A stretch of DNA of 64,000 nucleotides, from positions 930,001 to 994,000 of the forward strand of contig NC_089429.1 in NCBI RefSeq assembly GCF_026210795.1. The letters are read 5' to 3'. This DNA is from Rhizophagus irregularis (taxonomy: Eukaryota > Glomeromycota > Glomeromycetes > Glomerales > Glomeraceae). The position numbers were made by a program, and so were the translations under genes. Position 1 is the stretch's first letter, and each line of letters starts with the position of its first letter. Below the pieces are notes generated by a model. The model saw only the letters and a program-made list of their open reading frames with translations. It was not told where the DNA came from and ran no database searches. Below are positions 1-64,000 of this stretch, piece by piece.

Positions 1-411
1 TTTTGGACGAAAATTTTTTCCGTTAATTTTTATACAGTATACGCGCGGAAAAAAATTTAAGTATGTAATATATATTTTGCGTTAAAAAAAAAATAATATA
101 TTAATTATATATATATTGAGTTTATTTGATTTAACATTGCATTACCAGTAATGTGACTAATATTTATTTTTAACCACAGAGAAACCAATAAGTATGTAGT
201 TTTATAAAGTTAACCCAAAGATAAGATTTTCTGGTAATTTTTATCTTTAAGGGGAAAAAATTTTAGTCGATCATCCCATTTTGACCAGATTTTCGCCAAA
301 ATTTTCCCATTCCATTTTTAAAAATCACCACATGCACAGTTGCCGTGGATACAAAAAAAATTGCCTTTTTGGTAAAAAAGTCTCCAGTTAATCTTTATAT
401 TATTATGTACT
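1..411. other. Gene-free AT-rich DNA
   Basis: I see no credible ORF or RNA gene here. The sequence is low-complexity AT DNA with short homopolymers, running up to the microsatellite that starts at 412. Confidence 0.6.
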
Positions 412-470
412 TGTACATGTACATGAACATGAACATGAACATGAACATGTACAGTACATGTACATGTACA
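412..470. repeat. GTACAT/GAACAT hexanucleotide microsatellite
   Basis: Tandem hexamers alternate between GTACAT and GAACAT, ending in palindromic GTACATGTAC steps. It is non-coding and sits shortly before the first large palindromic array. Confidence 0.85.
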
Positions 471-602
471 GAGAAAGTGAACATTCACTATGGAAACTTT
501 TTGCGCTGAGTTTAACTGTGCTGCTCAAAAAGAATGTTAACTTGACAGATCATGAAATAGTATGTTGATCATTTTTTATTAAAATGTGAAAAAAAAAAAA
601 AA

Positions 603-2636
603 ATTTGACGTTTTTGTGATTGAAAAATCAAAAAAAAATTAATTTTTTTTAATCAAAACGTCAGACTTGACGTTTTTGTGATTGAAAAATCAAAAATAAT
701 TGATTTTTTTAATCAACTTGACGTTTCTGTGATTAAAAAATCAAAAAAAATGATTTTTTTAATCAAAAACGTCAGACTTGACGTTTTTGTGATTAAAAAA
801 TAAAAAAAATGATTTTTTTAATCAAAAATGTCAGACTTGACGTTTTTGTGATTAAAAAATAAAAAAAAATGATTTTTTTAATCAAAAACGTCAGACTTGA
901 CGTTTTTGTGATTAAAAAATCAAAAAAAAAATGATTTTTTTAATCAAAAACGTCAGACTTGACGTTTTTGTGATTAAAAAATCAAAAAAAATGATTTTTT
1001 TAATCAAAAACGTCAGACTTGACGCTTTTGTGATTAAAAAATCAAAAAAAATGATTTTTTTAATCAAAAACGTCAGACTTGACGTTTTTGTGATTAAAAA
1101 ATCAAAAAAAATGATTTTTTTAATCAAAAACGTCAGACTTGACGTTTTTGTGATTAAAAAATCATTTTTTTTGATTTTTATTAGCTAAGAACGTCAGACT
1201 TGACGTTTTTGTTATTAAAAATCAAGAAAATTTGATTTTTATTAGCTAAGAACGTCAGACTTGACGTTTTTGTTATTAAAAATCAAGGAAATTTGATTTT
1301 TATTAGCTAAGAATGTCAGACTTGACGTTTTTGTGATTAAAAAATCATTTTTTTTGATTTTTATTAGCTAAGAACGTCAGACTTGACGTTTTTGTTATTA
1401 AAAATCAAGAAAATTTGATTTTTATTAGCTAAGAACGTCAGACTTGACGTTTTTGTTATTAAAAAATCATTTTTTTTGATTTTTATTAGCTAAGAACGTC
1501 AGACTTGACGTTTTTGTTATTAAAAATCAAGAAAATTTGATTTTTATTAGCTAAGAACGTCAGACTTGACGTTTTTGTTATTAAAAATCAAGGAAAAATG
1601 ATTTTTATTAGCTAAAAACGTCAGACTTGACGTTTTTGTTATTAAAAATCAAGGAAAAATGATTTTTATTAGCTAAAAACGTCAGACTTGACGTTTTTGT
1701 TATTAAAAATCAAGGAAATTTGATTTTTATTAGCTAAGAATGTCAGACTTGACGTTTTTGTGATTAAAAAATCATTTTTTTTGATTTTTATTAGCTAAGA
1801 ACGTCAGACTTGACGTTTTTGTTATTAAAAATCAAGAAAATTTGATTTTTATTAGCTAAGAACGTCAGACTTGACGTTTTTGTTATTAAAAAATCATTTT
1901 TTTTGATTTTTATTAGCTAAGAACGTCAGACTTGACGTTTTTGTTATTAAAAATCAAGAAAATTTGATTTTTATTAGCTAAGAACGTCAGACTTGACGTT
2001 TTTGTTATTAAAAATCAAGGAAAAATGATTTTTATTAGCTAAAAACGTCAGACTTGACGTTTTTGTTATTAAAAATCAAGGAAAAATGATTTTTATTAGC
2101 TAAAAACGTCAGACTTGACGTTTTTGTTATTAAAAATCAAGGAAATTTGATTTTTATTAGCTAAGAATGTCAGACTTGACGTTTTTGTGATTAAAAAATC
2201 ATTTTTTTTGATTTTTATTAGCTAAGAACGTCAGACTTGACGTTTTTGTTATTAAAAATCAAGAAAATTTGATTTTTATTAGCTAAGAACGTCAGACTTG
2301 ACGTTTTTGTTATTAAAAAATCATTTTTTTTGATTTTTATTAGCTAAGAACGTCAGACTTGACGTTTTTGTTATTAAAAATCAAGAAAATTTGATTTTTA
2401 TTAGCTAAGAATGTCAGACTTGACGTTTTTGTTATTAAAAATCAAGGAAAAATGATTTTTATTAGCTAAAAACGTCAGACTTGACGTTTTTGTTATTAAA
2501 AATCAAGGAAAAATGATTTTTATTAGCTAAAAACGTCAGACTTGACGTTTTTGTTATTAAAAATCAAGGAAAAATGATTTTTATTAGCTAAAAACGTCAT
2601 ACTTGACGTTTTTGTTAGCTAAAAATCAAAAAAAAA
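603..2636. repeat. Palindromic satellite array 1 (~60-bp unit)
   Basis: About 34 head-to-tail units of 60-62 bp. Each unit contains ACGTCAGACTTGACGT, an inverted pair of TGACGT half-sites with a 4-bp spacer, and an AT-rich second inverted repeat (GATTAAAAAATC paired with GATTTTTTTAATC). Units at about 957, 1017, 1077 and 1137 are exactly 60 bp apart. Because the unit is nearly self-complementary, short ORFs appear on both strands (912-1127 and 931-1188); these are repeat artefacts. From 1141 the AT spacer changes to a form with TTATTAGCTAA. The same family returns at 17.2-20.4 kb. Confidence 0.95.
1314..2594. repeat. Higher-order repeat of 427 bp within array 1
   Basis: Seven ~61-bp subunits recur in the same order three times. 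The marker TGTCAGACTTGACG following GAA starts at 1314, 1741 and 2168, exactly 427 bp apart, and the order of spacer variants (poly-T type, GAAAA type, GGAAAAATG type) is kept. The third copy diverges near its end. This shows recent block amplification. Confidence 0.85.
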
Positions 2637-2638
2637 TA

Positions 2639-4108
2639 GTGTACTTTTGTAAAAGTATACTAATAAATTAATAAAAGATTTTTTTATAAACAATAGATAG
2701 TGTTTAGTGAGATTTATAAAAAAATTTAATTTTAATAATAGTTTGGTATAAAAAAATTTTCTAGGATTTTTTTTTTAATAATATAATGGTATAGTACAAT
2801 AGATAGATATAATAAAATTTTCTGGGATTTATTTTAATAACAATAGGTATGATAACATTTTTGGTGATTTTTTTTTAACATTAAACAATAGATTGGTATC
2901 ATAGTACAATAGATTTATTTAATAAGATTTTTGTGATTTTTTTAATAACAATAAATTGGTAATAACAATCATTAACTTATTAAGTTAATAATTGTTTTTT
3001 AGTAAAATTTTTTCCAGTAATACTAATACTACTAATAGGTAATAGATAACTTAATAAACTTTTATAAAATAGATTAAGATATATAAAAAAAATTTGAGAT
3101 TTTTTTAAACAATAGATTGGTATAGTACAATGAATAGATATAAAAAAATTTTCTGAATTTTTTTTTTTAATAATAGATTGATATAAATATATTTTCTGAA
3201 CCTTTTTTTTAACAATAGAGTCATTAGATGAATATAAAAAATTTTTTGATAACAACAGATTGGTATGTTATAACTTATAATGGATAGATATAAAGAATTT
3301 TCTAAGATTTTTTATTAATACAATAGATCAGTTTCTGGAATTTTTTATGGCAAATTAATTGGTATAGTACAAAAGATACTAGGTATAAAATTTCTTGGGA
3401 TTTATTTTAACAACAATAGGTATGATAAAATTTTTGGTGACTTTTTTTTAATAACAATAGATTGGTAATAGACAATTATTACTGCGACTAGTAATTATTG
3501 AAAACCAATATGATTTGCCAATTCATTATCAGTTCAGTTTTTAATGTTTTTGCAACATTTTTTATTGTCTATTACCAATCTATTGTTATTAAAAAAAAAC
3601 ACAAAAAATTTTATTAAATCAATCCATTGTACTGTACCATCCATTATACTATGATACCAATCTATTATTGTTATTAAAAAAAAATAATCACCAAAAATTT
3701 AGCATACCTATTGTTATTAATATAAATCTCAGAAAATTTTATTATATCTATCTATTGTACTATACCATTAAAAAAATCTTGGAAAATTTTTTTATTAACC
3801 TTATTAAATGTAATCTATTGTTTTATTTATATTACTTATCAGTAATATTAGTGTTACTGTGAACTATAAAAAAAATCTTACTAAAAACAATTATTAACTT
3901 CAGTTAATAAGTTAATTGTTTATTACCAATATATTGTTATTAAAAAAAATCATAGAAAATTTTTTTATATCAAACTATTATTAAAAAAAAATCTCATTAA
4001 ATTTTTTTATAAATCTCACTAACACAATCTATTGTTATAAAAAAATCTTTTATTAATTTATTAGTATACTTTCAAAAATAAACTCACTCACTATATCCAA
4101 AAGTACAC
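2639..4108. mobile_element. 1.47-kb foldback element with TA-flanked inverted ends
   Basis: The left end (GTGTACTTTTG from 2639) and the right end (CAAAAGTACAC to 4108) are inverted copies, each abutted by TA, as expected for a Tc1/mariner-type target duplication. The arms continue inward as imperfect complements: motifs such as caatagattggtat on the left recur as ataccaatctattg on the right. Inside each arm is a degenerate ~50-bp tandem repeat. There is no transposase ORF; the short ORFs at 2980-3255 and 3668-3862 are repeat translations. It is probably a non-autonomous element. The family assignment is inference. Confidence 0.65.
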
Positions 4109-4110
4109 TA

Positions 4111-4962
4111 GTTATTTAATAAAATAAAATCTGTTCTCCGTTTATTCATATAAAAAATCAAGAGAATTTAATCTTCGATATAAGATTTGAAAAAAATAAA
4201 CCAATCATTAATAAAACGTTGGTTTATGTCTAAGAAATGTTAAAAACAGTCAGATTAAACAATAATTATTTAAGAATTTAGTAAAAAGAAAATTATTATA
4301 AATAAGCTAAATTAATTGCATATGAAAAACATTGTTAATGAGGTTGTATAGTACAACATCAATATATTTAAATATCCGAAATTTAACAAATTTAGCAAAA
4401 AGATCGAAAAAGGGAAAATTGCACCCATTTATCTCAAGTTACTTTGAAACAATTCCAATTTCCAAATTCTTCTCTTGACTAAATATTTAACTTCTAGAAT
4501 GGATCGAATACTATGATAGATTTGAAATAATTTCTGGTTGAAAATGTTTCACATTATACTGTATGATTCCCATATAAATCATATTATAATAACATTTTTA
4601 GTTCTTTCGTTATAATTAATAATTTTGATTTTTGAGTTAAATTTTTGATGGTCGCAGAGTTTAAAAATTTATATATCGCGTAAAAGTTTAGCCTAGTAAT
4701 TTTGCCGATAACTTTTTAACTTACTATACTTAGTTATTTTAACATTTAATCTTACCTATTATGGAGATTTAAATAAAATTGCCAGAATTGAATAAATTTA
4801 ATTGCCGATCAGGAATGTTCTGTGTATTTTAACTAGTCTTTTTTTAAAATCAATTGCAACATAAAATAACGTTTCTCCTCATTATTTTTGTATTATTTTT
4901 TTTATGTAATTTTTACATACGAATTAATAACATATTTTTTATTTAATAAATTGTTTATTAAA
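4111..4962. other. Intergenic DNA upstream of kinase 1
   Basis: No ORF of interest. This AT-rich stretch must carry the promoter of the kinase gene starting at 4963, but I cannot point to a specific element. Confidence 0.5.
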
Positions 4963-6515
4963 ATGGATGAAATTAAATTAAGCGATGATGTATTTGAACA
5001 AATAAAAGACTTCAGATATTGGTATTTGACTAAAGAACAAGAATCGTTAATTGATAAATTAATAACAGACGAAGAATTAAAGGAACGTTATAAAAAAAAT
5101 GGTTTATGTAATAAGTGTAAACAACCTAATACTAATTATCCTTATTGTCAGCCATGTAATTCTAAAAGTTTTCAACAAAATTTCAAAAATTGGACAAGTG
5201 GAAATCATAGCGTTGATGAATTTATTCAAAAAGCACAGTTAGAAGCTAATGATGTGCATCAAATCTTAGAGTGGATTGAATATGATGAATTTGAAGGTGT
5301 TGAATATTTAGCAAAAGGGGGATTTGGAACTACTTTTAAAGCAGTTTGGGAATATGGTCCCATTAATTGGGATTTTGAAAAAAATCAATTGGTAAGAAGT
5401 GGTGAAACAGAAGTTGCTTTAAAATGTTTGTATAACTCACAAGACATCACAAAAGATTTTTTAAATGAAGTAAGATATTTTCTTATAATCTTTATTAACT
5501 TTTTAATATAAATGTTAAGCTAACTACAATTTTTCTTTTAAGGTTGAATCAAATATTTTAGTATGTGATTCTGATTCTGTAGTTCGTTGTTTTGGTATTA
5601 CCAAAGATCCAAAAACAAATAATTTTATGATGGTGATGGATTTAAAAGTTGGTAGTTTAAGACAACATTTAAATAAGAATTTCATTTCACTGAGTTGGAG
5701 TCAAAAGATGACGAGTTTATTAGGTATTGCAAATGGCCTTCTTGATATTCATAATAAAGGATTAATTCATCATGATTTTCATTCTGGAAATATATTAAGC
5801 GATTTTGATGCAACTACTTATATTACTGATTTGGGATTATGTCAACCGGCAAATGTCGAATTCTCTCAAAATAGTAATAAAAAAATATATGGTGTATTAC
5901 CTTATGTAGCTCCAGAAGTTTTAAAAGGAAAAGAATATACTCAAAAAAGTGATATTTATGGATTTGGAATCATTGCATATGAAATTTGTACAGGTTTCCC
6001 TCCTTATTATGATATAGCTCATGATGAATTCTTAGCAATGAAAATTTGTGAGGGGTTAAGACCAAAGTGTAATTACAAAATTCCTCAAATAATTTTTGAT
6101 ATTATTAATCAATGTTGGGATGCAGACCCTTTAAAACGACCTAGTGCAATTGAATTACGAGAGTTAACAAGGGAATTTTTTTATGATACTATTGAAACTT
6201 CTGAGATTTTTAAACAAATTAGAGAAGCAGATATAATTAATGAAAAGTTATCTTTTTCATCACCTTTAATATCTACTGGTACTACATTATATATGACACA
6301 TCCTCAAGCAGTTTACACAAGTAGACTTTTAGATTTTAAAAATCTTCCAGTACCAAAAAATGCTAATTATAATGATGATTTACTTGGAATAGAATATTCA
6401 GGTAAGCATAGGTAGTTTTTATAGTAAGATAGTTTTATAATGCTAACAACTAATATCTTTAGATTCCTTAAGAATGGATTTTACTGAACTTGATATTAAT
6501 TCTAAACGTAATTAA
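4963..6515 (+). CDS. TKL-like protein kinase with Cys-pair finger (kinase 1)
   Basis: This is a predicted Ser/Thr/Tyr kinase of the expanded glomeromycete TKL-like group, 472 residues. Exons are 4963-5469, 5543-6401 and 6463-6515; both introns are GT-AG and the second has a consensus TGCTAAC branch site at 6441. I start at the ATG at 4963 because the upstream extension has no Met and looks like a hydrophobic leader read from UTR. A CxxC...CxxC finger (C49, C52, C62, C65) precedes WTSGN (77-81). The glycine loop is KGGFGTTF (118-125), the beta-3 Lys is K154 in VALK, the catalytic loop is HHDFHSGN (Asp 247), the metal-binding motif is DLG (Asp 265), and APE is present. The HRD Arg is replaced by His, making it a non-RD kinase. 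The last exon encodes DSLRMDFTELDIN, a short tail. The substrate is unknown. Confidence 0.9.
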
Positions 6516-6823
6516 TTTTACATGTGATTTTTTGATCTTATATTTTTTTAATTAACCTATTTTTTATTATAGATGAAAGAAATTAAACACACTTAAATGA
6601 AAACATTTAGTATCACATTAAAAATCATAATAGATATAATTTATTTTTATTTTATTTTGAACTTTAATGTTTTTTCTGGGACATTTGATGGAAATATAGT
6701 ATTATATTTATCAATTATTTATTTGAAGATTGATATTGTAATGAAGTTAACAATAATTTTTTTATTAATAAATTTATCACATTATATTATCTAAAATTGA
6801 TAGTAAATAAATCACTAAGTATT
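6516..6823. other. 3' flank of kinase 1
   Basis: AT-rich sequence. A 65-codon ORF at 6597-6794 is rich in Ile, Leu and Phe from TTA/ATT codons and shows no family resemblance, so I do not call it a gene. Confidence 0.4.
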
Positions 6824-6912
6824 AGTTATTTACTAATCTAGTAGTATATAAATGGGTTATCATCCGAAGGATGATGGCCCATTTATATACTAAACTAGAT
6901 CAGTAAATAACT
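6824..6912. repeat. 89-bp inverted repeat (hairpin)
   Basis: AGTTATTTACTAATCTAG on the left pairs with CTAGATCAGTAAATAACT on the right, and the arms run inward to ATCATCC-gaa-GGATGAT. It is immediately followed by a second, looser foldback with CCGCCAGTT-tat-AACTGGCGG near 6941-6961, bracketed by ACTAATTGGT and ACCAATTAGT. It may be a miniature element or a transcript hairpin. Confidence 0.75.
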
Positions 6913-9531
6913 TTTTTATCATCCTAGATATACTAATTGGTCCGCCAGTTTATAACTGGCGGAAAAAATCCTAAATACCAATTAGTAGCCAGGTGATAAT
7001 ATTACAGTTATATACTGTAAGTAATGAGTATTATGTCGGTTATCAGTCAGTCAGGCGGTTAGTCAAACCAGTCGGTCAAATAGTCAGTCAGAAGTTTTTG
7101 ACTGACCAATATCAGTCGCGGTTTATGGCTGGTTATAACTGGTTATAACTAATTTCTGCCATATTCATTTTAATTTTACAAATTTTACAAATTTAAAAAT
7201 TGTAAATACTGAATCGTTAAAGGCCAGTCGTTATACAAGTCATTTCAACGCATCCATTTAGTTGGCAACGGTCGTAGCTTTACAGTCCCCGAAATGTTTG
7301 GCTCAATATTCTTTTTTTTTTTATTTATTTTAGCCACTATGAACTTTACCTTACGGAAATTCGTTAGTAGATTTTTTTCTAGAACGAAAAGTAATATTTA
7401 TATTTTATATGAGATAAAATGAAAAAAAAAAAATTTTTTTTTCATATGGTCCCGCAAAACAGCTACTTAAAAAGATCTGATAAACATCGGAACGTTACGC
7501 AAATACGTAAAAGAGATGTCATTTTATATTATATTAAAAAATTCCCACTTTTTTAAATTCTTGCAAATTTCTATACTAACAATTCTGTTCTTGGCTATCA
7601 CTATGCTAGCTATTTCCATACCCTTCTACAAGCTTCTACAAGCACGAAATAAACTATACAATATTTCCACCAATTTAAATCACTCCCACTTACATAAATT
7701 ACATCGATTTCAGCAAAGAATTTCTCATAGGTTAAGTAATTTCACAGCGTAAATTTGGGAGATTAGTGATGGGATAAAAAAATAAGCAATATTTCCAATT
7801 CTATACTTTAATCTTTATAATATTCCAGTCCGCCTCATACTGTATCCTTTGTGTTCAAGAAATTTTTTTTTTCGTAAGTACAATTTTGCGCCAAACATTA
7901 AAGAATTTGGCACGTGCCATCACGGGAATTTATTTGTGATACTGCGTAGTGGTCAGATTTTCTTGGCGAAACAAGAGTAATATGTCCGTTTCATTTTAGA
8001 ACATCTATAAAGGCGGGAAATTTGATTAATATTGTGATGACATGTTTCAAGAGGCTAGACGAATAATAAACAAACCTACCTTATTATTACTTTGTGAAAG
8101 GTACGAGTTCATTTAATTGTAATATCGATGATGCAAATAATGGTATGTTTGAATTTTATTAGAATTTTTGTTTGATTTTTCGCATGATTCTTGCTTATAT
8201 TCGCACAAGATTGACTAACCGGAGTGGCGGAGTGGCACTTTTCATATGATTCGTAGCAAAAATAGAAATTAATTTTATCAGCAAATCCTAACAAATTAGT
8301 TATATAATTAATATAATTATAAAAATGAAGAGACAAATGAAAATTTAAAAAATATGATAAAAATTTCGTAAAGAAATAAGATTTTAATACTGAATGATTG
8401 AATTAATTTGATTTAATAATGTATTAGATGCAATATTATTATGCCTATAATGAGTAATTTGGAAGTTATCTAGATTAAAAATTGGAATAATTTTTTTTTT
8501 AAGTTTGTGAATCATCAGGATATTCTTCAGAATTTTATATAAATGGCGGTTATAATTGTCTCACCGTTTAATACTTACTATTAGGAATTACTATTGACTG
8601 ATATCCCTTTTCGCCCTACTTTCCTTTTTTTTTTGCAATAAAAGTGAATATAAAGTGATAAACAAAAAGTCCTCATAAAATAGATACTGTCATCTATCAT
8701 ATCATTGTATTCAAAAAGGGATATATCTTATCATCTCCGTAATACTTTGATTTTAAATTTATAAACTCATTATACAATAAATTAACTTTGAATAGTATTT
8801 TATTGTGCTATATTTATATCGAAATATTATGCGACTAAAATTTAATCATTAAAATTGAATTTTGATTACTATTTTTTGAAACTTTAAATTTCGACTCATT
8901 AAACATAATAACTAAAAGTAAAATTTAAGCACAATTAAATATAAGTAATATTAATTTTATTAAAATTATTAATTTAGTTAACTTAAGAGAGAAAAAAAGA
9001 CAATTGATGATATTAGTTTAAAAAAATTGATCGACATGTGATTTTTTTTACTGGAATTTATTGATATCATATTCAATCATCATCATCAATACGGATCCAA
9101 TTGAGATAGATTTTGAAAATTTTATTTTATGAATTTATAGTGTGATTGATATATTGAATTCTATGAGGATTTGATTAATAAATTCTTATTTCCAAAGCAT
9201 CATTTTTTAGAAATACATTTCATTAATTTCGTAGAAAATAATTTTAAAACTTTTTTTTTTGTACAATCTTTAATGTTATTTAGTGCCTCTGTATTTTTAC
9301 ATCATATTTTTACAAGAAATAAATAAATAAATAAAAATGATCTTACAAGTTAAATGAAAAGTTAAGAACCTTTATTTAATTTGCTTATGATCAGATGACA
9401 ATGTAGCACAATGACAGGTAGATCAGTAGACAATACTAAATTTTGTTGGTCGCACCAGTTTTACCGTCAATGGAAACTTTATTTTTTTTAACAACTATTA
9501 TTAAAAAAAAAAAAATTTTTTTTTTACAAAA
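6913..9531. other. Intergenic region between the first two kinases
   Basis: Contains the foldback at about 6929-6986, then short runs of AGTCAGTCAG-like repeats near 7040-7110. An ORF at 7516-7752 (78 codons, hydrophobic start) is C-richer than its surroundings but has no recognisable family. The remainder is AT-rich and shows no gene. Confidence 0.5.
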
Positions 9532-11814
9532 ATGTCTAATATTCGAATGAATTTAATAGAAGCAGCACTTACGAGAGCACATTTATTAATTGATTATAAT
9601 ATTTGTGTTGGCTTTCATAAACAATACGAATTTTGTGAACAAAAAATTCTTGATGATGATTCTCTTACAGAAGAAGAAAAAACTGAAGCAATAAGATTAA
9701 ATAATAAAGGTTATGACCGAGATAAAATTACTTATAATTTAGGGACAAGAAGAATTTGTGAAAATTGTAACCAAAAATGTTTGGCTACATTATATTGTGA
9801 ATATTGTATTCGAAATTATTTAAAAGCAAACTTCTCAAATTGGACATCTGGAAATAATGATATTGATGATTTAATAAAAAAATGTCAAATGGAGACAAAT
9901 AACCCAGCAATAGTAATTGAATGGATCCCATATAATAATTTAGAAAATATTAAATATCTGACAAAAGGTGGATTCTCAGAGATTTATACAGCAAAATGGA
10001 TTGGTGGACAATATGAAGAATGGGATTCTAAAGTGCAACAATTAGTAAGAGTTGGAACTTGTAATGTAATACTTAAAGAATTAAAAAATGTTGAAAATGC
10101 AAGTCAAAGTTGGTTTGAAGAGGTTTGTAACTTAAAATATTTAAAGAACTTAAACTTAAAATTTAATAATTAATAATAAATTTTATTATTTTTTTAAAGG
10201 CTAAATCACATTTAACTTTAAGTAACAAACGTTCAGAGATTGTTCAATGTTATGGTATAACACAAAATCCATCACATGGAAATTATATTCTTGTAATGAA
10301 TAAATGTGATATTAATTTAAGAGAATATTTACAACAAAATCATAATCAACTTACATGGAATGAAAGAATTAGAATTGCTTTTGAAATAATTGATGCATTT
10401 GATTCTATTCATAAAGAGAATTCAATTCATAGAGATTTGCATTCTGGAAATATATTATATTCCCAGTTTTATGATCTTTGGCGAATTAGTGATCTTGGAT
10501 TTTGTGGTCCTGCAGACAAACCATCAACTAGTATATATGGAATTCTTCCTTACATAGCACCTGAAGTTATTATTGGAAGAGGATATACTTTTAAATCTGA
10601 TATTTATAGTATTGCAATGCTTATGTGGGAAATTTCATCTGGACAACCACCATTTATGAATTATGAACATGATTGTAATCTTGCAATTAATATTATTAAT
10701 GGTATGAGACCAAAAATTATATCAGAAATTCCTTTAAAATATAAAAGTTTAATGGAACAATGTTGGGATGCTAATCCATTAAAAAGACCTGATGCTAATA
10801 CACTATTGGAGAAGATAAGAGAAATTAAAACATATTATCAAAATAATCCAAATGAATTACCTCAATTAATAGCAAAAGTAGATAAAGAAAAAATTAACAT
10901 GAATAGTAAATTATTTACAAGTAAAATTTATAATTTTGAAAATCTATCTGAACCAAAAAATGCAACAGAAGGTATAATTTTTTCATATATTATTAATTTA
11001 ATCTTCTTTTTAATATAAGTATTATTAATAATATCTTCTTTTTATAAATAATAATAGAACAAAAAGGTAATATAAAGATAAAATGTTTTAGTTTAAGTTC
11101 CTTTATTAATTAATAAATAAATTGATTTTTTTTTAAAAAATAGCATTTTATATCACTAGATCATATGATTTTGGTATTTCTAGCAATAGTAAGTATTTAT
11201 TAAAATTATGTTGAATTTTATATAATAAATATTAAATGATCCATTTTATTATAGCTAGTAATCTTAGTAAATCGAGTAATCAATATATATCAATTAGTTC
11301 CAATGGTAATTTATTCTTATTAGTGTTTTATAATAAATAAATACTAATTTACTGTATATCTTAATTTTAGATAATGATAGTAAAGAATCACCAAGATTAT
11401 CCAAAAAATTAAAAATAGAGAACGGTAAAGCCTTAAAATATTTATTTATTATATATCGATTCTAATTTTCTTATAATATTTTCGTTGATGAGTATATTAA
11501 TAAAATTTGATTTATTGATAATAGTAGACGTTCAAAATGACTATGAGAGAGAATTCATGCAACGACGATCAAATATTGGTACTAATGGTAAGCTATATTT
11601 ATTAAATTATTTATAAGATAAATTAGGTCATTATTCTAATTTATTTTACTTTTACAGATGAAGTACAAAATAATCCAAGCCTTCATTCAGAACAAAATAC
11701 TAAATCAGAAATTCTCGATGGTTTGTTTTATTATTTAGTATTTTTAACAATATGATATTAAAATAATAAATTACATTTATTTACTAATCTATCCATTTTA
11801 TAGATGAATCTTAA
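9532..11814 (+). CDS. TKL-like protein kinase with multi-exon tail (kinase 2)
   Basis: This is a predicted 551-residue kinase encoded by nine exons: 9532-10122, 10200-10971, 11058-11066, 11144-11188, 11255-11305, 11371-11424, 11528-11587, 11658-11720 and 11804-11814. All introns are GT-AG and the reading frame closes exactly at TAA. The N-terminus has a Cys-rich finger (C76, C79, C89, C92) and NWTSGN. The glycine loop is degenerate (KGGFSEIY), the beta-3 Lys sits in VILKEL, the catalytic loop is HRDLHSGN (274-281), the metal motif is DLG, and APE follows. After PKNATE comes a hydrophilic tail (EQKAFYITRSYDFGISSN, then Ser/Asn-rich, then RLSKKLKIEN). The short exons were deduced from frame and splice signals and match the tail style I know from related Rhizophagus kinases. 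The substrate is unknown. Confidence 0.88.
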
Positions 11815-13556
11815 ATTAATTTACAATTTGACAATATGAATTCAAATTCATTTTTATTATTTATTTTACGTTGAATTATTTAAACACTAAGATTATAGAG
11901 TAATAGGAAGATTCTTAGTTTGTAATTTAAATAATTTAGTCATTCTTATTTTTTTTATAGGATTATTCAATTATTAAATAAAGAAATTATTTATTATTAT
12001 AAATTTATAAGTATTTATTACATCATTATAAAATATCATACACGAGTGATATAATTTTGCAAAAAAATGTGTAAAATTTAAGTGAATAATAAGAAATATT
12101 TTAATTGACCGATTATAATCTTTTATTCGATGTTAAATCATATAATCATTTATGGATTACATAATAAATGTATTTATTAAAAATTCTTACTCATTAGCCA
12201 TTTTCAAAATGGTTTAGTATTATTCATATGAAAGCTGGGAATAATAGGTTTTTTACCCTTTTGGAAAAAAACCCTAGTGTTTCCTGAAATAAATACTAGG
12301 TAATCCCCTGGAGCGCGTCACTCATTAAATACTGTATGTAACATGTGATTGACTATTTTAAACTATTTAACTATTTTAAACTATAATTAGAGATTTCTCG
12401 GCTATCTATATTAGACCGGGAAATAAATATCCCGGTCACTTGTAAATTCAGCGCAATTATCAAAAATTGGTATGAAGGTAATCATTAGTGACACTTAATG
12501 CAACAGGTTAATTTATATAACCACATTTAAATTCAATATTTGATTAAATATATATCCAGTTTCATTCTGTAATCTGGCAACCAATTTCAACCAAAATATT
12601 CATTTTGAGTATGTTATTTAAATTTTAATGTTGACAATATGAAAAATATTCAAACGCTGTAAGTATTACATATAAAAGAATTTTATTTAGTATTTCCTTA
12701 TAAATTAACTAATAAACATACTATACATATTATTCCAACAGTAAAAATTTTCAAGAGAAATTTATTGTTATCATCCGTAAAAAATTCTTTTTTCAGTAGA
12801 TAAAAAACTTTATACAATATAAAGAGATCAAAAACTTTATTAAGAGTAATAATATGCATAATATTCATTGTATATAGATATCAAGAATTGCATCCCCATT
12901 ATAACTTATCAGGCTAGAAATAAGACTATTCCCAACTTAGTGTAAGGAGAAGTGGAATTTCCTTTCTGATACAATAAAATAATCTGATTATCTAAGTGAT
13001 TTCAATAGCAATTTAAACTCCAATCTTCTACTTGTTTGCTTTTAACGAAGTGTTAGTAATATTTCCTAAAATAGCAAAAGGAAAAGAATTAAATCATGAA
13101 AACATTATATCAAAATGATAAATATTGACCATATGAATTAAATGAAAGTAAAGGTAAAAGTAGAATTAATTTAAATAATTGGACTAAAGGAATATTAATT
13201 AATATTAATATACGGCTCTATAGGACCATCATGTACACGTTGTACCAATATTCTGCACGTCATGCTTAATATAGCGATTATAACGTGCTCAATATTATTA
13301 AATGCAAATTTATATAATTATGAAGTTTATAAAATACAGTATATGATTATAGATATTATTAAAAATGCATAAAATAAAAAAGATAATGTTTTAATATTAG
13401 CATAACAATCAAATATTCATAAAAATATATTACTCTTTCTTTTGACATTATTTATGTACTAAAAGATTCAATAAAGGTGATTTAGAAAGAGAAGAAGAAA
13501 TAAACTAATAAAGTATAAAAAAAGTTTAATGATGGTCATTCTGATCCGTATATTAA
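11815..13556. other. Intergenic AT-rich DNA
   Basis: No supported gene. A short inverted repeat ACCGGGA...TCCCGGT lies near 12414-12436. The remainder is low-complexity sequence. Confidence 0.5.
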
Positions 13557-13653
13557 TTGTATGTTATTGTACGGGCGTGCTTAATAATGATCTGATGTGG
13601 CACTCCGTGCCACATCATACCATTATCAAGCACGCCCGTACAATAACATACAA
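13557..13653. repeat. 97-bp near-perfect hairpin
   Basis: The left arm begins TTGTATGTTATTGTACGGGC, the right arm ends with its complement, and the loop is at GGCAC-tcc-GTGCC. Only a few mismatches interrupt roughly 47-bp arms. It is markedly GC-richer than its surroundings. It is probably a foldback MITE, but no target duplication is evident. Confidence 0.8.
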
Positions 13654-14796
13654 ATATTAAACAGTTAATTTTTAAGGATGAGATTGCTTATAAATCAACA
13701 ATCACGTCATTAACTCATTATATTTAGAAAGGGATATATATTGTATTATTTTTCAATATTTAGTCTTCAAATGTGATAATTTGTTTATATATAGTAAAAT
13801 TTTACGCAAGGATTATTATTATCTTCTGATTATTTTTTAAAGAAAGTGTTTTTTTTATATATTTCATTGCAGAAGAAAAAAAATGGCCTAACCGCCTAAA
13901 TCATGTTAATTTTCAATTTTTTATATACTCATTATATCACGAAAAAAAAGCAATAAATTTTGTTAGTGTCTGCTATTTTATGTTATTGGATTATTATACA
14001 ACCATCAAAATCGAATTTTAATTCACTTTTTTTTGATACTTTAAATTCGTCTCATTAAACATCAATAATTTATTACTAAAGTAATAAACCATTAATAAAG
14101 AAAAAAATTATTTTTTTTTACACTTCAGAAAATCGACAAATATTGTAATTTTACGTAACACATCTTCAACATTTAATATATATATTTTAATATCATTGGA
14201 ATTTATCGATACAGTATTTGACTTATATTCTAAAATGTTTTAATGTTGCTTTCTTATTCTCTTTTAGACATTGCAGCTTCTTGAACTTTATGGAACAAAA
14301 AAAAACCGGCAATTTAGAAAAGGGTGTCACATGTGTTTTTTTGATTTAACTTTGGAAACATTCTAACTATCTTTCTTTTAGTTTCTTAAATTTATTATAT
14401 AATAGAAAACATTAATAAAAATTTTAATAATTCGCTTAATTGATGAGAAAAATTGGCGTTTAATTTCATTTACCTCCAATAATATTTTATAATAATTAAT
14501 TAAAGAACTTCTTGGTATAAGACTATATAGACCAGTTCTTTATCAATGTCAGTATTGCTCAATGTGTATATGATAATTAAAAAGAAAATTTTGAATGTAT
14601 TCAAATGATGATTTGACAGGAAAATATTAGCAGATTTGATTTAAATGACATTAGACAACTTTTTCAATCCGTAATTTGATCATGCTTTAAGTTACAAAAT
14701 AGTTTATCACACTGCACAGAATACATTAATTGTATTGTATTAATACGTCTTATATTTTTAAGATACATATTCGAGTTTATTAAATTGTATAACACA
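13654..14796. other. Intergenic AT-rich DNA
   Basis: No gene seen. This is the 3' flank of the minus-strand F-box copy that ends at 14797. Confidence 0.5.
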
Positions 14797-16400
14797 TTAC
14801 ACATTTAAATCATAAATAATACCATGTATAGAAATACATAAATCATCATATCTTTGAACTATAACATTATGCAATCTAAATTCATTTACTTCATCTTCTA
14901 AAGAAAACAATTCTCTAGCCGTATCATCATATGGAAAACATTCTGAAAAAGCTAAATATTTAACCCTTTCCTTCCTCATAATATATTCCTTTATGTAAAA
15001 CAAAATACTTTCTCCTTCATCTTGCATCACATTATTAATTATTAATTTTCTAATAAAAGTGTTTTGAGAATTTTTTAAAAATATTTCAAAATCACTTGAA
15101 TTAAATGAAAGTGATAAATGTAAATATTCTAATTTAGAAGGGAGAACTTGTCCTAAATTTTGTAATACATTTGAATCTAAGTCATCATAATAAATATCAA
15201 TAGTAAGACAATTAATAGTTTGTCCAATATTTTCAATTAATAGATAAATATTAATGTCATCAGGATTTTCAGTAGTAAAACGTTTAATTTTTGTACAATA
15301 TTTCATAATTAATTCAAGAAATTGTTGTCTTGATCCTTCATACTCTTCACACTCAGATCCAAATTCAAAATTTTCTAAATAATCACCACATTTTTGTAAT
15401 AGAAGTTGTAATGATTCAATATATAATATATCCTTAATACATAAAGATCTCAATTTAAAAGGTTTGATAACTTTAATGATTTGTTGAACAAAATCGGAAT
15501 TCAAAGAATCACAATAAAGAATATGAATTGATTCTAAAACATTCAATTGATCAAATACTTCTTGTAAAACTGTAATTACATTTCTAAAATCAATACTATC
15601 AAATATAATCGTATTTAAAGTATTTGAACAATTAGAATTTTTTAATGATAAAAATAGGTGATATAAAATATCAATACTAGTTCCAAATGAAACTATTTTG
15701 AGATTATGTTGTGAAATAATCATTTGTGATAAATATTTTCTAATTGCTGAAAAATCATTAATACTAGATAAAGAAAAATGAAGTGATGTGATTAAATTGC
15801 AATTAGAACATAAAAATTTTAAAAAGGAAATGATATTCGTGACATTTGGAGCATGAAAAATACGTAATGTAAAATTTTTAATATTGTAAGTAAAATGTGG
15901 ATTTTGTAAAACCAATTCCATAGTATTATCAAAACAAGTAAAATGAATATTCCTAGACATTATAAATCTAAAAGAATGTAAGCTCCCTTCATGTTTAAGG
16001 AACACTTCAAATAATGATTTATAAACTAATTTTTCTAGATTCTTATGATTATTATCCACTAAAGTATCAACCCATTTTTCAACAGAAAAGTGAATACCAG
16101 TTATAGTTAAGTATTTAATAAAATTAGGATAATTGAATAATGTATTTTTAGGTACTAAATTATTATTAATTCCATATTCATTAAATTTTGCTTTACTATC
16201 TTCATTTAAAAAGTGTAAATAAATTTCAATACAACGATAATTTCGGTTAGAAATTGTAAATGGATCTTCCCATAATATTGGAATCGCTAAACGACACCAA
16301 AATCTATTAACTAAAATACACGAATGTAATGTTGAAAATGTTGTATAATTTCATTTGTTAATTCGGGTAAATCTCCTGAAAATATTTTTGAACATGCCAT
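14797..16400 (-). pseudogene. F-box protein gene, copy 1, frameshifted near its start
   Basis: The sequence is homologous throughout to the intact copies starting at 24778 and 36662. The ATG at 16400 begins MACSKIFSGDLPELTNEI as in the others, but about 13 bp are missing at ~16337, inside the F-box: copy 2 has ttgaaaaatcttttctaaaa where this copy jumps directly to ttgaaaatg. This puts the ATG out of frame with the remainder, and the ATG frame then meets a stop within a few codons. Downstream the frame is open from about 16335 to the stop at 14797, encoding NRFWCRLAIPILWEDPF and the full C-terminal leucine-rich-like region. No in-frame ATG restores the F-box. A fragment lacking the F-box could still be made from an internal Met. 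An assembly error is the alternative. Confidence 0.75.
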
Positions 16401-16491
16401 GTTTGAGAAAGAAAAAAGTGGCTTTCATCCCACAATGGGAACAAAATTTATTTATTTTTTTTTGTAACCGTATGTTGTACTACTTACTCCA

Positions 16492-16507
16492 TGTAAATCG
16501 TTCCTTT
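16492..16507 (-). promoter_or_regulatory. Conserved F-box upstream motif, copy 1
   Basis: TGTAAATCGTTCCTTT on the + strand (AAAGGAACGATTTACA in gene sense) lies 92 bp upstream of the ATG. The same 16-mer is found upstream of both other F-box paralogues. A second conserved block (GTATGTTGTACTAC, from 16470) lies between it and the ATG. Confidence 0.65.
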
Positions 16508-17212
16508 GTTCGGATAATCTCTTGTTATCTATTCTCGGTCGTCGATAATATTTTTATTTTTTCATATTATAATATTTTGTAACTGGGTAAATTATAAAAT
16601 GATTTCTTATTATTAAATTAGTCTATAATTCTTATGATTGATTTTGAAAATAATTATAGAATAATTTAATAATATAAATTAACTTACTAATTTCGGAAAT
16701 CTGAAATCTTGACGTAAAACATTAAAAAAATCATTTTAATCTGAATTAGATAATTCACAATAAAACAGTAATAAAACGATGGAAATATAGAACAATGCCA
16801 AGCTGTATTATATGGTCTTGTTATAAGATGAATCATTGTTTCATAAACCATTGGGTGGTGACTACTCAATCTTACTCATGATTGTATATACAGTATGTCA
16901 CGTGATCTACACAATCGTCATTCGTCTAAAATATTAGTAAGCACACCATAACATTTTCATAGTACAAAGAAAATATATTCACATTCTTCTCGCATTATAT
17001 TACTCATTAATATAACCTTTTAATAAAATATTTGTTACATTTTTTGAAATAATTTCAAATCGCTTGAGTTAATTTTAAATATTCAAATATTTTTACTTAA
17101 TAAATTCCGTTTTTTTTATCTTATAATTTAAACTAGAGTAACTTGGTAATTATTAGTGAGTTATAATCATTATACTGTCAGATTGACTCAAAAATTTTGG
17201 GTCGGGTCATCA
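16508..17212. other. Intergenic DNA between F-box copy 1 and array 2
   Basis: No gene seen. It contains a TCACGTGA palindrome at 16899-16906 next to a TATACAGTAT motif, then AT-rich DNA up to the repeat array. Confidence 0.5.
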
Positions 17213-20200
17213 AACGTTTTTATAATTAAATATAAAAAAAATTGATTTTTTTATTAAAAACGTCAGACTTGACGTTTTTGTAATTAAAAAAACAAAAAAA
17301 TGACTTTTTTAGTTAAAAAACGTCAGGCTTGACGTTTTTGTAATTAAAAAATCAAAAAAATGACTTTTTTAGTTAAAAAACGTCAGGCTTGACGTTTTTG
17401 TAATTAAAAAATCAAAAAAATGACTTTTTCAGTTAAAAAACGTCAGACTTGACGTTTTTGTAATTAAAAAATCAAAAAAAAATGACTTTTTTAGTTAAAA
17501 AACGTCAGACATGACATTTTTGTGATTAAAAATAAAAAAAATGATTTTTTTAATTAAAAACGTCAGATTTGACGTTTTTGTAATTAAAAAATCAAAAAAT
17601 GACTTTTTTAGTTAAAAAACGTCAGACTTGACATTTTTGTAATTAAAAAATCAAAAAAAATGACTTTTTTAGTTAAAAAACGTCAGACTTGACGTTTTTG
17701 TAATTAAAAAAATCAAAAAAAATGACTTTTTTAGTTAAAAAACGTCAGACTTGACGTTTTTGTAATTAAAAAAATCAAAAAAAATGACTTTTTTAGTTAA
17801 AAAACGTCAGACTTGACGTTTTTGTAATTAAAAAAATCAAAAAAATGACTTTTTTAGTTAAAAAACGTCAGACTTGACGTTTTTGTAATTAAAAAAATCA
17901 AAAAAATGACTTTTTTAGTTAAAAAACGTCAGACTTGACGTTTTTGTAATTAAAAAAATCAAAAAAATGACTTTTTTAGTTAAAAAACGTCAGACTTGAC
18001 GTTTTTGTAATTAAAAAATCAAAAAAATGACTTTTTTAGTTAAAAAATGTCAGACTCGACGTTTTTGTAATTAAAAAATAAAAAAAATGTTTTTTTTAGT
18101 TAAAAACGTCAGACATGACATTTTTGTGATTAAAAATAAAAAAAAATGATTTTTTTAGTTAAAAAATGTCAGACTTGACGCTTTTGTAATTAAAAAATCA
18201 AAAAAATGACTTTTTTAGTTGAAAAACGTCAGGCTTGACGTTTTTGTAATTAAAAAAATCAAAAAAATGACTTTTTTAGTTGAAAAACGTCAGGCTTGAC
18301 GTTTTTGTAATTAAAAAATCAAAAAAATGACTTTTTTAGTTGAAAAACGTCAGGCTTGACGTTTTTGTAATTAAAAAATCAAAAAAATGACTTTTTTAGT
18401 TAAAAAATGTCAGGCTTGACGTTTTTGTAATTAAAAAATCAAAAAAATGACTTTTTTAGTTAAAAAATGTCAGGCTTGACGTTATTGTAATTAAAAAATC
18501 AAAAAAATGACTTTTTCAGTTAAAAAACGTCAGACTTGACGTTTTTGTAATTAAAAAGTCAAAAAAATGACTTTTTCAGTTAAAAAATGTCAGACTTGAC
18601 ATTTTTGTAATTAAAAAATCAAAAAAAAATGACTTTTTTAGTTAAAAAACGTCAGACATGACATTTTTGTGATTAAAAATAAAAAAAATGATTTTTTTTA
18701 ATTAAAAACGTGAGATTTGACATTTTTGTAATTAAAAAATCAAAAAAATGACTTTTTTAGTTAAAAAACGTCAGACTTGACGTTTTTTAATTAAAAAATC
18801 AAAAAAAAAAATGATTTTTTTAGTTAAAAAACGTCAGACTTGACGTTTTTTAATTAAAAAAATCAAAAAAAAAATGATTTTTTTAGTTAAAAACGTCAGA
18901 CATGACATTTTTGTGATTAAAAATAAAAAAAAATGATTTTTTAATTAAAAACGTCAGATTTGACATTTTTATGATTCAAAAAATTATTTTTTATGTTAGA
19001 TTTGACAATTTTGTAATTAAAAATCAAAAAAATTGATTTTTTTAGTTAAAAACGTCAGACTTGACGTTTTTGTAATTAAAAAATCAAAAAAAAATGATTT
19101 TTTAATTAAAAATGTCAGACTCGACGTTTTTGTAATTAAAAAATCAAAAAAATGATTTTTTTAATTAAAAACGTCAGACTTGACGTTTTTGTGATTAAAA
19201 ATCAAAAAAAATATTGGTTTTTTTTAATTAAAAATGTCAGACTTGATGTTTTTGTGATTAAAAATCAAAAAAAATATTGATTTTTTAATTAAAAACGTCA
19301 GACTTGGCATTTTGTAATTAAAAATCAAAAAAATATTGTTTTTTTTAATTAAAAATGTCAGACTTGACGTTTTTGTAATTAAAAAATCAAAAAAAATGAT
19401 TTTTTTGATTAAAAATGTCAGACTTGATGTTTTTGTAATTAAAAAATCAAAAAAAATGATTTTTTTGATTAAAAACGTTAGACTTGACATTATTGTAATT
19501 AAAAAATCAAAAAAAAATGATTTTTTTGATAAAAACGTCAGACTTGACATTTTTGTTATTAAAAAATCAAAAAAAATGATTTTTTTAATTAAAAAACGTC
19601 AGACTTGACATTTTTGTGATTAAAAAATAAAAATCAAAAAAATATTGGTTTTTTTTAATTAAAAACGTCAGACTTGGCGTTTTTGTTATTAAAAAATCAA
19701 AAAAAATGATTTTTTTAATTAAAAACGTCAGACTTTGACATTTTTGTGATTAAAAATCAAAAAAATATTGGTTTTTTTAATTAAAAACGTCAGACTTGGC
19801 ATTTTGTAATTAAAAATCAAAAAAATATTGTTTTTTTTAATTAAAAATGTCAGACTTGACGTTTTTGTAATTAAAAAATCAAAAAAAATGATTTTTTTGA
19901 TTAAAAATGTCAGACTTGATGTTTTTGTAATTAAAAAATCAAAAAAAATGATTTTTTTGATTAAAAATGTCAGACTTGATGTTTTTGTAATTAAAAAATC
20001 AAAAAAAATGATTTTTTTGATTAAAAACGTTAGACTTGACATTATTGTAATTAAAAAATCAAAAAAAAATGTTTTTTTTGATTAAAAACGTCAGACTTGA
20101 CATTTTTGTTATTAAAAAATCAAAAAAATGATTTTTTCAATTAAAAAACGTCAGACTTGACATTTTTGTGATTAAAAATAAAAATCAAAAAAATATTGGT

Positions 20201-20362
20201 TTTTTTTAATTAAAAATGTCAGACTTGACGTTTTTGTTATTAAAAAATCAAAAAAAAATGATTTTTTTAATTAAAAACGTCAGACTTTGACATTTTTGTG
20301 ATTAAAAATCAAAAAAATATTGGTTTTTTTAATTAAAAACGTCAGTCTTGACATTTTTTGTT
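17213..20362. repeat. Palindromic satellite array 2 (~58-60-bp unit)
   Basis: About 53 tandem units share the ACGTCAGACTTGACGT core of array 1 but have a different AT spacer (TTTTTGTAATTAAAAAATC then ATGACTTTTTTAGTTAAAA). Variation is mainly C-to-T at the CpG of ACGTC (ATGTC), suggesting methylation-driven decay. ORFs on both strands at 19224-19608 and 19728-20085 are repeat translations. A block near the right end is duplicated with a 492-bp offset (marker GACTTGGCAT at 19301 and 19793). Confidence 0.95.
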
Positions 20363-20677
20363 AAAAAAATCAAAAATGAAGAAAAAACGTTTTTGTGTTA
20401 TTTTTTTTATAATTTTATATGGAAAAATGCCAAAACGTTTTTTTCTTAATAGTAATGCAAAAAAAAAAGTTTTTGGCATTTTTTTTAATAATATTATATG
20501 AAAAAACACTGAAACATTTTTTTTACAATTTTTTTATTTTTTTGCAATATTTTATGAAATTTTAATGATCAACAAAAAAATGAAATTATGTAAATATTGA
20601 ATGATGCAACAATTTAACAGGGACTTTTAGTGGCACAGGAAGAGTTTTTGCGAAAAGTTGGCATTAGAAGTTTTTTT
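20363..20677. other. Satellite-edge low-complexity DNA
   Basis: Degenerate T- and A-tracts with AAAACGTTTTTT-type motifs resemble decayed satellite units. No gene is visible. Confidence 0.5.
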
Positions 20678-20777
20678 CATTGTCATTGTCATTGACATTG
20701 ACATTGACATTGACATTGACATTGACATTGTCACTGACATTGACATTGTCACTGACATTGACATTGTCATTGACATT
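20678..20777. repeat. ATTGAC/ATTGTC hexanucleotide microsatellite
   Basis: About sixteen hexamers, mostly CATTGA with CATTGT or CACTGA variants. In one frame it reads as alternating Ile-Asp, which explains the 75-codon ORF at 20658-20885; I regard that ORF as spurious. Confidence 0.9.
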
Positions 20778-22080
20778 TACATAAAGTTATATAAGATTAA
20801 TCTGAGAGTTTTTTACCAAAAAGGAAATTTTTTTATAAAAAGGGAAATGATTTTCAATTTCGAGGCAATTCAGCAGGTGTTTTAATAACAAATTGAGAAA
20901 TGATTTCCATAGAAAATCTCGTGACAAAATTTATAATAAATTTAAAATAAATGATCAACAAAAATGATCAACAAAATCGTTACTAGTTTTATAAAAAACG
21001 CCCAATAATATCTTTTTATTGTTTTAAATATATTACATATTGCATACTACTTACTGAATTATTAGACACGCCACTATAGTACTATACTCATTATATTAAT
21101 ATATTTATAATTATCATGAATTTCTTCTGAAATTATTGGTAATAACGATATAAAATATATGATATTTTTAAAAAATCTATATCAAGAAATAAATTCTATA
21201 TATTTTTCATTATATGAATAAAATATAATTGAAGATTATATTTATATTATTCACGCACATGTTCAAGAACAGATCCGAATTTGAATATAATTACTAATAT
21301 TTTTAATTAATTCTTTGTCATCAAATATCAGTCCCATATTTTTAAGGATTTCAATAACAATAGCCCTGTTAATTTCCGGTTGGTCGCATTTTTTGGTCAG
21401 ATTTAAGTTAATTTTGATTGGGCTGATCAGTTTGTACAATGCAACCATTTTCTGAACTTTTTAGCCCAATTTTTTTGGGGTTTTTTGGTCGAACTCCAAA
21501 AAAATAACAAACCAAAATTAGATAATTTCTGTTTACGTGACATTTAAGAAAAAAATATATCAATATAAGGAGTTCGAACTAAATTTCAATCTAAAGCAGT
21601 TCAATTTGCGATCGAAAATAAAAAATTTTTATTGAATAATTTTGTACAACAAAATCCGACCGAAAAATGCAATGAACAGGGCTAATATGTTCTATAGAAA
21701 GATCTGTAAACAGAGTAATTGTTCATAAAAGACAGAAATAGGAATTCGATAAAAGCTTTGGTATGAAAAACAACATTTATTTCATGATGATGTAAATAAT
21801 GTATATCTTTCTGCTTCTGAAGTAAATATTTTTTTTTAAAAAAAAAAAGTTAGCAATGCATCTTTATTTAAGTATTTTACAGAACGTAAATACAAAAAAG
21901 AAACCAAAATACATAGAGGAAATTAACAATAACCCTATAGCTAACAAATCTAAACTAAATTAAATAAACTACGTGCACCAGACTCCAAAAAAACTAAAAC
22001 TAATACAATATGTAAAAGAGCGGCAAAAATAAAACAGAAAAAAAAATAAAACTAAATTGAATTCAAGGGAGAATTCCTTC
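20778..22080. other. Intergenic AT-rich DNA
   Basis: No supported gene. A 61-codon ORF at 21263-21448 (-) has no recognisable family. Confidence 0.45.
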
Positions 22081-22091
22081 CCTAATGGCCT

Positions 22092-22388
22092 CTAATGACG
22101 TTTAAGACGCCGGTAGAGCAAACGCAGGTGTAAGATACTGATATTACGCCGAAGGTTGATTCCAGAAGACTCGTCAGAGTGGTACAAAAAGTTGCGTAAT
22201 CCACGTAATCGATGGTGCCATCTCCATATGGTTAGTTCTACGGGTAAAAAACCTTTCCTTTTTGGTTGTCCCAAGCACATGTTAAAGTTGTTTCTGCGCC
22301 ACGGAATGAAAAAAATTGTCAGGAAGCCAAGTCCAAGTCGGTTCGAGTCTAAGTTCGCAAAAAGCCAAAGCGAAAAATAGGTAGTCAA
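22092..22388 (-). other. GC-richer ORF island, possible repeat-derived protein
   Basis: About 300 bp stand out by much higher GC than the flanks. The minus strand is open for 98 codons, Arg- and Leu-rich, ending LRRNISILHLRLLYRRLKRH; the plus strand is also open for 74 codons (22156-22380). I cannot assign a function or be sure of the strand. It may be a fragment of a mobile element, since the GC-richer sequence continues on the right to about 22740 without an ORF. No splice model is convincing. Confidence 0.3.
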
Positions 22389-23146
22389 ACCCCGTTCTTA
22401 CACCGTTTGCCGCAAACTTTTTGTGATATAATGAGCCCCATTAACTTGCTAGGCTCGAAACACCTATCTAGCCGAAGATGAAAGAAAAACTTGAAAAAGC
22501 CCACAGACCTTCTTCATATCAACTTTCCACGAAAGTGGTCTCAAACGAAAGCTATATGAATATACAGTTGTCAGTTGGTAATGTTTGTCTGGTACTGTAA
22601 TAAAATTTTCTTATAGTAAACTTTTGCACTCTTCCACCTTTTTTTGCATCCTAAAAATTATGGACATGATGATCGGTGGAAAGAGCCCCAAATCTTTGTG
22701 TGCTTTATAATCCTTCATTATATGACACCGTTCTATATCAATGAACTAACCCTAAAAAAAAATCTTTATTTATAATTTTTTTTGTGATGTGAGAATTCAC
22801 TGAGAAACATCAATGATCTTACATTGTTTTTCACTTATTTGATATATATAAATTAAATAAATTAATAAGAAATTATTTGATTTTGTTAAATTCTATGAAA
22901 AGAAGTGTAAAAAATAATTAATCTTATCAAATAATTAAATATTTTATATTTGCAATCGTTTAATTTAAATAAATTTCCTTTATTATGTATGGTCAAAATA
23001 TTAAATTCGTAAATAAATTATAAAAAACATTAAACAAATAACCTGATTTGAACTATTGATATTTTAATTAATAATGATAAATTATTTTGCTTTATTTCCA
23101 ATCTTATATAGTGATGTAGTACACATACAAATTGCGTAAATAGTAG
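22389..23146. other. Intergenic DNA 3' of F-box copy 2
   Basis: The first ~350 bp are moderately GC-rich and unique-looking, with no ORF. The remainder is AT-rich. Confidence 0.4.
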
Positions 23147-35024: not shown

Positions 35025-36662
35025 TTAAATAATGTCATTTATATCAGAAATACATAAAACAGAACTTTTTTGTACTATAACATTATGTAATTTAAATTCA
35101 CTTACTTCATCATCTGAAAAAAACAATTCTCTATTCGTATAATCATTAGAACAATATTCTGAAAACGCCAAATATTTAACCCTTTTCTTTTTCATAATAT
35201 ATTCCTTAATGTAAGATAAAATAATTTTATCATCATCTTTTGCCATATTTCTAATTAATAATTTCTTGATAAAAGTATTTTGAAAATTTCTTAAAAATAT
35301 TTCAAAATCGCTTATATTAAATGAAAGTGTTAAACTTAAATATTCTAATTTAGTAGGAAGAACTTGTCCTAAATTTCGTAATACAATTGAACTTAATAAT
35401 TCATCACAATCATTCCTAATACCCAAAATAACAGTAATATAAGTAATAGTTTGTCCAATATTTTCAATTAATTGATAAATATTAATATCATCAAATTTAT
35501 CTGAAAAAAAGTATCTAATTTTTGTACAATATTTCATAATTAACTTAAGTAATTGTCGTCTTTGTTCTTTATATATTTCGCCTATATATCCAAAATCCAA
35601 GATTTCAAAATTTTCTAAATAATCACCACATTTTTGTAATAGAAATTGTAATGATTCAATGTGTAATATTTCACCCATAAACAAAGATCTCAATTTAAAA
35701 GGCTTAGTAACTTTAATAATTTGTTGAACAAAATCAGAATTTAAAGAATCACAATAAAGAATATGAATAGATTCTAAAACATTCAACTGATCAAATACTT
35801 CTTGTAAAATTGTAATTATATTTTTAAAGTTAATACCATTAAATATAATTGTATTTAAAGTATTAGAACAATTAGAATTTTTTAGTGATAAAAATGGATT
35901 ATATAAATTTTTAGTATGATACCCAAATGAAATTCTTTTGAGATTATGTTGTGAAATAATTATTTGTAATAAACATTTTTCAATTAAAGAACGATTGTTG
36001 TCATTAGTTATATGAAAATCGAACACAATTGATGAAATTGAACTACAATTAGAATATAAAAATTTTAATAAAGGAATGATAATCATGGCATTATTTCGAA
36101 TATTAATTTGGAGTGTTAAATGTTTAATATTGTAAGTAAAAATTGAATTTTGTAAAATTAATTCTATAGTATCATTAAAATATGCAAAATGATTATCTGT
36201 AAGCATTATAAATTCAAAAGAATGTAAATTTCCTTCATTCTCAAGGAAAATTTCAAATAATGATCTACAAACTAATTTTTTTAGTTTCTCAGGATTATCA
36301 TTCATTAAAGTACCAACCCACGTTTCAACGGAAAAACAAATTCTAGTTGTTTTTAAATATTTAATAAGACTAGGATAATTGAATAATAATGTATTTGAGG
36401 GTAATAAGTTATTAATAATTCCATATTCATTAAATTTTTCTTTATCATCTTCTTTTAAATAGGATAAATAAATTTCAATATAACTATAATTTTGAGTAGG
36501 AATACAAAAAGGGTCTTCCCATAATAATGGAATCGCTAAACGACACCATAACCTATTAACTAAAATACACGAATACAATGTTGAAAAATCTTTTCTAAGA
36601 TGTTGTATAATTTCATTTGTTAATTCGGGTAAATCTCCTGAAAATATTTTTGAACATGCCAT
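35025..36662 (-). CDS. F-box protein, copy 3 (intact)
   Basis: Predicted 545-residue, single-exon F-box protein, paralogous to the copy at 23147-24778. I place the start at the ATG at 36662 (MACSKIFSGDLPELTNEIIQ), conserved in all three copies. The frame stays open upstream to 36830, but that extension is read from promoter DNA that includes the conserved upstream motif. The F-box spans residues ~9-52 (LPELTNEIIQHL, LVNRLWCRLAIPLLWEDPF). The C-terminal ~450 residues are a Leu/Ile/Asn-rich repeat-like region containing the well conserved block LNVLESIHILYCDSLNSDF, then KCGDYLENFE. It is an expected SCF ubiquitin-ligase adaptor. The substrate is unknown. Confidence 0.87.
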   Translation of the reverse strand: MACSKIFSGDLPELTNEIIQHLRKDFSTLYSCILVNRLWCRLAIPLLWEDPFCIPTQNYSYIEIYLSYLKEDDKEKFNEYGIINNLLPSNTLLFNYPSLIKYLKTTRICFSVETWVGTLMNDNPEKLKKLVCRSLFEIFLENEGNLHSFEFIMLTDNHFAYFNDTIELILQNSIFTYNIKHLTLQINIRNNAMIIIPLLKFLYSNCSSISSIVFDFHITNDNNRSLIEKCLLQIIISQHNLKRISFGYHTKNLYNPFLSLKNSNCSNTLNTIIFNGINFKNIITILQEVFDQLNVLESIHILYCDSLNSDFVQQIIKVTKPFKLRSLFMGEILHIESLQFLLQKCGDYLENFEILDFGYIGEIYKEQRRQLLKLIMKYCTKIRYFFSDKFDDINIYQLIENIGQTITYITVILGIRNDCDELLSSIVLRNLGQVLPTKLEYLSLTLSFNISDFEIFLRNFQNTFIKKLLIRNMAKDDDKIILSYIKEYIMKKKRVKYLAFSEYCSNDYTNRELFFSDDEVSEFKLHNVIVQKSSVLCISDINDII

Positions 36663-36766
36663 GTTGTTGAAGAAAATTGAAAAGGAGTGACTTTTTTTTA
36701 AAAAATGGAATAAATTTATTAATTTTAGTAGCGTTTGTTGTGCTACATAAATGACCAAAAATATTA

Positions 36767-36782
36767 TGTAAATCGTTCCTTT
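36767..36782 (-). promoter_or_regulatory. Conserved F-box upstream motif, copy 3
   Basis: TGTAAATCGTTCCTTT (+ strand) lies 105 bp upstream of the ATG. The partner block here is GCGTTTGTTGTGCTAC near 36731. Confidence 0.65.
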
Positions 36783-36842
36783 TTTAACTAATTCAAATAA
36801 AATTCCCACCCCCAGCCAAATGATCGACATAGTCTCTAAGCT

Positions 36843-37085
36843 AAGTGGGCGTGCAGATTAGCCCACGAGATCATTGGTCCAATCTGTCCAAACAACTAAC
36901 CAATATCACATTAGTTTGGCCAGAATTAATCCCAGCAAAATTTAGCCGGAATTATAAAACGGACTTAAATGTCGGTTTTCAAATTTGACCGGGATTATAA
37001 AAACGGTTTGTAAACTTGACCAGAATTAATATAATTTCGCCCAATAAAATTTGGGCCGGAATTATAAAAATGGACATTTATGTCC
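36843..37085. repeat. GGCCGGAATTATAAAA-type degenerate repeats
   Basis: Starts with a GTGGGC/GCCCAC hairpin, then four or more imperfect copies of GCCGGAATTATAAAAACGG alternating with TTGACCAGAATTA. Similar GGCCAGAATTA motifs occur elsewhere (about 30650 and 63050). It is probably a minisatellite or a decayed element. Confidence 0.55.
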
Positions 37086-38035
37086 GTTTTTGTAAATTTG
37101 GCCAGCGTTATGAATCTAAATATTTTAACCAATCATCCAGTAATCATAGAAAAAAATGTTAGCTTTGTCTCATCAAGACATGTTAGATTGTTTCTATCAT
37201 CAATAGAAGGGGAGTTATTAGCAATTCAGCATTTAGAAATATTTAAATTATTTTCAAAGAAATGTTAATACCTTATTATTTATTAATCCTAAAGATATAA
37301 AACTCCCACCATTTAATACATTTCAATACAATCCAACAAGCTGTGTATTATCTTTTTATAATTTACACTTGATGGATGGTAAGTTAATGCAATTTAACTT
37401 TTAGCAATTTGGTATATTTAACCAAAAAAAAAAAAAATTTTTTTCATTGTATTTAGATATCCAATAAAAATCGGACATATATAAAGATATTTATATTGTT
37501 TTTATTATTTATTTGATATATGAAAGTATATAAACATCTTGTTTTATAAATATTATATGAAAATTTTGTAAAGAAAATTATATGAAAATTTATCATTGAT
37601 ATGATAATTTACCAATTAATACAATTTATTATTTTAATACATCACATATTTATAGAAGTTTACTTTAACATGATATATATATATTACATTATAAATTTAT
37701 AAAGAAAATATATAAATAAACTTACAAATTTTCTCCAATAATAATATTTACCAATTATTATAATTTTTTATTTTAATTGCTATAAAGTTTATTAATGTAA
37801 GTCAGTATATATTTAATTATTTAAATTATATCTATAAACATATTTTTTATTAGATATAAATTATTTTAAATATTGTTAGAAATTGTAGAAATTGGATCTA
37901 TAAAATCATAATGGTCGAAAAATGGAGCCGAATTCCAAAGGTCTATCGGTTTTATGAATGTCTAACAAATATCTTCAATAATTCGAGAATGATCAATTTT
38001 TAAATGTAACACCAAGCCATCAAGAGAACTACTAA
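37086..38035. other. Intergenic DNA with weak coding traces
   Basis: Around 37250-37380 a frame reads NPKDIKLPPFNTFQYNPTSC and continues to a GTAAG at 37379, which looks like an exon remnant, but no gene model can be built. The remainder is AT-rich. Confidence 0.35.
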
Positions 38036-38290
38036 TTAATATTCTATTAACTCTGATTGCCAATCATCCAGACCCGGTTTAATCGCAGAAAATTCACTGG
38101 GATTCCACAACGATCTGCGCCTGAGCCGGGTCCGGATCACGTCACGGCTAGTTATTTTTCGGCTAACTATTATAACAAAAACATTTATTAAAAACAAGAT
38201 TTTAGTATACATCTCTCTTAAATAATTTGTAATTTCTGGAGTGCAACGAAATTCTAATTTGGTATAACAAACTTCAGGAGATTGTAACAT
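38036..38290 (-). other. GC-richer fragment, probable dispersed-repeat ORF
   Basis: An 84-codon minus-strand frame contains DVIRTRLRRRSLWNPSEFSA and KPGLDDWQSELI, with notably higher GC at 38040-38160 than the surroundings. I believe this peptide recurs in Rhizophagus annotations as a repeat remnant, but that is recollection and not shown by the sequence. No function is assigned. Confidence 0.3.
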
Positions 38291-40278
38291 CCATTTTTAA
38301 ATATTAATATATATAATTTGATGATTTATCAAAAATAATATGGATAAATTTAAGTAAAACGGATCATTCCCCATTTTCTTTTTAAAAAATTTTATTGCAA
38401 GGATAGCACATAAAGATAGCTTAACTTATCCTGCATTAGTAGCTTCAATGACATATTCTAAAAAAATCAAAATATGCATGTAGCTCCAGACGGAATTAAC
38501 ACAAATCGCATGCGTCTCTTTTGATTATTATAAGAAAAATACTGTAGTTCAAACAATGTTAAAATTATATTTATATATAACAAGAAAAAAATTAAGGATA
38601 AGGACGTGTTCAAAAGAAAAATCCTACTTTTATTATGGGTTAATTGATGATCTTCAGTTGAAAGTAAAAAAGTTTAATAATATAGGGTTTTTTGTCTGTA
38701 ATAATGTAGTAAAATAATAATGGTTATTATACACATTGTTTAATACGTAAAAGCGTAAAATTCACGTCATCACCATAGTAAATGTGCTATATATGATTTA
38801 TAACTTATTAATATTATTGATAACATGCCAATAAGGTTTCAATTCCTATAAAATATAATTATAATAAAATATACTTGGTAAATGGAAACTGTTAAAAAAA
38901 GTCCATCGCAAATTGAAGGCCGCAGTAGGCACATGACTACATTCAACCAAACAAATATTAATTGTAAAATCATATTGTTATAATAAACTGTAAAAGAGTA
39001 AAGACCGAATAGCAGAATAAAAAAGACTAATTGGAATGGAAACTGTTAAAATTTTTTATCTCTTTAATCATTCAAAGTAATGTATTTTAACTACTAAAAA
39101 AGTATACTATTATCAATACAATTTAATAAAGAATTCGCTTTACACGTGATCTATTTATAATAATATGATCTTTTAACCATGAGCGTTAGTAATGTTAGTA
39201 ATATTAGTTATTTACCACAATCGGAAATATCAACAGATTCTGGTCACGGCTTTACAGTAGTTGTTGCATATAAACTCATTTTTACGAATATTTTAAATAA
39301 TTTTGTTTGATTTTGTCCTTATAAACATCGAAAACACTTTTTTTCAATTTCCATAATAATTTTGGTAAAAATAAAATAGTAAATAGTGATATATATTCTA
39401 TCAGTAATCGCTCTCATTACCAATTTAAATAAGTATATTTACAAAAATATCAAGTTTTTCACAGCACTTAGAATAATAACTAGGAGTACATGAAAATTGT
39501 ATTAAAACAAGATTAAATTGCTTGTTTGGAAACACTTACTGTATATAAAAGAACCTTATTCTACTCATGTCAAATATAGGAATCAAAAGAAGAATCTCAC
39601 AAATTATCATACTATAATGAGAATAAAGGTTTCTAATAAATCTGACTAAAATATATTAACTGTTGTATTTTTCATGTAATTAAAACACCAAACATTTCCT
39701 TAAAATGATAACACAAATTATATATGTAATTATTAGAAACCATATGTTTTATGAATGAGTTTGTGAAATTATTATTATTTATTTTTTTCTTGATAAATTT
39801 TTTTTAATATCAATACATTTATCATAAATTTATTTAATTTACTCACTTTAATTTTAAATTTATTTTAATTTACTAAACTGAAAATTTCATAACAACAGAT
39901 TTATTTAATCGCTCTACCAGTTATTGTTTGACCAAATATTATTTCTTTAATAACAAGTATGGAAAGTACTATAATAAAAACATGAGGAAAAAGAAAGGAA
40001 CAAAATGAAATAGAGATTTTTATCAAAATTTCAAATATAAAAACAATTACATTTATCTACAGTATATCAGATGATCGGTGAAATTAACTTTGACGTCAGT
40101 AGTTATTAACCGGGGCAAATTAACCGGTCCAATTAATTTATCCGATTATTGTGTTACGATCTGCTCATCTGCAATATAAGGTTGAACCATTTTACAAATT
40201 AGGATTGGCAATATTCTTTATTTTCCGCTTCATTTTGATAGAATAAAAATATACTATTGTTGTTTTATAATTTTTATA
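38291..40278. other. Intergenic region upstream of the BTB-TLDc gene
   Basis: AT-rich; no gene seen. Confidence 0.45.
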
Positions 40279-41828
40279 ATGAAGTTCATCAGAATTGTTT
40301 TTATTCTTGTAATTTTGTTCTTGACAAATATAATAGCAGACAATGAATTTTTACCAAAATTATCTCAAAATTTCCTTGAAATTTTAGACGACGAAGAGTA
40401 TTATGATATTACAATTGAAGTTGGTAATAACCCTCACGTAAAAATTTTTCGTGCTCATATGGTTATTTTAAATTATCGTTCTCCTTATTTGAAAAGTATT
40501 TTATCAACTAATAAAAAGAGCAATTACGGAACTTTAACACATATTAAATTACCGAATATTTTACCTGAAATTTTTCAAATAATTTTAAGGTAAGAAAGAA
40601 TAAACTAATTGTTATAAAAAGTCATTATTATTTTTTTTTATCAACGTATTGTTTTTATTTTAGATATATTTATAGTGGAAAAATTTCTTTAATAGAATAT
40701 GATATTTTAGATATTATCAAAATCTTGATTGCCGCTAACGAATTAAATATTCAGGAACTAATTCCCTATTTACAATCATTTTTAATTGAAAACAAGCCGT
40801 ACTGGATGAAACAAAATTTTAACTTGATATATCAAACAAGCTTTGAAAATGATTCTTTCTTGGATCTTCAAAAGTTTTGCACAGAGATAATATCTAAACA
40901 ACCAGAAAAAATTCTCCATTCATTTGATTTTACTTCAATTTCAGAAAAAGCTTTGATCTCTCTTATTCAACATATTAAAGTTAAAATATGTGAAGTTCAA
41001 ATTTGGGAGCATGTACTTAAATGGGGTATTGCAAAAAATCCTGGACTTTCGTCAGATCCTTCAAGTTATTCAAATGATGATTTTAATGTTTTAAAAAAAG
41101 CTTTACAACAATTTATTCCTTTAATTAAATTTACTGAATTTACTCCTAAAGAATTCTTGAATAAGGTATTTCCATACAAAAAGATTATTTCTGAAGAGAT
41201 TTATGAAGATACAATTAAATACTTTTTAGAAAATTCAAATAACAAGTCAGAACCGCAATTAATTAAATGTTCTAAAATTATAGACTCAAAAATCATTACA
41301 ATTCAATATGCTGAATTAATTTCAAAATGGATTGATAGATTAGAGATTACAGATGAATTAACAAATTCATATGAATTCAAATTAATTTTTCGTGGATCTC
41401 GTGATGGATTTACAGCTAAACGATTTCATGAAATTTGTGATAATCAATCTCGTACTATAACGATTATTAAAGTGAAAGACAGCAATGAAATTCTTGGAGG
41501 ATATAATCCGACTGAATGGAAATCTGATTATAATTACGGGATTACTAAAGATAGTTTTATATTTTCTTTTAAAGATGATGATAATATCGATGATTACATT
41601 TTAAGTCGTGTAAAGGATGAAGGTCATGCTATATATAACGATGATATATATGGACCATCATTTGGTTATGAGGACCTTATTATTTTTGGATGGTATTATT
41701 GTGAAACTTCTTTTAAAAAAAATGATCTTAGTTATTGTCGAAAGAAATCTTATGAAAAACAGATCAGAGAGACAGAAGATAAATTTTCTATAGAAGAATA
41801 TGAAGTCTTTCAGATTCATGATGAATAA
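40279..41828 (+). CDS. BTB-BACK-TLDc protein with an N-terminal signal peptide
   Basis: Predicted 491-residue protein, exons 40279-40589 and 40664-41828 with a 74-bp GT-AG intron. Residues ~25-135 form a BTB/POZ domain (YDITIEVG, then FRAHMVILNYRSPYLKSIL; after the intron YIYSGKIS), followed by a BACK-like helical region (~155-270; LQKFCTEIISKQPEKIL) and a TLDc domain (~305-489; FKLIFRGSRDGF, ILGGYNPTEWKSD, SFIFSFKDD). BTB domains usually dimerise and dock to Cul3. TLDc domains are linked to oxidation resistance and V-ATPase regulation. Unusually, residues 1-20 (MKFIRIVFILVILFLTNIIA) look like a signal peptide or signal anchor, and no other Met precedes the BTB domain. Typical relatives start directly with the BTB. 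Confidence 0.88.
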
Positions 41829-43254
41829 TAGTTCAAATAATTTGTCAGGAAGTTGTGTTTAAATTTTTAAGTTTTGTACGATTGTATAATTCAAAAAATT
41901 ATTATAACTAGTAGAGGTGGTTGTTGTGATTATGAATACGACCAAGTATGAAAATAAAATATTTCTTTTGATTTATTAAGATCTTTCAGTTAAAATTTAA
42001 TATTCCAGAATTTACATGGTTTTTATGATTGTTAAAAAGAGAAGATAATTTTCCCAGATGTTATAAGATTCATTTTTGTTATGTTATTCATATTTTTGAT
42101 GTGAAACACTATCCTATCTCCCTTTCTATATGTTTGACATAAGCATGTAAATGTCGCCTTTTTAAAATGTCCTATTAGGTTCGGCTAACCCATATCTAAT
42201 TACTACGATCAACAAAAAACTATGACGAATGAAAGTATCCTTAGCAATAACTTTCGTAGTAGTTTGTCCCAAGAATTTTACTTTGACAATTGAATACTAA
42301 GCCCCAGCTATCCTTATTAATCATTAGGTAAAATCTAGGAATCAAAAAAAAAAAAATAGGAACATCCTACAGTATTTCATTATTTCATGCTAATGGATTT
42401 AATACTTTAAATACATTGATTTTTTCAAAGTAACAGTCCTAACTCCAAATAATATTTGTCATTCGAAAATTATACACAAAACATCTCTGCTACTACTATT
42501 ATTACTTCAAACTGCATTTATAAATTCATCAAAAGGGAGAAACTACAGTAGATAAAATATAGGATTACATATAAAAAAAAATTTGAACTTTGATTCAAAA
42601 GTCACCAATCGGTAACCAATTACCCAATTTTGCTTTAAACTATGAGAAATTGTGCCTTAAAATTTGCGGTAGTAAAAAAAAGAAATAAATAAAATTTTTT
42701 ATGGATTTCGATAAAAATGTAATCACGTTTTTTTAATTGGCCTAAGGATAATAAACGAACTCAATATAACACACGGTAATTGATTTACTTTTTTGATAGA
42801 CCTTTGTTGAAAAAGCTAATCATGGTAGATTTTCTTTAAGATATAAATCTACACTGGCGCAAAATGCTACTTTTTTTTTGTCACAATCAGAATTTTCTTT
42901 TTATAAATCCAATTTACGAATATATCAATTACCCAGATATAATTAAGATCAAATCATACTTTACTGAATACTTATAATTTGAATCCATACGAATTCTAAT
43001 ATTTTATTTAGGTACAATTTTTCATAATGGTATAACCCAATTTTTATATCATGTCGATTTTCACTTTGCGTCCAATCATTTACATCATTTGTATTAATAA
43101 AGATGTTTTGTCAATTAAACTTTCCCATATATGTCAATTTAAAATCATCTTCTCTAATAAAAATTTCTCATGTAAGATTTTATTAAAATTCTTTTTTTTT
43201 TTATTTAAATTAAGATGTACGGAAATATCGTATGTGTGATTTTCTAAAATTATT
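41829..43254. other. Intergenic region
   Basis: AT-rich; no gene. The ORF at 43051-43239 is tract-derived. Confidence 0.45.
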
Positions 43255-43294
43255 TTACCATACTTTTTCTTCAAGAAAATCTTCAGTATAGAGA

Positions 43295-43435
43295 TAAACT
43301 GTACTGTACGAACTGCTAAACTGTACTGTACGAATTTTTTTAAAAAAATTTATCGTACAGTACAGTACAGTACTATATAAAGCGTTATATTGTACTGTAC
43401 GATAAATTAAAAAAATTCGTACAGTACTGTTTATC
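43295..43435. repeat. GTACAGTAC palindromic cluster
   Basis: Repeated CTGTACTGTACG and CGTACAGTACAG blocks in opposite orientations form a potential hairpin centred near 43340-43400. A second cluster of the same motif lies at 44934-44985. Confidence 0.7.
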
Positions 43436-43794
43436 ACTATACTTATAATTTATATTATATTTGCGTATAACGATAAAATTAAAAAATTTACATATACTGT
43501 ATAATTAGTACCATACAAAATTTTGTATCAAATTCGTACAGTACATAATAATACCAATTATTTAATTAGCTCAATTTTATTTTGTAATAAATTTAAATTT
43601 TAATTCAAAATTGTACAATTCACACACTCCTTATTTAAAAAAAAAAATTTATTTACTACTATACTTTATAACTGATTATTTACATTTACTTTTTAATTTA
43701 AAAACAATTTTCTTAAAATTTTTTATTTCTAGGTGAACTTTTTCATAAATTATGATTAATCTAACATTTTTTATATTCAGGAATCGTCTTCTTG

Positions 43795-44520
43795 AATCTA
43801 GAAAAATAAAAAAAGGAGAAGGTAATGATAAAAGTAAGGATGATAAATAACAATGAAAAGGAACCATAGTAAAAGGAAAGCGTTTCAAATAAAATAACAA
43901 AGAGAGGCATTAAACAACAGAAACCAGGAACGAAGAATGATAAAAATGGAAGCATCAGAACGAAGAATATAGAAATTAAAAATAAAAAAGAGGAGTTAGA
44001 AATGAATAAACAGCAAAAGAGAGATGTCAGGAATGAAAATAAGAAAAAGCAACAGTTAAAGGAGAGTGTCAAAAACGAAAAGGCATTAGGAATGAAAAAA
44101 CAGCAAAAGAAAGGTATCGGGATCAAAGAACAATAAAAGGAATAAAAGGGAAGCATCAGAAATAAGAACAATAAAAAAAAGCATCAGGAATTAAAAACAA
44201 TAAAAAGAGAGCGTCAAAACCGAAAACAATAAAAAGGAGGAGTTAAAAATGAATAAACATCAAAAGAGAGGTATTATAAATGAAAAAGATCAAAGAACAG
44301 TAAAAGGGAGCATTAGAAACAAAAAATAATAAAAAGGAGGCGTCAGGAATGAAAATGAAAAAACAATAAAAAGAGGGCGTCAAAAGCGAAAAACAATAAA
44401 GAAGAGGAGTTAAAATGAATAAACATTAAAAGAGAGGTGTTAGGAATGAAAATAATGGAAAGGAATAAAGCGTCAAGAATGAAAAACAATAAAAAAAATG
44501 AAGAATCACCACACATAAAA
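43795..44520. repeat. Purine-rich degenerate minisatellite
   Basis: About 700 bp are strongly A/G on the + strand, with recurring phrases such as GGAATGAAAA, AACAATAAAAAG and GAGGCGTCA. Complementary ORFs (43676-44171, -) are Phe/Ser/Leu-only and spurious. Confidence 0.75.
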
Positions 44521-46859
44521 AAGAAAAAAAATGATTAATAAGTTTCAAAAAAAGAAGTAATAGTAAACAAATAATAATAAAAAAAGACATACAGTACTTC
44601 GTTTTCTTAGTAGTTAGACCTGTTTTAAAAGAAGAAACTACAGTATCTTGTAACTATCTAAAGAAAAAACGGTCAACAAAACATAAAGAGTAAAATAAAG
44701 AAAAATAGCAAAATAATACCTTAAACTGTATCTAGAACTATCTCGAGAAAAGTTATTACAAGTTGTTCTAATAAAAAGAAAAACATTATGGTAATTACAT
44801 TTCAAAAAGTAAAGAATAGTAACTGATCACGAAAGAAAATAAAAATAGAAAAAAAAGTATGTAACGAAAGGTAGATGATCTGATAAACAAATAATTAAAT
44901 GTACGCGTGATAAATCACGTGATTAAAAATTCTGTACTGTACGAAAAAAAAATCGTACAGTCGTAATTCGTACAGTACAGTTTATATGTATACTCGAAAA
45001 TCTTGTACGAAAATATTTTGATCTATCAAGTAAAATAATTGAATGTGCATTACATCGCATAAATGATTACGTCATTCTTCTCTAGTATATAACTTTATAA
45101 TAATTTAATGAAAACTTAAATTCATGGTTTTTATTTTAAATATATTTAAGGCCATTTTTCATTTTTCTCTTTTAAAAGTAAAAATTAAATGGTGATCTTA
45201 AATACGATTCGATAAATTGCATCTATTGTAGAATGTAGAGTTTATTTAATAAAATAACAACAAAGATAATCGAGGCTTACTTTACTGACAACACGCGAGG
45301 CCAGAGTTATGTCGTAATGTGGGCCAGGTGATTAATTGTCAAGTACTGTGTTATCGGTGAAATTTTTGTTGGTCAAACGTCTTTTAATGAAGTGAGCTGC
45401 TGCTCAAAATCCCAATGATCAGAATCCCGTTATAACATAAACTTAACGCTCACAAGTCACAATCCTTGACAAATCATAATCTCGAAAGTTCAAAATCCTG
45501 ACACTTATTATACCGACACTTGATATCTTTTTTTTTTTAATTTTTATATTATTTTTTTAGACGTAATAATTTTGTCACGATTTTAATGTTTTTATTTCAA
45601 AAATTATATTTTTATTAATATTTATTAATTTTAATAATTATACTTCGCAAATTTGACACCACTATAACAGATAATGTTTACTGAAATTATGATTAATCTA
45701 TATCTATATTTATAAAAAAATCCCATAACGTTTAGACTACCCCGCATAAAAAGGTGGATTTAAATTGGATCGTCCACATCATGTGCCTGCGCCCTGTGCT
45801 ACAGATTCTTATATAGGATTCAAAGTGGCGCATCATTTGCCATTGATTAGCTTAATTGGGCAGCCCTAATCCTAATACAATTTCGAATTAAATGACAGAT
45901 TTATAGCAACGAAATTAAACTAAACCAATAAAAAATTTGTTAAGGCTATAAAAATTCCTCACATGAGAAATCATCATTGGCTTTTTAGAAATCGTCATTG
46001 TTTTTTTTTAAAAAAAAAATATTTTTCAGTTTTTTTGGATTTTCCCACATGACGAAAAAAAGATCCTTTTCTTTTAAAAAAATTTTACATTTAATTTTAA
46101 TTTCTTCATCACGAATTTGCCGATCATTTATTGACATTGTCACCTAAGAAAAGGTGACTATTTTATATAAATTCTACAGATCAACATTTACCGTTGAATT
46201 GTCCAGATAGGTACCTACAAAATAAAAAAAAAGGCGGAACAATCGGAACATCCCTGTTGCTGAAAAGCGACGTGAGACAATATTTCCTTTTTGGAAATTA
46301 ATGTAACCAAAAATTTTCCTTTAGGAATACTATTCATTTTTGTTTGTGTAACATAACTGACGAGCGGGAGAAAAGCTACACAATTACACAATTCAAAGGA
46401 TTCTTAACGTGACACCACATGATTGCAATGATTTCAAATAATAGATAAAGATAATACAACAATATATAAAAAAAAATATAATGATATAGTATTTTAGGAC
46501 AATACTCATACTGAATTTTAAAAAAATATTGTTAACACACAAATATGGTGAAAATATTGTCTGTATGAAATTCTTTTGTATGTTTGTGATGTTTCAGCTC
46601 CTAAAAAGTGTAACTAAAAATTTGACGTATTGTAGATCAATTACTAATTGTTTTTTCAAACACGGAGACATGCGTAAATGCACACAATATTAAAATCCAA
46701 AAGTATGAAAAAGTATAAATTAGCAAAAAATTTTCCTAAGAAGACAAAAAATTAAAATTCAATCAAAAAAAAAAAGAAAAAGAAAAAAATACTTTGATAG
46801 TTTTTTTCGCATAATTCAAACTCTTAAAATCAATTAAATTCTTTAAATTTCCTAACAAA
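44521..46859. other. Intergenic region
   Basis: Contains the GTACAGTAC cluster at 44934-44985 and TCACGTGA at 44915-44922. Near 45410-45520 are CAAAATCCTGACA-type short repeats, found inverted near 51565-51600. No gene before the CaaX ORF at 46860. Confidence 0.45.
46714..46720 (+). promoter_or_regulatory. TATA box of CaaX peptide A
   Basis: TATAAAT begins 146 bp before the ATG at 46860. The paralogue has a TATAAATA at almost the same distance (144 bp). Confidence 0.4.
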
Positions 46860-46961
46860 ATGAATCAAACTGAAGTTACCATTAAACTATCCATTCCATC
46901 TATCGCAACTGCTGAAGCCACTGAAAAACCGGGTGAATCTGGTGGCTGTACAATTATGTAA
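46860..46961 (+). CDS. CaaX-box micropeptide A (33 aa), pheromone-precursor-like
   Basis: A 33-codon ORF starts MNQTEVTIKL, has TEKPGESGG at residues 21-29 and ends C30-T-I-M followed by TAA. A Cys-aliphatic-aliphatic-Met C-terminus is a canonical farnesylation box. Tiny precursors with a terminal CaaX are the hallmark of fungal a-factor-type lipopeptide pheromones. It is too short for ordinary gene callers. Support beyond the motif comes from a paralogue at 50734 with the same length, the same Cys position, a shared TEKP and a matching TATA distance. There is no signal peptide, as expected for precursors exported by an ABC transporter. Alternatives are a small prenylated membrane-anchored regulator, or chance. 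Function is inference. Confidence 0.6.
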   Translation: MNQTEVTIKLSIPSIATAEATEKPGESGGCTIM

Positions 46962-48345
46962 TAAAATAAAATTCTTTACATTTACGAATTTTATCGTCAG
47001 ATCTGATTGGAAATTAAACATTTATGTATTGTTAAATAATCATTTGTCTATAATTTGTCTATAGTTTACAACTTTTAAATTCTATTTATTCATTGTACTT
47101 TATATATATATATTTCGTTAGTTTATTTGTGTTATTATATTATCAAATTACTTAATATTCGAATCACTATTACATATTTTGTCTTGTATTCTGTATTTAG
47201 GGACATGTTTTAAAACGATTTCGGTGGTTTAAAACATGTGTTAAAGTTAAAAAATGTTTTAAAACACTTCGATATTATAAATTTTAAATCTTAAATTTAG
47301 GTTAAAAAATCAATTTATATATAATAAAACGAAAACTGTTTTAGAACATGTTGTTTTAAATTACGTGCCATACCTATCTGTATTTTATCATTTGTGTATT
47401 CTAAAAATTACAAAAATAAAATCACATCTTTAAATTCATTATTTAAAATGTTCTAAATTCTAATAATTTTGGCAAGTTTGAGGTTGCCTTAAAAGTTGTC
47501 TAAACCATAACTAATTTTCTAATAGTGTACACAGAAAATTTTCTATGCTGATCACGTAATAAGAAAAAAAATCTTTTTGATGCAAATACACAATATTTAT
47601 TAGGACCAGTTGATCATCTTTATAAGTAACGAAAAAAATCAAACTTATTTTATGTCAAGCAGGAAAAAAAAAATTCTAATTTCGCTCTGAAATTATGTAT
47701 CACGTGATTGACGTGACAGATCAGCCACGTTTTTTTAAACTTTAACAAACCTTTTCCTTTCTCACAGTCTCACCCTTTCCCTTCCCCGTCTTTTTCACTT
47801 CCTCTTGTTAATTTATTAATCTTATTAGTTAAAAAAAAAAAATAAACTTCAGTTTTTTTGCTTTATATTAAATAAAAACTAAAGGGGAGTTAGGACTATA
47901 AAATATAAAATATATGAAATGTGAATTATTTTGAACTTGTTCATTTCTAATAAAATCATGACATTCAGTTTGAATTTATAATAAATATTTTTCAACCATA
48001 ATTGAGTTAATTATGCAAATTTTTTAGTATCTTAATTTTATCATACCTTCAGAATTGTTATTTTTTGTACAGCAGTGAAAGGAGATGTTTTTTATATGAA
48101 AAGTTCTATATAAAATTTACATACAAATTTTATATAATTTTAAGGACCCAACATGGATTTTATGTAAATGTGTAAAATATGTCAATGTAGTTTTTAAGAT
48201 ATAAAACATATTTCATATAGTTTTAAATAAGTATTATTTAATATTATAAATTGTGAATTCAGTTTACTTTAGAAAATGTATTTATACAATATAAATTTTA
48301 AATAATATTTTTATATTTAAATAAAAAAATAAATAAGAATGTTTT
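46962..48345. other. Intergenic region between the CaaX ORFs, left part
   Basis: AT-rich; ACATGTTTTAAAAC appears in both orientations near 47200-47360. TCACGTGA lies at 47700-47707. No gene seen. Confidence 0.45.
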
Positions 48346-48840
48346 TATTTAATTATCAAAAAAAAAACGTTGCGAAACGTTTTTTTTTTAATTAAACTAT
48401 CTAAAAAAACGTTTTCGCAACGTTTTTTAACAAATTAGCAAAAAAAAAAATGGTGTGAAACGTTTCTTTTTATTAAATTTTCTATTAAAAACGTTTTCGC
48501 AACGTTTTTTAACAAATTAGCAAAAAAAAAATGGTGTGAAACGTTTCTTTTTATTAAATTTTCTATTAAAAACGTTTTCGCAACATTTTTTAATAAATTA
48601 TCAAAAAAAAAAAAGTTGCGAAACGTTTTTTTTATTAAATTTTCTATTAAAAAACATTTTCGCAACGCTTTTTTAACAAATTTTCAAAAAAAAAGTTGTG
48701 AAACGTTTTTTATTAGATCATTTATCAAAAAAACGTTTCGCAACATTTTTATTTAATTATCAAAAAAAAATATTGTGAAACTGTTTTTTAATTAAAACTA
48801 TATAAAAAACGTTTTCACAACGGTTTTATTCAAAACATTT
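48346..48840. repeat. Tandem ~81-bp repeat with ACGTTTTCGCAACGTTTT core
   Basis: Units start at about 48409, 48491, 48572 and 48654, i.e. 81-82 bp apart, with degenerate copies on both sides. Each unit holds a GTTGCGAAACGTTTTT-type block and its near-complement, so the array is self-complementary like the two TGACGT arrays but unrelated in sequence. The minus-strand ORF at 48435-48665 is repeat-derived. Confidence 0.85.
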
Positions 48841-50733
48841 TCGTTAAAATACAATAATTTTGTTATCACCACATATTTTTTGTATATTTGATTGAATAAA
48901 TTACACCTTTACGTTATTTTAAGCGTGATTTTTCAAAATTATATTATATATTAGGCTTGTAACAAATGAAAAAAATGCTAATATTTTAACAAAAATTTTT
49001 TAATTTTTTAAAAAATAAACTGTTTGTAGTTCATAGAATATTATGTAGAGCCACAAAATTTAAATACATTACAATAGGAAAACATATCAATAATAATTTA
49101 TAAATAAAAGAATGTAATGATGCAAAAAGGTTAAAGAAAAAATATTTTTAACTTGTTTTTAAAAAAATTTTTAGGTATGATCATTTTATATGTTGCAGAT
49201 CAAAGATCATGGTTTTTTTTTGTATTAGATGATCGCTAAGAAAAGTTCGCAACTAGTACTACACGTCTTTTTTTTTATTATTTCTTTACAAACATTTTTT
49301 CAATTTGTAAATATTCTATAAAAAACTTTCAAGAATAATAATGTTCTAAATATAAACTAAATATTTATTTATTTATAAATAACTTTACATTCGTATAGAT
49401 TTATCCCTGATATGAGTACTACCCATTTGAGTACTACCTGCTACACAACTTTCTGTAAAAATTAATTTATTTTTAGCTCCATAAAAGAATTATCAAGAAC
49501 GTGCTGTTTTCGATAGAGGTCATTTGATAGGATCAGATTGTGCTCCCGTAAAGTGACACAACCTGGATCTAGAACACACTTTTTTTTTTGTATTTAAAAA
49601 GGTACAAAAACAAATGATTATCAATCACGTGATATTATACTACCTTACGTAAAATGAAACACTAAACACTAAGGGGAATATTTACAAAGAGACAAATAAG
49701 CTATAGATAATAAGAATCATTGCTAAGAATTTATGATAATCAGTAATCGAATAATAATAATGAAAAAAAAAATAAAAATAAAAATAAGCCAATTAACCAT
49801 TTTTAAAAATTGTTCAAAATTAATCAAACAATCATCACTTTTGCTTTTAATATTATTATTTATCTATTATTTACCCATTTTTTTTTTAATAAGATGATTG
49901 TGAAAACTCTTGCTGCTGCCGGAATAAACTCATCTGATGGAAAATTACTTTTCCATTTTTATTGCAAGCTATCCCAAATTTTTATGCTAAGCTGCTCAAC
50001 CAGACATATTATGATTTTCACTTTTACATCTTTTACATACTAGCTAGCACATCAATTAACAAAAAGATTTATTGAATATATTTGAACATATTATTATAAT
50101 ATATGATAATTGCTTTGATTTCATTTTGTAAGGTTTAATTTAAATATATCATAAATAAATTATTATCGTTATCACACGGAAATGTATCGTGACAATGACT
50201 GTAAGCAAAGAATACTTAGTTTCAAATTATGCATGAACGTGTACAAATAAAAAATTTAAAATCAAGAAAATTAATCTGTGCGACGGTCGATTTACTTGTT
50301 GGGAATATGGCCGACGTATCCGTAACGCATGAATATTATTACTATAACAGATAATAGATTTATACCAATCTTTAAATAATTTCTAAAAAAGGATATACCC
50401 GATATGACCTGGACAATTTTGAAACATAAAGGGAGAATATCAATAACAAAACAATACAATGCATGGGGGAGGAAATAATAATGAAAAATAAATTACATAA
50501 TAAGAAAACAATGTAAAGTATGTAAAATTCTAATTTTCTACGATGATAATAGATATTTTAAAAGCCTAAAATTTGTTTGTTTGATTTATTATAAATACGC
50601 TTTGCTTCGCCTTGTAAAATCCCATCAAAAGAAAAAAGTTCAAAGAACAAAAAAAAATAACTAATCAAATTAATCAAAGAAATCAAATAAATATTAAATT
50701 CTCAAAATTCTTTCTCAAGTAAATTAATCAAAA
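48841..50733. other. Intergenic region between the CaaX ORFs, right part
   Basis: AT-rich, with TCACGTGA at 49625-49632. The 77-codon ORF at 49810-50043 has no recognisable family. Confidence 0.45.
50590..50597 (+). promoter_or_regulatory. TATA box of CaaX peptide B
   Basis: TATAAATA begins 144 bp before the ATG at 50734, mirroring peptide A. The A-rich leader between them has repeated AATCAAA steps, also as in A. Confidence 0.4.
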
Positions 50734-50835
50734 ATGAATCCAACAACTATCACCTCTAAACCAATTGTTATTGTTACTTCCGAAATAACCGAAAAACCTG
50801 ATGGTAATCCTACAAACTCATGCTCTATAATGTAA
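50734..50835 (+). CDS. CaaX-box micropeptide B (33 aa), pheromone-precursor-like
   Basis: A 33-codon ORF, a diverged paralogue of the ORF at 46860 in the same orientation 3.9 kb away. It starts MNPTTITSKPIVIVTSEI, has TEKPDGNP (residues 19-26) and ends C30-S-I-M followed by TAA. The two peptides share length, MN start, a beta-prone Ile/Val/Thr-rich first half, TEK-P, a Gly/Asn/Pro/Ser-rich linker and C-[ST]-I-M. Selection for the C-terminus despite divergence elsewhere is what prenylated-peptide precursors show. The predicted fate is farnesylation at C30, removal of the last three residues, and carboxymethylation. The mature N-terminus cannot be told from sequence. The role as a mating pheromone is inference. 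Confidence 0.6.
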   Translation: MNPTTITSKPIVIVTSEITEKPDGNPTNSCSIM

Positions 50836-52197
50836 ACGGAAAATTCTTCTATGGGGACGGCACAAACGACTTAACGACTTCGGTTATCACATGAAGATCA
50901 ATTTTAACCAAAAAATTATACCTAATGACTATTCGTTACGAAATGGCCTGGAGCTATTATTTCTATTAAATTTCTTTATATCAACTTGTATCATATGTAT
51001 CATAAAAAAAATATCTTGTATAATTTAAAATATTATTTGTAATTTTGAATATTTTTTATATTTGTTTACTTTTTCATTAAAATAAAAATTTTTGATTTTA
51101 CGTATTATAACTGAAATTATCTAAATGTCCTTCTGTTGCGCTTCATTTTCAAAGATGCTTAATATTGTTTAATATTGTTTATTACACAGCAGCTGCCGTG
51201 TGATCAACTCCTTAAAAATGTGACCGTAAATCCAAACTATTTTTAATCACCATTGAGTACCAATTTTGCCGTAGCATGTCAATCCGGCTGATCATTTCAA
51301 ATTCTCGAACCTAAGAGGATTTTATTAACTTGTCCTGTCTTGTCCTGTCTAGCACTATAATAAGTACTATAATACTTCCGGAAAAAAAAAATTGTGCAGA
51401 TCATGCCCATATTTTGAAGCAAATTGAAATTCAAAATGTGTATTTGTTTTTTTATTGTAACATTATAATGATGTCAATGTAATGTTTTGCGTATAAAGAT
51501 ATAATTTTTTTTAATAACCTGCTGATTAGAATTTAATAATCATTTTTTATTCATGAGGAAATTAAGTGTCAGGATAAAAAAGTGTCGGGATAATGAATGT
51601 CTGGATTTTGAAATTTTAAGATTTCCATTTTTTTTTTGTTCGAAAAAGGACAAATAAGATCGTGATTCTAATGTTAAATGTAAAAAAAGGATGAAAATAA
51701 ATTAAGTAAATAAGACAATTTTCACAATTGCGCCAAGAACCTCTCCGTAGTTAAGATAAAATCCCCCTACCAACATATGCAATTTTCAATTGAAAAAAAT
51801 ACATAAACATTACTACCATTTTAATTATTGATTTTAAAAAACATTCGACATATTACAAATAATTGATAATTAACGATATGTTGTTTATGGTCGAAAAAAT
51901 TAATCTATCAATATGCTTTAAAATAAATATTCTATAAAAGACTAGACTAATTATTAATATATTTGTCTTGAAAAATTTAATACGAAACTTATTTGTGAAG
52001 TAAATATAAATTCTAGTTAATAATTCATGTTAAATTAAAAATTTGTTTGATAATATATGATTAATCTTATGATTTTGATTACAACATTGGCTATATTACT
52101 ACGTTGATACTCGGTGGCAAAAGTTTTCCGAAATAATTCATTAGATAATTCGATACCATAAGTATAGGAACATAATTAGAGTATTATGGATTTATGG
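50836..52197. other. Intergenic region
   Basis: AT-rich. Contains TTGTCCTGTC direct repeats near 51330 and GTGTCGGGAT-type motifs near 51570. No gene seen. Confidence 0.45.
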
Positions 52198-52432
52198 AGG
52201 ACCCAGAAATATATATATAGGGGTCAGGTGATGAAAAATTTTTTTTACTATGAGCTGTACGCATTTTTTCAGGGCCGGAATTATGATAATGTCAGTCGGT
52301 TTCTATATTAGGAAATAAAATTCTAACCGGCATTATCAAAATTACCTAAAAAAGGAAAGATTTTCATGATTTTTTTTTAGTTCAAAATACGCAAACTCAA
52401 ACCTGACCCTTTTATATATATTTCTGGGTCCT
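52198..52432. mobile_element. hAT-like MITE with 8-bp target duplication
   Basis: A 235-bp element whose ends AGGACCCAGAAATATATATA (left) and its near-perfect complement (right) form ~32-bp TIRs. It is flanked by an exact 8-bp direct repeat, ATTTATGG (52190-52197 and 52433-52440). Eight-bp duplications are typical of hAT (and P) elements. It has no coding capacity. Confidence 0.85.
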
Positions 52433-52440
52433 ATTTATGG

Positions 52441-53360
52441 TATACATAGTAGAATTTACAGTGCTAAAATTACACGTGTAAATCTACGCTGATCAAAGGT
52501 GGAAAACTGGAAATCTGAAACCAAGTTATTGATAATTACTAAAAGTTTATAATTTATTTGCATTCATTATCATTTGCGCTGAATTATTTAGTTTATTCTT
52601 TTTAATCTTTTTAATTAAAAACTAATCATTTATTAATTAGCTTAAATAAAAAAAAATGGTAATAGAAGAGTATCAAAATTTATCAAATTTTTTGCAAAAA
52701 GAATTAAGTATTGAAAATTTTTTGAATTCCGAAAAATCGAATTAGCTTCATAGAGTTCTGGAATTCTAAAAAGTGTGTTTATTGTCAATAAAAACTATTT
52801 GCAATTTTTCCATTCTTAAGATCTTCAAAAATATTTTTTTTTTTATTGCCTAATAAAAGTAATAAAAATGATCAATTATAATTAGACTTATGAAAGTGGT
52901 GGCGTATTGGTGTATTATAATGATTTGTTGATAAAAAAAAACTTTAACCGAATTATTTTTACTATAATTTGAATAAGCTATTCTTATGGAAGGAATCAAT
53001 AGGAACACGTTAAGTTATAAAAATGAAAGTTGCAGAAATTTTTAGTCAATTAGTTTTTTATTACATAACAAGCAGGATAATATACGGGGATGAAAATAGG
53101 ATTAATCTATATTTTATCTTAATCCTCGGATTAATCCAAATTTTATCTCAGAAAATCCAGGGATTAATTTTCAGACTTTTAACGTGGACGGTGCTTCATA
53201 TTCAAAATTATATAGATTTTTTATTAATAATTTATTATGAAAATAATTAAAATAATCTATTAACCATAATTATTTTTATATATTATTTATTACATTTTAA
53301 TACTAAGAATAAATATAAATATTGTATTAGTATTAATAAAACTATAACATACAAACAAAG
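52441..53360. other. Intergenic region
   Basis: AT-rich. The ORF at 53023-53250 crosses GGATTAATC repeats and is not credible. Confidence 0.45.
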
Positions 53361-53656
53361 TTAAATAATAAAATGGTCCTCTATTTTTTGTTTTTTTTTT
53401 GTGCTGCCCTTAGCCTTTGCGTGAAGGTAGTATGGATTAGCTGATATATCTCGAGAATGAAATGTCAAATCTGGATCTCCATATTCGCAATTCATCCATC
53501 CGCCGGTATCCATTACGGTATTACCCGAATTATCTGTAGCCCAAACTTTGAAGATAAAAACACAAATACACCGAAAGTAGCATTGAATGCTTCAATTTGT
53601 TCAAGTGCTATAATACAAATTATGGCAACAATGATTAGAGGAATGGAAAGTTTCAC
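53361..53656 (-). pseudogene. Decayed small secreted-protein gene
   Basis: Reading leftwards from 53656, one frame gives a hydrophobic leader KLSIPLIIVAIICIIALEQ then IEAFNATFGVFVF, a convincing signal peptide, but its first codon is GTG, not ATG. A +1 shift in a T-run near 53585 leads to a second frame with KVWATDNSGNTVMDTGGWMN, CEYGDPDLTFHSRDISANPY and YLHAKAKG, ending at TAA 53361-53363. Together these look like one small beta-rich secreted protein with a lost start and one frameshift. I do not recognise a named family. An upstream exon supplying the ATG, or a sequencing error in the T-run, are alternatives. The plus-strand ORF at 53457-53678 is its shadow. Confidence 0.55.
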
Positions 53657-54551
53657 GTTGAGAAAAGTGATTAGTTAATTTGCCTGTGCTATTATCAGAT
53701 TATATATACATTTTTGATATGTAAATATATTATACATTAGATTATCAAAAAGTCTCCCTTTTCATATGATATTTACCATCAATAATAAAGATAAAAGTCT
53801 AATATTTACTTCTAAAATCAATCCCCACATCTCTATAAAAATGAACGTGTTAATTTCATTTTATATTTGTGTTCATCTGTAAAAAAGCCTAAAAAAAACA
53901 CCATTTTGTCTGATTTATGTCGTATTACAAAAAAAAACTGAAAAAGGAAAGTTTGAAAAAAAGAAAAAAAATCTGAAAAAAAAGGTTGAAAAAGGAAAGA
54001 ATTTGAAAGTGAAAATTCTAAACAACTAGATGATCGATCTAAAAAAAAAAAGACCGGAAAAAAAAATTAATAATAAAAAAAGGGGGGGGAAAATTAAAAC
54101 AAGAGGACATTTCCATGGAGAGCTTCTTTCCAGAACATCAGGAATTTTTTTTCACGTAAAATCCACATGGTTAAATATTGTGGAATTATAGAATAGTTCC
54201 AATATTTTCAAATAACCTGTGACGAAACACATGGTATTTTTGACGTAGATCCATGTAGGATATATTGGAATGTACATATTTTCTGAACTAATCCATATGG
54301 AATTACGTGGACCGATCTACCTAAAGATTTCATGATGAAGATCTTGCAAAAAATGACTTATTTACAAATAACTAATTTTTTTTAATGACATGATTTCTCT
54401 TTTTTTTATAAAAATATCTGTTCTAGAGTATATTTTTTATTTGTGTGTTAAATTTTCTTCATTTTAAAGGAATGTGAAGATTACATTTTACGACCTATTT
54501 ATTCTTTAAATAACTTTCGTAAATATTAATTCTCAAGTTTTACATACATAT
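53657..54551. other. Intergenic region
   Basis: Contains A/G-rich stretches at 53930-54100, otherwise AT-rich; no gene. Confidence 0.45.
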
Positions 54552-54710
54552 GTTGTGTCCCAAATCTCAATATGCCCCAAATTGACGATAATCATCGATG
54601 ATTACTATATGTGAAAAGTAATGCCTTGAAAATTCTTAAGGCATTATAAAGATGGGCCGATAATTTAGGCCGATCGTTGATTTGGGGCAATCGTCAACTT
54701 GGGGCACAAC
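54552..54710. mobile_element. Foldback MITE with GTTGTG...CACAAC ends
   Basis: The left end GTTGTGTCCCAAAT and the right end TTGGGGCACAAC are inverted copies. TGCCCCAAATTGACGAT and GATTTGGGGCAATCGTC form further inverted pairs inside. I see no clear target duplication. Confidence 0.6.
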
Positions 54711-54908
54711 ATTAATTACGTCAACTTGCTTTATTGACATAAATCAAATATAAAAAAAAGATATAGTAATTCGAAATTACACTGCCTAGCAATCATAATA
54801 AAAAGGCTTATTTTATTTATTTCATTTCATTTTCATTATTTTGAAATATGTCGTAATTAATAAATTTTGAAAGAGAAGATTACTAGATTATGAATTATTA
54901 TCAGCATT

Positions 54909-55287
54909 AGAGTTCCAATCCGTCATCCGACGGATGATCAATCTCTTCTCATTTATTTTTGGAAAGAGACATTTATGTTTCATAATTTATAATTTAGGAA
55001 CTGCATTCGATGTAAGGTGATCAGACTATGCATTATTTAATTAATTGAACATAAAATAAATGGGGTGAAATCTTAGTCGGATTGAAATTTTCATTTTTCG
55101 GATGATATTTTAATCCGTTCCTAATTTCTCCTCACTTTCATTTTTGAAAAAAAAGTTTATTTATTAAATTATATACTGTATTATGCTCTTAGGATATCCT
55201 TAAAAAAAAAATGCTCTTTTATATTAATTAAATGAGCGTACAACTGTCAAAATGTGATTATCCGTCGGATGACGGATTGGAACTCTA
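54909..55287. mobile_element. MITE with 26-27-bp TIRs and 9-bp target duplication
   Basis: The TIR begins AGAGTTCCAATCCGTCATCC on the left (54909-54935) and its perfect complement closes the element (55260-55286). The flanks carry the exact direct repeat ATCAGCATT (54900-54908 and 55288-55296). A 9-bp duplication suggests a Mutator-like element. The ends also lie next to TA, so a mariner-type origin is the alternative. There is no coding capacity. Confidence 0.85.
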
Positions 55288-55296
55288 ATCAGCATT

Positions 55297-55889
55297 TAAA
55301 AGAAAGCTTCTAATATAAAAATTATAAAATTTATAATGTAATAAAAATTATAAATTCTTAATTGCTTCTTCACTTTCAACATAATCCAATCCCAAAATTC
55401 AAAATTTCTTGTCCAAGATATAAGATTTGCATTAACCAATACAAAAAGGAATTGATTCAAATAAGGATCAGGTAAAAGGATTTTGATTGATTGATAGTGG
55501 TCCAGGATTAATTAGATTGAAATCAAAAAATTTGCAATCTATGGACTTATATTATAAAAATCAAGAAAAAGAAAAGTATAATCAATTACAGAGTTATAAT
55601 AAAATAATTTGTTACCGAAAATTTTTCATGTAATTATTAATAAGGCACTAAACATCATATGTCACATGATGTATAATATATAAAGTAAATTTATTAATCG
55701 GCTGATGGCTGATTTTTTAACAGCTAATTTTTGATCGGTTAAATTAAAATTTTATTGCAAATATATTTATTCAAAATAATCTTATTTAATGAAATTTTAT
55801 TTGCAAATATTAAAATTTAAGTCCCACATTTTCGATTTTAAACAAAAAAATCACTATTTATTTTAATGAAATGATACATATAAGATGCT
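55297..55889. other. Intergenic AT-rich DNA
   Basis: No gene seen. Confidence 0.5.
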
Positions 55890-56275
55890 AATAAAAAAAG
55901 AAATAACAATGGAGTAATGGAAAGTAATAGAAGAAGAAAGGGAGTAAAAAAGAGTAATAAGAAGTGATAGGAAACAAAAAGGAGAAATAGGACATGATGG
56001 ATGATGAAAAAGAGTGATGAGAGACGAAAAGAAGTGATGGGAGATGAAAAGGAGTGATGGAAGATGAAGAGAAGTGATGGGAAACGAAAAGAAATGATGG
56101 GAAGTAAACAGGAGAGAAAAAGAAATAATGGAAAATGAAAAGATGTAATAGAAAATAATGGGAGACGAATAACGAGAAGTAATATGAGGTGAAAAATGAT
56201 GGGAGACAAAAAATAAAAAATGATCATGATAAGAGGTTGGGTAATGATAGGAAACCAAGTAAAAAATAAAACCAT
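55890..56275. repeat. Purine-rich minisatellite (GTGATGGGAAACGAAAAGA-like)
   Basis: Imperfect tandem units of ~18-20 bp, A/G-rich on +, for example GAGTGATGGAAGATGAA and AAGTGATGGGAAACGAA. The two overlapping minus-strand ORFs (55838-56275) are His/Ser/Phe/Leu repeat translations and not real genes. Confidence 0.85.
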
Positions 56276-57022
56276 AAAGTAAAAAAAAAATGAAGTTAGT
56301 AAGAAACGAAATATAAGATAAAACGAAATAAAAAAAATAAATAAAAAATAAAAAGCATACCTTTATTAATTGTAGAACCGAAAGAACTAAAATATCTAAA
56401 AAAAATGAAATAAATTAGTGAAAAATGAAATAGTATGAAACAGAAACAAAATAAAAAAAATTAAAAAATGAGTAAGAAACGAGAAAAACAACTGAACCTT
56501 AATTACCTTAATTGCAGAACTGGAAGGACTAAAGGACCTAAAAATGATGATATAGAGTTAGTAAGAAACAAAGTGTAAGCAGAAATAAAAATAAAAGGAA
56601 AGAAAAATACCTTGAGACTGAAAGAACTGAGGAAACGAACCCTATACTGAAAACGAGATTCGATAAACAAATAAACATGACGCGATCATGTGGCCAATTT
56701 GGCCAATCAAAAATAATAAATCCGTCACGTGATCGAAGACTTATATAAGAGAAGTAACGTAATAGATCATGTGACTTTACGTTACTTACTTAGCCAATTT
56801 CCGTTACTTACTTTCTATATATTCACTCTCAATAATTGCTTTTTTATTGATTACTGAATTTTGAAATCGACTATTAAGACTGATCAAACTAATCAAATAA
56901 TCATATTTCTAAATATTAAGTTCTTGCTTTTTTTGTTACACTGCCAAAAAAATTTTGTGTTTATGATTATGATGATTAATTTAATAGGATTTCTTTTGTG
57001 TCACAATTTTAGGCACAACCAT
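56276..57022. other. Intergenic DNA upstream of kinase 3
   Basis: A-rich and gene-free. A TCACGTGA palindrome at 56725-56732 lies about 610 bp upstream of the kinase ATG. Confidence 0.45.
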
Positions 57023-57193
57023 TTACCGTAACATATAATTAAATTCTACCCACGTGACCGGTGACATTTAAGGGGATGTTAAAAAAATAATTTTGGGAGG
57101 TCCCTCAGATAAAATAAATATCAACAGTGAAAAAGCGCGGCGGCGGTGATGAATGTTTTTAGGTCACGTGGGTTATAAATTAATGGGAAAGAT
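57023..57193. mobile_element. Candidate MITE carrying two CACGTG boxes
   Basis: A 171-bp segment lies between exact 11-bp direct repeats GGCACAACCAT (57012-57022 and 57194-57204). Inside, CCCACGTGACC (57049) and GGTCACGTGGG (57163) are inverted, embedded in loosely complementary AT-rich ends. The centre includes GCGCGGCGGCGG. The E-box cores are 171 and 285 bp upstream of the ATG at 57341, so the insertion may have supplied regulatory sites. Confidence 0.6.
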
Positions 57194-57340
57194 GGCACAA
57201 CCATGGAAGTTATGTGGACAAATTTACACTGCATGGAATTTGGTGTAATTGTTATTACGCCAACTTCTTTTTTCCAACGCGTCGATCACAATATTTTTTT
57301 TTAAAAAAAAAAAGTTTCAAACAAAAAAAAAAATTCAAAC

Positions 57341-60300
57341 ATGTCATCCCGAAATGATATTAAGTGTAAAAATTGTAATGATTTTTATACAGATATAAAA
57401 CATAAATGGTGTAAACCATGTCAAATAAATAAAGTTATAAAAAGTGTTACAAATTGGACTAGTGGAAATGAAAAAATTGAACATTTTATTCAAGAAGCAC
57501 AATTAATGTTTGAAGGATATTATGATGCAATAGTTGAATGGATACCATACAATCAATTTAACGATATCAAAGAAATAAATAAAAGTAAATTTTCTGCAGT
57601 ATATTCAGCAATATGGAAAGATGGTCCATTGCAACATGATGAACATTATGAAGAGTTGAGGAGAGTATCTAACAAAGAAGTTATCTTAAAATATTTCTAT
57701 AACTTACAAAATATTGTCAATGATTTATTATATGAGGTATGAAATTTTCAATTTCTTTATAATATTATTTAAGTACTGTTTATTATAACAATCACTTTTT
57801 ATATTCAACAGGCTAAATTATATTCTATTGAAAGGGTAAATATGATCTTTTTAATATCTTATAATCTCATTCAATCACTCTTTATTTAATACCTTTCTAT
57901 ATTTAACAGATTATACCAAATTATACAAAAAGAGACGGAGATTATCTTAAAATATATGGAATATCTCAAAATCCAGATACAAAATATTATATCTTAGTTT
58001 TTAATGATAGTTATTGTCTAAAATGTGGTGAAATTTATACAGAAGATAGGAAATTAAATAATAAATGGTGCAAGCCATGTCAAATGAATAATTTAAAAAA
58101 TCGGTTTGAAGACTGGACCAGTGGAAACGAAAAAATTAATAAATTTATTCAAAAACTTCAATTAAAAATCAATCATCATAGTGATATTATAATTGAATGG
58201 ATACCATATTACCAGTTTAGTGATATTAAAAAAATAAGCAAAAGTGATCTTACTGAAGTATATTCAGCAAAGTGGAAAGATGGACCATTTCAATATGATA
58301 AGAATTTGGGAGAGTACTTAAGATTACCTTACAAAGAAATTGCTTTGAAGTATTTTTATAATTTACAAAATATCAATGATTTTTTATTTGAGGTATGGAA
58401 TTTCTGGTTCTTTTATAATTAAATACTTTTATTATAACGATAATAACTTTTCTATATTATATTTTAACAGATTAAATCTTATTCTATAGAAATAGATTCT
58501 TATTTTATAGAAATGGATAAGAACTATAACAGTTTTAATATATATGGGATATCTCAAAATCCAAATACAAAAGATTATATCGTAGTCCTTAATAATGGTT
58601 ATTGTGAAAACTGTAGTAAAGTATATACAAATATAAAGGAAAAATGGTGCAAAACATGCCAATTAAATAATTCCGAAAAAAAATTTTCATTTGGAATCAG
58701 TGAAAATGAAAACATTGATAATTTCATCCAAGAAATGCAACTTAAAATTAGTTGTTCAAGTGATATAATAGTTGAATGGATACCATACAACCAATTTGGC
58801 ATTATTAAAGAAATAAGTAAAGGTGATTCTACTGCGGTATATTCAGCAATCTGGAAAGATGGTCCATTACAACATGATAAACATAACGGAGAGTTGAGAA
58901 GAATGCCTAATAAAGAAGTTGCTTTAAAATATTTGTGTAATTCTCAAGATCTTAATAATGAATTTATAAATGTGGTATGAATTTTAATTAATTGTTGTTA
59001 TCTAATTTAAATATTTTATTTGTTATAATAATTTTTACATCTTAACAGGTTAAATCATATTCTATTGAAGTCGATCCATATAATTATATTCTTAATATAC
59101 ATGGAATATCTCAAAATCTAAATACAAAAGATTATGTTATAGTTCTTGATAATGGTTATTGTGAAAACTGTAGTGAAGTATATACAAATATAAAGGAAAA
59201 ATGGTGTAAAACATGTCAATTAAATAGTTTTGAAAAAAAATTTTCATATGGAATTAGTGAAAATGAAATCATTGATAATTTCATCCAAGAAATGCAACTT
59301 AAAATTAGCCATCCAAGTGATATAATAGTTGAATGGATACCATACAACCAGCAATTCGATTGTATTGAAGAAATAGGCAAAATTGGTTCTACTATATTAT
59401 ATTCAGCAATATGGAAAGATGGTCCATTACAAATTGATGAACATTATGGTATATTAAAAAGGATATCCGATAAAAAAGTTACTCTAAAATATTTACATAA
59501 TTCATATAATTCATCAAATATTGCTAATAAATTATTAAATGAGGTAAATGTTTTTCTTAAAATTAAGTAATTATTTGTTTTAATAATATAATAATGACAT
59601 TTCTATATAAATAGTTTGGTCAACAACATTTTATTCGTAGAACAGGTTTAATTCTTAATTTATTTGGTTTAACCCAAAATTCAAATACAAATAATTATAT
59701 TTTAGTTTTTAATAATAATTATTGTGAAAATTGTAATAATAAATCATATACACATATAAATTATAAGTGGTGTAAACAGTGTCAATTAAATAATTTAAAG
59801 AAATCTTTTGTAAATTGGGCCAGTGGAAATGAAAAAATTGATAATTTTATTCAAGAAATGCAATTAAAAATTAATGATGATTATGATATTATAGTTGAAT
59901 GGATACCATATAACCAGTTTAGTGATATTAAAGAAATAAGTAAGAATGATTCTTTTGCAGTATATTCAGCAGTATGGAAAAGTGGCCCATTAAGATATGA
60001 TACATTTTATAATAAGTTACAAAGATATTCACTTGTTGATAATAAAGTTTTTTTAAAATATTTTTATAGTTTACAAAATATTACTAATGAGGTATGAACT
60101 TAATCTTTTTAATTTTTTTTTAAATTTAATTAATCATTTTTATATTTCATTTTATATTTTCATAGATTGAATCATATTCCAATAATACATTCAATGGTAA
60201 TCAGAAAATATATGGAGTATCTCAGAATTCAAATACAAAAGATTATCTTATAATATTTCAAGATTATTGTTGTAAAAACTGTGGTGAAATAAATGTGGTG

Positions 60301-62179
60301 GGTAATTTTGGATGGTGTAAACCATGTCAAATAAATAATTTAAAACAAAATTTTGAAAATTGGACTAGTAAAAATAAGGAAATTGATGAATTAATTCAGA
60401 AAATGCAATTAAAAATTGGTAAAGATGATGATATAATTATTGAATGGATATCATACAATCAATTTATTAATATTAAAGAGATAAGTAAAGATGATTTTGC
60501 TATGATATATTCAGCAATATGGATGGAAGGTCCACTACAATATGATTGGTATAATGGTAGAGAGCAAAAAAGAATGTTTACTAATAAAAAAGTTGCTTTA
60601 AAATATTTATGTAATTCACAAGATATTAATGAAATTTTAAATGAGGTATAAATTTGTCTTTTTTCTAAATTTAATCAAATACTTGATTAAAATTAATTCG
60701 TTTAATTTATTAGATTAGAGAGCATTCTATCAGTAATGATGATGAAATTCTTAATATATATGGAATATCTCAATATCCAAGTACAAAAAATTACATTATA
60801 GTACTTCAAGATGGTTATTGTAAAGACTGTGGTAGAATATATACAAATGTAAATAAAAAATGGTGTAAACCATGTCAATTAAATAATTTAGAAAAAAATC
60901 TTTCATATGGAATTAGTGAAAATGAAAGCATTGATAATTTCATCCAAGAAATGCAACTTAAAATTAGTTGTCCAAGTGATATAATAGTTGAATGGATACC
61001 ATATAATCAATTTAGCAATATTGAAGAAATAGGTAAAGGCGGTTTTGCTATAGTATATTCAGCAATATGGAAAGATGGTCCGTTAAAAATTGATTATAGA
61101 TATGACGGAAAGTTGAAAAGAATACCTAATAAGAAAGTTGCTTTGAAGTGTTTAAATAATTCACAAAATATCAATAATAAATTTTTAAATGAGGTATGAA
61201 TTCATTTTTTTTTTTGAATTTAATAAACATTTTTTCAATGCATAGTATTTATTATATTTTGAATTTGACAAACCTTGTCTTTAATGGATATTATTTATTT
61301 TTATAGGTTAAAGAGTATTCTATTAGCAATAATGATAATATTCTTAATTTATATGGAATATCTCAAAATCCTGATACAAAAGATTATATTATGATTTTAA
61401 ATTATGCAAATAATGGGAATATTAATAATTATAGTTATATTAATATTGAATGGTATTGGTTTGAAAGATTATGGATGTTAAGAGATATTATTGAAGGTCT
61501 TAAAAAAATTCATGGAAATAATATGATCCATCGTGATTTTCACACGGGGAATATATTATTATCACTTGATTTTAATAGTTATGGCAAATCTGGAAATCCG
61601 TCTAGTGATTTATATATTTCAGATATGGGATTATGTGGAGAAGTTGGTAATGTAGATGAAACAAAGATTTATGGAGTTATGCCTTATGTAGCCCCAGAAG
61701 TATTAAAAAGCAAACCTTACACCCAAGCAGCAGATATATACAGTTTTGGTATGATTATGTATTTTGTAGCAACTAAAAAACAACCCTTTGCAAATTGTGC
61801 TCATGATAATATATTAGCATTAAATATATGTAATGGAAATAGACCTAAAATCAATGAAAACGAGGTTCCAAAATGTTATGTTGATTTAATGGAAAGGTGT
61901 TGGGATTTAAATCCAAATAATAGGCCAAGTGCTATTGAAGTAAGTGAATTGATTGAATTATTTTGTAATTCCAGTTATATGGGTGCTAATAAGGATAAGG
62001 AAATTGAAAAGCAATTTAAAGAAGCAGAAGAATATAGAAAAGCAAATTATACATCTATAGGAAATAGTCAATTAACTAGTCACCATCCACAAGCTTATTA
62101 CACTTCTCGATTACTCAATCCATTTACCAGAGATCTTTCAAATAATGATACTGATTGTTTAGACTGTATGATTGATTGA
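57341..62179 (+). CDS. TKL-like kinase gene with seven tandem finger/N-lobe modules and one C-lobe (kinase 3)
   Basis: Predicted 1403-residue protein from nine exons, all phase 0: 57341-57736, 57812-57835, 57910-58392, 58471-58974, 59049-59543, 59615-60091, 60166-60645, 60714-61193 and 61307-62179. All introns are GT-AG. Exons 1 and 3-8 each encode one module: a CxxC...WCKxCQ finger, (N)WTSGNE or a variant, IIVEWIPYNQF, a glycine-loop region, YSAIWKDGPL and a beta-3 segment with Lys (VALKYL). Exons 3-8 begin with the usual post-intron segment up to the hinge (IYGISQNPNTKDYIVV), then start a new finger where the C-lobe should follow. Only exon 9 supplies the C-lobe: HRDFHTGN (Asp ~1190), DMG for DFG (Asp ~1219) and APE. 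The only intact glycine loop, GKGGFAIVYSA, is in the last module. It may instead be several mispredicted genes, but no start or stop separates the modules. Confidence 0.82.
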
Positions 62180-62799
62180 ACTAAAGTTAGTATAATTATT
62201 ATTATTATTTTATTGTTTCAGTCAAATAGTTTTAAAAAAGTAATTAGTGTATTTTATTGAATGTTGATATATATGATAACAAATGATAATATCTAATATA
62301 TTTATTATTTATTTTATTATTACATCATTATTTGTAAGAATTCTTGGTCATCCGGTAAATCATTCACACATGAAATTCCATCAGCAAAGTTTTAGAAATG
62401 GTAGATTTGCCAATATTAAGTTGTCCACCTATTATTTTACATGAGGATTTTAAAATTCTATTAATTATATTATAGCATGAAATATAAAAGGTGTAACACA
62501 TTATCGAAACTTATATATTCTAATTACAGTCTCCTTTATTTTATATAAGACGCAACAAATTTAATCCTACTATTAAATATTAACCAATTTTATAATTAGG
62601 ATTTAAGAAATTATTAATATTTTTTTTTATTGATTGATGCCATTGTATGTTGTTCAACACTAATTATAGAGTATATGTGATTGTTTTTACATAAGTAAAA
62701 TTAGTTTGTAATTGAACAAATAAAATATAAGATTTGAAAATATCAACTTATGATGGTTATAATTTGCTTATTAATATTATATTTATATTTATTATTAAC
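62180..62799. other. 3' flank of kinase 3
   Basis: AT-rich and gene-free. Confidence 0.5.
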
Positions 62800-62801
62800 T
62801 A

Positions 62802-63307
62802 CACAGTGAAATTCGATAAGCCGGTTCCACTAAAAATATCCAGTTTATCGGGATATTCGGTATAGCGAAAAAATTTCGATATACTAAAAATCTATTATAC
62901 TGAATTTTCATGCTAATAAAACTAATATACGCTATAATTTAATTTTTTAATCTTAGTTTTAAGTCATAGAGTTCATGAAAATGAATATAAAAACTTTTAA
63001 TTGAAGATATAAGTAATACATAACTTCAGCCGGAATTAAGATTTTTGTAATTCTGGCCAAAATTAAGATTTACCACATCACGTAAATTAAATTTATTGGT
63101 TAATGATCACGTGATCCGGTTTATCGAATCATTTTTACTATAGCTGGTTAGAAAATTGATCCGTTATAGCAAATATCGAGCTTTTACTAGTAAACTCCGG
63201 TATATCAAAGCTATTTTAATATAGTACGTGATTTGGTTCCAGCAAAAAAGTCTGGTTTAGGCCCAAATCCGGTTTATCAAAGATCTGGTTTATCGAATTT
63301 CACTGTG
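62802..63307. mobile_element. pogo/Tc1-type MITE with TA duplication
   Basis: Perfect 18-bp TIRs, CACAGTGAAATTCGATAA and its complement, bound a 506-bp element and are flanked by TA (62800-62801 and 63308-63309). The end sequence resembles pogo/Fot-like elements. Internal motifs such as CCGGTTTATC repeat near both ends. No transposase. The short ORF at 63233-63418 crosses the boundary and is spurious. Confidence 0.85.
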
Positions 63308-63309
63308 TA

Positions 63310-64000
63310 TAACATTTTTTTTAATCTATTACTAGCAGTTGCCCGTTGCTTCGCATCGGGAGTAGTAGTATTACTATATAATATTAAATTTTTAGTCACA
63401 ATTAGAAGCTCACTTTGATTATTAATTAGATTATGAGAGTAATAAAATATAAATTAATTTAAATAAAATAATATGCAGGTAAATATTGTTATGTATCTAT
63501 ATAATTAAAAACAAATTAACTAAAAAAAATTTGTTGATACAAAAAAAAAAATTTTTACACGAATTTATTAGTCAGAAACAATATCATTGACTAAAAAAAA
63601 TTCTCATCAAAACATCAAAAAATTTGTAGGACATAGTTCTAATTTGATTATAGTTTTGATCCGATCTAAACTAAAAAAGAATAATAATATTCTTTTGGGT
63701 TAAAAAAAAATTAAAAAAATTTTGATAAATTCCGATTAAAAAAAAATCCAATAAAAATATAATAAAAAAAGAATAAGAAAAAATTTTGGTTAAAGTTAAC
63801 CGAAGGGATAAAAAAATTAATGAAAAAGATTAAAAAGGTAGTTTCAGTCTTTACGGTAAAATACTGGTAAAATCCGAAATAAAAAAAAATTATTATTGTC
63901 TATCCAATAGAAATGGTTAGTTGTGGTAACTAAGAGAGTGGTAATAACCGCAATTAATATACTTTTCTTTGTTAGTATTAATTTATTAGAATAAAAAAAT
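63310..64000. other. Right-end intergenic DNA
   Basis: GCCCGTTGCTTCGCATCGGG near 63341-63360 resembles the 3' tails of dispersed retroelements in many eukaryotes, but that is only a resemblance. The remainder is A-rich with no gene. Confidence 0.4.

Follow-up and report, generated by a model that had tools for sequence, protein, structure and literature searches.

A large dispersed family of CaaX micropeptide genes in Rhizophagus irregularis as candidate precursors of a-factor-like peptides

Pheromone precursors of the a-factor type, known from Ascomycota and Basidiomycota, are very short and Ser/Thr-rich, carry a C-terminal CaaX box, and are encoded by several gene copies. Sections of one study state that a-factor-type genes are often overlooked by annotation and that in basidiomycete precursors an acidic-basic couplet precedes the CaaX box by 10-15 residues (PMC5473757). 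Sections of a second study describe a-factors as hard to find even among relatives, name a Ser/Thr-rich region as support for an a-factor, and include putative Leotiomycete a-factors in which the endings CSIM and CTVM, discussed below, also occur (PMC10569646). For Rhizophagus, portions of a 2013 survey report STE3 and STE6, report no pheromone genes, and call for new methods (PMC3834313), while a 2020 co-inoculation study, as far as its excerpted text goes, reports no upregulated pheromone genes (PMC7490403). Pheromone genes of the kind considered here may have been unannotated in that study. Some of the KEX2-processed repeat proteins of Rhizophagus irregularis carry alpha-pheromone-like signatures, according to part of the text describing them (PMC6339444). 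Among the matches listed from open-licence PubMed Central literature on CaaX, pheromone or STE3 in Rhizophagus or Glomeromycota, there was no report of micropeptide genes of the kind considered here.

We analyzed a stretch of 64,000 nucleotides of Rhizophagus irregularis DNA, referred to here as the window, in which two short ORFs had been singled out from the sequence as twin CaaX micropeptide genes. Coordinates, strand and length were as described (Table 1), as were a Cys at residue 30 of 33 codons and a CaaX box directly before TAA. The common features that had been pointed out (i.e., the MN start, TEKP and the C-[ST]-I-M end) were borne out by a single BLASTP comparison of the two proteins (15/35 identities, E 8e-6). 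The term twin did not survive, since ORF1 and ORF2 belong to two classes, A and B, each dispersed on its own, and duplication within the window was rejected. Copies identical to the ORF1 protein are encoded at 11 genomic sites (ORF1 counted), and ORF2 gave 41 tblastn matches in the genome (E up to 10, ORF2 counted). The two ORFs lie 3.9 kb apart and are, by listed positions, the sole class A and class B neighbours; their equal length is incidental given the length range of the family. The original observation was thus correct but understated, as the two ORFs are part of a large dispersed family rather than a local pair.

Table 1. Features of the two CaaX micropeptide genes, in window positions
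Feature	Position	Strand	Remarks
ORF1, class A CaaX micropeptide gene	46860..46961	+	33 aa, C-terminal CTIM
ORF2, class B CaaX micropeptide gene	50734..50835	+	33 aa, C-terminal CSIM
TATAAAT box of ORF1	46714..46720	+	146 bases before ATG
TATAAAT box of ORF2	50590..50596	+	144 bases before ATG
Class A gene unit, DNA common to gene-bearing copies	46108..47636	+	ends approximate
Class B gene unit, DNA common to gene-bearing copies	50142..51328	+	ends approximate; extent varies among copies

A pattern search had been proposed for these genes, and we ran it with relaxed lengths on the 146.7 Mb host genome (ATGAAY-N63..93-TGY-WCN-ATH-ATG-TAA). The search returned 61 matches, and none in the reversed control. 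These comprise 54 intact in-frame members and, sorted by inspection of the sequence letters, 3 out-of-frame family relics and 4 apparently unrelated matches, where base composition leads one to expect approximately 0.09 open in-frame matches. Altogether, the genome contains at least 63 intact family genes, which encode 48 distinct proteins of 27-38 residues and are spread over 18 of 32 contigs. This count consists of 56 rows of the family listing plus 7 more, with three repeated rows left out (L010-L012, which repeat rows of L027 and L029). Outside the 63 and all counts stands an extra intact ORF with an MK start and a CSIM end (C18:2247562, L039), and eleven further matches are without an intact ORF of this form (L040, L046, L052, L057-L062, C26:2986268 and C1:6051287). 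The 63 listed members are all small proteins (<100 aa) with a CaaX or CPaX end, namely 35 CSIM, 23 CTIM, 3 CTVM, 1 CTLM and 1 CPLM; since the listing filters for an MN start and a Cys fourth from the end, these two features are not independent evidence.

The family shares further properties of composition and layout. Ser and Thr make up 25% of whole precursors compared to 11% of 137 short window ORFs, aromatic residues number 2 in 2,035 family residues (one of them in a tail), and Arg does not occur. An [ED][KRH] couplet lies 3-11 residues before the Cys in 56/63 members and is absent in the other 7. With cut sites chosen by us, the members contain 19 different tails. Class A combines a conserved leader with a segment of variable sequence and length immediately N-terminal to the Cys. 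Upstream, a TATAAAT box at -165..-103 (approximately 105-165 bases before the ATG) was found in 50 of 61 testable members compared to 4.4% of background segments. Neither window peptide matched a Pfam family at E up to 10, and five family peptide strings had no match in open-licence PubMed Central literature.

Our data indicate that class B is under purifying selection, and that in class A only the leader is. In a codon model, omega is 0.243 for class B (LRT 74; maximum of 4.1 in 20 neutral simulations), falling to 0.131 from TEKP on and standing at 0.41 in the N-terminal part; it is 0.186 for the 13 genes of the ORF2 group, 0.231 for the C17 class (p 0.022) and 0.347 for the class A leader (p 0.013). 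Whole class A, at 0.89, is not different from 1. Constraint on the terminal four codons, on which the original prediction was to stand or fall, is present in class B (omega 0.002, LRT 35) and not significant in class A (0.39). The class A variable region gave a pairwise dN/dS of 1.77 on an uncertain alignment but did not differ significantly from 1 under the codon model, and we do not claim positive selection.

Insertions and deletions point in the same direction for class B. Among nine ORF2-group genes, indels occur at 0.0047 per site in the coding sequence (88% multiples of three) compared to 0.039 per site in the flanks (19% multiples of three). Nine diverged class A genes changed at 0.117 per site in the coding sequence and 0.112 in the flanks, with 0.076 changes per site in the first 16 codons, and their indels amount to 0.026 and 0.060 per site in coding sequence and flanks, respectively. 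When units were found via the downstream flank alone, an intact ORF was present in 20/22 class A units (simulated neutral survival 5% per lineage) and 13/14 class B units (13% per lineage). Among the 11 identical class A copies there is little divergence over 350 upstream bases, and conservation there is similar to that of the coding sequence; these copies are too young to be informative on selection. A singleton substitution count was not significant in any of three classes and is not relied upon.

We next consider what such peptides might do. A single STE3 receptor gene was found (C13:4767083-4768006), whose exon matches no solved structure by sequence, and the genome also contains genes of the CaaX route, with farnesyltransferase beta, STE24 and ICMT-like domains. 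These parts make the host genome similar to those with a-factor systems, and we favor, at a probability of roughly 55%, the reading that both ORFs belong to a large family encoding CaaX peptide precursors that act like fungal a-factor. The TATA promoter, recognized as sequence, would drive a short transcript. The 27-38 residue precursor would be farnesylated on its C-terminal Cys by farnesyltransferase, a CaaX protease would remove the last three residues and ICMT would carboxyl-methylate the product, all three steps having candidate enzyme genes in the genome. The Ser/Thr-rich N-terminal part might then be cleaved, perhaps close to the Glu-Lys that precedes the tail. The lipopeptide would leave the cell without a signal peptide and be sensed by STE3 of the same or another mycelium, which could result in hypha-hypha recognition, mating or fusion. 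For the family peptides, we thus infer transcription, secretion, binding to STE3 and mating, and signalling between cells along these lines is more likely than a role specifically in mating.

The a-factor-like reading is supported by the excess of in-frame members over expectation, selection, the TATAAAT position, the Ser and Thr content, the presence of STE3 and CaaX enzymes, the fixed class A leader, the class B indel pattern, the intact ORFs of units found via their flank, and the 2013 survey with its STE3 and STE6 but no pheromone genes. It is weakened by one STE3 for 19 tails, the lack of linkage, the few aromatics, the position of the doublet and the missing Pfam match, as well as by the omega of whole class A, the equal pace of class A coding sequence and flanks, the singleton result and the 2020 co-inoculation result. 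Several of these points are differences from known systems. Compared to a-factor types, the family has at least 63 intact genes against the one STE3 found, very few aromatic residues and a candidate function only; its window peptides match no Pfam family, although a match is not a defining a-factor feature. The acidic-basic doublet is nearer the Cys than in basidiomycete precursors. In the basidiomycete P/R mating-type locus pheromone genes lie beside the receptor, whereas no family member was seen near STE3: a scan of approximately 19 kb from STE24 past STE3 revealed no small CaaX ORF, and in-frame pattern matches were absent from that contig (C13) and from C12, the site of two homeodomain hits. 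By these two approaches we saw no linkage to STE3 or homeodomain genes. The KEX2-processed repeat proteins resemble the family as candidate signalling peptides, probably from the same kind of fungus, but are secreted and have repeats and KEX2 sites, while the CaaX precursors have, by eye, a single C-terminal tail and no repeated units.

Prenylated micropeptides might instead stay inside the cell, with the CaaX box anchoring them to a membrane where they would tune signalling or membrane proteins without ever being exported. The constraint on the class B N-terminal part, the N-terminal part being the most conserved in class A, and the absence of visible linkage to STE3 are all compatible with such anchors. 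Many copies with many tails, and a fixed class A leader before a variable pre-Cys segment, are easier to reconcile with a released ligand, and we consider retention unlikely, if plausible. G-protein gamma subunits also end in a CaaX box but are longer, folded proteins, and the window peptides lack any Pfam match; we know of no family of free 30-residue membrane anchors.

Exported lipopeptides could also target the host plant or nearby microbes instead of another hypha. A large and diverse family in an apparently obligate root symbiont would fit this, but no plant or microbial target is in evidence, and STE3 together with the CaaX route are the usual parts of a fungal pheromone system, which makes such targets rather improbable.

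We consider it highly improbable that the repeated units of 1.2-1.5 kb spread as a transposon, with the ORF as incidental cargo or product. Dispersal of 63 genes over 18 contigs, the 11 class A copies with an identical protein and near-identical upstream DNA, and a repeat just upstream of the class A unit (45728-46105) that occurs at many gene-less sites would all fit a mobile element. That repeat is separate from the unit, however, and long matches to the unit itself occur only at a gene or relic: from position 46108 onwards every match of 200 bases or more, and in the downstream part each of the 22 matches that reach 140 bases, falls at a family member or relic. Outside the 45728-46105 repeat, the long matches obtained with the class A unit include no discrete unit lacking the ORF. 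In addition, the ends of the common DNA differ pairwise between copies, and the class B ORF is constrained while its flanks are less so. A transposon is therefore disfavored in a comparison of unit matches and ends, as are chance ORFs, because flanks travel together with the gene. It is barely credible that the ORFs arose by chance or form the terminal exon of a larger protein. Each ORF is short, and in 8 of 137 window ORFs of 25-40 aa (ORF1 and ORF2 counted) a Cys occupies the fourth position from the C-terminus, but the pattern counts and selection tests reject chance. A terminal exon is disfavored for ORF2, the open frame of which is only 35 aa (other family members have longer ones upstream), by an in-frame stop just 5' of the ATG and the lack of an AG splice acceptor in the six bases between.

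We therefore return to the a-factor-like reading. The signalling lipopeptides first proposed for this locus fit CaaX micropeptide genes in a genome with STE3 and CaaX-processing enzymes, now as a family of at least 63 rather than a pair. Judged from sequence, the family could be the pheromone genes missed by an earlier search in supposedly asexual fungi. More tentatively, and with some doubt, we suggest that these are the long-missing STE3-pathway ligands of Glomeromycotina, a greatly expanded a-factor-type set in which a fixed class A leader with interchangeable tails might mark hyphae with a molecular identity used in mating or fusion. A CaaX family of at least 63 genes, constrained at least in class B, provides concrete candidates for the missing pheromone genes, and puts mate signalling in such fungi within reach of tests that use synthetic peptides and a single receptor.

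We found both of the small ORFs ending in CaaX boxes that the original prediction had described in the window, and our data indicate that such CaaX micropeptide genes form a real family. When the host genome (146.7 Mb, 32 contigs) was searched by tblastn at E values up to 10, the class A gene ORF1 gave 24 matches and the class B gene ORF2 gave 41, and 11 places encode the identical ORF1 protein. The degenerate pattern MN...C-[ST]-I-M-TAA matched the genome 61 times and its reversed control 0 times; base composition predicts approximately 0.09 open in-frame matches by chance and approximately 3 over all frames. By our own sorting, these 61 matches comprise 54 intact family members, 3 out-of-frame relics, and 4 unrelated matches. 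A relaxed pattern gave 73 matches versus 10 in its control.

Filtering the fetched loci for an MN start, a length of 22-45 residues, and a Cys as the fourth-last residue yielded 63 intact genes, spread across 18 of the 32 contigs and encoding 48 distinct proteins of 27-38 residues; 11 other matches, relics or partial, fall outside this set. The final boxes are CSIM (35), CTIM (23), CTVM (3), CTLM (1), and CPLM (1). The true family is probably larger than the MN-start listing since an intact ORF outside the 63 starts with MK (see table). We divided the 63 genes into three classes of our own. In class A (n = 22), a leader resembling MNQTEVTIKLSIPSIATAEATEKP is followed by a short stretch that varies and by a final C-[TP]-x-M; class B (n = 35) is mostly MNP...KP...TSE.TEKP-GNPTNSCSIM and related tails. 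The C17 class (n = 6) consists of three divergent pairs approximately 1.0-1.1 kb apart. Eleven class B genes lie within 24 kb on contig C26, and five are in tandem on C22. Divergent pairs of family members, approximately 1.0-1.5 kb apart, were seen at L030 and L031 (contig C17) and L034 (contig C4), and the two genes of such a pair possibly share a regulatory region.

M1, N2, one Pro, Cys, and the final Met are present in all of 17 aligned types, which were picked by eye for diversity. Profile comparison indicates that classes A and B are related (probability 96%, E 2.4e-9, profiles of 7 and 10 sequences). With interiors shuffled and both ends kept, 2000 times per pair, shuffles as good as the real pair numbered 1 for ORF2-ORF1, 0 for ORF2-C17, and 32 for ORF1-C17. 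The DNA common to family copies extends over 1.2-1.5 kb, often more, with ends that depend on the pair. Downstream of the gene and just upstream of it, the gene-bearing unit gave long matches only where a gene or its relic lies (40 of 65 candidates scored for the near-upstream part). Other ORFs in the window include kinase-like, F-box-like, and BTB-like types, labelled by eye.

Features of the family, its surroundings, and candidate pathway genes (C, contig; L, fetched locus; other positions are in the window)
Feature	Position	Description
TATAAAT of ORF1	starts 46714	
TATAAAT of ORF2	starts 50590	
Dispersed repeat	45728-46105	separate repeat adjoining the class A unit; in many genomic places without a CaaX gene
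Repeat array	48323-48834	between ORF1 and ORF2, around AACGTTTCGCAACG, alternating orientation, period near 82 bases
Kinase-like row	57305-62179	repeated partial ORFs; N-terminal module CxxC + WTSGN-type (by eye)
MK-start ORF (L039)	C18:2247562	CSIM end; MN member approximately 1.2 kb away
STE24-type CaaX protease	C13:4751006-4751624	genome search
STE3	C13:4767083-4768006	one gene found in genome search
Farnesyltransferase beta gene	C5:5.506 Mb	genome search
ICMT domain	C5:5535298	best of five matches, genome search

We found constraint at least in class B, the class A N-terminal leader, and the C17 class. In a codon model on FastTree trees, class B had an omega of 0.243 (LRT 74; simulating neutral evolution 20 times on its tree gave LRT values no higher than 4.1), with 0.131 for the stretch beginning at TEKP and 0.186 for the ORF2 group. 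The C17 class came out at 0.231 (p = 0.022). In class A, the leader gave 0.347 (p = 0.013) and the class as a whole 0.89, which did not differ from 1. Constraint on the terminal four (CaaX) codons, whose absence would have counted against the original prediction, is borne out in class B (omega 0.002) but not significantly in class A, where 0.39 did not differ from 1. A cruder singleton test reached significance in no class. Among nine genes of the ORF2 group, substitutions per site were 0.050 in the CDS versus 0.083 in 150-base flanks, indels were approximately 8 times rarer in the CDS, and 88% of CDS indels versus 19% of flank indels were multiples of three. Among nine diverged class A genes, CDS substitutions equalled those of the flanks (0.117 versus 0.112), the first 16 codons were lower (0.076), and indels were 0.026 versus 0.060, with 63% versus 21% in multiples of three. 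Because the 63 genes had been selected as intact, we recovered units by flank DNA alone; 20 of 22 class A units (match of at least 140 bases) and 13 of 14 class B units (130 bases or more, not counting the shared repeat at the query end) were intact. Simulated neutral survival of an ORF with its Cys was 5% and 13% per lineage, respectively. Since paralogues are non-independent, the selection and survival numbers demonstrate constraint in the family as a whole rather than in every single copy.

Of the 61 members whose upstream DNA was long enough, 50 carry TATAAAT between -165 and -103 (class A, 20/22; class B, 30/33; C17, 0/6). The motif occurs in 4.4% of random 62-base window segments, and any one of five other upstream slots has it in 1 or 2 of 59-62 members. 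Its position points to transcripts whose leader would measure roughly 100 bases.

Genome searches also gave two further loci with the domain of the farnesyltransferase beta gene, and two Homeobox_KN matches, both on C12. The STE24-type protease and STE3 both belong to the a-factor route, and their genes are on the same strand approximately 15.5 kb apart (L063, L067, L068, L025); a scan of the intervening DNA showed no small CaaX ORF. No family members were seen near STE3 or on C12 among genome-wide pattern matches and in a scan around STE3. In published work, Rhizophagus is described as having a STE6 and a single STE3, with neither a-factor nor alpha-factor genes reported (PMC3834313), KEX2-processed candidate peptides are described in R. 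irregularis (PMC6339444), no upregulated mating pheromone genes are reported on co-inoculation (PMC7490403), and a putative MAT locus is discussed and likely asexuality argued (PMC11414155). Among the matches listed from open-licence PubMed Central literature, we found no published account of the family.

The family resembles the a-factor design: its precursors are tiny and rich in Ser/Thr, they end in a CaaX box, and the genes occur in multiple copies. Two studies report that putative Leotiomycete a-factors end in CTVM, or CSIM in a few species (PMC10569646), and that approximately half of the pheromone precursor genes in one mushroom study surfaced only by CaaX pattern search (PMC5473757). 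The fixed leader and variable pre-Cys stretch of class A would be the pattern expected of a released ligand; faster change in that stretch was not significant in the codon model. Against the likeness, there are 19 tails for the one STE3 found, aromatic residues are almost absent (2 in 2,035), the acid-basic doublet is too close to the Cys, and no linkage to STE3 was seen. On balance, we consider a-factor-like lipopeptide signalling the best explanation of the family, at slightly better than even odds (approximately 0.55), with mating itself a less certain role.
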